The notes under the pieces are model-generated. The model was not told where the DNA came from and did no database searches. It saw only the letters and a program-made list of their open reading frames with translations. The position numbers and the translations under genes are program-made. From a virus, in IMG/VR virus record IMGVR_UViG_3300023063_000003, positions 1 to 64,000 of that record: a DNA stretch of 64,000 nucleotides. One strand, 5' to 3'. Of the stretch, positions 1 to 64,000 are shown in pieces. Position 1 is the stretch's first letter. Every line of letters begins with the position of its first letter.

Positions 1-1
1 C

Positions 2-3000
2 GTGGACCCAGCCACCGCGCGCCAGCTGACGACGTGGTTCGGTGACAATGCGCCGAGCGTGATGTCGAGCCTGCACGAGAGCATCCTCGGCTCGGACGCC
101 ACGGATGCGCAGACCACGCGCTACTACAGCGCCGTCAACAACCTGATGGACCAGGGCGCGGCCACCAAGACCTTGAACGACAAGGTCATGGCCGCACTGC
201 CCAAAGATGTCGCCGCCAGCGCGACGCCGGAGCAGGTCAGCGATCTGGTGCAGAACCTGCGCGACTATGTCGCCGGCACCCACACCGACGGCCCGCAGGC
301 GAAGGTCGACGCGACGAACCGCATGGTCGAGGACAGCTTGCGCCAGCACTTCGGCAGCAAGACCGACAGCCTGCTCGAAGCATTCGACAAGGAGCGCGAG
401 GGCAGTGTGAAGAGTTCCCTCGGCGCGCCGGCCGACGCCGCAGGCGACCAGGAGGCGCTGGCCGGCTCGACGACCGAGCAGGATGGTGCCGATCAGGCCG
501 CGCCGACACAGTACCTAGGCGCTGGCAAGGACGCCAAGAACCCGCAGCCAGTATTGTCCGATACCGCACATAAGGCGCAGGGCTTCGACACCCAGAGTCA
601 GGCCGAGCGCCTGCTGGCCCAGGCCAAGGTCGACAACCCGGACAGCAACGTCGCGTTCACGCACATGCGTGATCTGCCAGACGACGTGCGTGCCAAGTTC
701 CCTGATGCTTCGCAAGATCACGGTCTGGTCACGGTCGACAGCACCAAGGACGAGACGCGCATCACACCGGACGAGTTCAATGCCATGCGTGTCGACACCA
801 GTAAGACCAGCCACGCGCAGGACAATCCGTCGCGCATCGACACCGGTGTAAAAGGCGCCGTGCTCGACGGCCGCGCCATCGTCAAGACCATGGAGGGCAA
901 GCTGCCCTACAACGAGTCTGATGACAAAAGCCCGCTGCACCGCAAGGCGCGCGCATTCATGGAAGGCGTCGCCGGTATCCAGGATCACATGGGCAAGTCA
1001 TTCGACGTGCCAGATTCAACCGTGATCGCCAAGAGCGGCGGCAAAGACTTCACGTATGGCGACGCCAAGAAACTGTCGTTCCGTCCGGACGACCCTGCGT
1101 GGATGCGGGGCAAGACCGACGCTGAAATCAATACCGCGCTGGGCCGCGCCGACACGCTCAAGGACATGGGCGATCGTGAGCTGGCACAGGCCCACGTGCG
1201 CGCGCAGGACGTGGTCGACAAGCGCACCGCCGCGTACCAGGAACAGGTGCAGCAGCTGCGTGCCAGTGGCACCCGGCTTGACAAAGCAGGTCTGGCTGAT
1301 CTGCGCAAGACCATGGGCGTGGAGGACGCGCGCAGCGCCGTGGCCCAGGCCGAGACCGAGCAGGCCAAGCGCGACGGCGCCGTGCGCAAAGCCCAGAACC
1401 TCGACAATGCCGGCCGCACCGAGGTGGGCAAGGACGAGCAGATTCACACTGCGGCCGACCACAACACCGCAGCCGATCTGCAACAGCGCACCAACGACGA
1501 CGGCACCGCGCTGCAGCATCAAAACTTCGATCAGAAAAATCCCGATGGCTCACTTCTGCCATCAACCCGCGCGGCAATCAGCACAAAGATCAACAGCCTG
1601 GAAAATGGCAAGACTGCCATCGCCCGCAACCTCGGCGCCAAGGCCCGCGACTTGTTCAACAATCTCGACGGCTTGAAAAAAGTCGATCAGGCGCTACTGG
1701 CCTCGGTGGTGAAAGACAAGGACGTGTCGTCGATCGCGTCGACAGTGAACGATCTCTATACCAAGTATGCCAAGGTGATCAGCGAGAAAGCAGGCGCACC
1801 AAAAAAGCTTAACACCTTCACGGAGCGCGTGCTCGGTGAAGGCGACCTCGCATCGATCAAGAAACAGATCAAGGCCAGCGACGACGTGGCCGGTGTGCAG
1901 CGCGCGATCGACTCACTGGCTGAGCACGCCGACAACCCGCGCGCCAAGGAAGTGCTGGATGCGGCGAATGAGCGCATGACGAAGTTCGTCGAAGGCCCGA
2001 ACGGCGAGAGCATCAAGTACAGCGCGCAGATGGACCACGAGCAGCGTGCAGCATCGAGCGAGGCTTCGCGCCAGCGCGACGTGGACATGGTGGAGTCACT
2101 GCGCAAGAACTTCGCACCGGGCATGCGCGTGCATATCGTGGAAGACGCAACGATCCCAGCCAACGGCCAAGTACGCCAGCACACGGATGGGCATTTTGAA
2201 ATCCGTGTGCGCCCCGCGCGCAACGCGTTTGAGCAGGCCGATGTGATCGCGCACGAGTTTGGTCACGCACTGCAGACGCACCTGTATGACACCGCCCCCG
2301 ACGCTGTGAAGTCGAAGATTCGTGGCGAGTACGACGCGCTGGTACAGAAGTACAAGGATGATCCGACACTGACGGCAAAGGACTATGCACGCGACTTCCT
2401 CAACTCGTCCTCGCTGCTCGACGCTATGAAAGCGGGTACGACGGAATCTGCGCGTAGTCTTATGGACCGCATGGATGCTGCCGGTGAGCGCATAGGCCAG
2501 AAAAATTATGCGCGCGACTTCGACGAATACTTTGCTAATCAATTTGCAAAGTACATATCAGCCGGCGCCGAAACTGCTCCGGTTGAAACACGCGGGTTCT
2601 GGCAGCGCGCTATGCGTACCATGATGAAGTTCTATAAGGACGTGGTGCAGAAAACTCAGCCCGGCGTCGAGTTCAAGGCTTGGGCCGAATCCCTGCGCAC
2701 CGACTCGGAGGCAAAATTCAGCGCCCAGCGCATCGACCCGAACCTGACGCACACCTCCGGTGTAGAGGCCGACGTACACGACTACATCAACAAGGTGCTG
2801 GGCAAGTCCGTGGACGTGGAGTTCGCGAAGATGCTCCACGCTGGCGAGTTCTTCAAGGACGGCGCGCGCACCGCAGCAGGTATGGCTGAGGACGTGATCC
2901 GCGTCTCCGTGCACAGCCTCGATCCAATGTCGACGGCGTACCACGAATCCCTGCATGGCTTCATGGCCAAGCTCAATGACCAGAACCTGAAGGACGCAGC

Positions 3001-5296
3001 GTCGCCATTATTCAAAGCGGCCGACTCCCCTGGCATCCGCCTCAAGCTCGAGCGCCTGCTGGTCGGCGAGCCTGCCGCGCTTAAACAGATCGCCTCGAGC
3101 AGCGAAGAGCGTGCAGCCTATATGTACCAGTTCTGGGCGAATGGCCAGCTCGAACTCGGTGGCAAGGCCGCGACGACCATGGGCAAGATCGGCGAGTTCT
3201 TCCGCAAGATACTGGGCCTGTGGTCAAACGATGAGCGTGCGCTGCACATCATGGATCACTTCCAGAGCGGCGAGTATGCCAAGCAGATGAACGACCGCGG
3301 CGCGGTGCAGGCGAGCCTGCTCAAAGGGGCCGACGGTCCACTGAGCCGCTTCAAGGAAATGATCGGCCCATTTGACACGCTGGCCTCGCGCGTCGTCAGC
3401 ACCGGTGACGCGCAAGTGCGTGATCTGAAGAACGCCGCGCTGACGAGCATGCTCGACAAAGTCCTCTCGCCGCTGCAAGGCGACCATGGCGACGTCGGCT
3501 ATATCCCGGCCGCACGCGCCAAGCGCACCGCCATGCTCAACGATCTGGCTTCCGGCCTGCACGGCTATGAGCCAGCTGTCATCACTGACGCGCTGCAATC
3601 GATGCAGCGTGGTGAGCGCGGCGCGTCGCCGGCCGAGCGCCAGGTCGTGATGCGCGTGCGCAAGACGCTCGACTCGATGTACGGCTACATGACAGACTCG
3701 GGCGTGAAGATGGGCGATCTCGGATATGGGAAAGATTATTTCCCGCGCGTGTGGGATGCGAACAAGGTGCTCAGCAACGAGCCGGCGTTTCGCGCCATGA
3801 TGCAGCAGTACAAAGACAGTGGCGAGTTCAGCGGCTCTGTCGATCAGATCATGGCTGCGCTCACGCGCGGTGATGGCTCCGAGCTGCAAGTGGAAACCGC
3901 CAAGCCCGGCAACCAGTTCACCAAGGAGCGTATCCTCGGCTTCATCAAAGGCCACGACGCTGCGCCCTTCCTGAACGACAACCTGTACCAGACACTCAAC
4001 AGCTACATCACCCAGGGCACGAAGCGCGCCGAGTGGGCGTCGCGCTTCGGTGACGATGGCGCTGGCCTGAAGAAGATCTTCACCGACGCGCGCGCTGCCG
4101 GCGCCACGGACGATCACATCGAGCTGGCCCAGCGCTACCTGAAGGGCGTCGACGGCACACTGGGCGACTCGATCGATCCGAAGCTGCGCAAGGCGTTCGG
4201 CAACATGATCGTCTACCAGAATATCCGGCTGCTCCCGCTCGCGCTGTTTTCTTCGCTCATCGACCCGCTCGGCATCGCCGTGCGCGGTGGCTCAGCAGGC
4301 GACGCATTCAATGCCTTCAAGCGCGGCATCAAGGAAATCCCGAAGGGCTTCAAGGACGTGAACAATCGCAAGGATGACCAGTGGACCAAGGTCGCCGAGA
4401 ACATGGGTGTGATCGACAGCGCCGTGCTGCAGCACACGATCGGCACGTCCTACTCACAAGGCATGACGAGCGACATCGGCCGCAAGATCAATGACACGTT
4501 CTTCAAATACAACCTGATGGAGCAGTTCAACACGTCGATGCGCGTGGCCGCAACCGAGAGCGCCGTGGGCTTCCTCGGCCGGCACGCCGATGGCACCGCC
4601 AGTCCACACAGCGCGCGGTGGCTGAAAGAGCTGGGCCTCGATACGAAGGACGTGGTCAAGCAGGCCGACGGCTCCCCGGCACTGAGCGTGGACGACTTCA
4701 AGGCCGCTGGCCAGAGTGACACCAAGGCCCAGGAGTCGGCCACCAAGATGCAACTGGCCGTGAACAAGTGGGTCGACGGCGCTGTGCTGCGCCCGAACGC
4801 CGCGCACAAACCGATCTGGATGAATGACCCGCACTTCGCGCTGGTGTCGCATCTGAAGCAGTTCGTGTACTCGTTCCAGGAGACGATCTTAAAGCGCGTG
4901 GCCAACGAGAGCCGCAACGGTAACTTCGGGCCGGCCTACGCGCTGGCCAGCTATGTGCCGTTCATGATCGCCGCCGATCTGGTCAAGGGTCTGGCCGTCG
5001 GCGGCGGCTCGCAGCCGGCGTACAAAGACAGCTGGGACGCTGGCGACTATCTGTGGAGCGGCGTACAGCGCGCGGGTGTGTTTGGCGTGGGCCAGTTTGG
5101 CCTGGACGCGCTCAAGGGCATCAAGCGGGGCACCACGGGCATCGGCGCGCTGGCCGGTCCCTCGGTCGAGCAGCTGGGTGACGCGGCGTCGACTGTGGGT
5201 GGTAGTGAGCAGTTCAAGACCTTCGCCATGGATGCGCTGCCGGCGAATGCGTTGTTCTCCGCAGCAGAAGCGACGACCACCAACGCGGCCGATTAG
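2..5296 (+). CDS. Polyvalent internal virion (ejection) protein, C-terminal part
   Basis: The frame is open at the left edge, so this is only the C-terminal 1764 codons; the GTG at base 2 need not be the start. The first 730 or so residues are Asp/Ala/Lys-rich and mostly helical. A zincin motif HEFGH lies at residues 751-755 with DEYFANQFAKY about 90 residues later, and a second, HESLH, at 981-985 with AAYMYQFWA about 55 residues later. Near residue 1410 is a hydrophobic patch (LLPLALFSSLIDPLGIAV), and the tail resembles the large polyvalent protein-associated C-terminal domains (LPD38-like). In podoviruses such proteins sit inside the capsid and enter the cell with the DNA. Metallopeptidase activity is inferred from motifs only. 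It is too unlike the N4 virion RNA polymerase to be called one. Confidence 0.75.
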   Translation: MDPATARQLTTWFGDNAPSVMSSLHESILGSDATDAQTTRYYSAVNNLMDQGAATKTLNDKVMAALPKDVAASATPEQVSDLVQNLRDYVAGTHTDGPQAKVDATNRMVEDSLRQHFGSKTDSLLEAFDKEREGSVKSSLGAPADAAGDQEALAGSTTEQDGADQAAPTQYLGAGKDAKNPQPVLSDTAHKAQGFDTQSQAERLLAQAKVDNPDSNVAFTHMRDLPDDVRAKFPDASQDHGLVTVDSTKDETRITPDEFNAMRVDTSKTSHAQDNPSRIDTGVKGAVLDGRAIVKTMEGKLPYNESDDKSPLHRKARAFMEGVAGIQDHMGKSFDVPDSTVIAKSGGKDFTYGDAKKLSFRPDDPAWMRGKTDAEINTALGRADTLKDMGDRELAQAHVRAQDVVDKRTAAYQEQVQQLRASGTRLDKAGLADLRKTMGVEDARSAVAQAETEQAKRDGAVRKAQNLDNAGRTEVGKDEQIHTAADHNTAADLQQRTNDDGTALQHQNFDQKNPDGSLLPSTRAAISTKINSLENGKTAIARNLGAKARDLFNNLDGLKKVDQALLASVVKDKDVSSIASTVNDLYTKYAKVISEKAGAPKKLNTFTERVLGEGDLASIKKQIKASDDVAGVQRAIDSLAEHADNPRAKEVLDAANERMTKFVEGPNGESIKYSAQMDHEQRAASSEASRQRDVDMVESLRKNFAPGMRVHIVEDATIPANGQVRQHTDGHFEIRVRPARNAFEQADVIAHEFGHALQTHLYDTAPDAVKSKIRGEYDALVQKYKDDPTLTAKDYARDFLNSSSLLDAMKAGTTESARSLMDRMDAAGERIGQKNYARDFDEYFANQFAKYISAGAETAPVETRGFWQRAMRTMMKFYKDVVQKTQPGVEFKAWAESLRTDSEAKFSAQRIDPNLTHTSGVEADVHDYINKVLGKSVDVEFAKMLHAGEFFKDGARTAAGMAEDVIRVSVHSLDPMSTAYHESLHGFMAKLNDQNLKDAASPLFKAADSPGIRLKLERLLVGEPAALKQIASSSEERAAYMYQFWANGQLELGGKAATTMGKIGEFFRKILGLWSNDERALHIMDHFQSGEYAKQMNDRGAVQASLLKGADGPLSRFKEMIGPFDTLASRVVSTGDAQVRDLKNAALTSMLDKVLSPLQGDHGDVGYIPAARAKRTAMLNDLASGLHGYEPAVITDALQSMQRGERGASPAERQVVMRVRKTLDSMYGYMTDSGVKMGDLGYGKDYFPRVWDANKVLSNEPAFRAMMQQYKDSGEFSGSVDQIMAALTRGDGSELQVETAKPGNQFTKERILGFIKGHDAAPFLNDNLYQTLNSYITQGTKRAEWASRFGDDGAGLKKIFTDARAAGATDDHIELAQRYLKGVDGTLGDSIDPKLRKAFGNMIVYQNIRLLPLALFSSLIDPLGIAVRGGSAGDAFNAFKRGIKEIPKGFKDVNNRKDDQWTKVAENMGVIDSAVLQHTIGTSYSQGMTSDIGRKINDTFFKYNLMEQFNTSMRVAATESAVGFLGRHADGTASPHSARWLKELGLDTKDVVKQADGSPALSVDDFKAAGQSDTKAQESATKMQLAVNKWVDGAVLRPNAAHKPIWMNDPHFALVSHLKQFVYSFQETILKRVANESRNGNFGPAYALASYVPFMIAADLVKGLAVGGGSQPAYKDSWDAGDYLWSGVQRAGVFGVGQFGLDALKGIKRGTTGIGALAGPSVEQLGDAASTVGGSEQFKTFAMDALPANALFSAAEATTTNAAD

Positions 5297-5351
5297 CTTT
5301 CCTTTAGGTAATACATTAAAATCGCTTCACTTTCTTCAAAAGGAAATTACC

Positions 5352-5570
5352 ATGCCATCCAATAATCGCCCACAACTTCGCACCGATGGTTCGTTTGACT
5401 TCGGTCCCAATATTTTCGTCGCCGCCATGTCGGTCAACGCTGTCGGTGATCCGCAGCTGGTCAATCCAATTAACCGCACGGTCATGCCGACGATTAATGT
5501 GGTCTCGAACGTCGCACCAAGTAATTCCGATGGCCGTCCGGACGGCACCATTTATCTTCAAACGGCCTAA
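5352..5570 (+). CDS. Small virion-associated protein, 72 aa
   Basis: No family recognised. The ATG at 5352 follows an AAAGGAAATTACC ribosome-binding site; longer forms starting inside the previous gene lack one. The protein is Asn/Val/Pro-rich with no membrane segment and ends in DGRPDGTIYLQTA. It lies between the giant virion gene and the tailspike gene, three bases ahead of the latter, so it probably belongs to the tail or spike, perhaps as a small adaptor. An AT-rich stretch (TACATTAAAAT) just upstream could be a weak promoter. Confidence 0.6.
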   Translation: MPSNNRPQLRTDGSFDFGPNIFVAAMSVNAVGDPQLVNPINRTVMPTINVVSNVAPSNSDGRPDGTIYLQTA

Positions 5571-5573
5571 GTC

Positions 5574-7163
5574 ATGACGCTCAAAATTAAAGTAAATGGG
5601 GTGTGGACCGACCCCATCGGACTATTCACCAAACAGAATGGTGTCTACGCGGCGGTGGTCGGCGCTTTCACGAAAGTGAATGGTGTGTACCAGTCAATTT
5701 TGAATACAGGCATAACCCTGCGCCAAATTTCTACACGATCGTGGTTCCCTGGTGTATCAGGTGGTCCTACCTCATCGCTCTTCCACAGTGAACACCCCGT
5801 GTTTGAGGACACAAACCAGATTCAACTTTTCTATGCGATGTTCTACTCTCGTTTAGAAACGCCGGCTGCCATTGGTCAGAAGATGGCCCTGCGCATCGAG
5901 TATCCGGTTGGAAGCGGAACTGTATTCCACATGACGTTCAATGGTGGCGCGACTACCTACACCACCACTGGTACTGAAGACATAAGCACTGATCTTATGA
6001 CGCTGCCATTCACTCTGAAGGCAGGCACGTTCTACCGTATCAAAGGTGCGTGGGCATGCACGGGTAGCCCGACAGGCTCTGTTCTGTTCTGTCAGGGCGG
6101 TTCGGCACCGCAATTCAACGCTGCGCATGATCTATTGCAGTATGGTGGGTCGCTGACTACAACCAATGTATTTACCAGTCTGGACGAGGCAAGCACCGCA
6201 TGGAATACCCGTGTAAATTCTGACCCATCATCAAACTATTGCATCCTGCCGTGTGCAATTGTTGGCCCTGGAACCATCCCAGCTATGTTCGTCGCAGGTG
6301 ATAGTCGAACAGCAGGCGGCAGCGCGGATCAGGCAAATGATGCTACCAACCTTAGCATGGGGGCGGGTGCCCGTATGATCGGTAACGTCTATCCATACAT
6401 CAATGCGGCGCAATCTTCTGACAGCGCTGTGTACTGGACCACGACGACATCTGCTACTCGGCGACTGGCATACCTTCGTTTCTGTACCGGTACGCTCAAT
6501 GCTATGGGCACCAATGACGCCCCTAACTATTCAGCTGGCAATGCGCAAAATCTTGTCGCACTCGATACGGCAATGAAAACGTTGATGGGCACGGCTATCC
6601 ACCCGTACATGACCATGACCTTACCGCCGCAGGACGTCGACTCGAACAGCCGCTACGACATACTTGCCAACATGTCGGCTAACGTTGGCTACTCAGCAAA
6701 AGCTGTTCTCAATGCCTACCGCCTCGCCCAAGTAGGTAATGGTGGAATGTACGACCACACGTTTGACCAAGCCCCACTAGCGCAAGACCCTAGCGACTCG
6801 ACAAAGTACCGTGTTGATCCGCGTGCGCGCCAATTGGCCGTAAGCACCACTGTCGGTTCAAGCACCGTCAACGTGACGAGCGGAACGCTCACGCCCGCTG
6901 ATGATTTCGCACAGGCGCGTGTGATGGGTGCAGGAACTTCCGGTGCCAACCTTGATGTCATTATTCGGTACGTAAGCGCAACGTCTTTCACGATGACTAA
7001 ACTGGCGCAGTATAATTTTGGGCCGGTCGTTGTCAACGCCGCGACTGCGGTAACAGGTGGGGTTTGCTGGTTCGGTACGCGATACAGCACGTCGGACGGC
7101 ATCCATGAGCAGCCACGTTTAGGTGTCTCGTACCAGACCATCGCGCTGTCGGCTCGCTTGTAA
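5574..7163 (+). CDS. Tailspike/tail fibre with SGNH (GDSL-like) esterase domain
   Basis: A 529-residue protein. The N-terminus has short repeats around VNGVW, KQNGVY and KVNGVY, probably the virion-attachment part. An SGNH hydrolase fold is indicated by GDSR at 242-245 (candidate nucleophile Ser244), GTND at 312-315 (block III) and DGIH at 508-511 (Asp508-His511) close to the C-terminus. Such domains on tailspikes usually remove acetyl groups from capsular or lipopolysaccharide sugars. It is the last rightward gene and is followed by a terminator. Receptor specificity cannot be read from sequence. Confidence in the hydrolase call is good, in the deacetylase substrate low. Confidence 0.75.
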   Translation: MTLKIKVNGVWTDPIGLFTKQNGVYAAVVGAFTKVNGVYQSILNTGITLRQISTRSWFPGVSGGPTSSLFHSEHPVFEDTNQIQLFYAMFYSRLETPAAIGQKMALRIEYPVGSGTVFHMTFNGGATTYTTTGTEDISTDLMTLPFTLKAGTFYRIKGAWACTGSPTGSVLFCQGGSAPQFNAAHDLLQYGGSLTTTNVFTSLDEASTAWNTRVNSDPSSNYCILPCAIVGPGTIPAMFVAGDSRTAGGSADQANDATNLSMGAGARMIGNVYPYINAAQSSDSAVYWTTTTSATRRLAYLRFCTGTLNAMGTNDAPNYSAGNAQNLVALDTAMKTLMGTAIHPYMTMTLPPQDVDSNSRYDILANMSANVGYSAKAVLNAYRLAQVGNGGMYDHTFDQAPLAQDPSDSTKYRVDPRARQLAVSTTVGSSTVNVTSGTLTPADDFAQARVMGAGTSGANLDVIIRYVSATSFTMTKLAQYNFGPVVVNAATAVTGGVCWFGTRYSTSDGIHEQPRLGVSYQTIALSARL

Positions 7164-7229
7164 AACATAGGTAAAAGGAGCCTGGACTGGAAGATCGGAG
7201 GGACAACGGAATGGCTCTACGCCCGGTGA

Positions 7230-7350
7230 ACCTTCCTTTCTTCTATTCTTCCATATTATTATTATTATTATTATTATTTAAAAATATAGAAGAAGTGAAT
7301 AAGTGCCAGAGAAATTTTCGGCGATGGAAGTGTGGAAGTATGGAATAGTG
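7230..7350. repeat. AT-microsatellite element A with inverted and direct repeats
   Basis: This non-coding stretch holds TTCTTCTAT (7238-7246), an (ATT)8 run at 7255-7278, the exact inverse ATAGAAGAA (7286-7294), then three spaced GGAAG-type repeats (GGAAG, GGAAG, GGAAT) near 7324-7344. A second copy with the same order but an (AT)13 core lies at 38004-38127. Together they bracket the leftward replication cluster. They may be a replication origin, a recombination boundary or a short RNA gene; no function is proven. The rest of 7164-7461 holds only the terminator at 7411-7450. Confidence 0.6.
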
Positions 7351-7410
7351 GTGCCATAGTTCGGGACTGTGCGTCCCATGCAAACAGAGTCATGGCCCTC
7401 ATATTGAAGA

Positions 7411-7450
7411 AGCCCAGATAGGTAAAACCTGTCCGGGCTTTTGTTTTATT
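7411..7450. terminator. Terminator between convergent transcripts
   Basis: A stem formed by AGCCCAGATAGGT and ACCTGTCCGGGCT with an AAA loop (one mismatch and one wobble) is followed on + by TTTTGTTTTATT. It would stop rightward transcription after the tailspike. On the - strand the flank is TTCTTCAAT, so it may also work from the left-going side. Confidence 0.75.
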
Positions 7451-7461
7451 GCGATGCGAGT

Positions 7462-8475
7462 TTAATCCAGCGGCACCAGGGCATGCACCACGGCGCGGAA
7501 GATGAAGTCCTTCGCCTGCTGTTCCGGTGGCAGCTGATTAAACGGCATGATGCACGGGTGCTGCTTGTTGACCGGATCTTTATAAGCGCCGTACGTCCAG
7601 CCGTCAGCGACCTTCTGGGCCGTCCAGCTTGCGTGCGACGCTTCAGGGCCGGCGTCCGGATTCGTGGTATGCAGCGTCACGCCCATCTTGGCCGAGGAAC
7701 GTTGCCATTCAGGCGCGTCTTCCCACGCTGGCTGGCTCAGATCGCCCAGGGCCTCGCAGTAGGCTTTATTGACCTCGTGGGCAACACGAGCCACGTCGTC
7801 CTGGCTAAACGCTGCCTTGGCCCCATTCTGGCCCTCCATGGCGAGGTTTTCCTTGAGTAAATAGCCTTCGAGCATCCAAACCTTGTCGATAGCCATTTTG
7901 CGGGCAATATGCCGGCCGATCTCGGCGTCGAAGTTCTCCGCGCTGGCGCAGGCCGACTCACCCGTGACCGTGAAGCCGTTCTTGAGCGTGAGGACGCAAA
8001 AGGTGAGCAGGCCAAGCGACGGGCTGAGCGCTTCGACACCAGTGTAGCTGGCCAGCGCACCCTGATCAGCGGTGAAGTAATTCTCGGCCACGACGGTGTC
8101 GTTGATATGGTCTAGCGTGACGCGCGGCGCTTGGCCCGGGGCATAGGCTTTGATCGACTGGGCAATCATGGCGTCGGCGATCTTGCCGGTGTCATTCATT
8201 TTCTTTTCGACCGCTTCGGTCTTCGCTGCTTGCCCCAACTGGTACGGCATCCACTCGGCGAACTCGGCGCCGGGTTTGGCATCGCCTTCCTGGACGAGCA
8301 GCACCGACGTGCGCGCATAGGCTACACCGTTCGCGTCAGAGACCATCAAGTTGACGCAGCGGTCGTTCCACACCTTAGCGACGATCGCCGCCAGTGGTTG
8401 ACCTGCTGCGGCCGCGCCGGGGAAGCCCCGGGCAGGATAGTAGTGGACGATGCGGCCCACGGTAGGTTTGATCAT
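7462..8475 (-). CDS. N4 gp49 / Sf6 gp66-like protein
   Basis: A 337-residue protein. The central part (about residues 115-215, with LDHINDTVVAENYFTA and GESACASAENFDAEIG) matches the phage gp49/gp66 family (PF13876), in which a conserved segment ends in ARKMAIDKVWMLEGYLL. The N-terminal 100 residues (GRIVHYYPARG...) form a separate small domain common on phage proteins of this kind. The family has no established biochemical role. It is the last gene of the leftward cluster, with its stop 12 bases from the convergent terminator. Confidence 0.7.
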   Translation of the reverse strand: MIKPTVGRIVHYYPARGFPGAAAAGQPLAAIVAKVWNDRCVNLMVSDANGVAYARTSVLLVQEGDAKPGAEFAEWMPYQLGQAAKTEAVEKKMNDTGKIADAMIAQSIKAYAPGQAPRVTLDHINDTVVAENYFTADQGALASYTGVEALSPSLGLLTFCVLTLKNGFTVTGESACASAENFDAEIGRHIARKMAIDKVWMLEGYLLKENLAMEGQNGAKAAFSQDDVARVAHEVNKAYCEALGDLSQPAWEDAPEWQRSSAKMGVTLHTTNPDAGPEASHASWTAQKVADGWTYGAYKDPVNKQHPCIMPFNQLPPEQQAKDFIFRAVVHALVPLD

Positions 8476-8556
8476 GACTTGCCTTTCGATGTGCCGCGAC
8501 TTCGCACGATGCCGGCGCGCGGCTGACCAGGAACAGCGGACCTTTTACAGCGCGTG

Positions 8557-9222
8557 CTAGGCAGCGAGCACCTTTCTGTACTCAGCCAACAGCGCTTTAT
8601 ACAGCTCGGCCATGAACGTATCACCCGGCTCGAACGTGTCCATCAAGCGGGTCAGCACGACGTTGTCTTCTTCGCCGAACCAAATCTTGATGTACGTGCC
8701 CTGTTTATAGCCATGATCCTGACGGAAAAAGTTCAGGACATTCTTGGCCACGTACTGACGGTACATATCGTCCCAGCTCATCGCCATGTCACCCATCAGG
8801 GTTTCAAACAGCAGCAGGCTAGTGCGGCGCGCGACGGCCAGACCGATCAACAGCTCGAGACGATCCGTGAAGGTCATCGCGGCCAGGACGTAAGCTCTGC
8901 CATCGAAGTAGATAGCGTCGCCCGCATAGATGCTCTCCACGGACGACGTGAGTTCACCAGTGGCCGCGACGACATCGCCATCATGGGCAATCAGCGTGTG
9001 GGACAGCATGAAGTGCCAGATGTCGACCAGCTCCATGCGCACCTGCGGCACGTCGGTCGACTGCTGCTTCCACCATTTCCAGCCATAGTGTTCCATGGCC
9101 TCGGCGCCTTCGACAATGGCCGCGCGCAGGAATGGGTAGCCGGCTTTGAGCCAGCCAGGATTGACCTTGGCGTTCATTTCCAACTGCAGCTTCAGCATGC
9201 GCAATGCTTGAGCGGTCTTCAT
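8557..9222 (-). CDS. dUTP diphosphatase, dimeric all-alpha type
   Basis: Residues 38-75 show the all-alpha dUTPase signature: E38 and E41 in VEGAEAMEHYGWKWWK, then E64 and D67 in MELVDIWHFMLSH, the metal-binding Glu/Asp set of the type-2 dUTPase family (PF08761). The enzyme turns dUTP into dUMP, keeping uracil out of DNA and feeding thymidylate synthesis, which fits the ThyX gene at 18540-19340. It is 221 residues, about the family length, and overlaps the next upstream gene by ATGA, suggesting coupled translation. Confidence 0.8.
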   Translation of the reverse strand: MKTAQALRMLKLQLEMNAKVNPGWLKAGYPFLRAAIVEGAEAMEHYGWKWWKQQSTDVPQVRMELVDIWHFMLSHTLIAHDGDVVAATGELTSSVESIYAGDAIYFDGRAYVLAAMTFTDRLELLIGLAVARRTSLLLFETLMGDMAMSWDDMYRQYVAKNVLNFFRQDHGYKQGTYIKIWFGEEDNVVLTRLMDTFEPGDTFMAELYKALLAEYRKVLAA

Positions 9223-9425
9223 TTGACACCGACGTTTTCGTTGAGCCAGATGATCAGGCCGTTCTTGTCGGTCGGGACATCAATCGACTCGCGCTCCGGA
9301 CGCTTTTCTGCGGTACCGTCAGCCTTGAGCTTCGTGGACAGCTGGCTCGCTGCTGCATCACTTGAAGCGAACTGGCGGCGCACTGTATTGGTGTTGTCGG
9401 TGTACGTGACTTGGTAAAGTTTCAT
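9219..9425 (-). CDS. Hypothetical protein, 68 aa
   Basis: Not recognised. It starts MKLYQVTYTDNTNTVRRQFAS, reads as a small soluble alpha/beta protein with a charged middle and ends LIIWLNENVGVK. The start has an AAGGAG site a few bases upstream, and the stop overlaps the dUTPase start (ATGA), so the two are likely co-translated. Confidence 0.6.
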   Translation of the reverse strand: MKLYQVTYTDNTNTVRRQFASSDAAASQLSTKLKADGTAEKRPERESIDVPTDKNGLIIWLNENVGVK

Positions 9426-9428
9426 GCG

Positions 9429-9668
9429 TTACTCCTTGGTTGGTGCTGCGTTAAAAAGTTTTTCTTCAAGCGCCTTGTCGCGCTTGATGTTCGGTGCCCA
9501 GGCGATAAAGCCACCATCGCTGGTCCACACACCGGGTACCTGCTTGCCGCCCTCAGTGAGCAGCTGCACGTGCGTGCCGTGCGGCGCCGGCTCGCCGTTG
9601 GCAGGGTAACGCCAACGGGACTCATTGGCGACGGAGTAGCCTTCGGGATTCGTGCGCGTCGTCATCAC
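9429..9668 (-). CDS. Hypothetical protein, 79 aa
   Basis: Not recognised. Aromatic and glycine-rich motifs (ESRWRYPANGEP, GVWTSDGGFIAWAP) suggest a compact beta-rich fold. The GTG or ATG start overlaps the ligase stop, so it is translationally coupled to the ligase gene. Confidence 0.6.
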   Translation of the reverse strand: MMTTRTNPEGYSVANESRWRYPANGEPAPHGTHVQLLTEGGKQVPGVWTSDGGFIAWAPNIKRDKALEEKLFNAAPTKE

Positions 9669-10663
9669 ATATCCCGAGCGTCACGAAAGCCAATGAACAC
9701 CGGGTGCCGCGGCGCGTCGACAACACCATGTTCAAAGTGCTTGAACTTGATGATCTTGCCCAGCAGCTCTTTTGGTTTGTACCAGAACTCCTGGCGCTCC
9801 GCCGCCGTCATGCCGGTACCGATGTTGAAGGTGTAGGCACTTTCGACACGCTTGCCATTCTCATCGATAAAGATGCGCCGGCAGACGAACGCACCAAGCG
9901 TCCCTTTGCCGTGTTTGTTTTCCTTATGCGAGCTGCGCTTGGTGCGGCCCAGCTCGTTCGTCGTGGCGACGTTGTCGTTCATCTGCTCTTCGACATAATC
10001 GACCACGATCGCCTCGCCATCCGAGAAGCGCTTGAGCTTGAGCAGCCCGCCTTCGCGCACGGTGCTGCGGCCGAATTTATACGCACCATTGGGATCGCGG
10101 ACCATGACGCCCTCGTAGCCGTCGACCAGCTGCTTGGCCTCGTATTCATCGAGTTCTTCGATGCACGTGATTAGCTTGTGCTCAACGATATCGAACGGGC
10201 AGTCGATGAGCGGCGCGCTGTATTCAAGACGATTCGCCATGGCCAGCGCCGGCCAGTTGTCCTGAAGGCGTGTCACACGCTCGCGCGCAGTCGTCAAGCG
10301 CTCGTCGAACCCGGTACCCAGGGCTGCGTCGAAACTGTCGAACACGTGGAACGTGAACACCGGCGTCTTGTTGATCGACATGACACCGCTCGTCGTGTTC
10401 TGCATGGCGTTCGGGTCCGTGGCACTGCCTACGATCAGCTCGCCGTCCAGACCGATCGCCTCGACGATGCCGAGTGTGCACTCGACATGGCGATTCGGGA
10501 TCGGCTTCATGGAGCGCGACATGACGTGGACAACACCCGGCGCCGAAGAGGCATGCAGCGTCGCGCGCACGCCGTCGATCTTCGGGCTGGCCAGGACAGG
10601 GAAGCGGATGTCACTACTGGTGTCTGGTTTGCCGGCAAGCATCGGCTTGAACATTTTGCTCAT
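9665..10663 (-). CDS. ATP-dependent DNA ligase
   Basis: A 332-residue nucleotidyltransferase ligase, near the length of T7-type phage ligases. Motif I is KIDG with Lys28 as the AMP-accepting residue; motif III is around DGELIVG; motif IV is YEGVMVRD; motif V is LLKLKRF. The C-terminal third is the OB-fold. It seals nicks in replicated or recombined phage DNA using ATP. It overlaps its upstream neighbour by ATGA and lies in a nucleic-acid metabolism stretch with a polymerase, helicase and nucleases. No key residue seems to be missing. Confidence 0.9.
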   Translation of the reverse strand: MSKMFKPMLAGKPDTSSDIRFPVLASPKIDGVRATLHASSAPGVVHVMSRSMKPIPNRHVECTLGIVEAIGLDGELIVGSATDPNAMQNTTSGVMSINKTPVFTFHVFDSFDAALGTGFDERLTTARERVTRLQDNWPALAMANRLEYSAPLIDCPFDIVEHKLITCIEELDEYEAKQLVDGYEGVMVRDPNGAYKFGRSTVREGGLLKLKRFSDGEAIVVDYVEEQMNDNVATTNELGRTKRSSHKENKHGKGTLGAFVCRRIFIDENGKRVESAYTFNIGTGMTAAERQEFWYKPKELLGKIIKFKHFEHGVVDAPRHPVFIGFRDARDM

Positions 10664-10923
10664 TTCTTTTTCCTCTTATGCAGCACGCCTGAATAGGCTT
10701 GCACCAATGCGAACTTCGCGTCTTCAAACTGATCGTCATCACCCAACTGGCGCACGCCCGGTGCATAGAAGTTGCGCGTGACCGGGTCGTGCTCGGCGGT
10801 ACCGACCATGCGGTCACGCAGGCGATTTGCCAAGCCGTGCATGATGTCGACCGTGCCGTCCGGGATTTCCTTGTCGGCGCAGATGCCCAACTCGCCAGTT
10901 TTCCAGCAGTAGAGAACAGCCAT
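10660..10923 (-). CDS. Hypothetical protein, 87 aa
   Basis: Not recognised. Begins MAVLYCWKTGELGICADKEIPDG and has a charged helical middle and a basic tail (HKRKKK). The start overlaps the previous stop (TAATG) and its own stop overlaps the ligase start (ATGA), so it is probably made together with the ligase. Confidence 0.6.
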   Translation of the reverse strand: MAVLYCWKTGELGICADKEIPDGTVDIMHGLANRLRDRMVGTAEHDPVTRNFYAPGVRQLGDDDQFEDAKFALVQAYSGVLHKRKKK

Positions 10924-11267
10924 TATTTTTTGCCCTTTGCTTTATCGGAGACCTTGCTGCGAAAGACGATGCGCAACGCTTTGAGCGCCAGCGCATCGCC
11001 GCCCTTGGCCATGCCGGCCACGTGAACACGTGCGGCCTCGTCGTGCTTGAAACGGGTACCGAACGTCTGAATCTCGAAAAACACTTTCGTGGTTTTCTCA
11101 TCGACGCATTCATACACGCCCCAGCCCTGTGCTGCCGACTCACTGCCTTCATGGTCTGACCATGAGGTATCAACGGCGTTCTGCGATGCTTTGGCAGAAC
11201 GTGCAGTTGAAGTAGCCGAGGTCGACGCGGCGCGGGTCGACTTCTTGACCACAGATACACGTACCAT
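10923..11267 (-). CDS. Hypothetical protein, 114 aa, overlapping a zinc-finger gene
   Basis: Not recognised. I chose the ATG at 11267 because a GGAG site lies seven bases upstream; the longer open frame to 11513 has no such support. The first 30 residues are low-complexity Ser/Thr/Ala/Lys, the rest a mixed fold (GWGVYECVDEKTTKVFFEI). Its first 98 bases overlap, in another frame, the 3' end of the DksA-like gene at 11170-11370, which probably explains the odd composition of its N-terminus. Confidence 0.6.
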   Translation of the reverse strand: MVRVSVVKKSTRAASTSATSTARSAKASQNAVDTSWSDHEGSESAAQGWGVYECVDEKTTKVFFEIQTFGTRFKHDEAARVHVAGMAKGGDALALKALRIVFRSKVSDKAKGKK

Positions 11268-11370
11268 CAAAATTCTCCGGTTTTTTCTGTTTAATCCGCG
11301 CCTTGAAAATCCCGGCGGTGACTTCGGCCAGAGAAATCTTCTCGGCCATTTCGAGGTGATTCTCGTCCAA
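11170..11370 (-). CDS. DksA/TraR-type C4 zinc-finger protein
   Basis: A 66-residue protein with CICG followed after about 17 residues by CTFC (GTCICGQEVDPRR, then NCTFCQSIAER), the C4 zinc-finger layout of the DksA/TraR family, at its usual small phage size. DksA-like proteins enter the secondary channel of RNA polymerase and change promoter choice; a host-polymerase role here is inferred. The start may be TTG at 11370, with GGGAAG upstream, or ATG at 11349. The zinc-finger codons overlap the start of the next gene. Bases 11371-11472 show nothing further. Confidence 0.65.
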   Translation of the reverse strand: MDENHLEMAEKISLAEVTAGIFKARIKQKKPENFDGTCICGQEVDPRRVDLGYFNCTFCQSIAERR

Positions 11371-11472
11371 TTATTTTCTTCCCGAGGTGATACAAAAGCC
11401 AGGTCGTCAGCACGATACGGTACGTCGAACTGATGACCCGGGACGTGGTAAAAAGAGGCATGAAATTCATGC

Positions 11473-11877
11473 TTACCCCTGGGTGACGCCGATAATAAAT
11501 TCCGCGATCTCACGCGGGGTGAGAATGCGCTTCATGAATTCGGCTTTGGTTAATGGGTGTTCCCACTCGCGGTGCACGAAGATCACACCGCCCATCGGGG
11601 AGCCGATGACGACGGCCAGATTGCGCCCTTCCTCATGGCGATTTAAACCCCAGTCAAGCTGCAATGCTGACAGATCAATCGGCACGATCGTACTGTCCCG
11701 CAATGGCAGAGGCTCGAACTTGTATTCGATCCAGAGATCAGCGTGGTGCCCAGAGTACCAGCAGTCCCAAATGCCCGAGGTGTACAGGTTATTATTTTTC
11801 ATATAGTAGGGATCATGGCGGCCGGCCGGCAGATGTGCGTGCACCCGGCCAGTGAAGCGGGTCTCTGGGCCAGACAT
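11473..11877 (-). CDS. Probable PD-(D/E)XK nuclease (VRR-NUC / resolvase-like)
   Basis: A 134-residue protein laid out like small restriction-fold nucleases: an N-terminal helix with Glu5, GIWDCWYSGHHADLW giving the acidic residue, WIEYKF giving the E-x-K pair, then LSALQLDWGLNRHEEG and a final strand (AVVIGSPMGGVIFVH). Phage proteins of this size and pattern often cleave branched or flap DNA. I infer a Holliday-junction or debranching role, fitting the nearby ligase and exonuclease. The start overlaps the previous stop (TGATG). Confidence 0.6.
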   Translation of the reverse strand: MSGPETRFTGRVHAHLPAGRHDPYYMKNNNLYTSGIWDCWYSGHHADLWIEYKFEPLPLRDSTIVPIDLSALQLDWGLNRHEEGRNLAVVIGSPMGGVIFVHREWEHPLTKAEFMKRILTPREIAEFIIGVTQG

Positions 11878-12425
11878 CAGCGCCCCGCTTCGTCGAGCAG
11901 GCGGCGGAAGTCTTCAGCGCTGAGCGAGACCTTGCCGGAGTCACGACCACTGCCGAACTTCACCGATTTTAATTGCTCTGGTTCGGCGCGTGGTGCGCTC
12001 GGCGCCACGATGAACCGGTCGTCCTTGCCGGCGCTGCGCAGCTGGTATGCTGTCAGCACCAGCGCGCCGAAGCCCGCCGCCGCCGTGTGCAGCACAGCGG
12101 ACTCGGCGTCGTGGGACTCGCCTGACCAGAATGCAGACAGGTGACGATGCGTGGCGCCGTAGACGCGGCCCCAGTCCATGCCCTTCTCCCAATTGCGGTC
12201 CGCATATTTCTGCGCACCAAACGTGAAGACGCGCGCCACTTCGTTGATCGCATCAGGCGGCAGCAGTTCATGGCGCACTTTGCCGGCGTCAAGTTTGACG
12301 CCATTGGACGCCATGCCGGCCGGCTTGGAACCGTCGGCGGCAAGTTCAGCGGCAAGGACATCGATATCAATGACCTGACCATTACGCGTGTGCACGCGAT
12401 CACGGTAAAAAGGACCAGCACCCAT
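11877..12425 (-). CDS. dATP/dGTP diphosphohydrolase family (MazG-like) protein
   Basis: Residues 42-130 match the dATP/dGTP diphosphohydrolase N-terminal family (DUF5664): GVKLDAGKVRHELLPP, VFTFGAQKYADRNWEKG, THRHLSAFWSGESHDAESA. This alpha-helical pyrophosphohydrolase group includes MazZ of 2-aminoadenine phages but is also common in ordinary phages. The role is likely dNTP-pool control. The C-terminal 50 residues are a separate charged tail. I start at ATG 12425, nine bases after GGGAG; a TTG at 12443 is possible. The start overlaps the stop of the tiny gene upstream (TAATG). Confidence 0.75.
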   Translation of the reverse strand: MGAGPFYRDRVHTRNGQVIDIDVLAAELAADGSKPAGMASNGVKLDAGKVRHELLPPDAINEVARVFTFGAQKYADRNWEKGMDWGRVYGATHRHLSAFWSGESHDAESAVLHTAAAGFGALVLTAYQLRSAGKDDRFIVAPSAPRAEPEQLKSVKFGSGRDSGKVSLSAEDFRRLLDEAGR

Positions 12426-12559
12426 TATTTTGCTCTCCCGCAAAATGATTTGAAATCAGGCCCAAAGTAAAAACGAAAGTCTTCACCAGGGATAAGCATG
12501 CCGGCGATCCATAGCACCACAACAGTGGCACCGATGGCGCCTAAAATTGCGCGGATCAC
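12425..12559 (-). CDS. Tiny membrane protein, 44 aa
   Basis: Starts at GTG, read as MIRAILGAIGATVVVLWIAG, one hydrophobic helix, followed by a short soluble tail ending FKSFCGRAK. It is locked on both sides: GTGA overlap with the exonuclease stop and TAATG overlap with the next start, the same coupling seen between annotated genes here. Function is unknown; phage proteins of this type often act at the inner membrane. Confidence 0.55.
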   Translation of the reverse strand: MIRAILGAIGATVVVLWIAGMLIPGEDFRFYFGPDFKSFCGRAK

Positions 12560-13110
12560 GCACCCGCTTTCCACAGCGCCTGCAAATGCTCAGCCTGGGC
12601 CACGGCGTCGAACAGCGCATTGTGGGCGCCCTTGTTGACCGGCTTCGGCACGTCCTTGAAGCGCGGGTTCGACTTCATGGTGCGAAAGCACCGCGAGTTG
12701 AAGAACGACCACGGTGCTTTTTGCTGGCCGTAAGCATGCTGCAGCATCGGGATATCGAAGTCCGCACCATTGCTCCACACCTTGACAACATCAGGTTTGA
12801 CATGCGTGGCATTGAACCAGTCGCGCAGAGCATCGAGCGCAGCGCTGAGTGTCCGGACATTCTTATCGCTGAACACAGCCTGCGCCGCTTTATCCTGCTG
12901 CATCCACCACGCAAGTGTGGATGGCGAGATCGTACGGTACTCGTCCAGGTTCGACTGGACCGTGACGACCTGATAAAAGCCAGCGTCGTCGATCTTGTCA
13001 GCGTTGAAGCGCACAGCGCCGATCGACAGGATCACGCCAGTGACAGCAGTGTCAAGCGTCTCCAAGTCAATCATGACGTGCTCGTAAATATCTTTCTTTT
13101 TCGTAGCCAT
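12556..13110 (-). CDS. DEDDh 3'-5' exonuclease (Rv2179c / ExoVIII-like)
   Basis: A 184-residue RNase H-fold exonuclease. The first catalytic pair is in MIDLETLD (D15, E17). Later GVILSIGAVRFN, SPSTLAWWMQQDKAAQ and SNGADFDIPMLQHA match the Rv2179c/exodeoxyribonuclease VIII-like family, and HNALFDAVAQAEH gives the terminal His/Asp motif. It probably trims DNA or RNA 3' ends in replication or recombination. It starts after a short spacer below a terminator and is translationally coupled to the tiny membrane gene. Confidence 0.8.
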   Translation of the reverse strand: MATKKKDIYEHVMIDLETLDTAVTGVILSIGAVRFNADKIDDAGFYQVVTVQSNLDEYRTISPSTLAWWMQQDKAAQAVFSDKNVRTLSAALDALRDWFNATHVKPDVVKVWSNGADFDIPMLQHAYGQQKAPWSFFNSRCFRTMKSNPRFKDVPKPVNKGAHNALFDAVAQAEHLQALWKAGA

Positions 13111-13139
13111 TTGGCCTCCGACTATGTGGTACGCGCGTT

Positions 13140-13169
13140 AAAAAACCCCTACGGATTTCTCCGTAGAGG
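13140..13169 (-). terminator. Leftward terminator after the Ala/Lys-rich gene
   Basis: Read on -, a stem of about ten pairs (CCTCTACGGA with TCCGTAGGGG, one mismatch) with a GAAA loop is followed by TTTTTTAA. It lies between the gene ending at 13191 and the exonuclease gene, so the exonuclease may need its own promoter or read-through. Confidence 0.75.
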
Positions 13170-13190
13170 CGGTGGCTTCGCAGTTAGAAC

Positions 13191-13430
13191 TTAGGCGGTA
13201 GCCGGCGTCAGCTTGTCGACTTTCTTCTGCGCGGCGTCGATGGCCTTCTGCAGTTTTGCGCCGGCGCTGGCATGGGTCTTCAGTTCGGCGGTCGCAGCTT
13301 TCAGTTCAGCGGTCGCGTCCTTCAAAGCCAACTTGCTCGCCGCGGCTTTTTCTTTGCCTGCGGTGATGGCTGCTTTGTCAGCGACTTTTTGCTCAGCTGG
13401 GGTCAGAACTTTGGATGGGGTACGTGCCAT
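13191..13430 (-). CDS. Ala/Lys-rich helical protein, 79 aa
   Basis: No family recognised. Nearly the whole sequence is Ala, Lys, Leu and Thr in heptad-like order (LKDATAELKAATAELKTHA), giving a basic amphipathic helix or coiled coil. It could bind DNA as a small histone-like protein or be an oligomerisation rod. GAAGGAAAT lies eight bases before the ATG. It overlaps the next upstream gene by 38 bases in another frame, and a terminator follows directly. Confidence 0.6.
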   Translation of the reverse strand: MARTPSKVLTPAEQKVADKAAITAGKEKAAASKLALKDATAELKAATAELKTHASAGAKLQKAIDAAQKKVDKLTPATA

Positions 13431-13641
13431 GATAAATTTCCTTCAAAGATTTAGTGTAAGCCAGCTCATTGAGTCTGGTTGCCCGAGAGATCAGGCGATT
13501 GATGATGCTTTTCCTGCGTCGCGTACCGGACTCGAGGTCCAGTGCCGCGATTACTTCCTCATGGGTCAGCTCGTCAATGATCTCCCCCAGTCGGCGCATG
13601 GAATGCACGGCTTCAGAGACATACCACTGACGAGTTGACAT
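13393..13641 (-). CDS. Hypothetical helical protein, 82 aa
   Basis: Not recognised. Helical and charged (MRRLGEIIDELTHEEVIAAL, then RRRKSIINRLISRATR), possibly a small DNA-binding or regulatory protein. A GGAAGG site precedes the ATG at 13641. Its last 38 bases overlap the start of the Ala/Lys-rich gene in another frame; both starts have good ribosome-binding sites, so I keep both. Confidence 0.55.
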   Translation of the reverse strand: MSTRQWYVSEAVHSMRRLGEIIDELTHEEVIAALDLESGTRRRKSIINRLISRATRLNELAYTKSLKEIYHGTYPIQSSDPS

Positions 13642-13653
13642 ACGAGTCCTTCC

Positions 13654-14481
13654 TTACCGGCGCGGGGCCGGGCGTTTCGCCGTCGTGCGCGATTTTGGTG
13701 GAGCGACAACACCGTACGACGACACGTCCGGTTCCTGGGTCAAACGGTCGAGCGCTTCAGCTTTACGCGCCCAGTGAACTTCGACCGCTTCGTTCGGACG
13801 CGGATCACCGAACACGAGCTTCGGATAATCGACGTTCGGGTCCAGCGTCACATTCGTGATCAGGCCGATCGGCGTGATACCGAACTTTGCCGCCGTGCTG
13901 CGCACGTAACCATCAAAGCCCTTCAGGCCAGTTGGCGATACGTCGAGCGTCCACAGTGGCGTGTCGTCATCTGCATCAGGCGGCAGGACGGCCAGACGGC
14001 GACCGTTCTTGCACGCCTTGCCGGCGCCGGCCGAACCGAACTGGTTCATTGGGCACGAAGCACAGGTGTCGGACTGCTTGACTGGCGAGTTGTCACTTGG
14101 GACCAGCTGCGTCGGGTTGGTACCGAGCGCGAAGCAGGTTGGTGGGACGATGTCATCCTTGTTATAGGCACCTTCGTAGAAAGTGTTCGCCGAGATGAAG
14201 TCGACGATGACGATGTCCAGGCTGTCGGTCTCGCTGCCATCGGGCAGCACGAACTTGCCCGGTTTGAGTTTGATCTTGTCGCCGCCTGCGGACTGGGTCT
14301 TATCGGCCAGAGCGGCCAGATCGGCTTTCATCTGCGCTTGGATGGAGACAAGCGCGCCGGTCGATGGTTTTTTCACTGCGAGCGCAGTGCTAGGTTTTGC
14401 TGCTGGTTTCGCAGTTGCTGGTTTTGCTGCTACTGCTGGTTTTGCGGCCGTTTTGGCTGGTGCTGCTTTGGCTGTGGCCAT
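13654..14481 (-). CDS. Basic-tailed protein with Cys cluster, candidate ssDNA-binding protein
   Basis: 275 residues. The first 45 are Ala/Lys/Pro repeats (AAKPAVAAKPATAKPAAKP), like histone H1 tails. A globular core follows with FVLPDGSETDSLDIVIVDF and a cysteine cluster, CASCPMNQFGSAGAGKAC, with the spacing of a small zinc site. The C-terminus is basic (RTTAKRPAPRR). Proteins with this core occur in phage replication modules and may bind single-stranded DNA; I infer that from context, since no OB-fold motif is certain. No other SSB candidate is visible in the window. Confidence 0.5.
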   Translation of the reverse strand: MATAKAAPAKTAAKPAVAAKPATAKPAAKPSTALAVKKPSTGALVSIQAQMKADLAALADKTQSAGGDKIKLKPGKFVLPDGSETDSLDIVIVDFISANTFYEGAYNKDDIVPPTCFALGTNPTQLVPSDNSPVKQSDTCASCPMNQFGSAGAGKACKNGRRLAVLPPDADDDTPLWTLDVSPTGLKGFDGYVRSTAAKFGITPIGLITNVTLDPNVDYPKLVFGDPRPNEAVEVHWARKAEALDRLTQEPDVSSYGVVAPPKSRTTAKRPAPRR

Positions 14482-14549
14482 GATGTACTTCCTAGAGGGA
14501 GTTTGTGGAGTTTGTGTGCAACGGTCTTACACCTGCGCCGCGCGGCGGC

Positions 14550-14966
14550 TTACGCCACTTTGCGGATATTCAGTTTCTTTTTCGTGAACGGTTCGACGCC
14601 AGGAACTTTGCCCTTCGTCTCGAACAATTCACGAATCGCCGGCTCGCTGGTACGACGCTGCAAGAGATGCGTGAACTTGTTCTTGATGATGTAGGCCCAG
14701 AGCGCATCCCAGTCGACGACGTTACCGGTGAGTGAAGAACTGATGGACACCGTGGCCAGCTTGCCGGTCGACTTGTCGACACCCTGCGCTTCCATGGTTT
14801 CCATCAGCTCGGTCTCGGCAGCGGTGATGCGCGCCTGAATCGCTTTTTCTTCTTCCTGCTTTACACGCAGCTCTTCGCGAATCTTGTAGATTGCATCGAT
14901 CTGCAGACCAAGCGACGGCGCCTTTCGTGGCGCTTTCGTAATGGCCTCCTTCTTTACTGTAGGCAT
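14550..14966 (-). CDS. Hypothetical coiled-coil protein, 138 aa
   Basis: Not firmly recognised. Residues 20-60 form a charged coiled coil (IYKIREELRVKQEEEKAIQA), followed by a globular part (GNVVDWDALWAYIIKNKF, HLLQRRTSEPAIRELFE). The layout recalls small phage host-nuclease inhibitors or siphovirus Gp157-like proteins but lacks a decisive motif. It sits between the Cys-cluster protein and a run of tiny genes. Confidence 0.55.
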   Translation of the reverse strand: MPTVKKEAITKAPRKAPSLGLQIDAIYKIREELRVKQEEEKAIQARITAAETELMETMEAQGVDKSTGKLATVSISSSLTGNVVDWDALWAYIIKNKFTHLLQRRTSEPAIRELFETKGKVPGVEPFTKKKLNIRKVA

Positions 14967-15023
14967 GATTGTATTCCTTTCTTTTACGTTGTGTACAGCT
15001 TTGTTTGACAGCGATTGAAACTT

Positions 15024-15290
15024 TTAGCCGAACTCAGTTGGTGGGACGACTTCGATTTCCTTGATGCGACTTTCCAACCGCCGCGCCGCGTGGTCGGTCA
15101 GCATGGCGATCAGCGCTTCGGTTGCAGTGTCACCGTACCCATTAGCGGCGAACTTACCGGTATGTGGATTCAGGTAACAACGCACGCGCTTCTTCCCAGT
15201 GATTACGTGGAATTCACTATCCATGAAACTGAGACTGCCAGCGGCAACGACGATGTTATCGAGCGCCAGGAGGATTTCGTCGGAGGTCAT
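15024..15290 (-). CDS. Hypothetical protein, 88 aa
   Basis: Not recognised. Has an N-terminal helix, a beta hairpin (KKRVRCYLNPHTGKFAANG) and a helix ending in HAARRLESRIKEIEV. The ATG at 15290 overlaps the upstream stop, preceded by GCGAGGTTGAA, the coupling cassette shared by several tiny genes here. Confidence 0.55.
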   Translation of the reverse strand: MTSDEILLALDNIVVAAGSLSFMDSEFHVITGKKRVRCYLNPHTGKFAANGYGDTATEALIAMLTDHAARRLESRIKEIEVVPPTEFG

Positions 15291-15592
15291 TTCAACCTCG
15301 CTTGAGCCATGTTGATTGCCAGTGCTCCCAACGCATCACGCACTGATCCACCACCACCGGTCATCAAACCCTTATCACTTTCAAGTTTATAACTGATCTG
15401 CCAGCTGTGAGTATTAGAAAGGAAAGTACGCTCGAGCTTAATACTGCCGCGCACCAGCAGATTTTCGAGCATGTCGAAAAGCATGGCATCCACTGCGGGA
15501 TCACCAGCTGGTAAATCTGGTTGGTAGTCTTTCCACTTCGGATTGAGCAGTCGTGCATACGCAGAACTAGCTTCCGGTTTCCAGTCATCCAT
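15287..15592 (-). CDS. Hypothetical protein, 101 aa
   Basis: Not recognised. The end, SVRDALGALAINMAQARLK, resembles the C-terminal helix of the three paralogs upstream (TREDxIGQLIAFQVAERLE), so it may be a distant member of that family. It starts ATGGATGAC, overlapping the previous gene's last codons, with GGGAGG as ribosome-binding site. Confidence 0.55.
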   Translation of the reverse strand: MDDWKPEASSAYARLLNPKWKDYQPDLPAGDPAVDAMLFDMLENLLVRGSIKLERTFLSNTHSWQISYKLESDKGLMTGGGGSVRDALGALAINMAQARLK

Positions 15593-15815
15593 CTAACCTC
15601 CCTGCGACCTGATAAGCAATCAGCTGACCAATCACGTCTTCGCGCGTTGGGCCGTTGAACTCTGCGACTGGTCTACCAAAGTCCACATCACCGTCGATCG
15701 GATAAAGCGTTATACACGGCGGGTTCTGAGGTTGGTTCCCATCTACCACAAGACTGCCGCTACTTATCGCCGTCCACAGTGCTTCGATCTGCTGTGCTTC
15801 AGTTGGTGTGTTCAT
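15585..15815 (-). CDS. Tandem paralog A, 76 aa
   Basis: Unknown function. It shares with the next two upstream genes an N-terminal AQQIEALWTAIS and a C-terminal PTREDVIGQLIAYQVAGRLDG; the middle differs in length and sequence. This pattern of conserved ends and variable centre suggests tandem duplication followed by divergence. It overlaps both neighbours (ATGA upstream, eight bases downstream). Confidence 0.6.
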   Translation of the reverse strand: MNTPTEAQQIEALWTAISSGSLVVDGNQPQNPPCITLYPIDGDVDFGRPVAEFNGPTREDVIGQLIAYQVAGRLDG

Positions 15816-16054
15816 TCCAGCCTCTCTGCAACTTGGAAAGCGATCAGTTGGCCGATCGCGTCTTCGCGCGTCGGGCCACTAAAAGTCTTTATACGCTCAC
15901 CATTACTACCGTTCGTAGTGTTTGTATAGAGTGCCAAAGCTTCAGCACGGTCGCTGCCTACTTCTCCTGGAATATCGACACTAATCCAGTACTTTGAACT
16001 GCGTAGCATCGCCCATAGTGCATCGAGCTGCTGTGTTTCAGTCAGTATGTTCAT
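15812..16054 (-). CDS. Tandem paralog B, 80 aa
   Basis: Second of three tandem paralogs of unknown role: TQQLDALWAMLRSS near the start and PTREDAIGQLIAFQVAERLE at the end, almost the same as paralog A. The central 40 residues are unrelated by eye. The gene starts ATGAAC inside the preceding stop, with GAGAGG as ribosome-binding site. Confidence 0.6.
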   Translation of the reverse strand: MNILTETQQLDALWAMLRSSKYWISVDIPGEVGSDRAEALALYTNTTNGSNGERIKTFSGPTREDAIGQLIAFQVAERLE

Positions 16055-16305
16055 TCCAACCTCTCTGCAACTTGAAAAGCGATCAATTTTTCAAGCATAT
16101 CTTCAAGGGTCATTGCCCGAAGATAAACCACAGCTCGTGTTTCAGGATTTTCAAGCGCCATACAAAAATCATCGGCCCAGAGAATGACAGGATATTGAAT
16201 GTCCCGTTGGCCCGGCGAGTGAAAGGATTTGTTGTAGCCCTTCGAGGTAAGCAGCCACCACAATGTGGCGATCTGCTGATCCTTACTTGGAATAATTGGC
16301 TGCAT
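16051..16305 (-). CDS. Tandem paralog C, 84 aa
   Basis: Third tandem paralog: KDQQIATLWWLLTSKG near the start and TLEDMLEKLIAFQVAERLE at the end. I start at ATG 16305, six bases after GAGGGT; GTG codons at 16311 and 16317 are possible. Its first bases overlap the polymerase stop by 23 nucleotides, so translation probably follows the polymerase. Function is unknown; location right behind the polymerase could be chance or hint at a replication accessory role. Confidence 0.6.
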   Translation of the reverse strand: MQPIIPSKDQQIATLWWLLTSKGYNKSFHSPGQRDIQYPVILWADDFCMALENPETRAVVYLRAMTLEDMLEKLIAFQVAERLE

Positions 16306-18394
16306 AGCCACCCTCACAATTCAACGGAATATCTGCACACCACGTCGGCGGCGTCCGCATGATTTTCATCATGTCATCGAAACACTTCTTCACCTTAGCG
16401 ATAGTGGAGATGCACACCACTTCATCATGAGTTGTGGTGACGACGCGCCAGCCACGGTGCGCAATATCGAGCATCTGCTCAGCGACGATGATCCTGGCCA
16501 GTGCCTGCACCAAGTTCTCACATAAAAGCCCGCCGTAAATCTTGACGCGCTCGCCCTTGCGCTCATATGACCACTCGTCCCAATCGGTTTCCTGATTGCG
16601 CTCGAGTTTGAGCTTCGGATACTTCAGGCACACACCATTCGGCAAGTAGACCTTGTCCTTGTCCCACGAGATGCACTTGTGGGAGCCGGTGATGCCGCGC
16701 GCCATCTGCGGCAAGATCACATCGGTGCAGAACTTCCAGCCCTGCGCGATCTTGAAGTTCTCACGCCGGTACGTGTTCACGATGTTCTTGCACATCGATT
16801 CCTCGAAGAAGACCGGTGGACCCATGTTCCCCAGCGCCAGCGTGGTCTGGAACTTGTTGTGGCCCATCTGATAGCCCAGGCCCAGCACGGCGACCTTGCC
16901 GACGAAGCGTTCGAGCTTGTCCTTCTTGGTGATCTCGCGACCGTAAATCTTGGACGCGAACCGGCAGTAGGCATCCACGCCCTTGCCGGCGTCGGCCGCC
17001 GCAAACGCATCGAGAAGATCGGTCTGATCCCACAACCAACCATTGACTCGTGCTTCGATCTGGCCCGAATCGACGACGACGACCTGATGACCCTTCGGCG
17101 CCAGGATCGACTTGCGCAGCGTGCCGGTCGTGGCCGGATTGTCCGGGTCTTCACGCTTGAGGTTCTGCATGTTCATCTTGTTGCCACCGGACCAGCGCCA
17201 CGTGTGCGCGCCGGCATACTTGAGGAACACCGGTAGCGGCATCCCGTTCGCACCGGCATTGAGGAAGCGCTGCGCACGCGTCTCATTGGTCGTCGACTTG
17301 ACTGACAGGCGCGTCTCGACCAGGTCGCGGACCTTGGCGTCCGGGTGCTCGAGCAGCGAACCGAACGCAAGGTCAGTCTTGGCGAATGCATACGCCCACT
17401 TCTTCGATTCGTCGCGCGTCTTGAAGTAAGCCGGCGAGATTTTCATCGGTGGCTCGACGCCCACGTCGCGCAGCATCTGTGCAAAGACCTCATTGCTGCC
17501 GATGGCCTTCTTGGCGCGGAACAGGAGCAGCGTGCGAATGTCCGGATTGTCGTGGCCCTTCTTCCTCAGTTCGCTGATCTCCGGCTTGGTGATGATCGCG
17601 GCGACCTTCATCTTCATCATCTGGCGCAACTCAGCCTTGGTGCCGAGTGACGAGAGCAGCAGTTCTTCTTTTTCTGCGATCTCGCGGACCAGTTCTTTTT
17701 CGACCAGCGGAATGTCGACCAGCAGCACCGGGTCGGTGAACATCTTCACGGTCAAGTCGATCAGCTCGATCTCCCGGGTCGGAAATTCAGCCAGCATCTC
17801 CTTGAAGATTTCAAGCGCCAGGTTCACGTCCTGGGCGCAATACTTCGCTGCCTTGTCATACAGCGGCTTCGGCCAGTTCAGCACGCCCTTGGTCTGATCT
17901 AGTACGCCTTCGACCTTGTTGCCCTTGCCATAGTATTGGGCCACTTCATCCAAGCCGGCGCCGATGTCATTCGACAGCAGACCACGCGCCATCGACAGCG
18001 TGTCATAGATAAAGCACGGCTTGATCTTGTAGTGGTGGGACAGGATGAAGCAGTCGAACTGCGCGTTGTGGCACAGAATCGAGTGCGTCGACCAGTCAAT
18101 CGCCTGCAACTCAGCTTTGAGCTTCGCGGCCGGGATCACCTTCGTGGCCTTGGTGCCGATCTTGACGCCGACCATTTGTGCCTTGAAGCGCGCATCGCGC
18201 ACATACTCACTAGTCGACAACTTGCGCAGCGTGTAGGTATCATCCCAATACGTTTCAAAATCGAGCACGACCAACTTGGCCCAATCTACTTTGTGCCGCG
18301 CGTGCACCGCCATCATCTTGGCGATCGTCGCGGCCATAATTTTCGCTGCCGGCTTGGCCACCGGCTTGGCTTGTACTGCGCTGCCCCAACCCAT
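16283..18394 (-). CDS. Family A DNA polymerase with 3'-5' exonuclease
   Basis: 703 residues. Proofreading domain: Exo I LDFET (D45, E47), Exo II HNAQFD (N110-D114), Exo III YCAQD (Y185-D189). Polymerase domain: motif A VDSGQIEAR (D442), motif B in the region KVAVLGLGYQMG, motif C THDEVV (H656-D657-E658). No 5'-nuclease domain, as in T7-like and other phage Pol A enzymes. It is the genome replicase. AAAGGA precedes the ATG, and a structured 5' leader (18417-18510) lies just upstream. The first 35 residues are an Ala/Lys-rich extension. All catalytic acidic residues appear to be intact. Confidence 0.93.
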   Translation of the reverse strand: MGWGSAVQAKPVAKPAAKIMAATIAKMMAVHARHKVDWAKLVVLDFETYWDDTYTLRKLSTSEYVRDARFKAQMVGVKIGTKATKVIPAAKLKAELQAIDWSTHSILCHNAQFDCFILSHHYKIKPCFIYDTLSMARGLLSNDIGAGLDEVAQYYGKGNKVEGVLDQTKGVLNWPKPLYDKAAKYCAQDVNLALEIFKEMLAEFPTREIELIDLTVKMFTDPVLLVDIPLVEKELVREIAEKEELLLSSLGTKAELRQMMKMKVAAIITKPEISELRKKGHDNPDIRTLLLFRAKKAIGSNEVFAQMLRDVGVEPPMKISPAYFKTRDESKKWAYAFAKTDLAFGSLLEHPDAKVRDLVETRLSVKSTTNETRAQRFLNAGANGMPLPVFLKYAGAHTWRWSGGNKMNMQNLKREDPDNPATTGTLRKSILAPKGHQVVVVDSGQIEARVNGWLWDQTDLLDAFAAADAGKGVDAYCRFASKIYGREITKKDKLERFVGKVAVLGLGYQMGHNKFQTTLALGNMGPPVFFEESMCKNIVNTYRRENFKIAQGWKFCTDVILPQMARGITGSHKCISWDKDKVYLPNGVCLKYPKLKLERNQETDWDEWSYERKGERVKIYGGLLCENLVQALARIIVAEQMLDIAHRGWRVVTTTHDEVVCISTIAKVKKCFDDMMKIMRTPPTWCADIPLNCEGGYAANYSK

Positions 18395-18416
18395 ATAAAT
18401 CCTTTCGTTTGTTTTT

Positions 18417-18510
18417 GTGATCGCCCACTACGTCCTGGAACTATTTAACGAGCACGCAGGAATCGAACCATGTTCCACCAGGAATCCAACCGGGCCGTGG
18501 AGGCGATCAC
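18417..18510 (-). ncRNA. Structured 5' leader of the DNA polymerase gene
   Basis: On - the leader is closed by a nine-base long-range pair, GTGATCGCC with GGCGATCAC, and inside it TCCTGG can pair with CCAGGA. The inner loop holds GGTTCGATTCC, like a tRNA T-loop, but flanking bases do not form tRNA arms. The closing stem ends about a dozen bases before the polymerase ribosome-binding site, so it could control polymerase translation or protect the mRNA 5' end. Function inferred only. Confidence 0.4.
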
Positions 18511-18511
18511 C

Positions 18512-18533
18512 AAAAAGCCGGCTTTGCGCCGGC
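18512..18533 (-). terminator. Terminator after thyX
   Basis: On - the palindrome GCCGGC is repeated around a GCAAA loop and followed by TTTTTGG. It lies seven bases past the thyX stop. The short stem and five-T tract suggest partial termination before the polymerase gene. Confidence 0.6.
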
Positions 18534-18539
18534 AAAGAA

Positions 18540-19340
18540 TTAAAGTGAAATAATTGCACGGAACTGATGCCAGCCTTTGAAGTTACGGGACGCGGCATCC
18601 ACAAAACTAGCAGCAAGTGCCTGATGCTCGAACGGCGATGCGTGGCCCGACGACTTGAGTGTTTCGGCCAGGACCAAATCTTTTTCGACGTTCGGCGCCG
18701 AACCATCATGGTTCAGATACGAGACACGCGCGCACCGCGCCGCCGAGATCAGGCAAAGCTCATGTTTGTCAAAACCTTTTGCAATATCATCCGCAGTGAT
18801 GTACGGAAGATGCCAGTCGGTCAGCACCGGTTGCGATACGCCTTGCGCTTCGCTCATCATCACGGCGAGATGCCGGAATTCTGGTTGCGCCATTGGCGAC
18901 AAGCGCAGGTTGAAGAAATTATCCCACTCGGTCGACGTGACGAGCGTGTGCATCCACTGGAACGGTTCGAGGATGCGATTGACAACCTGCTTGTGGAGGC
19001 CCATGTTCATCATATCTTCAGCGATATTTGTCGCATGGACTGCTGCAACATTCCAATACTCTCGGGCCGCTGCCAGATCGTGTCCTTTCGATTCCTCCCC
19101 CGCCTGCATCCCGGGCTTGTTGCTGCCCCAGTGGATCGGCGCGGCCGGGTTGGTGCGCACCTGCTCGATCATCTTGGCGACCGGCACCGCGCGCGAGGAC
19201 ATGGCATTGCGCGAGAAGACGCGGTGCGTCATCAATTCACTATGGATGAAGCGCGGATAGGTCAGGGACATCGTGATGATGTCCTTGCCGGCAGGGCTGG
19301 TGGAATGAGCGACAATATCTGCTTTGAAATTCATGATCAT
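18540..19340 (-). CDS. thyX: Flavin-dependent thymidylate synthase
   Basis: 266 residues. The ThyX signature RHRxxSxNxxSxR is present in slightly varied form as HRVFSRNAMSSR (residues 39-50); the C-terminal half has SAARCARVSY and SPFEHQA, also typical. The enzyme methylates dUMP using methylene-tetrahydrofolate, FAD and NADPH. With the dUTPase at 8557-9222 it makes a dUTP to dUMP to dTMP route. The start is ATG 19340 or 19334. A terminator follows the stop. Confidence 0.93.
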   Translation of the reverse strand: MIMNFKADIVAHSTSPAGKDIITMSLTYPRFIHSELMTHRVFSRNAMSSRAVPVAKMIEQVRTNPAAPIHWGSNKPGMQAGEESKGHDLAAAREYWNVAAVHATNIAEDMMNMGLHKQVVNRILEPFQWMHTLVTSTEWDNFFNLRLSPMAQPEFRHLAVMMSEAQGVSQPVLTDWHLPYITADDIAKGFDKHELCLISAARCARVSYLNHDGSAPNVEKDLVLAETLKSSGHASPFEHQALAASFVDAASRNFKGWHQFRAIISL

Positions 19341-19359
19341 GCTTTCATGTTGAGGTAAA

Positions 19360-19788
19360 TTATTTAAGAGCTGCGCGACGTTGGATCGTCGCGTTCACAG
19401 CTCTTTCGATATCGATCGCGCGAATATTTTCGAGCTGTGCATCGAAGCAGTCCAGGGCATCGCCGATGATCAACGCTTCGCCGCCGCGCAGCAGCAACTT
19501 GGGCCGGTACCGCACAAGCTGCAGCACAGTGCGCGCGTCGGCTATGCGGCTGATCAGCTCAAGGCCAATGCCCTGGTCACACAGTACCAAGCCGATGTCG
19601 ACAGCGTCAACAAGGGCCGTGATGTGGTCCGCATTGGCATGACCCATCGCCAGCGCGGCCAGCGCGCCGTGGTTCTTGATCTTGAGCTTTTGCAGGTCGC
19701 CGGCATACACCGCGCTGATGTTCCCGAAGATTTTCAACGGATCAACAGCGGTGTATTTCGGCCCCTGGTACTTCTTGTGGCGTTTCAT
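19360..19788 (-). CDS. Hypothetical protein, 142 aa
   Basis: Not recognised. A basic N-terminus (MKRHKKYQGPKY) precedes a mainly helical body (HGALAALAMGHANADHI, ALVDAVDIGLVLCDQGIG) and a basic end (NATIQRRAALK). It overlaps its upstream neighbour by ATGA and precedes thyX by 19 bases. Confidence 0.55.
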   Translation of the reverse strand: MKRHKKYQGPKYTAVDPLKIFGNISAVYAGDLQKLKIKNHGALAALAMGHANADHITALVDAVDIGLVLCDQGIGLELISRIADARTVLQLVRYRPKLLLRGGEALIIGDALDCFDAQLENIRAIDIERAVNATIQRRAALK

Positions 19789-20051
19789 TCAGGGACCGCC
19801 GCGCAAGGCCCGTCGTGGCCGGCCACACGTGTGCAGCGCCAACCAGGAGGCGGGACAGTGCAGACAGCAGGTGTTTGCGCTGCCAGTGCTTGCGAGGCGA
19901 GAGCGGCTTGCCAGCCTTCCCACGCTGCTTGAACCTGCATAAGCGGAAATCCGCCGCTGTTGTTTATTATGAGCTGGGCTTTGGCCCAACCAACAGACAT
20001 GGCCCACGACTTAAACAACACCAACTGCGCATCCAGATCAATCTTATCCAT
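19785..20051 (-). CDS. Small Cys/His-motif phage protein, 88 aa
   Basis: Function unknown. An N-terminal helical part (QVQAAWEGWQAALAS) is followed by PPGWRCTRVAGHDGPCAAV, a short C-x5-H-x3-C motif seen in many phage proteins and possibly binding a metal. I start at ATG 20051, which overlaps the helicase stop (TGATG) with GGGAG upstream; TTG 20054 is an alternative. Confidence 0.6.
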   Translation of the reverse strand: MDKIDLDAQLVLFKSWAMSVGWAKAQLIINNSGGFPLMQVQAAWEGWQAALASQALAAQTPAVCTVPPPGWRCTRVAGHDGPCAAVPE

Positions 20052-21427
20052 CAAAACGCTCCCGAAAAAAGTTCCAACAAGTTCGTCATGCGCTTGCCCT
20101 TCTTGAGCATCTTCTCGTAGACCTGATCCTCGATCGTGTCCTTGGCGATCACGACGATGGTCTCGGTCTTCTGTGTCTGCCCATTACGGAACGCGCGCTT
20201 GTTCCCTTGAACGAAGTGCTCAAGATTGTAGGTCGGCGATGGCCAGATCGTCGCCGTGGCCCGGGTCAGCGTCAAGCCATGCGCGGCCGACTGCGGGTGC
20301 GCAAAGATGACCTGATAAAAACCGTTCTGATAATCACGGATCATCTCGTCACGTGCTTTGCTCGACGTGGTGCCATCGAGCACGCAGAACTTGATGCCGC
20401 GCTTGATCGACTCTTTGATCAGCAGATCGCGCTGGTGCTTCCACAGAAAGAACACGATCGAGTGCTTGCGCTCTTCGACCAAGTCCATGACCATCTCATA
20501 CCGGCCGGTGTCGATGACGTGGTAGTCATCTGGCGTCTGGTACACAGCACCGGACGCGATCTGCAGCAGCTTCGTCGTTACCGCCGCCGCATTGATCGCC
20601 GAGACGACCTTCATCTTACCCAGCGCGGCCATCTGCGTCAGCGCCATTTCGCGGTACGTGCGGCCCTGCTTGGTCGGCATCGTGTAGGGCACGGTGTACT
20701 GGAAGTTTTCCGGAATGTCGATGCAGTCCTCGAACTTGTGCCGGATCGTGATGTCGGCCAGGAGCGAGAACACTGATTCCTCAGCGCCGTCCTTATCCTC
20801 CCACTTCACCATCTCCTTGCGTGGCCCAACCTGCACCGGTTGACATACCGCGTTGCGGAAAGCGAAGAAGCTGCTGCCCAGCCGACGTCCGTCGTCAAGG
20901 AAGAAGACCTGCGACCACACATCGGTGATCGAGTTCGGGTTCGGCGTGCCAGAGAGCGCAGACCGGTACTCGAAATACTTCTTGATCTTTTGAAGCGCCT
21001 TGGTGCGCGCGCTGGTGTGGTGCTTGAACGCAGTCGACTCGTCGACCACGATCGTGTCGAACTTCTTGAAGAAGCCCTTCGGCTGCTTGGCCAGCCACAC
21101 GGCAGCGTCGATGTTCGTGATGTAGACATCAGCGTCAAGCGCGAATGCCTTATCACGAATTTCTGCGGTCGCGATCGAGCAGGTCATGTCCGGAGCGAAC
21201 TTCTTGAAGTCCTCCTGCCATGCTGCATCGAGCAGCGACTTCGGCGCCATGACCAGCATGCAGCCACCACGCGCGCGGCGGCGCTTGACGAACGCCATGA
21301 TCTCGACGAACGTCTTGCCGGTACCTGGGTCACTCATATCGAACACGATGGGTGTCGTGCCCATGAACTTCAGGGAAAAACTTTGGTGCGCCATTGGCTT
21401 TGGTGCTTTAATTTTGGCCGTCGCCAT
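20051..21427 (-). CDS. SF2 DEAD/SNF2-like helicase
   Basis: 458 residues. Walker A DPGTGKT (GTGKT at 35-39), motif II VDEST (128-132), motif III SGTP (159-162), and a C-terminal RecA-like lobe with HGLTLTRATATIW and QGNKRAFRNGQT (motif VI). This matches SNF2/SF2 phage helicases next to Pol A genes, probably used in replication or recombination. A strong AGGAGGG site precedes the ATG and lies inside the 3' end of the upstream gene, giving coupled translation. Confidence 0.88.
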   Translation of the reverse strand: MATAKIKAPKPMAHQSFSLKFMGTTPIVFDMSDPGTGKTFVEIMAFVKRRRARGGCMLVMAPKSLLDAAWQEDFKKFAPDMTCSIATAEIRDKAFALDADVYITNIDAAVWLAKQPKGFFKKFDTIVVDESTAFKHHTSARTKALQKIKKYFEYRSALSGTPNPNSITDVWSQVFFLDDGRRLGSSFFAFRNAVCQPVQVGPRKEMVKWEDKDGAEESVFSLLADITIRHKFEDCIDIPENFQYTVPYTMPTKQGRTYREMALTQMAALGKMKVVSAINAAAVTTKLLQIASGAVYQTPDDYHVIDTGRYEMVMDLVEERKHSIVFFLWKHQRDLLIKESIKRGIKFCVLDGTTSSKARDEMIRDYQNGFYQVIFAHPQSAAHGLTLTRATATIWPSPTYNLEHFVQGNKRAFRNGQTQKTETIVVIAKDTIEDQVYEKMLKKGKRMTNLLELFSGAF

Positions 21428-21677
21428 TGAACCCTCCTAACTGAAAATTATTTTCGAGGTAGCGCTGGCATGCCAACCAGTGCGCCGCCTCAATTGGACG
21501 ATCATCGAGCCGACAGATCACAACTCGGCGCGCAGCTTCGTCGCGGTGCGCACGCGCATCCGGGACATGCCGTTCGCGCTTACCTGCACGGATGACATCG
21601 TTCCACAACGATGTCGTGAACGTAAAGCCGATCTCCACATCGCTGAACAACTGGATACGATCTCCCCGTGGGCGCAT
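21408..21677 (-). CDS. Hypothetical protein, 89 aa
   Basis: Not recognised. Basic and acidic residues are mixed (RAGKRERHVPDARAHRDE), with an Ala/Trp helix (RPIEAAHWLACQRYL). The ATG at 21677 overlaps the stop of the Cas4-like nuclease gene (TAATG) and has GGAG seven bases upstream; the last 20 bases overlap the helicase start. The tight coupling on both sides is why I accept it. Confidence 0.55.
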   Translation of the reverse strand: MRPRGDRIQLFSDVEIGFTFTTSLWNDVIRAGKRERHVPDARAHRDEAARRVVICRLDDRPIEAAHWLACQRYLENNFQLGGFNGDGQN

Positions 21678-22459
21678 TACATCACTCCGCGTTCACACAC
21701 GCCCGAACCTTTCGGGCCATACATGCACCATTTGCATGTCCATACATTCGGGTTCGGCGGAAAGTCCACCGCACTCGTCATTTTCTCGGCGCGCATGTCC
21801 CACTTCTGCCGGAAGCGCAGCCCCTGGTTGCGCAGGTAGGTCATCGAGGTAATTTCATCCTGGTCGAGATACCACAACTCCGTGTGGACTTTCTCGAGCT
21901 GCGGATAACGCAGAAACGTGACCAGCTGATACAGCTGCAACTGCTCGGCGTGCTTGACCTCATTGCCAAATTTGCGCCCAGTCTTGTAATCGACAGCCAC
22001 CGCTTCGGTCGGCGTGATGAACACCAGCGCGTCGAGCTTGAGACGCAGCCATGCTTTCTTCCACTCGGCCGGTTCCCAGCCGGAGGACATGCCCCACTCG
22101 CCCTCGAGCGAGACACGGCCATCCTTGAACGAGTTCTGCATCGACATGAACTCCTGCTGGAAGCTGTTCATCTCATGGCCGAACTTCGCCTTGCCGCGCA
22201 CGAACAACTCAGCCGTATCATGGATACGCGAGCCGCGGTCGTTGGCGTGTTCGGTTTTGCCAGGAGGGAGTGGACGTTCAGGTTCAGGAATTTTTTGTAC
22301 CCGCTTCAGGAAGGAGCGGTACTTGCAGCTCTCGAACTCGGTCAAGGATGAGAAGGACCAGGACTTCAGCGGTGGAACAAGAATGGGTTCTGGCTTGATC
22401 ATTTTGATCGGTATGACGCGCGCTGGCGCGACTACACGGGAGCGTGCAGCAACTGGCAT
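21677..22459 (-). CDS. RecB/Cas4-like PD-(D/E)XK nuclease with Fe-S-type cysteines
   Basis: 260 residues. The N-terminal SWSFSSLTEFESCKY gives the first conserved Cys; HDTAELF and LDALVFIT supply acidic residues; VAVDYKTGRK is the D-x-K core; QLQLYQLVTF matches the QxxxY motif. The C-terminal WTCKWCMYGPKGSGVC supplies three more Cys, as in Cas4/AddB-type nucleases that hold a 4Fe-4S cluster. It likely resects DNA ends with the adjacent helicase. The ATG has AAGGAAACACC upstream. Confidence 0.8.
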   Translation of the reverse strand: MPVAARSRVVAPARVIPIKMIKPEPILVPPLKSWSFSSLTEFESCKYRSFLKRVQKIPEPERPLPPGKTEHANDRGSRIHDTAELFVRGKAKFGHEMNSFQQEFMSMQNSFKDGRVSLEGEWGMSSGWEPAEWKKAWLRLKLDALVFITPTEAVAVDYKTGRKFGNEVKHAEQLQLYQLVTFLRYPQLEKVHTELWYLDQDEITSMTYLRNQGLRFRQKWDMRAEKMTSAVDFPPNPNVWTCKWCMYGPKGSGVCERGVM

Positions 22460-22511
22460 GGTGTTTCCTTATTGAATTAATTGAGGCGCCAGTATAGCCG
22501 ATTGGAAATGC

Positions 22512-23207
22512 TTACTGGAAAATGCTGCCATCGGCCCAGTACGTCGTGTCGTAGTTTTCCATCGCTTCGTCAATCGACTCATCGGACATGAGATGATCAT
22601 GTTCGGCTTCGAGCTGTTTATAAATCCAGGACGCAAAGTCACGGACATATCCATCGAGTAGCGCATCAATAGCAGGTGGAGCGTTGTACTCGTCGAGATT
22701 GACACCGGTATGGAAAGAATCGCGCTGCCCATTTATGATACCGAGCCGCGCATCGAGTTCAATGAAGTGCCCATCTTCCTTGACCTGGTCATCGAGACGC
22801 ATGAGCACATAAAGTTTCGACAGCTCGTCGTGTATTGCCTGCGCACGTACTGCTAGTGCAGCCAGCACTTCGTCCTCCGGTGCAAACGCTTTGACCTTGT
22901 CCACCGCCAGCGGGAGACTGCTTATCCATAGCTGGCCGGTGAACTGCGCACCATCGCCTTGCGAACAAAACCCTGAAAAACTAATGTCAGGTGTTTCATG
23001 TTTTACTCCGCCAGTCGTGCGCTGATACCGGTCCCAGAGTTCGATACCGAGCGTATGGCCAGCAGTTACCGCGTCGCTGTAGACATGCTGCCACCAGTCG
23101 TAATCGAGATGGTTTTCGCGGAAGCGATCTCGCGCCAGTTCCTGCGCGCGAGCCGATAGTTCGGAGAACTTGAATTCTTCTTGTTCGGCTTCTTCGGCTT
23201 CTTCCAT
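22512..23207 (-). CDS. Phage 'antitoxin-like' conserved protein, 231 aa
   Basis: An acidic protein. FKFSELSARAQELARDRFRE at the start and ISFSGFCSQGDGAQFTG later resemble a widespread phage protein family often labelled antitoxin of a toxin-antitoxin stability system; that label is historical and I see no partner toxin. It ends in an acidic helical tail. GAGGTG precedes the start. It sits just beyond the zincin-VWA gene and could be part of that cluster. Confidence 0.55.
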   Translation of the reverse strand: MEEAEEAEQEEFKFSELSARAQELARDRFRENHLDYDWWQHVYSDAVTAGHTLGIELWDRYQRTTGGVKHETPDISFSGFCSQGDGAQFTGQLWISSLPLAVDKVKAFAPEDEVLAALAVRAQAIHDELSKLYVLMRLDDQVKEDGHFIELDARLGIINGQRDSFHTGVNLDEYNAPPAIDALLDGYVRDFASWIYKQLEAEHDHLMSDESIDEAMENYDTTYWADGSIFQ

Positions 23208-23217
23208 GATCTACACC

Positions 23218-24363
23218 TCAGATTTCAATCGGGATCGTGTGGCCGAACGGCGCCACTTCCTTGTTGATCGTCACCCACAACACCGGGAACTCAGGCGGAT
23301 GATCCGAGAACGGACCATACAGATCGGTAAGATAGATCATGCACATCGGCGGCTCGTTGAGCGCCTGGGCGGCTTCGATCGCCGGCCGGAAGTCCGTGCC
23401 GCCGCTGCAAAAGCGCGTCAACTGGAATGGATCATCTGGCCCAAATTCTTCGACCTTGCGCACGTCGGAGTCGAAGTGCATCACGGTGATCTTCTCAGGC
23501 CGCATGTCTTCCTTGATCGCTGCGATCTCGGCGCTGAACGCGGCCACGATGTTCATGTCGACCGAACCAGATTCATCGGACGCCACCACGATCTGACCGA
23601 CCGCTTCGCTGTACAGCCCCGGCAGATAGAAGCCAGCGGCCAGCATCTTGCGGTTCGCGCGCGACCACGAGTAATCGTTCTTCGCCGCTTTCGTGACGAA
23701 CTCGCGCAGCTCGGCTTTCCAATCCACCTTGTTCTCGGTGAGCTGTTCGACGAACTGCTCGATGCCGGCCGAGAGTTTGCCCACAGCCTTGGCAGCATTT
23801 GCTGCCTGCACCGCAGCGATCTTCCACTCGGCCGCCGACTGCTGCGCCATTGCTGGATCAGGTATGCCGGCCACGAGCTGGTCGAGCGGGCCTGGACCCT
23901 GGTTGCCCGAGCCAGGACCACCACTACTGCCCGGTGGGTTCGTCGGCAGCTTGGCATAAATCTGCTCAGCAGTCATGCCGCTGTAAGCTGGATCAAGCAG
24001 CCAGTCGTTCGGGACCGTAAAGCCGGACTTCTTCAAAATGTCATTGACGACATAGTCGGCTGCATGGTTCCATTTTTCTGGATTGAGTGTCAGGCCGCGG
24101 CTCGAAGGACCGCAGTGATCGAGCACGCAGTGCATGACCTCGTGCGCCAGCGCGCTCTTGGCCACATCATTCGACAACGTGTTCAAGAACTTAGCGCTGT
24201 AGCGCACGTCCTTGCCATTGACGACCAGCGTTGGCACGCTGTTGTCTTCGATCAGCTTGAGGCGCATCGCCAGTGTGCCGAAGAACGGATTATCGATGAG
24301 CAGGTTGGTGCGCGCCTTGGTAATTTTTTCAAGCGCTTTCAAGTCAATTGTTGGGCCGGCCAT
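23218..24363 (-). CDS. Zincin plus VWA domain protein (DUF2201-like)
   Basis: 381 residues. Residues 74-78 HEVMH (with His83) form a zincin motif; residues 145-160 are a Gly/Pro linker; a von Willebrand A domain starts near 255 with the MIDAS motif DESGS (D263, S265, S267), then SGGTDF and a later YLTD. This is the DUF2201 layout. VWA proteins often act with MoxR AAA+ ATPases as metal-dependent chaperones, and one is encoded at 28722-29792. GGAGAATAAAAATG is the start context. Confidence 0.8.
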   Translation of the reverse strand: MAGPTIDLKALEKITKARTNLLIDNPFFGTLAMRLKLIEDNSVPTLVVNGKDVRYSAKFLNTLSNDVAKSALAHEVMHCVLDHCGPSSRGLTLNPEKWNHAADYVVNDILKKSGFTVPNDWLLDPAYSGMTAEQIYAKLPTNPPGSSGGPGSGNQGPGPLDQLVAGIPDPAMAQQSAAEWKIAAVQAANAAKAVGKLSAGIEQFVEQLTENKVDWKAELREFVTKAAKNDYSWSRANRKMLAAGFYLPGLYSEAVGQIVVASDESGSVDMNIVAAFSAEIAAIKEDMRPEKITVMHFDSDVRKVEEFGPDDPFQLTRFCSGGTDFRPAIEAAQALNEPPMCMIYLTDLYGPFSDHPPEFPVLWVTINKEVAPFGHTIPIEI

Positions 24364-24365
24364 TT

Positions 24366-24620
24366 TTATTCTCCTATGATCTGTAAAAAGTTATGCGCCA
24401 CTTCCGAGGCACCTTTGTCGAATGGATGCGGACCCTCGAATGGCTCATCACATCGATTGCTGATTTCTTGCGCCGACATCTCGCCCGAAGCAATCACGCG
24501 TGCTGCCCAGTCGCGGCCAGCATTGTACTGAGCTTGCCGCAGCTCGAGCTTGCGCCATGCGCGATGCGCCGCGCGCTCGCGTGCGCTATCATCCAGCCAC
24601 TGTTTGAATCTGGTCCACAT
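24366..24620 (-). CDS. Hypothetical protein, 84 aa
   Basis: Not recognised. A basic helical N-terminus rich in Trp/Arg (MWTRFKQWLDDSARERAAHR) is followed by GASEVAHNFLQIIGE. The stop lies two bases before the zincin-VWA start, so the genes are probably co-translated. Confidence 0.55.
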   Translation of the reverse strand: MWTRFKQWLDDSARERAAHRAWRKLELRQAQYNAGRDWAARVIASGEMSAQEISNRCDEPFEGPHPFDKGASEVAHNFLQIIGE

Positions 24621-24632
24621 TATGCTGCTCCT

Positions 24633-25028
24633 TTAGGCTTCGCCGGCAAGCCGCAGCTCGATGACTTTTGTGACAACAGTGGCGCCGAGGGTGTCTTTGC
24701 CATCGCGCGCCTGCTGTTCAATTTGTTCGATCCACCAGATGCGCCAAGCAGTATCCCACCGGCGAAAAGTGATGAGATTTGAGTTATACTTTTTGTCCTT
24801 TGCCGCCAATGTGCACAGCGCTACGTTATACATCTGCGCCCGGGCTTCATCTTCACGGTCTTGTTCCTGCGCAGCCAGCATCGCGACCTCGTCATCAAAT
24901 TCTGCTTCCTGGTCCGGCGCCTCGCCGACAATGTCTGGGACATCGGGCGCCACAGGTACAACCGGTGCTTCAGGAAGTTTTACATGCAGTCCGTCTTGAC
25001 GTCGACCGGGCAAAGTTTTGAATGCCAT
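24633..25028 (-). CDS. Hypothetical protein, 131 aa
   Basis: Not recognised. A Pro/Val linker (PEAPVVPVAPDVPDIVG) and an acidic stretch precede a C-terminal helical domain (RRWDTAWRIWWIEQIEQQ). The acidic, disordered N-terminus suggests a protein-binding role. It belongs to the tiny-gene run between the VWA and MoxR genes. Confidence 0.55.
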   Translation of the reverse strand: MAFKTLPGRRQDGLHVKLPEAPVVPVAPDVPDIVGEAPDQEAEFDDEVAMLAAQEQDREDEARAQMYNVALCTLAAKDKKYNSNLITFRRWDTAWRIWWIEQIEQQARDGKDTLGATVVTKVIELRLAGEA

Positions 25029-25030
25029 GG

Positions 25031-25276
25031 TTAATCCAATCGACTTTTGACGAACTCAGGTGAAAGTATTTTGCGTATGTCCGATGTCGGCGCATAGCCC
25101 ATTGCGACGAGGATCGCGAGTGAACTTTCCCGCGACCCATACATGGAAGGCAAATTATCCATAGCGCGATAAACACGCTCTTCGGTAGCACACATTTTTA
25201 TTACAGCAGCAATCCACGCTTTGCAAACCTCATGATTGTCGAGCCAGAAATCGCCCATTTCTTTTGTGGTTGGCAT
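25031..25276 (-). CDS. Tiny protein ending SRLD, 81 aa
   Basis: Unknown. Helical (VCKAWIAAVIKMCATEERVY) and ending SPEFVKSRLD. The C-terminal Arg-Leu-Asp is shared with many tiny proteins of this cluster. The start is preceded by CGGAGATTAAT, whose GGA-GAT codons end the upstream gene. Confidence 0.55.
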   Translation of the reverse strand: MPTTKEMGDFWLDNHEVCKAWIAAVIKMCATEERVYRAMDNLPSMYGSRESSLAILVAMGYAPTSDIRKILSPEFVKSRLD

Positions 25277-25277
25277 A

Positions 25278-25508
25278 TTAATCTCCGTCGATTCGGTTCA
25301 TCACGCAGTACGTGATGATCTGCTCTTCGATCGTACCGTCGAACTCGCAGTTGCGGATCGTATCGATGAGTGCACGAAGATCACTAGGACGAAGATCATT
25401 GGCGACATTATCGTAAATGCGCTGCACTACTTCATGCGTATGATTTAGCTCGAGGAATTTTTCGGCGAATTTACGCGCCCAGTAGTCACCTGCTGCATTG
25501 GTCTCCAT
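25278..25508 (-). CDS. Tiny protein ending NRIDGD, 76 aa
   Basis: Unknown, helical (ARKFAEKFLELNHTHEVVQR), ending YCVMNRIDGD. I start at ATG 25508, overlapping the upstream stop as TGATG; a GTG at 25511 is also possible. Its last codons (GGA GAT TAA) serve as ribosome-binding site for the next gene. Confidence 0.55.
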   Translation of the reverse strand: METNAAGDYWARKFAEKFLELNHTHEVVQRIYDNVANDLRPSDLRALIDTIRNCEFDGTIEEQIITYCVMNRIDGD

Positions 25509-25798
25509 CACTCACCATCCAATCGATTGCGCACCACCCGAACTCGTACCATATTACCGAGGGCGACGAGATCAGTGATCGACGGATAGCTCTTGGCGAT
25601 TCGCTTGAGCATCCAGTCACCTTCCTGCATGGCGGCGTTGATGAAACCGACGAATGAAAGGTGATGTGTCCCACCAATGACCAGCATCCTGGCTGCGTCA
25701 GTGGCATCAGCATTTTCACGACTCAGTTCTTCCAGCGCTGTTTCATACCGGATGACCTTTGCCGCTTCGTCCTCGTTTATTTCGTGGGGGAGTGCCAT
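25508..25798 (-). CDS. Tiny protein ending NRLDGE, 96 aa
   Basis: Unknown. Helical acidic N-terminus (EINEDEAAKVIRYETALEE), a Gly/Phe segment (HHLSFVGFINAAMQEGDW) and an end RVRVVRNRLDGE like its neighbours. The start lies 22 bases inside the end of the DUF3150-like gene. Confidence 0.55.
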   Translation of the reverse strand: MALPHEINEDEAAKVIRYETALEELSRENADATDAARMLVIGGTHHLSFVGFINAAMQEGDWMLKRIAKSYPSITDLVALGNMVRVRVVRNRLDGE

Positions 25799-26625
25799 GG
25801 TTTCATTTGCTCCAAAACGAATGCCGCATCATCAGCGACCTGCTTGCGCAGCTTCTTCGACTTGCGGATATCGCCCGGATCGATCAGCAACCCGAGCGTC
25901 AATTTGCGCACTATTTCCAGGTTCGGATCGTCAGTAATGTTGAGTTTTGGCAACAAATCACACAGAACCCGGCCATTCTCGATGAGGCTGTCACGGAACA
26001 CCGCGTCAGGGTCGCCCAGCCGGTCCACAAGGCGCGAAATGACCTCGTGCAGCCTTTCCCAGCACTCTTTTACTGCAGAGGCTTGGCGGGCCGCTACGCC
26101 CGCCGTGATGCTCTTTTTGATCTCTTCCACGGCCTCATCGCCGATATCGACCCGGAAATCAGCTGCTGAAGGGACCGGCGCGAAGCCCAGGTTGACACCG
26201 AAGCGATGGGCAATCTGGCCCACGTCCGGATAGTCACCCGGCTCGTACATCGTACCGAGCATGACGCGCGCATCCTGCACCAGTTGCGGATAGAAGCGCA
26301 CGAAGTCTTCGACCGCAGCCTCGAACCGGGCGCGCAGGTCACGCATGCCGTCGACATACTCCATGTAGACGCGCGCCGGCAGAATACGGTCACCGTTGTC
26401 ACCCCAGGGCAGCGTCAGGCCGTAGTGGTACGAGCGGATCGCGCCTTCGAGCTTGCTCATCGGCTCGAGCGCAGTCGGGTCAATGAGACGCTTGTTGAAC
26501 CAGCCGGCTTTCTTTTCCGATGCGCCGTGCTGCGCCTGAATGGCTTTGGACACGGAGTTATCTTTTTTGCTGGCGGTCCACTGACTGACACTGAGGTTGA
26601 CCAGCATGGCTTTTTCTTGGAGCAT
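25777..26625 (-). CDS. DUF3150-like protein
   Basis: 282 residues. The N-terminus LSVSQWTASKKDNSVSKA followed by a helical body with KLEGAIRSYHYGLTLPWG and ARVYMEYVDGMRDLRARFE is laid out like phage DUF3150 proteins, which commonly sit between MoxR ATPases and VWA proteins. The rest is helical without catalytic motifs. Its place between the VWA and MoxR genes supports a three-part system. Family assignment is moderate. Confidence 0.55.
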   Translation of the reverse strand: MLQEKAMLVNLSVSQWTASKKDNSVSKAIQAQHGASEKKAGWFNKRLIDPTALEPMSKLEGAIRSYHYGLTLPWGDNGDRILPARVYMEYVDGMRDLRARFEAAVEDFVRFYPQLVQDARVMLGTMYEPGDYPDVGQIAHRFGVNLGFAPVPSAADFRVDIGDEAVEEIKKSITAGVAARQASAVKECWERLHEVISRLVDRLGDPDAVFRDSLIENGRVLCDLLPKLNITDDPNLEIVRKLTLGLLIDPGDIRKSKKLRKQVADDAAFVLEQMKPWHSPTK

Positions 26626-26627
26626 GA

Positions 26628-27152
26628 TTAGCTTTCGATTCGTTTTATAAAATCCTGAATGATGAATGATTCGCGCAGGGCTTCTGCGGAACTAGTCTCG
26701 AAGGGATCGGTAAATGCAGGTACATCACATTCAGCGCGGACTGCTTTAAGGTACTCATTAAATTCTTTGGCAAGACGCAGTGCTGCGGCGTTGCTTCTAT
26801 CCCGGCGCGGTTGGCGAATCCTGGGAAGTGCAGCATCAGCAAGTGCCTGCATGATTAATTCTTTGGTCGTATCTTTGTTCGACCAGAGTGAACCAGCCGG
26901 GTTACGACAGCGTACAACTTTCAAACTACGCGCAGCGCTAAGCGCCAAGCTAATATGGTTGTTCGTGCTTTGGCTATTACGCTTATTCGTGATGACGACT
27001 ACTTCTTTAAACCGCCGCGCGACACAAAAATGCTCGCCATAGCTGAAAAGGAATTCGCCTTCAAAATAAAAATTTTTGGTACGGCCTTCTTGCTGTGATT
27101 GCTTGGCCCAGACTTGCGCGACTTCTTTGATGGTCGCTAAATTTTTACGCAT
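26628..27152 (-). CDS. Hypothetical protein, 174 aa
   Basis: Not recognised. The N-terminal half (FYFEGEFLFSYGEHFCVARR, VVVITNKRNS) is beta-rich; the remainder is helical, with basic ALPRIRQPRRDRSN and an end FIIQDFIKRIES. GAAAGGTAAATC precedes the start. It may be a small regulatory protein, but nothing definite can be said. Confidence 0.55.
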   Translation of the reverse strand: MRKNLATIKEVAQVWAKQSQQEGRTKNFYFEGEFLFSYGEHFCVARRFKEVVVITNKRNSQSTNNHISLALSAARSLKVVRCRNPAGSLWSNKDTTKELIMQALADAALPRIRQPRRDRSNAAALRLAKEFNEYLKAVRAECDVPAFTDPFETSSAEALRESFIIQDFIKRIES

Positions 27153-27155
27153 GAT

Positions 27156-27362
27156 TTACCTTTCGAGTTTGTATATCGTCCACTGTTTGATCACCTCGCG
27201 GCGCAAGTCATCATTCGTATTTTTCCACCATTCGTGCGGGTTAAAATAACGCGACAGCGTTCCCCACATTCGAGCAGTTTGGATTATTCTTCGGAGCCGA
27301 AGTATTTCATGTACCGTGATCGCTTCAGGGCAAATCAGCGGCTCAATATTAGGTGGCGTCAT
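27156..27362 (-). CDS. Tiny LICP protein 1, 68 aa
   Basis: Unknown. Shares with the next upstream gene an N-terminal PLICPEAIT block and a C-terminal helix (VIKQWTIYKLER), suggesting old paralogy. Start ATGACG overlaps the upstream stop, with CAGAGG as ribosome-binding site. Confidence 0.5.
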   Translation of the reverse strand: MTPPNIEPLICPEAITVHEILRLRRIIQTARMWGTLSRYFNPHEWWKNTNDDLRREVIKQWTIYKLER

Positions 27363-27622
27363 CGCGATAACCTCTGGGCTATGTACTCAGTGAGGATCTT
27401 TTTCTTCTCCATCGGCGACCAGGAGTAATCCCACATCGACTGAAGTTCGCGGTTGAGCAAAGCAGGCCCAGTAGAATAAGTCAAGGACATCATCGTGTTC
27501 GTGAACATACCTTCTGCCCACCGCCTATCCATATGCGCCACCTTAGTCAGCGCAGCGCCAATTTCCTTGGCTTCCTGCTGCGAGGTGATGATCGGGCAGA
27601 TCAGGTTGTGCGAATTAGCCAT
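27359..27622 (-). CDS. Tiny LICP protein 2, 87 aa
   Basis: Unknown. Begins MANSHNLICPIITSQQEAKE, matching the LICP block of the gene below, and ends ILTEYIAQRLSR. The ATG at 27622 is chosen over TTG 27628. Its final codons CAG AGG TTA TCG CGA TGA hold both the ribosome-binding site and start of the next gene. Confidence 0.5.
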   Translation of the reverse strand: MANSHNLICPIITSQQEAKEIGAALTKVAHMDRRWAEGMFTNTMMSLTYSTGPALLNRELQSMWDYSWSPMEKKKILTEYIAQRLSR

Positions 27623-28076
27623 GTTCAAACCGGTACTCGACGAACTTCACCCACAATTCAGCGACCACGCAAGCTGGTGATACGCTGGCTGCGCCGGCCA
27701 CGAGGTTGCGATGGGCTTCGGGATTATTGCGAAAAACCTTCCAGCCGAATGTCGGATCAGCGCGAACAATCCGGTCGTCGATACCAGTATCGATCAGTGC
27801 GCGCAGCATGCACATTTCGATCGGTGACTCACGATGCGTCGGGACTGTAAATTGCGCTGGTGTTGCTAGCTTGTCGTACGCATAAAGTTTACGGTCTTTT
27901 AGTTCTTGCAGCATAGGGCCAAAAGATTTATCAGCCATTATTAGGCTTTTAACTAAGTCCAAATGATTCAAACTATTTTTCCGCATCAGCATGTTCACCG
28001 AATGGACCAGATGAATACTGTCCATCCACTTTATTTCCAGGACTCTGCCGTCCTGTGTGGTCCACGTCGTGCTCAT
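27615..28076 (-). CDS. Hypothetical protein, 153 aa
   Basis: Not recognised. A beta N-terminus (MSTTWTTQDGRVLEIKWMDS) is followed by a helical part (MCMLRALIDTGIDDRI) and the end VAELWVKFVEYRFEHG. Starts by ATGA overlap behind GGAAGAAGCC. Confidence 0.55.
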   Translation of the reverse strand: MSTTWTTQDGRVLEIKWMDSIHLVHSVNMLMRKNSLNHLDLVKSLIMADKSFGPMLQELKDRKLYAYDKLATPAQFTVPTHRESPIEMCMLRALIDTGIDDRIVRADPTFGWKVFRNNPEAHRNLVAGAASVSPACVVAELWVKFVEYRFEHG

Positions 28077-28678
28077 GGCTTCTTCCTTTCCAACTCAGAG
28101 CTTTCGTCAACAATAACTCCTGTCGGCGAGTTCCCAGAAAGTTTGCTTGGTTTTGTGGGATCGTACAGATGCTGATATGCGAACAGCTGTTGAGCAGTAA
28201 GTCGGTCATTAACTGCCCTATGCGTTTTCCATCCGGCCGCGTGTATAGCATCACCAGTATCGAATCGACTGCGCGCGTCTCGGCCTTCCAGGGTCATGGC
28301 AATCATCTCCTTGACGACCTTTGCTGCACGCCGGCCTTTCGGTGTGTCGTGCTGCGCGAGCATGCGATAGTGCGCCTCGAGTTCGCGCTTGCGTGAGGCC
28401 GGCGCGAACTCATAATAATTATTGCCGACGCCGAGCACGCGACGAAATGCCACGGCCCAGCGCCATTCATCCGGTTTGCTGTAGTCGATCGAATAACTGG
28501 CAGCGGCTTCGGCTGGATCACTACCTGCCTTGGCTTTGATAATAGTCTGCTGTGCGTATCTATTTTTGTACTTAGACGCCAGCGCCCGTCCTATTATTTT
28601 TGCTTGTTCGCTTGCAGACACCGGCAATATTTGATTGTTCTTATCAAACTTGACGCTTGTCTCGAGATCGAAGTTCAT
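28073..28678 (-). CDS. Hypothetical protein, about 201 aa
   Basis: Not recognised. The open frame runs to 28822 but overlaps the MoxR gene; I take ATG 28678 (MNFDLETSVKFD), noting a possible GTG at 28786. The body is helical and basic (SRKRELEAHYRMLAQHDT, RRAAKVVKEMIAMTLEGRD). The end, LERKKP, is coded by bases that give the next gene its ribosome-binding site. Confidence 0.5.
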   Translation of the reverse strand: MNFDLETSVKFDKNNQILPVSASEQAKIIGRALASKYKNRYAQQTIIKAKAGSDPAEAAASYSIDYSKPDEWRWAVAFRRVLGVGNNYYEFAPASRKRELEAHYRMLAQHDTPKGRRAAKVVKEMIAMTLEGRDARSRFDTGDAIHAAGWKTHRAVNDRLTAQQLFAYQHLYDPTKPSKLSGNSPTGVIVDESSELERKKP

Positions 28679-28721
28679 CGCAAAATCTGGATGAACTCCA
28701 TCGAACTTGATGCCCTGGTAA

Positions 28722-29792
28722 TCAGCTGAGCAAGCTGCTGTGCTTGATGGCGAACTGCATGTACTCTTTCGTTTCCGTGATCGCACGATTCGTCCTTTTC
28801 TGCGCGTCGCGCACATATACAACCTGCCACTCAGGGTCCATCCGGCCCACGTACTTCATGAAGCGTGGGAACACGTCCTTCGTCGACGCCGACGCTAGCG
28901 CGGCCGTGATGGCGAAGAACACCGCAGCCGTTTCTGGCAGCGGTGTGCCGTCCGGATCGAGCTTGATCTGGTCGATCGATGGCAGATCGCGGAACACCTG
29001 CAAGAACGCCTTGAACTCGCCGGCTGCGGCTTCGCCCACGGTGCCCTTCAACATCTCGAACTCGACCTCGGCCGACAGATCGCTGTTGATCAGTTCGCCG
29101 CAGAAGACCCAGCCGCGCGGGTTTGGCGATGAGCGTTGCGCTGGATCGAACGCGTGCAGCAGGTCCGGACGGAAGCGGATGAACGCCAGCAGTTCAGTCG
29201 GTACCGCATCGCCCTGACCCAGCGCCCATTCGCACCAGTCATCAGCATTCACGTCATAGTCCAGATGGATCAGCCGCAGCGCCAGCGCCGATGGCATCTT
29301 GATCGCATTGGCACGGTCTGTCTCACGGTTGCCGGCGGCCAGGATCGCCCAGCCATCAGGCAGTTTGTAGTCGCCGACCTGGCGCGTGAGCAGCAGCTGG
29401 TACGCCGCAGCCTGCACGGTGGACGGCGCCTGATTGAGTTCGTCCAGGAACAGGATGCCACGCGACGGGTTTGGTACGGTCTGCAGCTCCGTCACCGCAG
29501 CCGTCTTGCCCTTGGCCGGCTTGATCTCGACCTCTTGCTCGACGAACATCGGTGGGAAGAAGTTCGCTGGCAACCACTGCATATTCCCGGCCGCGACGTC
29601 AGGCACTGGGAAGCCTTTCACGTCGGTCGGGTCGAGCAGGTTCAGACGCACGTCAACGAGCTGCATGTCGCCGGCCGCGGCGACCTGGGCGATCAGATCG
29701 GACTTGCCGACGCCCGGTGGACCCCAGACGAATACAGGACGCTGCTTGGCGACAGCGACATTGAGAGCTTCACGGATTTGAATTGGACGCAT
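28722..29792 (-). CDS. MoxR-type AAA+ ATPase
   Basis: 356 residues from ATG 29792 (AAGGA upstream). Walker A GPPGVGKS at 24-31, Walker B ILFLDELNQ near 113-121, sensor AAGNRETD, and a C-terminal helical lid. This is the MoxR/CbbQ class, ATPases that remodel partner proteins together with VWA proteins. The VWA partner candidate is at 23218-24363 and a DUF3150-like gene is at 25777-26625. N4-like phages have a comparable MoxR/VWA pair, but its role is not well defined. Function here is therefore inferred. Confidence 0.82.
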   Translation of the reverse strand: MRPIQIREALNVAVAKQRPVFVWGPPGVGKSDLIAQVAAAGDMQLVDVRLNLLDPTDVKGFPVPDVAAGNMQWLPANFFPPMFVEQEVEIKPAKGKTAAVTELQTVPNPSRGILFLDELNQAPSTVQAAAYQLLLTRQVGDYKLPDGWAILAAGNRETDRANAIKMPSALALRLIHLDYDVNADDWCEWALGQGDAVPTELLAFIRFRPDLLHAFDPAQRSSPNPRGWVFCGELINSDLSAEVEFEMLKGTVGEAAAGEFKAFLQVFRDLPSIDQIKLDPDGTPLPETAAVFFAITAALASASTKDVFPRFMKYVGRMDPEWQVVYVRDAQKRTNRAITETKEYMQFAIKHSSLLS

Positions 29793-29805
29793 GATGAATT
29801 CCTTA

Positions 29806-30054
29806 TTAATTGAGACGTTGAGTGAATTGATTGATGAGATATTTTTCAAGCCGGTCGATGATTTTAAGTTGCTCATCGACCTGACTGGTATAAAGGTTGG
29901 TGCTGATTGTGTTGCTACTGCGCCGCTCGATCTCGGCCATTATTTTGAATGACCATTGACCGCTGAATCCTCGAATATGCTCAAGAAATTTTTCGTCGGT
30001 CATGTCCTTAAATTCAGAACGCCACGATGTCCATGGATTTTTAAGGATGTCCAT
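29806..30054 (-). CDS. Tiny MTD-family protein 1, 82 aa
   Basis: Unknown. Clear paralog of the next upstream gene: DMTDEKFLEHIRGFSGQWS, then IMAEIERR, a later LIN helix and end FTQRLN. The pair probably arose by tandem duplication. ATGGACATC starts inside the last codons of the upstream gene, with CGGAGG as ribosome-binding site. Confidence 0.55.
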   Translation of the reverse strand: MDILKNPWTSWRSEFKDMTDEKFLEHIRGFSGQWSFKIMAEIERRSSNTISTNLYTSQVDEQLKIIDRLEKYLINQFTQRLN

Positions 30055-30277
30055 CGAGCCTCCGTATCACTTTTTGAGTGAAGCGATGTTCTAAATGTTT
30101 TATAAGGTAAATCTGTTCATTGGCATACATCGGAAATTTACGACCTGCACGGCGTTGTATTTCAATCTGAATTAACGTCGACCAGGGCGTGCCGAGCTTC
30201 CAATACAGGTACGCGATAAATTCTGCATCGGTCATGGCAGCGAGCGCTTCGAGATCGAGAAGACGCTGCTTGCCCAT
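30041..30277 (-). CDS. Tiny MTD-family protein 2, 78 aa
   Basis: Unknown. AMTDAEFIAYLYWKLGTPWS, IQIEIQRR and a C-terminal KHLEHRFTQKVIRRLDGHP align with the gene below. I start at ATG 30277, which overlaps the upstream stop (TGATG); the longer frame to 30460 is a shadow of that gene. A strong ribosome-binding site is lacking, so translation may depend on coupling. Confidence 0.55.
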   Translation of the reverse strand: MGKQRLLDLEALAAMTDAEFIAYLYWKLGTPWSTLIQIEIQRRAGRKFPMYANEQIYLIKHLEHRFTQKVIRRLDGHP

Positions 30278-30597
30278 CACGAGTTCAGTACCGCTATGGC
30301 CAGCTCGTGCATGGTCGGCGCTGCATTTCCCTTGAGCTGCATGCGCGTGTACAGCGCATAGCGTTCCAGCGACAGCGAACCGGGCACGAGGCCGCGCCAG
30401 GGCATCTTCACTGTCGTCGGCAGGTTGTTCACGGTGTTGACCCAGCCGGCGCCGTCCCACTTGCGACGGAACACGTGGCCACCACCGGTGACTGCCTCGT
30501 ACTCGCCGACGACGGTCGGGCAGGTATCACCATCGAACCAATCGGTACGCTCGAGGCCGTCGTTGACCGTACCAGCTACTTCAAACTGGACCGACAT
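30277..30597 (-). CDS. Hypothetical protein, 106 aa
   Basis: Not recognised. A beta-rich fold with aromatic and Gly motifs (DWFDGDTCPTVVGEYEAV, WDGAGWVNTV) and a helical C-terminus. Start context GGAGAATAAAAATG is the same as that of the zincin-VWA gene. Related short proteins with WFDGxxxP motifs occur near phage replication genes, without known role. Confidence 0.6.
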   Translation of the reverse strand: MSVQFEVAGTVNDGLERTDWFDGDTCPTVVGEYEAVTGGGHVFRRKWDGAGWVNTVNNLPTTVKMPWRGLVPGSLSLERYALYTRMQLKGNAAPTMHELAIAVLNS

Positions 30598-30766
30598 TTT
30601 TATTCTCCTTTGCCGGCAATTCGGTGATAGTGATCTTCACCTCCTTGCCGGTATCGAGGTGGATCATTTCTTCGAGCGCGTCGAACACACGCCCATACAG
30701 GTTTGCATCAGGCTTGTTGCGCACGAGTGCTGCGACAGCATCAGCCAGTTTCAGACGTGGGTTCAT
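30581..30766 (-). CDS. Hypothetical protein, 61 aa
   Basis: Not recognised. An N-terminal helix (MNPRLKLADAVAALVRNKPD) and a short strand region (GKEVKITITELPAKE). Overlaps the next gene by 17 bases, whose ribosome-binding site lies in its tail. GGAG precedes its own ATG. Confidence 0.5.
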   Translation of the reverse strand: MNPRLKLADAVAALVRNKPDANLYGRVFDALEEMIHLDTGKEVKITITELPAKENKNVGPV

Positions 30767-30779
30767 GGCGCTCTCCGAA

Positions 30780-31328
30780 TTACATGAAGACGGGACGAAT
30801 CAGCATCTCGACATTCCCGCCCATCATCTTCACTGCTTTGCCCGGGCCGTCGTTGAACTGATCACGGGCTTCGATCAAGCAACGATGATGCGCGTCGAAC
30901 GACTCATGGACGACGTGGGAGTCGATACCATCCTGCTGGATCACCAGCAGGAAGCCGACAGGATCGCGGTCGGCCGGCAGCTTAGGCTCTTCCTTCAAGC
31001 CGGCGCCGGTCTGCACTGCGGCCTTGAGCAGCGCGTCCAGAGTGCGCTTGCGATCGGACTCGTTTGAAGCAGGACCAGGGCTGACGCCGGCGTCCGAGGT
31101 AGGTGCAGCTTCGGGTGCCGGTCCTTCAGTACGCTCTTCGATCGACGCGACTTTGACCCCTGTGTAGGTCAGCGGACCAATAGTGGCTTGAGCAGCTGCA
31201 TGGATGCGCGAATACTCGGCCTGGGTTGTCGGCATCAGGTTGATGTCGACTTTCATGTGCTCGGCGAGGGCGTTGACGGAATTGACGATGGAGAGAATTT
31301 CGTCGACAAGGATGACAGTGTGCTTCAT
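30780..31328 (-). CDS. Hypothetical protein, 182 aa
   Basis: Not recognised. Residues 1-65 form a helical domain, 66-95 a Pro/Glu/Ala linker (ERTEGPAPEAAPTSDAGVSP), and the rest a C-terminal domain with VGFLLVIQQDGIDSHVVHE and MMGGNVEMLIRPVFM. Two domains joined by a flexible linker suggest an adaptor; nothing more can be said. Confidence 0.55.
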   Translation of the reverse strand: MKHTVILVDEILSIVNSVNALAEHMKVDINLMPTTQAEYSRIHAAAQATIGPLTYTGVKVASIEERTEGPAPEAAPTSDAGVSPGPASNESDRKRTLDALLKAAVQTGAGLKEEPKLPADRDPVGFLLVIQQDGIDSHVVHESFDAHHRCLIEARDQFNDGPGKAVKMMGGNVEMLIRPVFM

Positions 31329-31365
31329 GGAGGTTCCTGAGATTGTAGATAAAAGTGATACGCAA

Positions 31366-31767
31366 TTAATCGCGCAAGGTGGGCAGCACAGTAGAACCTT
31401 TTATAGACTCGTCCCAGTCTTTGTAGCGATACCCATACTTGACAAGCAGCGCTTCAAGCTCGCGCTCGTTGGCAGTTTCTGCCTTGAAGTTGCCGGCCAT
31501 GAAAATCGTACCGATGAGGTGGGCCATGTGCATCATTGCCAAGCACTTCATGTCGAACTCATGCCCTTCAGGGAAGACGATCTCATCGAAGACTTCATGG
31601 GTCAGTTCTTCAGGAATCGCCAACTTGAAGACTTCTTCATCTTCTCGCTCGTCGTGGTATGCAACGACATACGCAGCACCATCTTGTGGATGGTAGCCAA
31701 CGAGGAAGCATGTGCCATAGGTTTCATGGTGATACGCATGCCCGCGTTTGAGGTCGATGTGCTTCAT
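31366..31767 (-). CDS. Hypothetical protein, 133 aa
   Basis: Not recognised. I choose ATG 31767 (MKHIDLKRGHAYHH) because AGGAAA lies seven bases upstream. His- and Glu-rich stretches (RGHAYHHETYGTCF, FPEGHEFDMKCLAMMHMAH) could bind metal but are not a known motif. Short soluble protein; a terminator lies just upstream of it. Confidence 0.55.
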   Translation of the reverse strand: MKHIDLKRGHAYHHETYGTCFLVGYHPQDGAAYVVAYHDEREDEEVFKLAIPEELTHEVFDEIVFPEGHEFDMKCLAMMHMAHLIGTIFMAGNFKAETANERELEALLVKYGYRYKDWDESIKGSTVLPTLRD

Positions 31768-31795
31768 GAGGTTTCCTAAAAACGAAGGTGTGGAA

Positions 31796-31819
31796 AAGGG
31801 AGCCAACTTCGGCTCCCTT
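31796..31819. terminator. Hairpin terminator below the secreted-protein genes
   Basis: A nine-pair perfect stem, AAGGGAGCC with GGCTCCCTT, around a six-base loop. On - it directly follows the 37-codon gene and is followed by TTCC, a weak T-tract; on + the flank is CTTTATT. It probably ends or attenuates the transcript for the secreted protein. Confidence 0.6.
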
Positions 31820-31824
31820 CTTTA

Positions 31825-31938
31825 TTACTGCTGCTTCACGCTGATCGCTTTGAACCCGGTGGGCATCATCACGACCCGCTGCAAGACTAGCTTGAAGCCG
31901 AACCAGCGCAGCGCCCGGTTCAGTAGCCAGAGGATCAC
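31825..31938 (-). CDS. Tiny amphipathic protein, 37 aa
   Basis: Starts at GTG inside the stop of the secreted-protein gene (GTGA) and reads MILWLLNRALRWFGFKLVL, then RVVMMPTGFKAISVKQQ. The first 20 residues could be an amphipathic or membrane-surface helix. The coupling and the terminator right after its stop support it. Function unknown; the pairing with an exported protein hints at envelope work. Confidence 0.45.
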   Translation of the reverse strand: MILWLLNRALRWFGFKLVLQRVVMMPTGFKAISVKQQ

Positions 31939-32291
31939 GCCTGCGGCGTCACCGTGTAGGTGAACGCCGTGGGCATATCGATCGAGACCGTCGTCGGAGG
32001 CACAACGACCTCCTTGATGATGACTGGGCCGGTGATCGCCGGCGCCAGTGGCACGCCGGTGGTGCTGTCCAGACGCGAGATGGCCAGGACGTAGGTGCCC
32101 ACGTCGAGGTCGGCCAGGGACACGCTCAGGCCGGCTGGATCGAAGTCGGTCGACTTGACAGCAGTGGTGCTGGTGACGCCATCATCGCCGACAGGAAATA
32201 GGTCGGCGTGCAGCGTGGAGGCTGCGACGGTGTCAGCTGGGAAGTTGGTGGCGGTCAGGGCGAGCAGGGTAGCGAGGACGGTGTATTTCAT
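31935..32291 (-). CDS. Exported Ig-like protein, 118 aa
   Basis: Not assigned to a family. The N-terminus MKYTVLATLLALTATNFPAD reads as a Sec signal peptide; the remaining 95 residues are beta-rich with Thr/Val/Asp (LADLDVGTYVLAISRLDS, VVVPPTTVSIDMPTAF), like a single Ig-type domain. It would be periplasmic or surface-exposed. A host-envelope function such as superinfection exclusion is possible but not shown. GGAGTCCTT precedes the ATG. Upstream a possible -10 TAGAAT has only a poor -35. Confidence 0.55.
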   Translation of the reverse strand: MKYTVLATLLALTATNFPADTVAASTLHADLFPVGDDGVTSTTAVKSTDFDPAGLSVSLADLDVGTYVLAISRLDSTTGVPLAPAITGPVIIKEVVVPPTTVSIDMPTAFTYTVTPQA

Positions 32292-32392
32292 AAGGACTCC
32301 GAGGGTTTATGGGGTTGATGAGGTTGTCAGAAATGCCTGACAGGGCAGGGAGAAGAGCAGATATTCTACAACAGGTTTGTTACTGGTCGGAA

Positions 32393-32614
32393 TTAATGGA
32401 CCTGGTTGACCGGTGCGAAGTCGCGGATCGGCCAGCTGTATTCTGCGCTCAGCTCGAGGGCGTAAGCACGTGCATCTTCAACGCGAGCAAAGTCACCGAC
32501 ACATGCGACACCACCTTCGACCGAGTGCAGGTACACCGAGTATGCACTCGGATCGATATTATCGACCTCATACGTGTAGCTGTCGGCGCCGGTTTTGGTA
32601 ACTCGAGACACCAT
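32393..32614 (-). pseudogene. C-terminal part of a frame-broken small gene
   Basis: The frame starting at ATG 32614 (MVSRVTKTGADSYTYEVD) continues the sense of the gene at 32568-32699: in that frame DGIEINGV is reached, and a +1 change near 32610 would join it to SRVTKTGADSYTYEVDNIDP. The joined product would be about 103 residues. The downstream start lacks a convincing ribosome-binding site. It is either a broken gene, a programmed +1 frameshift, a sequence error, or two overlapping genes. Confidence 0.5.
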
Positions 32615-32699
32615 TGATCTCGATGCCATCGAAATTGGCCGGCTTGTCTTCGATGACAGCCGTGGCGTAGCGGTCGATTGAATAATCAGTGAGGCTCAT
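32568..32699 (-). CDS. N-terminal part of the frame-broken gene, 43 aa
   Basis: Starts at ATG 32699 with GGAG eight bases upstream, inside the end of the previous gene. It reads MSLTDYSIDRYATAV, then FDGIEINGV, after which the frame gives a basic, unlikely tail (YQNRRRQLHV) and a stop. The natural continuation is in the +1 frame (32393-32614). The strong start shows it is translated; the end looks wrong. Confidence 0.5.
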   Translation of the reverse strand: MSLTDYSIDRYATAVIEDKPANFDGIEINGVSSYQNRRRQLHV

Positions 32700-32701
32700 G
32701 A

Positions 32702-33151
32702 TCAATCTCCCAGTGCGCCGAGCGCATTGTGCAGGCGATCGTCGAGCGTTTCGAGCGCGTGCCAGTTTGGACCAGGGACCACATCGACCAGCGGGCCGAA
32801 TGTATCAGCTTGCGTGTCGATCTGCGCATAGTATTCAGGTTCAAGCCGGCGCTGCATTTGGCTGATCAGTGCCATCGCTTCGTTGATGCGGCCCACTGCG
32901 ATGTCAACCTTCGCCGGGTCCAGTGCAGCGTCATCTTCTTCCTGCTGCGCAACGAGCAGCTTAAGCTGGGCTTCATCGACTTCAGCGAAGCATGCCGTGA
33001 AGGTCTGCACATTGTTGTTCGTGCTGACGCGCAGCACAACTTCCATCTTGCTCACATCGGCTTGCTCGACATATTTATCGACATAGTCGAGCAGCGCGTC
33101 GCGCACCTCGGTGTCTGTCATACGGACAGCGAGGTTTCGTTGTACTTCCAT
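32702..33151 (-). CDS. Hypothetical protein, 149 aa
   Basis: Not recognised. Helical and acidic (LLDYVDKYVEQADVSKME, AQLKLLVAQQEEDDAALD). Its last codons CTG GGA GAT TGA give the ribosome-binding site for the next gene. Its own start follows AGGAGATTGAC, the tail of its upstream neighbour. Confidence 0.55.
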   Translation of the reverse strand: MEVQRNLAVRMTDTEVRDALLDYVDKYVEQADVSKMEVVLRVSTNNNVQTFTACFAEVDEAQLKLLVAQQEEDDAALDPAKVDIAVGRINEAMALISQMQRRLEPEYYAQIDTQADTFGPLVDVVPGPNWHALETLDDRLHNALGALGD

Positions 33152-33152
33152 G

Positions 33153-33641
33153 TCAATCTCCTAAAATGGATTCGGGTTTCGTTTTTATCTGACCATAGAA
33201 CATGGCCAGGAGCGGGTCTGGTCTTGGAATTATTGAGTTCGTGCGGCGCACATGAAAGTGCTCATCGTCTTTCATCAGGTGCAGCATGCGCCCGGTATAA
33301 AGCGGTACAGCTTTTTCCTTCGGCCCGAACTGCGCATGGTCAGCGATCTTGGCGTGGACATTGCGCATCGCAGTCATGAACTCGGTGACACGTTCTTCAT
33401 CCAACGTCAGCTGGTATTCAGGCTGCTGGTAGTACGCCTGTCTGGTCGACGTCGTACCGACGACGCGCAGCATGTCAGCTTGCTTCAGATCGGCGATGTA
33501 CTTGCGTGCGCCCGATGATGAGAACTTGAGGAAGAAGCATACTGCGTCGAGTGTCATCGGCCGCTGGCGCAGCTCATCGATCAGCCGGGTCATGTGTTCG
33601 ATGCGACGTTTTACTGCGGTGGTGAGGCGCTGGTTTGGCAT
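33153..33641 (-). CDS. Winged-helix DNA-binding protein
   Basis: 162 residues. Residues 18-70 read as a winged helix-turn-helix: LIDELRQRPMTLDAVCFFLK (helices 1 and 2), SSSGARKYIADLKQ (recognition helix), LRVVGTTSTRQAYYQ (wing). The C-terminal half has DPLLAMFYGQI, seen in small phage regulators. Target is unknown; it may govern early or middle leftward genes. Ribosome-binding site AGGGACC precedes the ATG. Confidence 0.6.
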   Translation of the reverse strand: MPNQRLTTAVKRRIEHMTRLIDELRQRPMTLDAVCFFLKFSSSGARKYIADLKQADMLRVVGTTSTRQAYYQQPEYQLTLDEERVTEFMTAMRNVHAKIADHAQFGPKEKAVPLYTGRMLHLMKDDEHFHVRRTNSIIPRPDPLLAMFYGQIKTKPESILGD

Positions 33642-33649
33642 GATGGTCC

Positions 33650-33901
33650 CTAGAGAGTACTGACGGAGGATTTACAAACATCGCAATGATACCGGCGTAT
33701 CGCCGCATTGTTCGTCGGGTTGCGTCCGTTAGCTTGTACCTTGATATCTGGATGATCGCAGAGCAGTTTAGAAACGCGCAGTGCGATGGACTTTTCGACG
33801 CGCCTGATCACAACTTCGTCATTGACTCTAATGAGTTTATCGCGCAAAACGCACAGTTCCCTGCGCAGCACTTTGTTGATCTGTTCGGCGGGCGACGGCA
33901 T
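33650..33901 (-). CDS. Mini zinc-ribbon protein 1, 83 aa
   Basis: Unknown function. A basic helical N-terminus is followed by LLCDHPDIKV and HCDVCKSSV: C-x-H plus C-x2-C ligand pairs, a likely small zinc ribbon. The two genes upstream share the layout, so this looks like a tandem family. AAAGGAAACTAAT precedes the ATG. Confidence 0.55.
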   Translation of the reverse strand: MPSPAEQINKVLRRELCVLRDKLIRVNDEVVIRRVEKSIALRVSKLLCDHPDIKVQANGRNPTNNAAIRRYHCDVCKSSVSTL

Positions 33902-33902
33902 A

Positions 33903-34133
33903 TTAGTTTCCTTTAAGAGTCGAACCGAGGCCCGCAGTGACGAAGCACTGCATGCAGGTCACTGCATCTGCATTCACTTGCGCACTCACTTGCAGGGTGC
34001 CGTCATGCAGGCACAAGACCTGCGACGTGTAACGGGCGATCCGACTTTCATCAGGATTGATGAAGCCTGTTTCTATACTGAGCAGGGACTTTGCACGAGC
34101 GGCGAGCGCGTTGACGAGGAAGGGATTGTTCAT
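33903..34133 (-). CDS. Mini zinc-ribbon protein 2, 76 aa
   Basis: Unknown. LCLHDGTLQV and TCMQCFVT provide the C-x-H and C-x2-C pairs of the tandem family. I start at ATG 34133, which overlaps the upstream stop (TGATG) with GGAG six bases before, rather than 34145. Confidence 0.55.
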   Translation of the reverse strand: MNNPFLVNALAARAKSLLSIETGFINPDESRIARYTSQVLCLHDGTLQVSAQVNADAVTCMQCFVTAGLGSTLKGN

Positions 34134-34351
34134 CACGCTCTCCAATATGTACTGGCACCGCAGTCTTCACAGATGATCTCCGGACCCTGCTGGTATAGGT
34201 CGCCATGCTGGCATATCTTCTGGCTGACCAGCAGTACGATCTCGGCGGCCGGGTACCCGCCGGCTACTGCTGCGGCCAGGAGATCGGTGGTGCGCGCGGT
34301 GATCTGTGCACGGAGAGGCAATAAGGATAATGCAGGTAGAGGCGGACTCAC
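34133..34351 (-). CDS. Mini zinc-ribbon protein 3, 72 aa
   Basis: Unknown. Helical N-terminus (AEIVLLVSQK) then ICQHGDLYQQ and ICEDCGAST, the same C-x-H and C-x2-C pairs as its two neighbours. GTG 34351 overlaps the upstream stop (GTGA) behind GGAGG; the ATG at 34363 is in frame but less suited. Confidence 0.55.
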   Translation of the reverse strand: MSPPLPALSLLPLRAQITARTTDLLAAAVAGGYPAAEIVLLVSQKICQHGDLYQQGPEIICEDCGASTYWRA

Positions 34352-34629
34352 TTCATCCTCCATATCCGCAGGTTCTCACCTTCTTTACGCTGCGTGAACT
34401 TGAACCCAGTGGCGCGCTCCATGTTGCTGGCAACTGGTTTGCGCGTGTAAGGCACGAGGACACTGTCGCCCACTTCCATAGCTCGTGCAGTTTCGGCGAG
34501 GTTTGATGTGCGCCGCAGACCAGCATATGGTGGAAGCGGCACGCCCTTGTCGATGGGCAGCGCCTTTGGTGGCGCTGCATCCTTATCAACCGGCTTGCCC
34601 ATGAAGTACCGCTGCGTGTTTTCACTCAT
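34348..34629 (-). CDS. Hypothetical protein, 93 aa
   Basis: Not recognised. A Lys/Pro-rich start (MGKPVDKDAAPPKALPIDK) and a C-terminal domain with MEVGDSVLVPYTRKP and ATGFKFTQRKEGENLRIW, common in small phage proteins of unknown role. It follows the primase-helicase gene by 13 bases, and its last codons TGG AGG ATG AAG TGA carry the next ribosome-binding site. Confidence 0.55.
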   Translation of the reverse strand: MSENTQRYFMGKPVDKDAAPPKALPIDKGVPLPPYAGLRRTSNLAETARAMEVGDSVLVPYTRKPVASNMERATGFKFTQRKEGENLRIWRMK

Positions 34630-34642
34630 GTCCTACTCCTAT

Positions 34643-37600
34643 CTATTTTGTCGTTTTACCTCCCACTGCCTTCAGTTTAACTGGCGTGACAGGCAGAGGC
34701 GAGATCAGTGTGCTGAACTCGGTGATGCGTTTGGGTTCGGACCACGTCGTCGTGATGCCCTGCAGCGCGCGGCTGTCGATCCAGACCTTCGTCATGTGGA
34801 TGCGGTGATGCTTCAACATCGACGTGAACTTGTTGGCCGTCTCCGGCACGTTGCCGACCGTGTAGTCGAACATGACATGCAGCTCGTCGCGCGAGATGTG
34901 ACATGCGCCGGTCTGCGGGTTCGTACGAGCCAGGATCGTGAGTAGCACCTCTTTATAGTCTTCGACCTTGTTGGCACGCAGCGCATTGCGCTTGTACGTG
35001 TCGTCGCTGGGGAGCTGGTCGATGAAGAATTCCATGTTGCCGTTGATGACATTGTTCACAGCGACATCGACTGAGGTCTCACTGATGCTGATCATCGTCT
35101 GCCGGTCCTGTGTATCAATGACCTGTCCGGACAGTGCCTTGTCAGCTTTGTAGGCCATCAGGTAATCATGGAACGCTTGCAGCTCCGTCTCGATCTGGTC
35201 GAGATCAGCTTCCGAGAGCTGCAGCTTATTGGGCTGGAACCGGGCTACGTTGTGGCGACGATCGTTGAGCGTCAACACCACCGGCTCGGGTTTGTTCGAG
35301 GCGAAGATCAGGTTGGTGCGATTGTCATATTCACCGGACCCGGTCCACATGGCACGGATCGCGATCGTCGGCTCCGTGATCCAATTGCGCAGCCGGGCAC
35401 CGACGCCTTTCTCGTTGTTGAGCGCCTTCGCTTCGATCTCGTCGATGAAGGTGACGAATTTGTTGAGCAGGAAGTCGTTGTACTTTTCATTGAGGTCTTC
35501 CATCGGCCGCACGGACGTCTGGTTCAGACCGAGCAGCGGACGGATGATCTTGTGCATCATCGCGCCCTTGCCCGTGTTATGTACAGCGAAGCCATTTGCG
35601 ATGTAGTTCTGGTATGGCGCTTTCATCGTCAGGTCGTACGTCATTTCAATTCCATCAGCAATGATGCTAGCGACGGTCTCGATCTTGGTGCTGATCATAC
35701 CCAGTCCAACTGACTTGGCATGGTGCTGATCGTGATTGAGCTTATCGATTACCTTGAGATTACTGAGGGCGTCGTTGAGCGGGTTCTCATCGGCATGATG
35801 CACGATCTCGTCGACTGATAAGTACAACAGCTGTGCAGCGCGGGCGGCATCGTTACGGATGATGCTGATAAATTCGTCGAGCGACATATTGTTCATGTCA
35901 GCTTCGACAACGAGTCGCGCAGTGTGCATGCGCTTATAGTCCTTGCCGCCGACTATCTGCTTCCATGCGTAGGGATGGTGCGGGATTGAATACGTCGTGT
36001 GCCGAGGCAAACGGCCCCGTGGCTCAGCTATATGATCATTGTGATCGCCTTCTACAACGACCTCGTCACCAGGTTGCAGATCATGTAGGTTCGTGAACGA
36101 TCCATCAGGGCGCATGAATGGGTGCAGCATAGATACCCTGATACTACGACCTGTGTTGGTCGTGAGAGCGTAGAGTTGCTTTTCACCGGCCTCGACAATG
36201 CGATAGATTTCATGGAAGCCGATTGTCATGCCATCTTTTACCGACTTGGTGCGTGTGACGATACCGGGTTGCCATGTTTTGCCTTTGCCTGTTCCGAGCT
36301 TGTAGGTACCTTGGGTTTTGGCAAACGCATCCTTGACAGTAAGTGGCCGGCCACCTCTACGTGTACCACGATTGAAATCGAGCACCGTATCACCAGCCAA
36401 GCAGCCTTCGACGCCATGCAATATCCAGGCCGTCTTGGTGCGCACTTTGTACTGAAAGATGCAAGCCAACCAATTAATGAAATGGTCGAAGATTTCTGCA
36501 TCATCGTTAAGCGCGTGAGAAATCGTACGCGTAATCATCGGTGGGATGTGCATGACTTTCTTCGCCTTGGCTTTGCCGTAGATTGTCGGCTCGTATGTGT
36601 TGATGGTCTTGGTCGTCTGGTCGACGCGGATACGTGACTGCGGGTCGAAGATCATGCTCCACTCCGGGATGAAGTCACCGAGAGGGATGCCGTACTGCTT
36701 GGCGAAGTGGCGAATCTGCGTTTCGTTCTTGGCCGGGACCAGGTCCAGCAGGTCCAGCCCTGGGTCATACGTGCCACGGTAGTAGACGCTGGTCTTGCGA
36801 TCCAAGAACGTCAGGTACATCAGTCCGGACGAACTGATCTTGACCGACTGCTGCGTGAGTTCTTCCCAATATTCTGGCAACAGTTCCTTGGTGACGTAGG
36901 TCGGCTCGCCTTTGAAATTGTAGATGAAGTCCGGATTGTTCTCGGGGTGGTAGTACGCCCACGAGTCGCCGCCGTTGAGATTGAAGTAGACATAACCGCG
37001 GTCGGTCTTCATTTCGCTGATCGTGGCGCTGTCCGGTTTGGTCAATACCTGATTGGCGCCGACCATCTTATATACATACTTGCGGCTTGGCAGGCCGGTG
37101 GCTTTGCGCAGGTCGTCGATACGGGCATGGGTCAAAGCGCGATTGGCCTCAGTGCTTGCGATGGTGCTCGGGATGGTGAGCGTTGCATTCTTCCCGGCCA
37201 CGAACGTGATGCGGGACTTGTTGTTCATCGGGTCTTTGATGCCGCCCTTTAATACCGGCGAAGCGATGTAGATCAGTTTGTCATTCTGGCAGGCGGTGAT
37301 ATCCAGTGGCCAGGACAACGCGTTACCTGTCTTTGTCAGGCTCATGGCATTGCGCAGCGTGGCGACCTGGTGGTTGATACCGATCAGCCATTGCTTGAGA
37401 AGTGGTGCAGCCATTGGCTTGGACAGCTGCATGAAGACATGGGCACGCAGGTCTTTGTTCTCGATGCCGTAGGACGCCGAGTATTGGATCACGTACGAGA
37501 TGTCGTCGAGGCCGAGTTCCTTGAGGAAGGCAGACACTGTGGTCAGGTTCGGGATGCCATCGAGATCGAGCACGATCCAGTCAGTGGCTGCGTTGCTGTC

Positions 37601-37840
37601 CGTGCTGCCCTTGCGTGACTCGTTCATGAGTGGCTTGGCGATTGAACCCTTGAGCATGCAGTGACCGAGCGCGGCGTGTTTGCGTATGAGTTGTTCGAGA
37701 CGCTTGATATCGGTGCAGGGTTCCTCGATCGAGGTGAACTCGTATGCGTTCGGGTAGGGATACTTTTCAAGGGTGCCATCTTTCTGCTTGACGTACGTTT
37801 TTGTGAGCGAAATCGATGCCTTGAGAAAGATGAGTTTCAT
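34643..37840 (-). CDS. Primase-polymerase/SF3 helicase containing an intein
   Basis: 1065 codons, giving a 789-residue mature protein after removal of the intein at residues 480-755. N-terminal part: DWIVLDLDG (hDhD) and LRAHVFMQLSKP fit an archaeo-eukaryotic primase-polymerase domain. C-terminal part: an SF3/D5-type helicase with Walker A GVEG-TGKG (split by the intein), Walker B FIDEIEAK and sensor NLIFASNKPEPVV. It would prime and unwind phage DNA. It follows the AT-rich element at 38004-38127 and lies first in its transcript block. The N-terminal primase call is moderate, the helicase call good. Confidence 0.85.
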   Translation of the reverse strand: MKLIFLKASISLTKTYVKQKDGTLEKYPYPNAYEFTSIEEPCTDIKRLEQLIRKHAALGHCMLKGSIAKPLMNESRKGSTDSNAATDWIVLDLDGIPNLTTVSAFLKELGLDDISYVIQYSASYGIENKDLRAHVFMQLSKPMAAPLLKQWLIGINHQVATLRNAMSLTKTGNALSWPLDITACQNDKLIYIASPVLKGGIKDPMNNKSRITFVAGKNATLTIPSTIASTEANRALTHARIDDLRKATGLPSRKYVYKMVGANQVLTKPDSATISEMKTDRGYVYFNLNGGDSWAYYHPENNPDFIYNFKGEPTYVTKELLPEYWEELTQQSVKISSSGLMYLTFLDRKTSVYYRGTYDPGLDLLDLVPAKNETQIRHFAKQYGIPLGDFIPEWSMIFDPQSRIRVDQTTKTINTYEPTIYGKAKAKKVMHIPPMITRTISHALNDDAEIFDHFINWLACIFQYKVRTKTAWILHGVEGCLAGDTVLDFNRGTRRGGRPLTVKDAFAKTQGTYKLGTGKGKTWQPGIVTRTKSVKDGMTIGFHEIYRIVEAGEKQLYALTTNTGRSIRVSMLHPFMRPDGSFTNLHDLQPGDEVVVEGDHNDHIAEPRGRLPRHTTYSIPHHPYAWKQIVGGKDYKRMHTARLVVEADMNNMSLDEFISIIRNDAARAAQLLYLSVDEIVHHADENPLNDALSNLKVIDKLNHDQHHAKSVGLGMISTKIETVASIIADGIEMTYDLTMKAPYQNYIANGFAVHNTGKGAMMHKIIRPLLGLNQTSVRPMEDLNEKYNDFLLNKFVTFIDEIEAKALNNEKGVGARLRNWITEPTIAIRAMWTGSGEYDNRTNLIFASNKPEPVVLTLNDRRHNVARFQPNKLQLSEADLDQIETELQAFHDYLMAYKADKALSGQVIDTQDRQTMISISETSVDVAVNNVINGNMEFFIDQLPSDDTYKRNALRANKVEDYKEVLLTILARTNPQTGACHISRDELHVMFDYTVGNVPETANKFTSMLKHHRIHMTKVWIDSRALQGITTTWSEPKRITEFSTLISPLPVTPVKLKAVGGKTTK
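35576..36403 (-). other. Intein with HNH endonuclease motif in the helicase P-loop
   Basis: 276 residues in frame. Block A begins CLAGDTVLDF (Cys1), block B has SMLHPF (His94), block F/G ends in GFAVHN with the next extein residue Thr. All splicing residues appear to be intact. Residues 200-228 carry an HNH motif (VHHADENPLNDALSNL, then NHDQHH), typical of homing endonucleases. The insertion splits Walker A between GVEG and TGKG, a site often used by inteins. The host helicase needs splicing to be active. Confidence 0.9.
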
Positions 37841-38003
37841 TTGAGTCTCTGGAAGAATTTGGTAGGAAATTGGCTATAGCGAGGCTTTCCGCTGGGCATC
37901 ACTGTAGCATGTGGCTGTTGGTGTCGTAAAGCACTGCTGAGCGCAGCACAAAGACCGGAAGAGTGGAATTTGTAAGTCGTTGATTTCAAACGTACTCTTC
38001 TGC

Positions 38004-38127
<124 letters not shown>

Positions 38128-38140
38128 ATGTTAAAAAAGT

Positions 38141-38172
38141 AATAGCCACGACCTTCGCAGGTCGTGGCTATT
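38141..38172. terminator. Strong terminator ending the early block
   Basis: A perfect 13-pair stem, AATAGCCACGACC with GGTCGTGGCTATT, around a six-base loop. On - it is followed by ACTTTTTTAAC, so it ends transcription from the early genes at 38195-40894 and separates them from the primase-helicase block. Confidence 0.85.
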
Positions 38173-38194
38173 TATATAGTTTATATCGTTTATA

Positions 38195-39169
38195 TTAAAC
38201 GGTCGTAACAGGCTTCGGTGCACGCCGCATTTTTGGCTTAGCTGCTTCGACTGCTTTCGATTCAATCGGTGCGATCGGCGCAACCACTGCCGGCTTCACA
38301 GCTTGCACGTGGCCGTCGATCATGCTGCGATCATCAAGCTCTGGCAGATTGCCGCCACGCTCCATGTATTCGTTCAGCTCGCGATCGTGCTGAACGTAGA
38401 ACGACTTGAGCCACAACATCATGTCATCCTTGTTGGCCTTGATGAACTTGGTGTCTGCTGCTGCATCGAGCTTGCCGCGCAGCAGTGATACCAAAGCCGA
38501 CTGCGTGGCCTTGTCGTATGCACGGATGACGCCAGCGTATAACTTGTACTGCACGTGTGCTGGCAAACCGTCGAACTGTGTGTCGACTTCATCGTGCTCG
38601 AATTCGTGACCATTGAATTCTTGCAGATGCGAGATGATGCGTCCTGCCATCTCAACGAGTTGTGCACGGTCGTCGTTGATCATCTTGACCTTAGCAGCTT
38701 TGAGCACAGCTGGATCGATGTCGACAGCTGCTGCCATTGCATCGAGCAGCGTGTCGTTGCTGTCAGGTTGACGGTCGATCTGGAACCGAATCGTTTCAGC
38801 GATGGACAGTGGCACATCGTTTTGCTGCGTGGCCAATTGCGTCAACTGGCCTGCCATGTAATTGCGCGTGATCATCAATCGTTCGATGATGTGTGCGTTG
38901 CTCATGACCGGAGCGAAGCCCAGATCTTCAGTGAACTTGTCATTGACCTTGGCCTCGTCGATCGCTGCGTGCGCATCACAGTAATCGTCGATGGTTGGAA
39001 CATCAGCGAGCGTGCGGCCACTGCGATTGGCTGCAATGTTTTCGATTGCATCGAAGCGCAGATAGCCGCGCGTGTACGCGATGACCGTTGCGTTGAGTGA
39101 ACCGATGACGGATTTGAGAATCGTTTTGCCGACGGATGCTGGGAGACCGTGATGGATAGAAGTGAACAT
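38195..39169 (-). CDS. Hypothetical early protein, 324 aa
   Basis: Not recognised. Mostly helical and acidic in the middle (HEFEHDEVDTQFDG, SALVSLLRGKLDAAADT), with a Pro/Ala/Lys-rich tail ending KMRRAPKPVTTV. It lacks membrane segments. Its leader shares AGATTGAATG and TGATTG blocks (as read on +) with that of the early gene at 40160-40894, so the two may share a regulator. A strong terminator follows. Confidence 0.6.
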   Translation of the reverse strand: MFTSIHHGLPASVGKTILKSVIGSLNATVIAYTRGYLRFDAIENIAANRSGRTLADVPTIDDYCDAHAAIDEAKVNDKFTEDLGFAPVMSNAHIIERLMITRNYMAGQLTQLATQQNDVPLSIAETIRFQIDRQPDSNDTLLDAMAAAVDIDPAVLKAAKVKMINDDRAQLVEMAGRIISHLQEFNGHEFEHDEVDTQFDGLPAHVQYKLYAGVIRAYDKATQSALVSLLRGKLDAAADTKFIKANKDDMMLWLKSFYVQHDRELNEYMERGGNLPELDDRSMIDGHVQAVKPAVVAPIAPIESKAVEAAKPKMRRAPKPVTTV

Positions 39170-39204
39170 GATGTGATCCTGTAGATTGAGATTGAATGTG
39201 ATTG
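39170..39204 (-). promoter_or_regulatory. Early leader element, copy 2
   Basis: Read on +, AGATTGAATG (39189-39198) and TGATTG (39199-39204) lie just before this gene; the same two words, two bases further apart, lie at 40912-40929 before the first early gene. A shared leader or operator is likely. No canonical -35/-10 pair was found nearby. Confidence 0.35.
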
Positions 39205-39245
39205 GGTGCTACTCGTTCCGATACGTGGGTACTGCGTTCTTGCGG

Positions 39246-39443
39246 CTACATTGGATTCTCCTTGCGTCTAAAGAACGCGTGAACTGCGAGCGGCACCTTG
39301 TCGTGCTCTTCACGTTCGGCAACGATGTCGAACGGATCGCGTGTGGCTGGGTCGATATAAATGTCGACCGTGATTGTCAGTGAGACGCTGCCCATGTAGA
39401 GCAGTTCATTGACGCTGAACTCCGAAGTCTCTTCGGTACTCAT
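39246..39443 (-). CDS. Hypothetical protein, 65 aa
   Basis: Not recognised. Starting at ATG 39443: MSTEETSEFSVNELLYMGSV, then a beta strand (SLTITVDIYIDPATRDPFD). A small acidic soluble protein. The longer frame to 39497 overlaps the tiny membrane gene and is not used. It follows that gene by one base. Confidence 0.5.
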   Translation of the reverse strand: MSTEETSEFSVNELLYMGSVSLTITVDIYIDPATRDPFDIVAEREEHDKVPLAVHAFFRRKENPM

Positions 39444-39444
39444 G

Positions 39445-39564
39445 CTATGGATACCGCAGTGAGCACGCGATGATTGTGATGACGAACATCGCCACACATG
39501 CCAACACGATTTCGAGAAAAGCTTTGAGCTTTGAATACGGACGAACTGTTGGAATACGTTTCAT
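39445..39564 (-). CDS. Tiny membrane protein, 39 aa
   Basis: A basic start MKRIPTVRPYSKLKAF is followed by a single hydrophobic helix (IVLACVAMFVITIIACSL). The ATG overlaps the upstream stop (ATGA), with GGAAAA as a weak ribosome-binding site. It is part of a chain of overlapping small genes, several membrane-bound. Function unknown; possibly early host takeover at the membrane. Confidence 0.5.
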   Translation of the reverse strand: MKRIPTVRPYSKLKAFLEIVLACVAMFVITIIACSLRYP

Positions 39565-39848
39565 TTTATTTTTCCGATGACGTTGAACTGACCTTGATAG
39601 TATCGCCCGCCGTCGATGTAACCGACTGACTTGCGACCCAAACTGATGAGCGCTGAACAGATCAAACTGCCCGTCGCTGCGACCATCACACCACTAAATG
39701 TGCCCCAGTGAAGGATATTTAGAAACACGAAAACTGCGAGGTCCATTGCCAATGGTTTTCCCAATAATTGCAAGCGTCTACGCCATGACAATTTGAAAAA
39801 CAAGAACAACAAACCGAGTGCGACGATGACGCCCGACTCGATGATCAC
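39561..39848 (-). CDS. Small membrane protein, 95 aa
   Basis: Two or three hydrophobic segments (VIVALGLLFLFFKLSW, LAVFVFLNILHWGTF, MVAATGSLICSALISL) with basic loops. GTG 39848 overlaps the upstream stop (GTGA) behind GGGGTGAC; an earlier GTG at 39863 is less likely. Unknown role in the early membrane-protein block. Confidence 0.6.
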   Translation of the reverse strand: MIIESGVIVALGLLFLFFKLSWRRRLQLLGKPLAMDLAVFVFLNILHWGTFSGVMVAATGSLICSALISLGRKSVGYIDGGRYYQGQFNVIGKIK

Positions 39849-39997
39849 GACGTCACCCCGCACTGAACACGCATCACTGCGCGCATAGGATTATTTATTT
39901 TGAACGCAGCAATTGCGTCCGCACTTTCAACGTCACCCATCGGCCGCGTCTTGTGCAAGACACTGCCGAGCATGAACATGATCACAAAGCGTTCCAT
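39845..39997 (-). CDS. Tiny early protein, 50 aa
   Basis: Reads MERFVIMFMLGSVLHKTR, then MGDVESADAIAAFKINN and a short tail. The first 17 residues are hydrophobic enough for a membrane anchor. AAGGAG precedes the double ATG, and its stop overlaps the next GTG start. Unknown function. Confidence 0.55.
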   Translation of the reverse strand: MERFVIMFMLGSVLHKTRPMGDVESADAIAAFKINNPMRAVMRVQCGVTS

Positions 39998-40158
39998 CAT
40001 TTCTCCTTCAACCGAGTGCGCTGTTCTTCGATCAGCACACTCGACAATATTTCTTCAGCTCGAAGACGTTGCATCTCCGAGTCCTTGCATTCCGTTGAAC
40101 GTGACCACTCAAGCAATCGAGCGGCCATGCACAATCGCTTGAAGTGATCGTCGCTCAT
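39997..40158 (-). CDS. Tiny helical early protein, 53 aa
   Basis: MSDDHFKRLCMAARLLEW and on to EEILSSVLIEEQRTRLKEK: highly charged, helical, soluble. The final codons AAG GAG AAA TGA carry the next gene's ribosome-binding site. It starts two bases after the previous stop. Function unknown. Confidence 0.55.
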   Translation of the reverse strand: MSDDHFKRLCMAARLLEWSRSTECKDSEMQRLRAEEILSSVLIEEQRTRLKEK

Positions 40159-40159
40159 A

Positions 40160-40894
40160 TTAAGCAGCGACTGGCTTCATCGTGTTCAGCTTCTGCATCA
40201 CACGATCGTTGACCGCAGTGACTTTGTCCTTGCTGCTGTTGAACCAGCCGCCGACTTTCGTCTTGGCGGCATCAACGTGTACATCAGCACGTTTCTCTGC
40301 GATGTAATAGAACACCCACGACGCAGCCTTGCCACCGAGTACAGCGCCGGCAATGATTGCCAACGCCCACACGATCCAACCAACCCACGCAGCGCCAGTG
40401 ACGGCGACTGCGCCAACCATCAGCATGCCGCCGAGCGTGCCGACCAACACACCGACACCAGCTGCTGCTGCGACGGCGCACACGAAGCTCACAGCCACAC
40501 GTTTCCACGATGGCAGCTCGAAGCCTTCCATCAACACGTCCATGGCCGCTGCCATGCGTGCTGCGCGCGATGCATCTTCGTCAGCGGCAACGAACACCTT
40601 CGGTTCCTCGGTGCGCAGTGCTGCCTGCTCCACAGCTTGCAGCGCAGCGATACGCTTCAGCTCAACTTCAGCGGCGAGCTTCACAGCCAGCGCTTCTTTT
40701 TCCTTCTTCTCTTTACGCAGACGCTTCAACTCAGCCTGCTGCGCAGCCTTGGCCTCAGCCTGTGCTGCTTCCTCACGCGCAGCCTTCAGCTCAGCGCGAC
40801 GTGCTGCGCGTGCTTCAGCCTGGGCCTTGAGCACATCACCGTTGATGACGTTGATGTGTTTGCCGTTCGATGCCACGTTGATCTGCTTAGCCAT
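40160..40894 (-). CDS. Early membrane-anchored coiled-coil protein, 244 aa
   Basis: Starting at ATG 40894 (AAAGGA upstream), residues 1-20 are polar, about 20-100 form a long Ala/Glu/Lys coiled coil (EARAARRAELKAAREEAAQA), then a membrane region has three hydrophobic stretches (VAVSFVCAVAAAAGVGVLV, GAVAVTGAAWVGWIVWALA), and the tail is basic. It is the first leftward gene, so probably among the first expressed. Function unknown; the layout suits a membrane scaffold. Confidence 0.6.
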   Translation of the reverse strand: MAKQINVASNGKHINVINGDVLKAQAEARAARRAELKAAREEAAQAEAKAAQQAELKRLRKEKKEKEALAVKLAAEVELKRIAALQAVEQAALRTEEPKVFVAADEDASRAARMAAAMDVLMEGFELPSWKRVAVSFVCAVAAAAGVGVLVGTLGGMLMVGAVAVTGAAWVGWIVWALAIIAGAVLGGKAASWVFYYIAEKRADVHVDAAKTKVGGWFNSSKDKVTAVNDRVMQKLNTMKPVAA

Positions 40895-41306
40895 GATGAT
40901 GTCCTTTGAATAGATTGAATGAATGATTGAACTACACACCACGCAGTACGAGCGGGCGAGCGGGTCTTTGCTCGATCGCAGAGCCGCTGCCGACGCGCGT
41001 GCTTGCCTCGTTCAAAGAACGAAGCGCCGCGTATGCAGTGGGGAGATGGCGTCGCTTTGCGCATAGCTTAAGCATCCTTTTACGTGGGGCGGAGAACGGA
41101 ATCCGAAGCCACCACCCGCTTCGGGCGAGGCCCGAAGGGAGACTCACGAGGCAGTACGTGGATTTATTTTTGAGAAAATTTTTCGCAGCCCGTATCACGC
41201 CGTACGCAGTACCCCGATGCAAAACTCGCAGTACCCGGCACACCGCACAAAATTTCTCGAACCCGGTACACAGAATTTCAAAAATTTTTGCGCAATATTT
41301 TTGAAT
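40895..41306. other. Divergent control region with GCAGTAC repeats
   Basis: No gene seen. It contains leader copy 1 (AGATTGAATG at 40912, TGATTG), the word GCAGTAC at 40942, 41151, 41206 and 41228, a hairpin CTTCGGGC-GAG-GCCCGAAG around 41119-41137, and AT-rich AAAATTTTT blocks. Lying between the divergent early and late units and next to terS, it may hold operators and possibly the packaging site. Open frames across it look like chance. Confidence 0.45.
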
Positions 41307-41335
41307 TTGGATATTTCCTACAAACAACCTATAAT
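41307..41335 (+). promoter_or_regulatory. Sigma70-type promoter for the late operon
   Basis: TTGGAT (41307-41312), a 17-base spacer and a perfect TATAAT (41330-41335), 35 bases before terS. The best-looking promoter in the window, and it suggests the host polymerase transcribes the late genes. Confidence 0.75.
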
Positions 41336-41369
41336 CCCGACCGTACAATCCACATTCATCGAGAGCGCC

Positions 41370-42044
41370 ATGACCAAGCCACTCCCCCCAGGTGCCCCAC
41401 GCTTAAAAGCAAAAGCGACGCCAGGGGTGCGCAAGCCGAAGAACAAAGCCATCATCAACACGAAGCTAGCGGCCCAAGAAAAAAATTTCGCAAAACTTCG
41501 CGCCAAGGCCGCAACTGTTGGCGACCCAGCTGGTGTCAGCTACGCAGCGGTAGCGCTGCGCAAATCAGACCGTCACCTCACCGAGATGCAGATGATGTTC
41601 GTGCGTCACTGGGCGGCCGGCGAGTCGATCTTGAGCGCATCAGCGCGTGCCGGCTATGCGGACAGCGGTACGTACGCATACCGTCTGGCCAAAGACCCAG
41701 CTGTCCTCAAAATTTATGAGCGCGAAAAAGTCCTCTACGAGAAGTCGTGCCAGATGACGCGCAAGCGTGTGATGGATGGCTTTCTTGAAGCGGCCGACAT
41801 GGCCAAGCTGCAGGCCGACCCGACAGCGATGACTGGCGCGTGGCGCGAGATCGGAAAAATGGCGGGCTACTATGAGCCGGTCAGAAAGCGCATCGACATC
41901 AACATAAACGGCCAGATCGTGACGCGTCGTGTGGAGAACATGGACGATGAGATGCTGCTCAAGATCATCAAGGGCGAGGTCGGCGCCGAGGTGATCGACA
42001 TGGAGCTGGCCGAGATTGCCGGAGATGACCATGGCGACGAGTAA
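41370..42044 (+). CDS. Terminase small subunit
   Basis: 224 residues from ATG 41370; the open frame to 41217 would include the promoter and is rejected. A basic start is followed by LTEMQMMFVRHWAAGESILSA and AGYADSGTYAYRLAKDP, the DNA-binding layout of small terminases, then a helical oligomerisation region and an acidic tail. It would recognise the packaging site and load TerL. Its end overlaps the terL start by 14 bases. Confidence 0.75.
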   Translation: MTKPLPPGAPRLKAKATPGVRKPKNKAIINTKLAAQEKNFAKLRAKAATVGDPAGVSYAAVALRKSDRHLTEMQMMFVRHWAAGESILSASARAGYADSGTYAYRLAKDPAVLKIYEREKVLYEKSCQMTRKRVMDGFLEAADMAKLQADPTAMTGAWREIGKMAGYYEPVRKRIDININGQIVTRRVENMDDEMLLKIIKGEVGAEVIDMELAEIAGDDHGDE

Positions 42045-43917
42045 AGCCGCCATGACCGCGCTGGCCCAGTCGCAAAAACTGGCCCGGGCGAAGAAAAAGG
42101 CCGTGGCAGCAGCCCCTGTGGTGCGCGCCCCAGGCGCTCCGCGCAAAAAAGCCGTCCAAACCCCTGTCCCACAGGCAATAACGCCGCCTGGGGCCGCTCC
42201 GCAAGCCCAGGGAGCACCCACGCCGGCCCAATCAGCCCCTTCGGGGCCAAACACCGGCGCTGCCTCCCCGCCTCCTATCGACAAGGCCGCAGCCCTGCGT
42301 GAATTGGCGTCCCGCACGCTGTCCAAGCGCCGGCTGCTACCCTTCATCCAGCGCATGAACCCGCGCTACCTCGCCGGATGGGTGCATGAGGACATCTGCC
42401 GCCGCCTCGAGCGCTTTTCCGAGGACGTGGAAAAGGGTCTCAGCCCGCGCCTCATGCTGCTCATGCCACCGCGCCACGGCAAGAGCGAGATCGCATCGAA
42501 AACGTTCCCGGCGTGGCACCTCGGCCGCAACCCGGACCACGAGATCATCGCCTGCTCGTACAACGTCGGCTTGGCGATGGGTTTTTCACGCAAAGTCCAG
42601 CAGCTTTTTGACGACCCGGCGTTCCAGAATGTCTTCGAGGCCCGTCTGCACCCGAATCACCGCGCGGCCGAAGAGTGGACGCTGCACGGACGCCTCGGTG
42701 GCTACGTCGCGGCCGGCGTCGGCGGCGGTATCACGGGTAAGGGCGCGCACGTGCTGATCATCGACGACCCGATCAAGAACGCCGAGGAAGCCGACAGCGC
42801 CGACACGCGCGAGAAACTGTGGGACTGGTACGGTTCGACTGCGTACACCCGGCTCGCCCCCGGCGCCGGCGTGCTGATCATCCAGACGTGGTGGCACGAT
42901 GATGATCTGGCCGGCAAACTGCAGCAGGCCATGGCCAACGACGAGGAAGCCGACCAGTTCGAGATCATCAAGTACCCAGCGATCGCCGAGCAGGCTGAAT
43001 ACCTCGACACCGCGACCGACCAGATCGTGCGCGTGTCGACGACCGCGTGCTTCGACACGGCCCTTGACGAGAAAGACCCGCACTTTCGCCAGCTGCTCGA
43101 GGCGCAAAGTCTGCACGAGGCGAAGATGCAGGGCATCGACACCTCGACCCTGAAGTTCCTGCGCCCGAAAGGCGCTTGCCTGCACGAAGCCCGCTACGAC
43201 GTGCGCAAACTGCGCCGCATCAAGGGCGTCATCCCGAACAGGTTCTGGTCGGCCCTGTACCAGCAGAACCCGGTGCCTGATGACGGCTCGTATTTCACCA
43301 AGGACCAGTTCCGGCGCGGCGTGATCCCGAGCCTGAAGTTTTCCAAGGTCTTCATCGCGTGGGACTTCGCCATCAGCGAGAAGAAGGTCAATGACTTCAC
43401 CGTCGGCACCGTCGGCTTGCAGGATTATGACGACGTGCTGCACGTCGCCGAGGTCATGCGCATGAAGTCCAAGGACAGTTTCTTCATCGTCGAGGCGATC
43501 TTGCAGCAGGCCAAGCGCTGGCACAATCCGAGCCTGGTCCTGGGCTTTGAAGATGGCCAGATTTACCGCGCCATGGAGGCGGTCCTCAAGAAGCGCATGC
43601 GCGAGCTGAAGTTCTATCCGTCCATCGTCGTGCTGCAGCCGATCACGGACAAGATGGCCCGCGCGCGTACCTTGCAGGGCCGCATGCAGCAGGGCATGGT
43701 CAGCTTCAGCCAGGACGGTGAGTGGTACGACGTCGTCAAGAACGAGATGCTGCGCTTTCCGGCCGGCGTGCACGATGACTGCGTCGATAGCGCGTCATGG
43801 ATGGCCCTGATGGCGTCGGGCAGCATGCCGCCGCGCCGTCCTGCGGACCAGCAGGGGAAATCGTGGAAAGACAAACTTGGTGGCCGCAATGGCACCGTAT
43901 CTCACATGGCCGCTTGA
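42031..43917 (+). CDS. Terminase large subunit
   Basis: 628 residues. The first 80 are Ala/Pro/Lys-rich. ATPase: PPRHGKS (146-152, Walker A), HVLIIDDP (Walker B) with further motifs up to about residue 300. Nuclease: FIAWDFAISEKKVNDF, FEDGQ and HDDCVDS supply acidic residues of the RNase H-like domain. It packages and cuts the phage DNA. I start at ATG 42031, after GGAG; TTG 42016 and ATG 42025 are alternatives. The Pro/Ala tail at the front is unusual but harmless. Confidence 0.9.
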   Translation: MATSKAAMTALAQSQKLARAKKKAVAAAPVVRAPGAPRKKAVQTPVPQAITPPGAAPQAQGAPTPAQSAPSGPNTGAASPPPIDKAAALRELASRTLSKRRLLPFIQRMNPRYLAGWVHEDICRRLERFSEDVEKGLSPRLMLLMPPRHGKSEIASKTFPAWHLGRNPDHEIIACSYNVGLAMGFSRKVQQLFDDPAFQNVFEARLHPNHRAAEEWTLHGRLGGYVAAGVGGGITGKGAHVLIIDDPIKNAEEADSADTREKLWDWYGSTAYTRLAPGAGVLIIQTWWHDDDLAGKLQQAMANDEEADQFEIIKYPAIAEQAEYLDTATDQIVRVSTTACFDTALDEKDPHFRQLLEAQSLHEAKMQGIDTSTLKFLRPKGACLHEARYDVRKLRRIKGVIPNRFWSALYQQNPVPDDGSYFTKDQFRRGVIPSLKFSKVFIAWDFAISEKKVNDFTVGTVGLQDYDDVLHVAEVMRMKSKDSFFIVEAILQQAKRWHNPSLVLGFEDGQIYRAMEAVLKKRMRELKFYPSIVVLQPITDKMARARTLQGRMQQGMVSFSQDGEWYDVVKNEMLRFPAGVHDDCVDSASWMALMASGSMPPRRPADQQGKSWKDKLGGRNGTVSHMAA

Positions 43918-43919
43918 AA

Positions 43920-44135
43920 ATGAACGACACTACTGGTTTGTTGCCTCCTGAAAACGCTGACGACCTCATCCCTCGCAGCGTTTTACCTACCCGGATGCGG
44001 TTGCGCGCCGCCGTACGCGCCTCTGACGGCACGGTAACTGAACTTTATCCAGACGATGGTCCGTACGAGCACGGCTTTGATGCCGGCTTTCTCATGGGCC
44101 TCGCCACTGCCAAAAAATTAATGGGGAATTTATAA
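43920..44135 (+). CDS. Hypothetical protein between terL and portal, 71 aa
   Basis: Not recognised. Acidic start (MNDTTGLLPPENADDLIP), then RMRLRAAVRASDGTV and HGFDAGFLMGLATAKKLMG. ATG 43920 lies two bases after terL and the stop overlaps the portal start (TAATG). Small genes here occur in many podovirus packaging blocks. Confidence 0.6.
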   Translation: MNDTTGLLPPENADDLIPRSVLPTRMRLRAAVRASDGTVTELYPDDGPYEHGFDAGFLMGLATAKKLMGNL

Positions 44136-46291
44136 TGCCGATCAACGCCGAAATCGCCAACAAGGTCTGGTACCGCTACATCTACGCGCGGGACAACGGC
44201 CACTCGAACTATGTCCAGAAAGCTGACCTGTGCGAGAGTTTTTTCCGTGGCGACCAGTGGACCCGTGAAGACCGCGCCGCGCTGCGTGCTTCGCGCCGGC
44301 CGGCGCTGACGATCAACAAGATCATCTCGACCATCGGCAACGTCATGGGCGAGCAGATTTACAACCGCAGCGAGATTTCGTTCCGCCCGAAGTCCGGCGC
44401 CGATCCGAAGACCGCCGACGTGCTCACGAAGCTGTTCAAGCAGATCAGCGACAACAACCAGCTCGACTGGCGCCGCAGCGATATGTTCACCGACGGGATT
44501 ATCACCTCGCGTGGCTTCCTCGATATTCGCATGTCGTTCAACGACAGCATGCAGGGCGAGGTGGAGATTCAGAACATCAATCCGAAGAACGTGATCATCG
44601 ATAACGACGCCGACGAGCACGATCCGGACAGCTGGAACGAGGTCATGGTCACGAAATGGATGACCGCCGACGACATTGCGATCCTCTACTCGAAGGCCGA
44701 CGCGGAAATCCTGCGCAACAAGGACAACTCGTATTTCCCGTACGGCTTCGACTCGGTCGACAGCTTCCGCGATCGCTTCGGCGAAACGGCCAACACCGGC
44801 GTGTCGATGCCCATGTCGTCGAACATGATGTCGGACGATGACTGGTCGAGCGTACTGCGCAGCGTGCGCGTCGTCGAGCGTCAGCACCGCGTGCTGGACC
44901 GCCAGGACCACTTCATCAACGTCAAGACCGGCGACATGCGCCCGGTGCCAGACGGTTGGAGCAAAGAGCGCATCGCCATGGTCTCGCAGGCGTTCGGCTA
45001 CGAGATCGTCAAGAAGCTCGTCAAGCGCATCCGCTGGACTGTGATCTCGGACAACGTCGTACTGCACGACGACTGGTCGCCCTACAAGCACTTCACCGTG
45101 GTGCCGTATTTCCCGTACTTCCGACGCGGCCAGACGATCGGCCTCGTCGAGAATCTGGTCGGCCCGCAGGAACTGCTCAACAAGGTGTCGAGCCAGGAGC
45201 TGCACGTCGTCAACACCACGGCGAACTCAGGCTACAAGGTCAAGACCGGCTCGCTGACGAATATGTCGGTCGAAGAGCTGGAACAGCGCGGCAGTGAGTC
45301 GGGCCTCGTCATCGAGATGAATGGCGCGCTCGATGAGATCGAGAAAATTCAGCCGAACGCCACGCCCACCGGCCTGGACCGGATCAGCTACAAGGCCGAA
45401 GAGCACATCAAGACGATCTCCGGCGTGTCCGACAGCCAGCAGGGCATGGACCGCGAGGACGTGGCCGCGAAAGCGATCCAGACCAAGCGCCAAGCTGCGT
45501 CGACGAACATGGCCAAGCCGCTCGACAGCCTCGTCCGAACGGACTTCATGATCGCCCGCAACGTGCTCGATCTGGTCCAGACGTTCTACTCGGAAGAGCG
45601 CGTCATGACGATCGCCCACGACAAGAACGGCGGCGGCACCGAGGACATCACGATCAACCACGTGACCCCGGAAGGCGAGGTCGTCAACGACCTGACCCTG
45701 GGCGAGTTCGACGTGACGATCAGCTCTGTGCCGCAGCGCGAGACGCTGGAAGATTCGCAGTTCGACCAAGCCGTGTCGATGAAAAAAGATCTGGGCATGA
45801 ATATCCCGGACGACTTCATCATCAACGCTTCGCGCCTGATGAACAAGAACGCGCTCATTAAGGAAATGGCCGCGCAAGCGAACAGCCCAGAGGCGCAGCA
45901 GCAGCAGCAGTTGCAGATGCGTGGCATGCAGGCCGACGTCGGCAAGACCGAAGCCGAAACCGCGCAGAAGAAAGCCGACGCCCAGCTCAAGGACGCCAAG
46001 GCCAGCAAGGAAGGTGTGGCCACGCAGAAGGACGCCGCCACACCGATCGAGCAGCCCGAGCAGCAGGACAATACCGCCGAGATCATGAAGGTCCAGGCCG
46101 AGATCGCGCTGGCGCGCGAGAAGTTCGAGTTCGAGAAACAGCTCAAACTCGATGAGCAGCAGATGAAGCAGAAAGAATCTGACGCCAAGATTGCACTTGA
46201 CCGTCAACAAGCAGCGCAGAAAGCAGTAGCAGACCGCGTCGCGGCATCACAAAAAGCAGCATCCCCAACCAAACCCACCGTAGGAGCATGA
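44135..46291 (+). CDS. Portal protein, P22-like
   Basis: 718 residues, about the P22 portal length. Early motifs DLCESFFRGDQWTREDR, TINKIISTIGNVMGEQ, DGIITSRGFLDIRM and INPKNVIIDNDADEHD match the P22-type portal family (PF16510). The last 130 residues are Gln/Ala/Lys-rich coiled coil, as in the barrel of P22. It forms the DNA gate at one capsid vertex. It shares ATGA with the following gene. Confidence 0.9.
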   Translation: MPINAEIANKVWYRYIYARDNGHSNYVQKADLCESFFRGDQWTREDRAALRASRRPALTINKIISTIGNVMGEQIYNRSEISFRPKSGADPKTADVLTKLFKQISDNNQLDWRRSDMFTDGIITSRGFLDIRMSFNDSMQGEVEIQNINPKNVIIDNDADEHDPDSWNEVMVTKWMTADDIAILYSKADAEILRNKDNSYFPYGFDSVDSFRDRFGETANTGVSMPMSSNMMSDDDWSSVLRSVRVVERQHRVLDRQDHFINVKTGDMRPVPDGWSKERIAMVSQAFGYEIVKKLVKRIRWTVISDNVVLHDDWSPYKHFTVVPYFPYFRRGQTIGLVENLVGPQELLNKVSSQELHVVNTTANSGYKVKTGSLTNMSVEELEQRGSESGLVIEMNGALDEIEKIQPNATPTGLDRISYKAEEHIKTISGVSDSQQGMDREDVAAKAIQTKRQAASTNMAKPLDSLVRTDFMIARNVLDLVQTFYSEERVMTIAHDKNGGGTEDITINHVTPEGEVVNDLTLGEFDVTISSVPQRETLEDSQFDQAVSMKKDLGMNIPDDFIINASRLMNKNALIKEMAAQANSPEAQQQQQLQMRGMQADVGKTEAETAQKKADAQLKDAKASKEGVATQKDAATPIEQPEQQDNTAEIMKVQAEIALAREKFEFEKQLKLDEQQMKQKESDAKIALDRQQAAQKAVADRVAASQKAASPTKPTVGA

Positions 46292-46293
46292 CC

Positions 46294-47367
46294 ATGAACT
46301 TCCTGAAAAAATCCCGTTTGCTGAGCCTGTTGCTGGCCGGCCTGTTCGCCTCGATCACCTATGCCGACGGCGACGAAGGCGGTGGTGACGGTGCTGCTAT
46401 TGCCGCAGCCGCTGAAGCCGCCGCGCTGGCGCGTGGTGACACACTCGGCGACGCCGCGCCCAACGAGGCCGAGGAAGCTGCCGCTGCCGCGAAAGCGGCC
46501 GGCCTCACAGACCCGCTCGCCAAAGAGAACGACGAGCTGACCGACGAGGAAAAAGCCGCGGCCGCGGCAGCGGGCAAGACCGACGAGGAAGGGGAAGTTG
46601 GCGCCGACGGCAAGCGCAAGGACACGCGCATCCCGCTGGCGCGCCATGAGCAGATTCTCAACCGCACGCGCGCCGAGCGCGACGCCCTGGCCGCGCAGGT
46701 GGCGCAGTACCAGAAAGGCACCGTGGTGGCTGACACGAACAAGGTCATCGCCGAGACGGAGACCCAGCTGCTCGCGCTCGAGGGTGAGTACAACAAGCTG
46801 CTCGTCGACGGTGAGGTGGAGAAGGCCACCACGAAGATGCGCGAGATTCGCCAGCTCGAGCGCTCGATCAACGAGCAGAAGAACACGCTCGTCTCCGCAG
46901 CTGCCGAAGCGCGTGCCATCGAGCGCGTGCGCTACGATACCACCGTCGAGCGCATCGAAGCGGCCTATCCGATCATGAACCCGGACCACGAGGACTTCGA
47001 TCAGGCCAAAGTGGCCGAAGTCATCGAGCTGAAGACGGCATTTCAGGCCCAGGGTGCGACGCCAGCCGCAGCACTGCAGAAGGCTGTGAAGTATGTGCTC
47101 GGCGCCGAGACCACGAAAGAAAAAGGTGCAGTTGAAGTGAAGGCGAAGGTTGAAACGAAGGACGTGGCCGCTGAACGCAAAGCCGCCGCACTCAAGAAAA
47201 ACGTCGACGCGGCCGCGAAGACGCCGGCCAATCTGGCAGCGGCCGGCTTGAACAGCGACGAGCTGGGTGGCACGCTCACCGCCGAGCGCGCGATGAAAAT
47301 GTCGCAGAAAGATTTTGCGGCGCTCGACGAGAAGTCGCTCGCAAAGCTGCGCGGTGACGAGCTGTAA
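46294..47367 (+). CDS. Probable scaffold protein with signal-like N-terminus
   Basis: 357 residues between portal and major capsid, acidic, Ala/Glu/Lys-rich and coiled-coil, as expected of a scaffold. The ATG at 46294 is seven bases from TAGGAG, better placed than 46288. Oddly the N-terminus is MNFLKKSRLLSLLLAGLFAS followed by ITYADG, a textbook Sec signal layout. That would send a cytoplasmic assembly protein to the membrane. It could be a real membrane link during procapsid assembly or a chance hydrophobic tail. Confidence 0.7.
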   Translation: MNFLKKSRLLSLLLAGLFASITYADGDEGGGDGAAIAAAAEAAALARGDTLGDAAPNEAEEAAAAAKAAGLTDPLAKENDELTDEEKAAAAAAGKTDEEGEVGADGKRKDTRIPLARHEQILNRTRAERDALAAQVAQYQKGTVVADTNKVIAETETQLLALEGEYNKLLVDGEVEKATTKMREIRQLERSINEQKNTLVSAAAEARAIERVRYDTTVERIEAAYPIMNPDHEDFDQAKVAEVIELKTAFQAQGATPAAALQKAVKYVLGAETTKEKGAVEVKAKVETKDVAAERKAAALKKNVDAAAKTPANLAAAGLNSDELGGTLTAERAMKMSQKDFAALDEKSLAKLRGDEL

Positions 47368-47383
47368 ATTTTCAGGAGTGAAC

Positions 47384-47415
47384 AACAAAACGGAGCTTCG
47401 GCTCCGTTTTGTTTT
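47384..47415 (+). terminator. Terminator or attenuator after the scaffold gene
   Basis: Thirteen-pair perfect stem (AACAAAACGGAGC with GCTCCGTTTTGTT), UUCG tetraloop, then TTAA. It lies between the scaffold and capsid genes. A promoter follows at once. Confidence 0.85.
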
Positions 47416-47424
47416 AAAGGTTGC

Positions 47425-47453
47425 TTGCAGAAAATTTCTCTGTGACATAGAAT
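47425..47453 (+). promoter_or_regulatory. Candidate promoter of the major capsid gene
   Basis: TTGCAG, 17 bases, TAGAAT: -10 five of six, -35 three of six. It lies just after a strong terminator and about 120 bases before the capsid start, and the word GCAGTAC follows at about 47527. Its role would be extra capsid expression. Confidence 0.5.
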
Positions 47454-47573
47454 CCCACCAACGCGCGAGCACGGGCACGATACGCCTGATACCCAAAACG
47501 TCGGTCGAGACGATATTTCGATAGCCGCAGTACCTGTCAAAAAATTTTCTCAACGCATACGGAGGGTAGCCTA

Positions 47574-48686
47574 ATGGCACTCACAAACTTCGGTCTCCTG
47601 ACCAACGAACAAAAAACCATCTGGTCGATGGACCTGTGGAAGAACGCACGCAACCAGTCGTTCATCGGCAAATTCCTCGGCAATGGCCCCGGCGCCATGG
47701 TGCAGCACATCACCGAACTGAAGAAATCCGAAAAGGGCGCCCGCGCAGTCATCACGCTGCTGGCCGACCTGACCGGTGACGGTATCGCTGGCGACCGCAC
47801 GCTCGAAGGTAACGAAGAGCAGATGCAGACGTTCGACCAGGTGATCCGTATCGATCAGCTGCGTCACGCCAACCGCCATGAAGGCCGTATGGCCGATCAG
47901 AAATCGATCGTCGAATTCCGCGGCAACTCGAAAAACGTGTTGTCGTACTGGCTGTCGGATCGTATCGATCAGATGGCGTTCCTGACCCTGGCCGGTATCT
48001 CCTACGCCAAGAAGAACAACGGCGCGCTGCGCGTCGGTTCGGACTTGCCGTTCCTGGAATTTGCCGCCGATGTCACGCCACCGACCTCGAGCCGCTTCTT
48101 CCGCTGGGACAATACCAACAAGGCGCTTGTCCTGGCCGGCGCGTCGAACGCCGTCACCGCGACCGACACCCTGGCCTGGGAACTGTTCGTCGAGCTGAAA
48201 GCAGCTGCCAAGGACCGCTATATCCGTGGCGTGATGGAAGACGGCGAAGAAACGTATCACGCCTTCCTGACCCCTACGGCCATGGCCAACCTGAAGCTTG
48301 ATCCGACCTACCTGCTGAACTTGCGTTACTCGCAGACCAAGGGCATCAACGACAAGCTGTTCTCGGGTACCTCGGTCAAGATCGACGGCGTCTACCTGCA
48401 TGAGTTCCGCCACGTGCCGAACACCTTCGGTGCGCCGTCTGGCTCGAAGTACGGCGCTTCCGGTACCGTCGACGGCGTTCAGGTGCTGTTCTGCGGCGCC
48501 CAGGCGCTCGGCATGGCCGACATCGGCCCACCAGAGTGGGAAGAGAAAGGCTTCGACTACGAGAACTCGCAAGGTATCTCGTGCGGTAAGATTCTGGGCT
48601 TCCTGAAACCGAAGTTCGGCTCGATCTACGACAATGGCACCGTGCAGGACTTCGGCGTCTTGTCAGTCTACGCCGCAACGAAATAA
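47574..48686 (+). CDS. Major capsid protein, N4-gp56 family
   Basis: 370 residues with GGAGGG upstream. NLLTNEQK-like opening (FGLLTNEQKTIWSMDLWKNA), then FIGKFLGNGPGAMVQHITEL, ALADL-type helix (LLADLTGDGIAGDRTLEGNE) and YLDYWLS-like NVLSYWLSDRIDQ. This matches the N4-gp56/DUF4043 capsid family with an HK97-type fold. It makes the head shell. No pro-domain is evident, consistent with a separate scaffold. Confidence 0.88.
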   Translation: MALTNFGLLTNEQKTIWSMDLWKNARNQSFIGKFLGNGPGAMVQHITELKKSEKGARAVITLLADLTGDGIAGDRTLEGNEEQMQTFDQVIRIDQLRHANRHEGRMADQKSIVEFRGNSKNVLSYWLSDRIDQMAFLTLAGISYAKKNNGALRVGSDLPFLEFAADVTPPTSSRFFRWDNTNKALVLAGASNAVTATDTLAWELFVELKAAAKDRYIRGVMEDGEETYHAFLTPTAMANLKLDPTYLLNLRYSQTKGINDKLFSGTSVKIDGVYLHEFRHVPNTFGAPSGSKYGASGTVDGVQVLFCGAQALGMADIGPPEWEEKGFDYENSQGISCGKILGFLKPKFGSIYDNGTVQDFGVLSVYAATK

Positions 48687-48697
48687 TCCAGCTCGAT

Positions 48698-48719
48698 GAT
48701 CCTCGCTTCGGCGAGGATC
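48698..48719 (+). terminator. Hairpin after the capsid gene
   Basis: Nine-pair stem GATCCTCGC with GCGAGGATC and a UUCG tetraloop, 11 bases after the capsid stop. The following GTTAAG is a weak T-tract, so it is more likely an attenuator or 3' mRNA protector than a full stop. Confidence 0.65.
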
Positions 48720-48754
48720 GTTAAGATGGCCCAAAACCGGATAAGGAAACCACC

Positions 48755-49249
48755 ATGAATATTCTCGCCTCGCGCGGCGCGCAATACTCGCTGCATCAGC
48801 AGTTTTTGTTTAACTTCAACAACTGGCTCAAGGACTCGGTCAGCTTGGCCAACGAGACCCTTGGCTCGACGGTCGCCGCCGCGACCGACCCGGCCACCGT
48901 CGGCCTCGTCGGCCCGACTGCGAACACCATCACGTTCGATTGCATTCCGCTGCCACTGGGCGCCACCATCATCGGTGGTGATCTGGTCGTTGAAACCGCC
49001 TATGTCGGTCCAACCACCGCGACGATCACGCTCGGTACCGCAGCTGTACCAGCGGCATATCTGGCTGCAACGAGTGTCACCGCCGTCGGCCGCACACCGA
49101 TCTTGCTCACGACGCCGCTGGCCTCGCTGGATGGCTCGAATGTGCGCATGACGCTGACCTATACGGGTGGTAACGCCACGGCTGGTCGTGTCCGTGTCCG
49201 CGTCTCCTACATGGTCGATGGCCGTATCAACGAAGTTCAGATCACCTAA
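48755..49249 (+). CDS. Probable capsid decoration protein, 164 aa
   Basis: Not firmly assigned. Beta-rich Thr/Val/Ala sequence (GATIIGGDLVVETAYVGP, GNATAGRVRVRVSYMVDGR) like Ig/jelly-roll head decoration proteins that follow capsid genes. The N-terminal 35 residues are helical (FLFNFNNWLKDSVSLAN). Confidence 0.6.
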   Translation: MNILASRGAQYSLHQQFLFNFNNWLKDSVSLANETLGSTVAAATDPATVGLVGPTANTITFDCIPLPLGATIIGGDLVVETAYVGPTTATITLGTAAVPAAYLAATSVTAVGRTPILLTTPLASLDGSNVRMTLTYTGGNATAGRVRVRVSYMVDGRINEVQIT

Positions 49250-49266
49250 TACGTGAGCTGTTGAGT

Positions 49267-49300
49267 GCCCAGGGCTTCGGTCCTGGGTTTTCGTCTTTTT
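49267..49300 (+). terminator. Hairpin with T-tract after the decoration gene
   Basis: Stem CCCAGGGC with GTCCTGGG around TTCG (one G-U), then TTTTCGTCTTTTT. The T-rich tail supports termination. The next gene starts 13 bases on. Confidence 0.75.
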
Positions 49301-49312
49301 ACGGAGTGCATC

Positions 49313-49789
49313 ATGAACAAATTTATTTCCGATATCGAGCGCTTGGTGCAGACCCGCATCGGCCACACCATTCACTTCCTGGCCGGCGTCGCAACGCACG
49401 TTCCAGCCGAGTGCATCGCCGAAATCCAGAAACTCACTGGCATGGAACCTGAAGGCGAGATCGTCGATCAGGCCACCTACGCCACCGTGACTGACGTGTC
49501 CATTCGCTTGGATGGCGGTGTCAACACTGGCGAGATGGTCGCGCAGCCCAAGGCTAAAGCCGGTCTCGCTGGCACCACTGCCAGTGGCACGCCGACCGAC
49601 GACCCAGCGCAGGTTGCTGCGGCCGTCACCGGCGACCCAGTCATCTCGGACATGGACGCCGGTGCTACGGTCCACGCCTCGGGTGTCACCTCCACCGTGA
49701 CGCCAGACACGCCTGCAGCCGAAGGTACGGGCGTCTCGTCCGAAACCGCCGCGCCGCTGGCTTCGGCCACGGACCAGCCAGCCGCGTAA
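49313..49789 (+). CDS. Head-associated protein with duplicated motif, 158 aa
   Basis: Unknown. Residues 15-50 (HTIHFLAGVATHVPAEC, AEIQKLTGMEPEGE) resemble the next gene's GHAIAFKKGIPTHVPPAMY and AEVQQIGAIPEDE, so the two share a domain. The remaining 100 residues are Thr/Ala/Pro-rich and likely flexible. A virion or head-completion role is inferred from position. Confidence 0.6.
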   Translation: MNKFISDIERLVQTRIGHTIHFLAGVATHVPAECIAEIQKLTGMEPEGEIVDQATYATVTDVSIRLDGGVNTGEMVAQPKAKAGLAGTTASGTPTDDPAQVAAAVTGDPVISDMDAGATVHASGVTSTVTPDTPAAEGTGVSSETAAPLASATDQPAA

Positions 49790-49799
49790 TTTCTCCCCT

Positions 49800-49829
49800 G
49801 TAAAGCGCGGTCTCCGCGCTTTACTTTTA
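49800..49829 (+). terminator. Strong terminator between the motif-sharing genes
   Basis: Eleven-pair perfect stem GTAAAGCGCGG with CCGCGCTTTAC, TCT loop, then TTTTAT. Fourth hairpin in a row in the head block. Confidence 0.85.
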
Positions 49830-49855
49830 TGTACCTCACCCAACCGGAGCACAGC

Positions 49856-50218
49856 ATGAACTTCATCCTGAATCGCGACAAGACTATCGTTTCCCTGCAT
49901 GGCCATGCCATCGCTTTCAAGAAAGGCATCCCAACGCACGTGCCGCCCGCGATGTACGCCGAGGTGCAGCAGATCGGTGCCATCCCTGAAGACGAGCTTG
50001 AAGAAACAGTCACCGTCGCCCCGAAAGAACCGGACGACCCGATTAAACGCAAAGCCCTCATTTACGAAGCCTTCGCTGCCCTGGTGCTCGGCGCCAAGCG
50101 CGAAAGCTTCACCGGTACCGGCGCGCCGCATGCCAAAGCCCTGGCCGCGCAGCTGGGCTTCATCGTCGACAGCAAAGAGCGCGACAAGCTGTGGGCCGAC
50201 TTCAACGCAGAGGGATAA
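49856..50218 (+). CDS. Head-associated protein with duplicated motif, 120 aa
   Basis: Shares HAIAFKKGIPTHVPP and AEVQQIGAIPEDE with the previous gene. The second half is helical (RKALIYEAFAALVLGAKRES, AALGFIVD-like end). It may be a head-tail joining or capsid-stabilising factor. CGGAGCACAGC precedes the ATG. Confidence 0.6.
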   Translation: MNFILNRDKTIVSLHGHAIAFKKGIPTHVPPAMYAEVQQIGAIPEDELEETVTVAPKEPDDPIKRKALIYEAFAALVLGAKRESFTGTGAPHAKALAAQLGFIVDSKERDKLWADFNAEG

Positions 50219-50223
50219 TTCAA

Positions 50224-50925
50224 ATGAACAGCACCGATCTGCTCGCCCAGTTCCGTCTCGATATCGTCGACACCGTGGAGCCACAACTGTGGAGCGACGC
50301 GGAGCTGCTGCATTACATCGACGACGCGCAGAAGATGTTCTGCCGGCTGGTGGGTGGCATCGGTGATGGTTCTTCCGCACTCACGGTGCTGCCGTGGGAC
50401 ACGACCACTGACTGGCTGGCAGTCAGCCCGCTGATCCTGAAATTCCGCGACGCATGGCAGGTCTCCGATGGCCAGCCGATCGACATCATCAATTACGAGG
50501 ACATGGCCGCGCGCGGTGTGCGCTTCGATGGCCGCACCGGCATTCCACGCGTGCTGGTCATCGGCATCGAACCAGGTCGCGCCCGCTTGTACCCGTTCCC
50601 ATCGAACACCGATACGATCCAGCTGATCGTCGACCGCTTGCCCCTGCGCACGATCGACGACGTTGATGAAGTGCTCGAGGTGCAGGACCAGCACTTTACC
50701 GGCCTGCTGCTGTGGGCCAAGTCGATGGCCTATGACAAGCAGGATGCCGACACGTTCGACCGCAACAAGCAGCAAGAATTTGAAGGGAAGTTTCGCGCCT
50801 ACTGCGCAGCCGCCAAGGCTGAGAAGGACCGCGCCAAACACAAGACCCGCGTCGTTGTCTACGGTGGCGGCGCGATCGCCGGCACGGGCCGCGCGCGCGG
50901 CGACTATGGCTACCGTGGATATTGA
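50224..50925 (+). CDS. Head-tail adaptor-like protein, 233 aa
   Basis: Starting at ATG 50224: MNSTDLLAQFRLDIVDTVEP, LWSDAELLHYIDDAQKMFC, then DRLPLRTIDDVDEVLEVQDQ and LLLWAKSMAYDKQDAD. This matches the phage adaptor (gp6-like/DUF6682) layout: a helical bundle that docks under the portal. AGAGGG precedes the start. Confidence 0.7.
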   Translation: MNSTDLLAQFRLDIVDTVEPQLWSDAELLHYIDDAQKMFCRLVGGIGDGSSALTVLPWDTTTDWLAVSPLILKFRDAWQVSDGQPIDIINYEDMAARGVRFDGRTGIPRVLVIGIEPGRARLYPFPSNTDTIQLIVDRLPLRTIDDVDEVLEVQDQHFTGLLLWAKSMAYDKQDADTFDRNKQQEFEGKFRAYCAAAKAEKDRAKHKTRVVVYGGGAIAGTGRARGDYGYRGY

Positions 50926-50927
50926 TC

Positions 50928-51281
50928 ATGACACCTTTCAAAGTGAAGCTGCAGATTTACCAGGGCAGCACTTTTCGCTGGCACGCCAGCGTCGTTTCCG
51001 GCACGACCGCTGCGGCTGTTGACCTGACTGGCTACACTGCCCGCATGCAGGCGCGTGTGGCCATCACCGACGCGATCCCAGTGTTTGAACTGACCACCGA
51101 GAATGGTGGCATCACGCTCGGTGGCACGGCCGGCACGATCGACTTGTACCTCTCAGCCGTGGCGACCGCCGCGATGTCGTGGGACACCGCCGTCTACGAC
51201 CTCGAACTGATCTCACCGACTGGTGATGTGATCCGCTACATCGCAGGCACTGCCACGCTCTCGCCAGAGGTCACGCGATGA
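50928..51281 (+). CDS. Ig-like virion protein, 117 aa
   Basis: Beta-rich: VKLQIYQGSTFRWHASV, LTGYTARMQARV, YDLELISPTGDVIRYIAGT. This pattern is common in phage virion genes downstream of adaptors and resembles an Ig-type fold; role unknown. TTG 50922 is an alternative start. Overlaps the next gene by ATGA. Confidence 0.6.
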   Translation: MTPFKVKLQIYQGSTFRWHASVVSGTTAAAVDLTGYTARMQARVAITDAIPVFELTTENGGITLGGTAGTIDLYLSAVATAAMSWDTAVYDLELISPTGDVIRYIAGTATLSPEVTR

Positions 51282-51832
51282 GTCCATCGGACCCAGGCGT
51301 ATCACTCATCGTCGACGCGTCGGCGCAGAGTCTACTTGCCACTACGGGTCCGACGGTATCGCTCATCGTCAGCGAGGTTGACCCGCAACTCATCGTGCTC
51401 GACAACCAGCCGCAGCTGACAATCACCGGAGAACCCGGTACGGTCCTCACCGTCGCCGACCGCGGCCTCAGTGGGATCGACGGTGGCCTCGTCAACTATA
51501 CCGGCGCCATGGACCTCGGTGGTCAGCGCGTGGTGCGCTCAAACTTCGACGGCACCGTGTCGTACGCTGATTCGGCCACGGCCCATGACGTCACTGCGAT
51601 CGTGGGCTTTACATTGAGCGCGACGCTGGCCGGTCAGGTCGTGGACATTCGTCACGCCGGCACGATCACCGAACCGACCTGGAACTTCGCCGCCGAGCTG
51701 CCGGTGTTCCTCGGCTCGAACGGCGCTGTCACGCAAGTGCCACCCGTCGCCGGCATGCAGGTCATCGTCGGCGTGGCCATCTCGCAGACACAGCTATTCG
51801 TACGCATTCATCATCCGATCGTTCTCGCATAG
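51278..51832 (+). CDS. Head/tail fibre-like protein, 184 aa
   Basis: Val/Ile/Asp-rich repeats at the start (VSLIVDASAQSLL, VSLIVSEVDPQLIVLD) and a C-terminal beta domain (GQRVVRSNFDGTVSYADSA, GQVVDIRHAGTITEPTWN). A virion surface protein by composition and place. Confidence 0.5.
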   Translation: MSPSDPGVSLIVDASAQSLLATTGPTVSLIVSEVDPQLIVLDNQPQLTITGEPGTVLTVADRGLSGIDGGLVNYTGAMDLGGQRVVRSNFDGTVSYADSATAHDVTAIVGFTLSATLAGQVVDIRHAGTITEPTWNFAAELPVFLGSNGAVTQVPPVAGMQVIVGVAISQTQLFVRIHHPIVLA

Positions 51833-51842
51833 GGGCACTACC

Positions 51843-52451
51843 ATGGGTATCTCGTCGACGAAGAAGTTCCTCAAAAATCTGCTCGGTATCGTCACCGAGG
51901 AATATGCGCTGACCACATCGGCCGGCGCGGCCGACGCCAATGCAATTCCCGCGCTCAATGCCGCTGGCGTGCTGGACCAGTCGATCGTCAACGCGAAGGT
52001 GGTGTCTGCCGGCGCGGGCGACTCAGGCAAGCTGCCGGCACTGGACGCCACGGGCCATCTGGACCAGTCCGTCATGCCGGTTGGGATCGGCGCCGACACT
52101 GCCTCGGTGCTGGCCAGCGAAGCCCTGGCCGACGGCGATCTGGTCAATGTGTGGAACAATGCTGGCGTCGCGGCCGCGCGCAAGGCTGATGGCTCAACGA
52201 CTGGCAAGGAGGCCCACGGCTTTGTCCAGGCTGCGGTGGCCTCTGGCGCAGCTGCCGTGGTCTACTTCGAGGGTATCAATGGCCACGTCGTCGGGCTGAC
52301 ACCGGGCCGGCAGTGGCTGTCGGCCACGACGCCGGGTAAATCGGCTGCTGCCTCACCGACCGGCTCCGGCCAGACCTCGCAGATCGTCGGCTTCGCCACC
52401 TCGGCCACGTCCTTCACGATGCAGTCGGAACCAGCGATCTCGCTGGCCTAG
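51843..52451 (+). CDS. Head/tail fibre-like protein with repeats, 202 aa
   Basis: Two tandem repeats, NAIPALNAAGVLDQSIVNAK and GKLPALDATGHLDQSVMP, of the kind found in phage fibres, then a beta domain (AVVYFEGINGHVVGLTPG) often found at fibre ends. Probably virion surface. Starts after GGGGCACTACC, no strong site. Confidence 0.55.
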   Translation: MGISSTKKFLKNLLGIVTEEYALTTSAGAADANAIPALNAAGVLDQSIVNAKVVSAGAGDSGKLPALDATGHLDQSVMPVGIGADTASVLASEALADGDLVNVWNNAGVAAARKADGSTTGKEAHGFVQAAVASGAAAVVYFEGINGHVVGLTPGRQWLSATTPGKSAAASPTGSGQTSQIVGFATSATSFTMQSEPAISLA

Positions 52452-52453
52452 TC

Positions 52454-52846
52454 ATGAGCAACGCCCTGATACAGCGCGCCGGATTTATCGTTGAGGCCCT
52501 TGCCACTGACACAGTGCGTGTGCCGGGGCCATTCATCAACGGCGGCACCGAAGCCAGTGTGTCGAAGGCCGTCACGGCCACGACACTTTTGACCGCAGTA
52601 AATGTTTCCCTACGGTATAATTACTTCACCGGAGCAGCCGGGGCCTCATTAGCCCTCACGTTCCCATCGGCCGCCCTCGCCCTTGACGGCCAGCTCATTA
52701 CGGTTATGTCGGTGGGCGCCCGAGTCCTTACAACGTATGTCAGCGCTGGTGCGACGTTTGTCGGAGGCGCCGCAACACTGCTGGCTCTGACGCCCTACAC
52801 ATTTCAATTTGATCTAGCCACGCTCGCGTGGTACCGATGCGGATAA
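52454..52846 (+). CDS. Virion surface-like protein, 130 aa
   Basis: Beta-rich (VTATTLLTAVNVSLRYNYF, LDGQLITVMSVGARVLT) ending YTFQFDLATLAWYRCG. Small C-terminal fibre-cap-like protein, last before the lysis cassette. Function inferred from position only. Confidence 0.5.
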   Translation: MSNALIQRAGFIVEALATDTVRVPGPFINGGTEASVSKAVTATTLLTAVNVSLRYNYFTGAAGASLALTFPSAALALDGQLITVMSVGARVLTTYVSAGATFVGGAATLLALTPYTFQFDLATLAWYRCG

Positions 52847-52850
52847 AAAC

Positions 52851-53117
52851 ATGAATGAAATCACACCCCAGCAAATACTCAACATCGCCCTGATGGTTAT
52901 CAGCGCGATGGGTGGGTGGATGCTCAAATCGATCACCGACAACATCAAGGCTTTGCAGCGCTCGAGCCTCGAACAGATCGAGCGTACGCAGCGTCTGGAA
53001 ATCATGGTCGCCGGCCAGTATGTGACGCACTCGGCCCTCGAAAATTTTAGCCAAGCCATCTTCAAAAAACTCGACAAGATCGAGGACAAACTGGACAAGA
53101 AAGCAGACAAGTCATGA
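52851..53117 (+). CDS. Membrane protein of the lysis cassette, 88 aa
   Basis: One hydrophobic helix (ILNIALMVISAMGGWML) and a long coiled coil ending FKKLDKIEDKLDKKADKS. Proteins of this form often precede phage holins and may be holin regulators or antiholins. Ends by ATGA overlap with the holin. Confidence 0.55.
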   Translation: MNEITPQQILNIALMVISAMGGWMLKSITDNIKALQRSSLEQIERTQRLEIMVAGQYVTHSALENFSQAIFKKLDKIEDKLDKKADKS

Positions 53118-53413
53118 ACGTCCAGACCATCCCAAAGAAAACCTATGTGAAGTTGTGGAGCGTTCGCCTCGGCGCGCTATCGATGACTTTGTCCGGTCTA
53201 CAGCTGGCCATGCCGATCCTCGACACGACCGTCATCCCGCACAATATGTTCTGCGCCCTGTCCTTCTTCTTCACGTTCCTCGGCTTGGCCTCGCGCGCTG
53301 TGATCCAGACTGAGCTGTCTTCGGACGACGATGACTCGCGCCGTGATGATGGCCACCACGACGACTGCCCAAACGAGATGGAGGTGCCCCGTGGCCCAAA
53401 CGCCCAACCGTAA
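53114..53413 (+). CDS. Holin (DUF7940-like), 99 aa
   Basis: Two membrane helices (WSVRLGALSMTLSGLQLAM and MFCALSFFFTFLGLASRAVI) and a strongly acidic tail (SSDDDDSRRDDGHHDD), fitting the DUF7940 holin family. It would form or trigger lesions that release or activate the endolysin. Its last 23 bases overlap the endolysin start. Confidence 0.7.
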   Translation: MNVQTIPKKTYVKLWSVRLGALSMTLSGLQLAMPILDTTVIPHNMFCALSFFFTFLGLASRAVIQTELSSDDDDSRRDDGHHDDCPNEMEVPRGPNAQP

Positions 53414-53876
53414 AAAGGCCGCGGCCGCAACAGCGATCGCCGTGGCACTGGCCGCGCCGGCCGAAGGGCTGCGCCGCGTTGCCTACTACGATCCACCGGG
53501 CATCCTGACGGTCTGCTACGGCAGCACGACGAACGTCGACAAGCACAAGGTCTACTCGATCCAGGAGTGCAAGGATCGGCTCAACACGGAGATGATGGGA
53601 TACGCCGTCATGGTCGAGAAGTGCCAGCCCGGATTGCCACCGAACGTGTGGGCTGCATTCACGGACGCAGCGTACAACCTCGGCACGAAGATCGTCTGCA
53701 ATCCGTCGCAGTCGACCGCCGCGCGCTTCCTGTACGCCAAGGACTATGTCATGGCCTGCAATGAGCTGCCGCGCTGGAACCGCGCCACGATCCTGGGTGT
53801 CTCCGTCGCGCTCCCGGGCCTGACCAAGCGCCGCGTACTCGAGCAGCAGCTCTGCCTGCAGAAAGACACACCATGA
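53391..53876 (+). CDS. SAR-type endolysin, GH24 lysozyme
   Basis: 161 residues from GTG 53391, six bases after GGAGG. The N-terminus is basic, then Ala-rich (AAAATAIAVALAAPA), a weak signal-anchor-release segment, followed by E25-x8-D34-x5-T40 (EGLRRVAYYDPPGILT), the GH24 triad. It cleaves peptidoglycan glycan strands. A cleaved signal peptide is an alternative to SAR. Confidence 0.85.
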   Translation: MAQTPNRKKAAAATAIAVALAAPAEGLRRVAYYDPPGILTVCYGSTTNVDKHKVYSIQECKDRLNTEMMGYAVMVEKCQPGLPPNVWAAFTDAAYNLGTKIVCNPSQSTAARFLYAKDYVMACNELPRWNRATILGVSVALPGLTKRRVLEQQLCLQKDTP

Positions 53877-54412
53877 TGTTCCTCGCCGCCCTATCCGCAC
53901 AAACCCGCGCGCGCCTGCTCGAAGGTGGTGCCATTGTGTTTGTCCTGCTCCTGCTCGCTTTAGGCTGGCACGAGCTGAAGCTGCATTACATCGACGTGGG
54001 TGTGCAGCAGGAGAAAGCAGTGTGGGTTGAAAACACCGCTACTGCAAAAGCCACCGCCGACGCCGAAGAGGCCACGCGCCAAACACAATTCACACAAACC
54101 CTGGCCGCATCGGCCGCTGCACGCAAGGAAGAGAAAGACGCATATGAAACTAAAATCGCTGATCTTGAAAAGCGTGCTCGCGCTGGTGGTGTCAGCATGC
54201 GCGTCCCAACAACCGCCCGTGTTTGTAATGCCGACGCGGGCGCAGGCGCCGGTATTGTCGCCGGACCTAGCGACGCGCAAGACACCGGACTTATGCCTGC
54301 AACTGTTGGCGATATTCTCCACGTCGCCGGAGGTATCGCAGCAAACATGCGGGACTATAACAACCTCGCCGACGCCTATGACAAGCTCGTCGACTTCTGC
54401 AACGCCAAGTAA
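53873..54412 (+). CDS. Rz: i-spanin (Rz-like)
   Basis: 179 residues: an N-terminal membrane helix (AIVFVLLLLALGWHEL) and a periplasmic coiled coil (AEEATRQTQFTQTLAASAAA), as in inner-membrane spanins. It links to the outer-membrane lipoprotein coded inside it to fuse both membranes at lysis. Overlaps the endolysin by ATGA. Confidence 0.8.
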   Translation: MMFLAALSAQTRARLLEGGAIVFVLLLLALGWHELKLHYIDVGVQQEKAVWVENTATAKATADAEEATRQTQFTQTLAASAAARKEEKDAYETKIADLEKRARAGGVSMRVPTTARVCNADAGAGAGIVAGPSDAQDTGLMPATVGDILHVAGGIAANMRDYNNLADAYDKLVDFCNAK

Positions 54413-54416
54413 ATAG
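54144..54416 (+). CDS. Rz1: o-spanin lipoprotein nested in Rz
   Basis: 90 residues in another frame of Rz. Begins MKLKSLILKSVLALVVSACA with a lipobox before Cys19, then a Pro-rich, disordered tail. GGAAGA lies upstream. The gene runs four bases past the Rz stop. Typical embedded Rz1 layout, with an outer-membrane destination. Confidence 0.75.
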   Translation: MKLKSLILKSVLALVVSACASQQPPVFVMPTRAQAPVLSPDLATRKTPDLCLQLLAIFSTSPEVSQQTCGTITTSPTPMTSSSTSATPSK

Positions 54417-54482
54417 TCACGGTAGTCCCAGCGGGGGTGGGCTGTGAGCGGGTGAACATGCCTACCGCAAAACCCCCGTACC

Positions 54483-54516
54483 GGCCCCGTTGCGAAAGCT
54501 GCGGGGCCATTTTTAT
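54483..54516 (+). terminator. Terminator after the lysis genes
   Basis: GGCCCCG pairs with CGGGGCC around a loop that can add a GC-GAAA-GC hairpin, then ATTTTTAT. Ends or thins the head-lysis transcript before the tail genes. Confidence 0.75.
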
Positions 54517-54533
54517 AACTGACGCGAGAGATT

Positions 54534-55754
54534 ATGCAAACTCAAAAATACGCCGCATTCGGGGGCATTCGCAACACGCTGAGCAATGAGCGGATCGATC
54601 GCGCCGTACGTCAAGTCGGGTCGCGTGATCAGCGCACCGATCTTGTCGAAGCTGACAATGTCGACCTGGACAGTTCGGGCCGCGCCAGCCGGCGCGCTGG
54701 CCAGACGCTCGTGATCCCTACTGCTGCCCACTCGATCTGGGCCTCGAACGATATGTGCCTGTTCGTCCAGGCCGGTGTACTGATGCGCCTGAACGCTGAC
54801 TACACCGCGACGCAACTGGCCTCCGGCATCGGCGACTCGCCCATGTGCTATGAGGACGTAAACGACACTATCTACTGGTCGAACGGCGTGATGAATGGTG
54901 TCGTCACCGTGGAAGGTATCGCGCAGACCTGGGGCATGTATGCGCCCGAGTACCAGCCGCAGGCCGTCGGCATTGCCGGCACGCTCGCAGCCGGCACCTA
55001 CCTGTTCGCGATGACCTACATGCGCAACGACGGACAGGAATCGGGCACTGGGCTGGCTGGCCAGATTCAGCTTGCCGACAATTCCGGGCTGCGCTTTACG
55101 TGGGCGCCGCCAAGCGACCGCAGTATCACCAGCGTGGCCGTCTACCTCAGCGAGCCTAACAGCGAGGTGATGTATCAGGCATTCGTGGCACCGGTCAGTG
55201 CTGGCGCAGCGTCGTTCACCGGTGGTGCACTGTCGCTGCCGTTGAACACACAGTGGCTCGATGCGCCACCGGCCGGCGACGTGCTGACGTGGCATCGCGG
55301 CCGCATCTTCATCGCGAAGGGTGCGTTCTTGTATGCCACCGCCGCGCTCGGCTATGGCTACGTCGACCTGCGCGATTATGTCGCGATCGACAACACGCTG
55401 ATCCGCTTCGCCATCGCGGTGGACCACGGTGTCTATGTCGGCACCGAGCTGGCTGTCTACTTCCTCAAGGGCGATGCGCTCACTGAAATGACACTCGACT
55501 CCGTGACCGAAAGCTACGGCGTCGCCGGCTCGGCGATCCTGGTCGATGGATTTGTCGCCACGGGTGATGAGAAATTGGCCGGCTCAATCTGCGCCATGTT
55601 TGCGTCGGGTAGTGGTGTGCACCTCGGCACCCCTGATGGGACGGTCACGAATTTGACTTACGATCGTTTCCAAATTACAATGCCCCGCAGCGGCGCAGCC
55701 GTCTTGCGGACTTCTCAAACCCTCACCCAGTACCTCTTGACGATGCACGATTGA
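54534..55754 (+). CDS. Tail factor of P22 gp10 type (hub/nozzle)
   Basis: 406 residues. TDLVEADNVDLDSSGRASRR near the start and repeated beta segments (MCLFVQAGVLMRL, DTIYWSNGVMNGVVTV, LTWHRGRIFIAKGAFLY) fit the P22 tail accessory factor gp10 family (Phage_stabilise), a beta-propeller nozzle closing the portal. GAGAG precedes the ATG. Confidence 0.65.
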   Translation: MQTQKYAAFGGIRNTLSNERIDRAVRQVGSRDQRTDLVEADNVDLDSSGRASRRAGQTLVIPTAAHSIWASNDMCLFVQAGVLMRLNADYTATQLASGIGDSPMCYEDVNDTIYWSNGVMNGVVTVEGIAQTWGMYAPEYQPQAVGIAGTLAAGTYLFAMTYMRNDGQESGTGLAGQIQLADNSGLRFTWAPPSDRSITSVAVYLSEPNSEVMYQAFVAPVSAGAASFTGGALSLPLNTQWLDAPPAGDVLTWHRGRIFIAKGAFLYATAALGYGYVDLRDYVAIDNTLIRFAIAVDHGVYVGTELAVYFLKGDALTEMTLDSVTESYGVAGSAILVDGFVATGDEKLAGSICAMFASGSGVHLGTPDGTVTNLTYDRFQITMPRSGAAVLRTSQTLTQYLLTMHD

Positions 55755-55786
55755 CCGTCACCTAAACTTTAAATTGGAGAATCACC

Positions 55787-56557
55787 ATGACGTTGCGCCT
55801 CTCGGCCGGTCTACGAAATTTCATCAACCAGAACGGCAGCATTCGTGATGCTCTTCAAGGTGGTGAAATCCAGATTTACTCCGGCACCCAGCCGGCCACC
55901 GCTGACACTGCCATCTCTGGTACGCTGCTGGCTACCATCACCGACAACTCGGGCGCGCGCACGCAGGAAGTGCAAGCAACCGGTTCGATCACGCTGGCCG
56001 GTTCCGCAGGCTCGATCAACTCCGTGACCATCGGCGCCGTCAATATCATCGATACCGCCGTGCCGTTCAACACGTCGCTGACCCAGACCGCAGCCGATCT
56101 GGCCACGATGATCAACAATAGCGACTCGACCCCCGAGTACAACGCCACTTCGTCCGGTGCGGTGGTCACGATCATCGCCGTACGCGGCGCTGGCGCGCAG
56201 GCCAATACCCTGGCCGTCGCCGCCACGCTGACGACCCTGACCGCGACCTACACCGCCATGACCGGTGGTGTGTCTGCCGTGAATGGTCTGAAGTTCGGCG
56301 TGTCCGCAGCTGGTGTGCTGCCGAAGCGCACCACGCAGGTCTGGTCGGGTACCGCGATCGCGGCAGGTACCGCTGGCTGGTTCCGTTTTGTCGGCGCTGT
56401 ATCGGACCCGGGTACCACCGACTCGGCTGAGGCCACGCTACGTATGGACGGTGCGATTTCGACCTCCGGCGCGCAGCTCAATATGTCGAGCACGACGATC
56501 GCCTCCGGTGCTGTGCAGACCATCGCATCGTTCCCAATCACGCTGCCTACTTCCTAA
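55787..56557 (+). CDS. Virion structural protein, 256 aa
   Basis: Beta-rich Thr/Ala/Gly protein. The opening LRLSAGLRNFINQNGSIRDA and GGEIQIYSGTQPATAD recurs in phage structural proteins of unknown role; the rest is Ig-like strands. TTGGAGAATCACC precedes the ATG. A tail or surface component by place. Confidence 0.6.
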   Translation: MTLRLSAGLRNFINQNGSIRDALQGGEIQIYSGTQPATADTAISGTLLATITDNSGARTQEVQATGSITLAGSAGSINSVTIGAVNIIDTAVPFNTSLTQTAADLATMINNSDSTPEYNATSSGAVVTIIAVRGAGAQANTLAVAATLTTLTATYTAMTGGVSAVNGLKFGVSAAGVLPKRTTQVWSGTAIAAGTAGWFRFVGAVSDPGTTDSAEATLRMDGAISTSGAQLNMSSTTIASGAVQTIASFPITLPTS

Positions 56558-56569
56558 TCGGAGAAACGC

Positions 56570-59122
56570 ATGTCAAATGACGGTGCTGTTTCCCTATCAC
56601 CAGGTCTGGTAACAAACACCGTCACAACCCGGGCAGTGAACCTGCTCGGTATCGGAACGCTGGCTCTTATAGAAGAAGGAAACGTAGATGATGGCACGAC
56701 GTATATTGCGCTGCCATTTCCAGTATCTTTCAACGGTATCAGCTACACAGACATTTATGTCTGCTCGAATGGCTACATCACATTCGGCTTCTCGGCTACC
56801 AATTACTTCGTAGGTCCAACAATACCTGCTGGCCCCACCTTATTTATTTATGGTGGCGATCAGCATTATCAACGCGTGTACGCTGGTTCCGAAGATGGGA
56901 ACGCGACATTTCGCATACGCTGGGAAGGTAGTTACACCGGTAGTGGCGGCACGCCAGGGGCGTCGCCAAATATCTGGGAAGTCACCTTCGACTCCGCCGG
57001 CAATTACAAAATAGATGTCGGCGCCACTGGCAGCGCGAGCGGTGTATCAGCCGTGTCAGACGGTGTATCTGGTAACTACCTGCTGACCTGGGATGCGAGT
57101 GCCGGGAACCTGGGCTTCGATTTAACTTCGGCCAAATTGGCAGGTAACTACCCGACCATAGTCGGTACCCTGTCGCAGTCCTTTGCAGCCGGATACTCAA
57201 CCGACTGGCGCGTGCTTGTCACGGCCTCTACCTATTCTGGTGGAGCGCATGGCAATCGTGTCATGGTTGGTGAATTCCAGTTCCGTGAGGTCGCTGGCAC
57301 ACCGGAACTTTTTGCCACACCCACGCAGGCGTCAAGCTCAGCGAATAATGGTTCCTCCTTCATAGCGTCGTACGCAGCAACGAATGACGGCGGGCCAAAT
57401 GCCGGTCCCTATTGGGACTCAGGCGACACACCAGCTGATCCACTCTGGTGGCGCTATTCTTACCCTTCACCGGTAAAGATCGCTGAGTACACAATCCAGG
57501 CCGATGACGTCGACGGCTATGGCGCGCCGACTGCATTCCAGTTGCAATCACTCGGCATTGATGGCGTCACCTGGACCACCGTCGACACGCGTACCGGTGT
57601 AACTGGTTACGGTACCGATGGCGTCAAAACTTTTACACTCGGTCCTGCCAGCAATAGCGGCGCCATCACCCTCACGCCTTTTGACGCGAGTGGTACGTTG
57701 GGTTCGTTCGGTGGCGGCGCCGTTCTCACGCCATTCGATGCAAGCGGTGTGATGCTCGTGGTCGGTGGCGCTGTGTCGATCTTGTTCCCGACGTTGGCCG
57801 GCACGATGACCAGCACCATTACAGGTGGCGCGATCGGCGCGGCCAACATCGGCGACCCTACCCTATCTGGTACGCCGGTCACGCCTTTCACATTGACCGC
57901 TGTCGATCATCTTGGCCCGACGGGTGTCGGTACCGTCAACCTGGGCTATGACGTGAATGGCGACGGCACTGTCATCGGCACTCCATGGCAGTTGTACTCA
58001 CTACTCAATTCCGGTGTAGCACCGAATATAGGTGACGGTGATATCAATCTGCTGTATCGCATCGAGATTTCTGTCGACGCGCGCATCGATCCGCCAATGG
58101 CGCTGCTGCCGTACGACGTGATCGGTGCGATGGGTTTTGCCGGTAGCTCCATAGATGGCGCGATCAGTGTGAGCTTCGATGTCCAGGCCATCGGCTTGAC
58201 CGGCAACTCAGGCGATGGCCTGATGAGCCTGCGCCCATACGATGCCAGCGGCGACTTCGGCGTGAATGGCGCGGCGCTCATGGCACCGTTCACGCTCAAT
58301 GCTGCGATGAACGTTGGCGCAATCGGTGCAGCCGTCTCCGAACTGAATGAGTATCAGGTCGCCGGCACCGCGTTCGCCAGCACGACCAGCACTGGCGATG
58401 CGCGTATCGGTCTCTACACGTTGTCGACAGTCGCCAGCGCGAGTGTGTCGGGCAATGTTGGTAATGGTGATGTGACGGTGATGCTGATCACCGAGACCGG
58501 CACTGGCGGGGCTGGCAATGTCCTGCGCGCCGACATCACTATACCGCTGCTGACGCTCGACGCATTTGGCTATGCAAGCGCCATCGGCACGGCCACGATC
58601 TCCGTGCCGCGCCTGCAAGTCTCAGGCTGGATGGAAGGCGCCGCGTCCGTGGCCGCGATTGACTTCACCACGATCGTTGTCAACTCGCGCACGAACGCAG
58701 TGTCGACATACAGCGGTCTGGAAGCGAACAGCTTCTGCCAGTTCAACGGTGTGGTCCTGGCCGCGACGCCGAACGGCATCGTCGCGCTGACCGGCGATAC
58801 CGACAACGGCGCGCAGATCGACGCCCACGTGCTCAGTGGCGTGTCCGATTACCAGTCGTCGTTCAACAAGCGTGCGGTGGCCGGTTACATGGGATACCGC
58901 GCCGATGGCAACATGACCGTGACGCTGTTCACCGATGAGCAGAACGAGTTCACCTACAACGTGATCCCGCGCGAGGTACAGGCCATCCATCCAACCAAAG
59001 TCACTTTCGGCCGTGGCCTGACAGGGCGTTACTGGCAGTGGAGATTATCCAATGTCCTCGGCGCTGATTTCCAGGTCGAGGGTTTTGAAATGGACATCAA
59101 CGTTCTCTCTCGGCGTATATGA
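56570..59122 (+). CDS. Large tail/virion protein with F5/8C-like domain, 850 aa
   Basis: Residues about 1-190 form a beta domain (VSFNGISYTDIYVCSNGYIT). Residues about 210-350 look like an F5/8 type C carbohydrate-binding domain: NRVMVGEFQFRE, WWRYSYPSPVKIAEYTIQAD, TVDTRTGVTGYG. Then come repeats built on PFDASG or PYDASG, and a C-terminal part (GVVLAATPNGIVALTGDTD, NMTVTLFTDEQNEFTYNVIP) as in virion proteins. A receptor or EPS-binding role is inferred. ATGA overlap with the next gene. Confidence 0.6.
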   Translation: MSNDGAVSLSPGLVTNTVTTRAVNLLGIGTLALIEEGNVDDGTTYIALPFPVSFNGISYTDIYVCSNGYITFGFSATNYFVGPTIPAGPTLFIYGGDQHYQRVYAGSEDGNATFRIRWEGSYTGSGGTPGASPNIWEVTFDSAGNYKIDVGATGSASGVSAVSDGVSGNYLLTWDASAGNLGFDLTSAKLAGNYPTIVGTLSQSFAAGYSTDWRVLVTASTYSGGAHGNRVMVGEFQFREVAGTPELFATPTQASSSANNGSSFIASYAATNDGGPNAGPYWDSGDTPADPLWWRYSYPSPVKIAEYTIQADDVDGYGAPTAFQLQSLGIDGVTWTTVDTRTGVTGYGTDGVKTFTLGPASNSGAITLTPFDASGTLGSFGGGAVLTPFDASGVMLVVGGAVSILFPTLAGTMTSTITGGAIGAANIGDPTLSGTPVTPFTLTAVDHLGPTGVGTVNLGYDVNGDGTVIGTPWQLYSLLNSGVAPNIGDGDINLLYRIEISVDARIDPPMALLPYDVIGAMGFAGSSIDGAISVSFDVQAIGLTGNSGDGLMSLRPYDASGDFGVNGAALMAPFTLNAAMNVGAIGAAVSELNEYQVAGTAFASTTSTGDARIGLYTLSTVASASVSGNVGNGDVTVMLITETGTGGAGNVLRADITIPLLTLDAFGYASAIGTATISVPRLQVSGWMEGAASVAAIDFTTIVVNSRTNAVSTYSGLEANSFCQFNGVVLAATPNGIVALTGDTDNGAQIDAHVLSGVSDYQSSFNKRAVAGYMGYRADGNMTVTLFTDEQNEFTYNVIPREVQAIHPTKVTFGRGLTGRYWQWRLSNVLGADFQVEGFEMDINVLSRRI

Positions 59123-60702
59123 GCAAAATACCAAATATGATTATCAACGAGCCGGTCTTTACCGGCTCGTTACTTATTCAAATCTACGGTGATGCCGATC
59201 TTGGCGCCGCTTACGTCGGCAACGCGCGTGCGCTGCTTGGTGCGTGTCGCACGCAGTTCGGTATCAATGAGCGCATTGCCAGCGGCGAGCTGGGTGGCTT
59301 CTACACCCTCAGTTCTATCGAGAGTGATGGCACGCGCATCGTGGTGATCTCGAACAATGGCTTCGATCAGGCCAATATATTCCTGCCCGATGTTCCTCCT
59401 GTCGAGTCCAAGGAAGAGCAGCTTATTTATACCGTCGACAACATCAAGCCCTGCGCGCGCGCGGGTGTGCGGTACTACGACAGCGGCACCGCTACTACGG
59501 CTGCATTCCCCGGCGTAAGCTATTCGTACACCTACCCGATCCAGAACCCGGAGCCGCCGTACGACGCACTACTTGAGCCAAATGTCGGAGCGCAGCCAAC
59601 CGCGGCGAATCCGTGCTTTTACCATAATCCGTTGGCTGGGCCATACACAGGATTCTTCTTCTCGTGTCACTTCGGATCGATCGATATAGACGTTCCCGCG
59701 ATACCTCCGCAAAAAAGTGCGCCGCCCGCCACGCTGCAGTTTGTTGGCGGCGGCCGATTTGGGTACACGCATGCGCTTCAGGGTTCAACGTACCAGCTTA
59801 CTGTCATAAAGACAGATGCAGACTTCACGCTTGATTCTACTTTGACGTTTCCACCAAGCTCCGTACCTGGGCTCGGCTGGTGGGACGTGTACGGTACAAA
59901 CAATACCCCGGGATATATCCCTGTGCGCGTTTTTAACTATCAGACCAATGAGCTGACTATACTGCCGCCATTATTTTTTTCGCCGTCCGATATCGAGTAT
60001 GAACCGAGTCCTTCGACATATTCAGACACGCCAGTGCCGGCGCAATTTCGATTCGATCCAAACTTTGGTGATACTGAAAATCCTATAGATTACTCAGGCG
60101 ACCAAGCGTTGCTATACGCTGATATTCCCGGGACGCCTGTCTGTATTTCTGGTGGGTCGCAGTGGTACATCGACGGCGACACCAATACGCTGGGCGAAGT
60201 ACCTGGGCTAGATGCGCAAGGGAATCAACCTGGAAATATCACCTGGACTTTCCCAGCTGAGACCGTCGAACCGACCGTGTGTTTAATTGCCCATGACCGC
60301 GCATGCGACTGCATAGTCGGACTGGGCCTGCTTAGTGATTCCAGTGCATTTTTCTTTTTCGTGGTCGATCCTGCGTTATCACCGGCACTGGAAATTTTAG
60401 CCGTGCTCGATATCAATGTGGCCGATTTTGAACCGGTCAATGTCCCAAGTCTCAACGCTACGATGCCCTACACATTCATGGCCTCCGAAGGCGTCGCGGT
60501 GGTGACGTTCCAATCCGATATCGTCGAAGCCAACACGGGCGCGTTGCGCATTCCCGTGATCGATTACTGCTCGCCGACGGACGATGGCGAGACCACGCAG
60601 GACGAGGTGACAGAAACTTACCAGGATGGAAAATTGACACAAGTCAACAGACGTTCGGTAGAATCACCGGGTCTGCCAATACGCAAGTCCTCTCCAAGTT
60701 AG
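59119..60702 (+). CDS. Virion protein, 527 aa
   Basis: Not recognised. Beta-rich with Tyr/Pro segments (YSYTYPIQNPEPPYDALLE), IYVSNGQ-like stretches absent; ends LTQVNRRSVESPGLPIRK. It sits between the F5/8C-like protein and the rod protein and is probably part of the tail. Its base use (more AT and rare codons around 59500-60350) looks slightly unlike its neighbours, which may mean a swapped segment. Confidence 0.55.
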   Translation: MSKIPNMIINEPVFTGSLLIQIYGDADLGAAYVGNARALLGACRTQFGINERIASGELGGFYTLSSIESDGTRIVVISNNGFDQANIFLPDVPPVESKEEQLIYTVDNIKPCARAGVRYYDSGTATTAAFPGVSYSYTYPIQNPEPPYDALLEPNVGAQPTAANPCFYHNPLAGPYTGFFFSCHFGSIDIDVPAIPPQKSAPPATLQFVGGGRFGYTHALQGSTYQLTVIKTDADFTLDSTLTFPPSSVPGLGWWDVYGTNNTPGYIPVRVFNYQTNELTILPPLFFSPSDIEYEPSPSTYSDTPVPAQFRFDPNFGDTENPIDYSGDQALLYADIPGTPVCISGGSQWYIDGDTNTLGEVPGLDAQGNQPGNITWTFPAETVEPTVCLIAHDRACDCIVGLGLLSDSSAFFFFVVDPALSPALEILAVLDINVADFEPVNVPSLNATMPYTFMASEGVAVVTFQSDIVEANTGALRIPVIDYCSPTDDGETTQDEVTETYQDGKLTQVNRRSVESPGLPIRKSSPS

Positions 60703-60710
60703 GAATTCTC

Positions 60711-62687
60711 ATGGCTTTTATCTCTATCGCTTCGACGCTGGCCGCACCAGCGCCGCCCGCTGCGCCAAAAATCGACAATGGTTCGCGAGACGCTGTCACC
60801 TCGGTTTTTAGCTCATCGGGTACGACTGCGCAGACCGCGTCTGATGCGGCCAACACTGCGGTGAAAGCCCTGGCTACATTCAATCCGCTCCTGCCAGCGG
60901 TCACTGCGCTGCAGGTCAATATGCCGACGGTGGCGATCCCAGTGCTGGGCGTTGCGCCCATCGAGCCGACGAACATCAACCCATCGTTTCCGAATGCGCC
61001 AACTGACATCACGATCGCTGCTGTGCCATCGGTGGACCTGGGCGCCGTGCCCGACTACAGTGTGGCCTCGCCATTCCTCATTGACGTGGACCTGCCCGAT
61101 CCGCTCTCCGCACTGTTGCCATCGGCGCCGACGCTGAGCGTCGTGGCACTGCCGGTCGAGCCGACGTTCGTGTTTCCAAGCGTGCCGACGCTGAACAGTT
61201 TGAACCTGCCGAGCGTGCCAGTGCTCGATATCCCGGTCTTCACCGACATGCTCGGTGACGGACCAACCGCGCCGACAGCGAACTTCACCTACGCCGAAGT
61301 CGCCTACAACACCACGCTGCTCGGTGACTTGAACAGCCGCCTGATCGACATGGTCAATGGCGCATCGACCGGCCTGACGCCGGCTGTCGAGGATGCCATC
61401 TGGCAGCGCGGCCGCGACCGCGAAGCCCTGGTCTCACAGCGCGCCGTCGACGAGGCCACGCGTGTGTTTGCTGCCCGTGGCTTTTCGATCCCAGGTGGTG
61501 TGCTGCTGCGCACGGTGCAGCAGGCGCTGCAAGACAGCATCGGCCGCGATGCTGCGCTCTCGCGCGACATCATGATCAAGCAGGGTGAACTCGAGCAGAG
61601 CAATTTTCAGTTCTCGTTCAACGCCGCGATCGGTCTCGAGACCCAGCTCATGAACCTGTTCAATACGGTGCAGGGCCGCGCGCTCGACGCTGCCAAGTTC
61701 ACGTTCCAAGCCGTGATCCAAATCTTCAACGCCCAGGTCCAGCTGTATCAGGCCGACGCGCAAGCCTTTGGCATCAAGGCCCAGGTATTCCAGACCCGGC
61801 TTCAGGCCGCGCTGTCGCAGCTCGAAATCTACCGCTCCGAGCTGGAAGGCCAGCGCCTGATCAGCGACATCAACACGCAGCAGGTCCAGCAGTACACCGC
61901 GCAGCTCGACGGTGTGCGCACGCTCGCCGAGGTGTACCGCACGCGCGTCGACGCCGTCAATGCGCAGATCAATGTGCAGCGCACGCAGGTCGAAATATAT
62001 ACCGCACAGCTCTCCGGTTACGACTCGCAGGTCCGCTCGAAAGCGACCGAGTATCAAGCGTATGCCACGCAGGTCCAGGCCCAGCTGACGAAGGTCGAAA
62101 TGTTTGGCCAGGAGGTCGGCGCGTACAAGAGCCGTGTCGATGCGTACGGCGTGCTAGTCAACGCCAAGTTGTCGGCGCAGACTATGGACTTTCGCCAGCT
62201 GCAAGAGTTCCCGCTCGAGGTGTACAAGCAGCGCGTCAACACGTACCAGACCAGTGTCGCCGCCGAGTCGGCGCGCGTGCAGGCGCTGATCAACACGTTC
62301 GAGAGCCGCGTGCAAACCTACACCGCCATCGAGCAGGCCAAGACAGCCAACGCCGCCGTGGCCGTCGACTACTCGCGCGCCTTCGCTACCTTGTCGACCT
62401 CGGCCGCGCAGATCGCAGTCCAGGCCAGTCAGGCCAATTTGACCGCAGCGGTCAGCTCTAACGAAACCGTGCAGGCTTCTGTGCGCGCCGCCGCGCAGGT
62501 CTCCGGACAACTTGCTGCGGCCGCGTTGGCATCGCGCAGCGCGCATGCCTCGATCTCCGACAGCGCATCGAACGGCACCAACTACAGCGTCGGTAACAGC
62601 GCAAGTTTTGCGAACAGCAACAGCTCGTCGTGGAGCGACGCCGGCACTGTATCTGACATCACCACACACAAAGGGAGTGACGATTAA
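60711..62687 (+). CDS. Rod-like virion protein with Pro repeats and long coiled coil, 658 aa
   Basis: Residues 60-180 have Pro spaced every 6-12 residues (PSVPTLNSLNLPSVPVLDIP). Residues about 230-560 form a nearly unbroken Gln/Ala-rich helix (QLYQADAQAFGIKAQVFQTR, LAEVYRTRVDAVNAQINVQR) with similar spacing of Tyr, Gln and Val. The end is Ser/Asn-rich. A tail needle, ejection rod or internal protein is likely. AGGAATTCTC precedes the ATG. Stop overlaps the next start (TAATG). Confidence 0.6.
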   Translation: MAFISIASTLAAPAPPAAPKIDNGSRDAVTSVFSSSGTTAQTASDAANTAVKALATFNPLLPAVTALQVNMPTVAIPVLGVAPIEPTNINPSFPNAPTDITIAAVPSVDLGAVPDYSVASPFLIDVDLPDPLSALLPSAPTLSVVALPVEPTFVFPSVPTLNSLNLPSVPVLDIPVFTDMLGDGPTAPTANFTYAEVAYNTTLLGDLNSRLIDMVNGASTGLTPAVEDAIWQRGRDREALVSQRAVDEATRVFAARGFSIPGGVLLRTVQQALQDSIGRDAALSRDIMIKQGELEQSNFQFSFNAAIGLETQLMNLFNTVQGRALDAAKFTFQAVIQIFNAQVQLYQADAQAFGIKAQVFQTRLQAALSQLEIYRSELEGQRLISDINTQQVQQYTAQLDGVRTLAEVYRTRVDAVNAQINVQRTQVEIYTAQLSGYDSQVRSKATEYQAYATQVQAQLTKVEMFGQEVGAYKSRVDAYGVLVNAKLSAQTMDFRQLQEFPLEVYKQRVNTYQTSVAAESARVQALINTFESRVQTYTAIEQAKTANAAVAVDYSRAFATLSTSAAQIAVQASQANLTAAVSSNETVQASVRAAAQVSGQLAAAALASRSAHASISDSASNGTNYSVGNSASFANSNSSSWSDAGTVSDITTHKGSDD

Positions 62688-64000
62688 TGGACAATCTACA
62701 AAAAGCCTACGCCGACAAGGCCAAGCGCAGCAACGCGGCAGTGAGCCTGCGCATGGCCGATGGCGGTCAGGTGCAAGGTCCGGGTACCGGCACTTCAGAC
62801 AGCGTACCGATCCAGGGTTCGGCCGGCGAGTACATGCTGCCAGCCGATACCGTGCAGGCGATCGGTGTGGACAATCTGAACGCGCTCAAGGATGCGACGC
62901 ACGCCGACGTCGGCCTGCGCGCGCCGGGTATGTATGCGAACGGCGGGCTGATCGATCCGAACGATCCACTGCAGCAGGTCCAGTCGAAGACGCCATCGCT
63001 GCGCCAAGTTGGCCCGGGCCTCACGCAAGACCCGGCCACCGGCACGTTCAATCAGGAGCCGCTGCAAAACCCTGGTCGCGAGCTGGCGCGGCCCGCACCA
63101 ATCCCGACCACGCCGGCTACCAATGTGCCGACCGGTGGTGTGCCATCGACGGCGCAGGACTTGCGCTCGTTCGAGCGTCCGACCGCTGTGCCGCCGTCGA
63201 CGCCTGCACCAGCAGCGGCCGCTGTCGATGCTGCACCAGCTGTAGCCGAAGCTGCTACGCCGGCCGCGTCCGGACTGGCTGAGAGCGCTGGCCGCACCGT
63301 TGGCAATCTGGCCCGTACCGCCGCGCCCCTGCTGCGTACTGCCGCGCTGACCGCGCCTGTGTACGGCTTCGGTGACTACAAAATTAATGACCCAGGTGTG
63401 GACTCGTCGGCCTCCGGCGTGATCGGCAATGCACTGCGTGGTAACTTCGCCGGCGCTGGCGCAGGTCTGCGCCAAGGTGCTGTGGAGGCGGGCCTCGACT
63501 CGATCTCTGGCATTGCCAAGACAGGCGACGCACTGGCGGGCGTGGTGGGCCTGCACCCAGGGCTGGCGCAGGCGTTCGATGGCAAAGTTCGTGGTGATAT
63601 TGGCAACCAATTGGTGCCGAATGCGCCCGCAGCCTCTAAAGGGGCTGCAAGCCTTCGCACCCAAGACCCTAGCCAGGTATCATCCGACCCTACGATCGCC
63701 CAGCCAGCGCCCGCCTCGCAAGCCGGCGCGGCCTCTACGGCTGAGCCAGCGTTGTCACCAAACAATGTAAATCAGAACGTCGCCAATTTCCAGCAGCAGT
63801 ATGGTGCCGCCGCACAACGCGCTGGCGACAAACTCGGTGTCGATCCGAAGCTGCTGCTGGCCCAGTGGGGCAACGAAACGGGCTGGGGCAAGTCCGTGAT
63901 CCCGGGTACCAACAACCTCGGCAACATCAAGGACTTCTCCGGTGGTGGCGTCGGCGCGCGCGACAATGCGACAGGCAGCACTGACAAGTATCGCCAGTTC
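62687..64000 (+). CDS. Virion protein with glucosaminidase domain, 5' part
   Basis: 438 codons visible and open at the right edge. A Gln/Ala helical start, MADGGQVQGPGTGTS and DSVPIQGSAGEYMLPAD, Pro/Ala linkers, and near the edge LLAQWGNETGWGKS followed by NNLGNIKDFSGG, which match the FlgJ-type glucosaminidase fold (PF01832) that cuts the cell wall during DNA entry. It may be the front of the same giant gene whose end is at 2-5296, but the part between is outside the window. Confidence 0.7.
   Translation, partial: MDNLQKAYADKAKRSNAAVSLRMADGGQVQGPGTGTSDSVPIQGSAGEYMLPADTVQAIGVDNLNALKDATHADVGLRAPGMYANGGLIDPNDPLQQVQSKTPSLRQVGPGLTQDPATGTFNQEPLQNPGRELARPAPIPTTPATNVPTGGVPSTAQDLRSFERPTAVPPSTPAPAAAAVDAAPAVAEAATPAASGLAESAGRTVGNLARTAAPLLRTAALTAPVYGFGDYKINDPGVDSSASGVIGNALRGNFAGAGAGLRQGAVEAGLDSISGIAKTGDALAGVVGLHPGLAQAFDGKVRGDIGNQLVPNAPAASKGAASLRTQDPSQVSSDPTIAQPAPASQAGAASTAEPALSPNNVNQNVANFQQQYGAAAQRAGDKLGVDPKLLLAQWGNETGWGKSVIPGTNNLGNIKDFSGGGVGARDNATGSTDKYRQF

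Follow-up and report, generated by a model that had tools for sequence, protein, structure and literature searches.

It is highly probable that the replicative prim-pol/SF3 helicase of the phage studied here carries a mobile class 1 intein with a predicted HNH homing endonuclease. The window (the whole 64,000-nucleotide stretch analysed) is part of a 66,748-base IMG/VR virus record, and the replicase intein is the sole intein found in that record. The source is a tailed phage and a distant relative of Pseudomonas phage KPP25; the replicase gene of the window has 41% identity to its KPP25 counterpart, and the same record encodes a P22-like portal. The replicase would be translated as a 1065-aa precursor (Table 1), from which the HINT domain would splice through Cys1, Asn276 and the +1 Thr, releasing the 276-aa intein and ligating GVEG to TGKG, so that Walker A is restored. 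The HNH domain would cut the P-loop codons of intein-free alleles carried by co-infecting phages, after which recombination would copy the intein into the empty allele. As such, the element is an example of a well-known kind, and the most interesting part is its family's occupancy of the P-loop across protein families. The window also offers a clean natural case in which the ATP site of a phage replicase would form only once splicing has occurred, and many sister alleles without the intein are available to compare it with.

Table 1. The intein-containing replicase gene with its parts (positions in the window), and the Walker A sites split by inteins of the same family in other loci (slash, insertion point).
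Feature	Positions	Strand	Details
Precursor gene, AEP prim-pol + SF3 helicase with in-frame intein	34643..37840	-	1065 aa
N-extein	36404..37840	-	479 aa; prim-pol domain (D92/D94, H134, D180), linker, first half of Walker A (GVEG)
Intein, Cys1 to Asn276	35576..36403	-	276 aa; precursor aa 480-755
HINT N-terminal splicing part	36041..36403	-	intein residues 1-121; Cys1, block B His94
HNH-type endonuclease region	35708..36040	-	intein residues ~122-232; boundaries approximate, mostly low pLDDT
HNH-region landmarks	within 35708..36040	-	RLVVEADMNN block, then H202-H203...N210...N215...H224...H228
HINT C-terminal splicing part	35576..35707	-	intein residues ~233-276; block F TYD, block G VHN
C-extein	34646..35575	-	310 aa; +1 Thr, TGKG (second half of Walker A), helicase body, tail; DUF5906
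C-extein landmarks	within 34646..35575	-	Walker B DE, aa 800-801; conserved RR, aa 861-862
L004, UvsX/RecA-like			GSWG/SAKT
L013, UvsX/RecA-like			GLSG/TGKS
L095, Sak4/AAA_24			GDTG/SGKT
L096, RecA-like by reading of the sequence alone			GDK/SSGKS

Two further features of the window were observed. Upstream of the replicase gene, an intergenic segment contains a pure (AT)13 run (38019-38044). Positions 23218-24363 and 28722-29876 encode a DUF2201 metallopeptidase-like/VWA protein and a MoxR-like AAA ATPase of one gene cluster, possibly a phage MoxR-VWA pair.

An earlier note on this DNA had described an intein splitting the P-loop of the helicase, and its boundaries proved right to the base, with the Cys1 codon at 36403-36401 and the last Asn codon at 35578-35576; its reading of the insert is likewise supported. 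All of the residues it named are present (the CLAGDTVLDF start, His94 in SMLHPF, the GFAVHN end and the +1 Thr), the insert lies between GVEG and TGKG, and joining the flanks in silico gives GVEGTGKG. The block A nucleophile Cys1 is invariant across six relatives, and the block B His94 is also invariant. The Thr of the block B TxxH motif is replaced by Ser in the window (SMLH); among relatives this residue is Thr in L001, L014 and L004 and Ser in L013 and L095. The intein ends in VHN followed by Thr, and the +1 residue is Thr or Ser among relatives. The Pfam Intein_splicing model matched the isolated insert above its gathering score (E = 7.5e-10), the NCBIfam model of the intein C-terminal splicing region scored above its cut-off, and a profile built from three family members matched the solved DnaB, CDC21 and VMA inteins. 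An AlphaFold2 model built from five sequences (mean pLDDT 65, with the splicing-core blocks mostly at ~60-95) adopts a HINT fold, for which the top Foldseek matches are all inteins, DnaB first. These profile and fold matches, to Pfam, NCBIfam and solved inteins, together with the many homologs that lack exactly this block, put the observation far beyond chance.

The description of the host protein as a prim-pol/SF3 helicase is also supported by the invariant D92, D94, H134 and D180, the Walker A and B motifs, and the homology of the C-terminal region to NrS-1 polymerase. D92-x-D94, H134 and D180 are invariant in 44 homologs, and by this residue pattern the N-extein fits an archaeo-eukaryotic prim-pol (AEP) domain; sequence and fold comparisons gave no separate match of this domain to a solved prim-pol. 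The C-terminal half matches the C-terminal region of NrS-1 polymerase (PDB 6k9c/6k9e) with E = 2e-56 by sequence and E = 3e-20 by Foldseek, and the SF3 residues GK, DE and RR are invariant among homologs. NrS-1 polymerase is a hexameric SF3 helicase with the Walker A motif 447-GKQGTGKG-454, in which Gly450, Lys453 and Gly454 contact phosphate (PMC7102993). The intein is inserted between the equivalents of Gly450 and Thr451. Because the insert parts a phosphate-binding Gly from the catalytic Lys, we strongly infer that helicase activity, and hence replication, depends on splicing.

Helicase homologs lacking the insert, which the earlier note had proposed to look for, turned out to be numerous. 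We searched 80 related IMG/VR loci (L014-L093, where L015 is the same contig as L001), and 77 of them have an uninterrupted P-loop (~72 distinct sequences, KPP25 included); only two, L014 and L015, contain the intein, and the remaining one, L061, ends before the insertion site. Exactly the 276 residues are absent from KPP25, phiA008 and L002/L003, and the closest relatives of the window replicase (L016, L017, L018 and L019; 66-71% in the N-extein) are all empty. The intein was not found in 84,980 cellular genomes queried with short peptide patterns, a search of limited sensitivity, and a plasmid search gave no match.

This patchiness might reflect vertical descent from one old gain followed by many losses, with an intein that still splices and an HNH endonuclease that is dead. 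We consider this unlikely, although the Pfam HNH_3 match of the window copy is sub-threshold (E = 0.037) and AlphaFold2 modelled the region (residues ~122-232) mostly at low confidence, much of it with pLDDT <50. The HNH core that the earlier note had read is nevertheless present, with matches to PHROG HNH families at 5e-6, and H202, H203, D205, N210, N215, H224 and H228 are invariant in six relatives, in which the region has no stops or frameshifts. Among carriers, the HNH region and the HINT regions are conserved to the same degree. Of the residues that are identical, roughly half or more are encoded by different codons; this codon measure replaced dN/dS, for which synonymous changes were too numerous. 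Equal conservation despite so many codon changes suggests that the HNH region is under purifying selection, as it appears to be from these comparisons. A tree of 71 extein sequences places the three carriers apart, each within a different supported clade of empty alleles; forcing them into one clade is rejected (AU p 1.8e-57), and a single ancestral gain would require 16 losses. Together, the patchy distribution and the conserved HNH region lend indirect support to spread of the intein by homing. Between carriers, inteins are 59-62% identical, compared with 49-53% for exteins, which also favours spread by homing; stronger constraint, not later transfer, could be a partial cause of this closer similarity. 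Intein G+C is slightly lower than that of each carrier, yet tracks it. This picture is the one expected of a homing intein.

Still less probable, in our view, is co-option of the intein as a conditional switch that delays activation of the replicase until a cue triggers splicing. A replication enzyme interrupted in its catalytic P-loop would suit such a role, and there are documented precedents for conditional splicing in the inteins of mycobacterial DnaB and Pyrococcus RadA (PMC6195587, PMC7360933, PMC5790916). However, the nearest relatives manage without the intein. A redox-controlled version of the switch was not supported, since no conserved redox trap is visible: Cys1 is the sole cysteine of the intein, and the nearby N-extein Cys (in NWLAC) is shared neither by the carrier L014 nor by aligned empty alleles. 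A third reading, in which the insert would be a normal part of the helicase or a BIL-like HINT domain that does not splice, is extremely improbable and found no positive support: exactly this block is missing at the exact site from KPP25 and the 77 homologous loci, its fold is HINT, its His-Asn and the +1 Thr are intact, and it interrupts the catalytic Walker A, a conserved motif, unlike BILs, which are found in non-conserved regions (PMC2814812).

A mobile, homing intein thus remains the preferred reading, and its relatives bear on how it may choose its targets. Alignment-based searches recovered full-length family members in four non-replicase hosts, all of them P-loop ATPases split in Walker A (Table 1). 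In three of the four (L004, L013 and L095) the gap is that of the replicase, GxxG/xxK, and the inteins are 36-41% identical to that of the window; L096 is split one codon upstream. The preference of inteins for P-loops is generally known (PMC5050341, PMC5874633). Our search, which covered part of the literature, found no paper on this intein family. In the same-gap cases, the 24-bp insertion sites have 10-15 of 24 bases in common with the window site, and the bases shared amount to little beyond the Gly and Lys codons. This low similarity therefore leaves three alternatives: the endonuclease may tolerate wobble and variable codons, it may have been retargeted in each host, or only those P-loop insertions that splice well may have survived. 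Relatives in the same loop of unrelated phage ATPases suggest that the intein may spread by loop recognition, and we tentatively propose, as a possibility short of even odds, that the HNH enzyme recognises Walker A codons loosely and moves among non-orthologous phage P-loop ATPases (SF3 replicase, UvsX/RecA-like, Sak4), its target being the motif and not the gene. The presence of one family in the Walker A of unrelated phage ATPases makes motif-codon versus single-gene targeting by homing endonucleases testable.

Other inteins were met alongside this family. L013 (IMGVR_UViG_3300035698_024294; positions 6398-8842) also contains a different intein, which has a LAGLIDADG endonuclease (E = 7e-34) and splits a DEAD/ResIII-type phage helicase at its DE/CH motif; this helicase is encoded two genes downstream of the UvsX-like gene with the HNH intein, such that neighbouring ATPase genes carry two different inteins. 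The unannotated 462-kb uncultured phage LR756500.1 encodes a 333-aa HNH intein in an apparent ThyX thymidylate synthase (L009:3224-4222), with the junctions FAQE/C..N/STRY. Only its C-terminal part is common with the window intein, and this ThyX intein was not counted as a family member, its match spanning only ~77 residues.

Among known systems, the closest parallel by site is provided by the mycobacteriophage TerL1-a and TerL1-b inteins (PMC5050341), which are likewise phage-borne, interrupt Walker A in an essential ATPase and have intein-free relatives. Splicing and endonuclease activity have been demonstrated for TerL1-b, and P-loop insertion sites at adjacent residues are known in mycobacteriophage TerL (PMC5050341). 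The TerL1-a site falls between the Walker A Lys and Thr, whereas the window intein falls between GxxG and TGK; the host protein also differs, being a prim-pol/SF3 helicase in the window. The yeast VMA intein was dropped as a P-loop parallel, since according to the literature it occupies VMA-a, whereas the P-loop site, VMA-b, is archaeal. By sequence and fold, the closest solved HINT structures are the Ssp and Npu DnaB inteins (PDB 1mi8, 4o1r), which also reside in a replication helicase, but one of a different superfamily. They are only ~13-15% identical to the window intein, and the solved constructs comprise 141-158 residues as against 276 aa with the HNH region. The inteins of UvsX/RecA-like and Sak4 proteins (L004, L013, L095 and L096) belong to the same family over their full length, while their host proteins differ. 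For the host protein of the window, the NrS-1 prim-pol/helicase (PDB 6k9c, 6k9e, 6lrb) has a homologous C-terminal SF3 helicase with an identical TGKG half; its Walker A is uninterrupted, whereas that of the window replicase is split by the intein.
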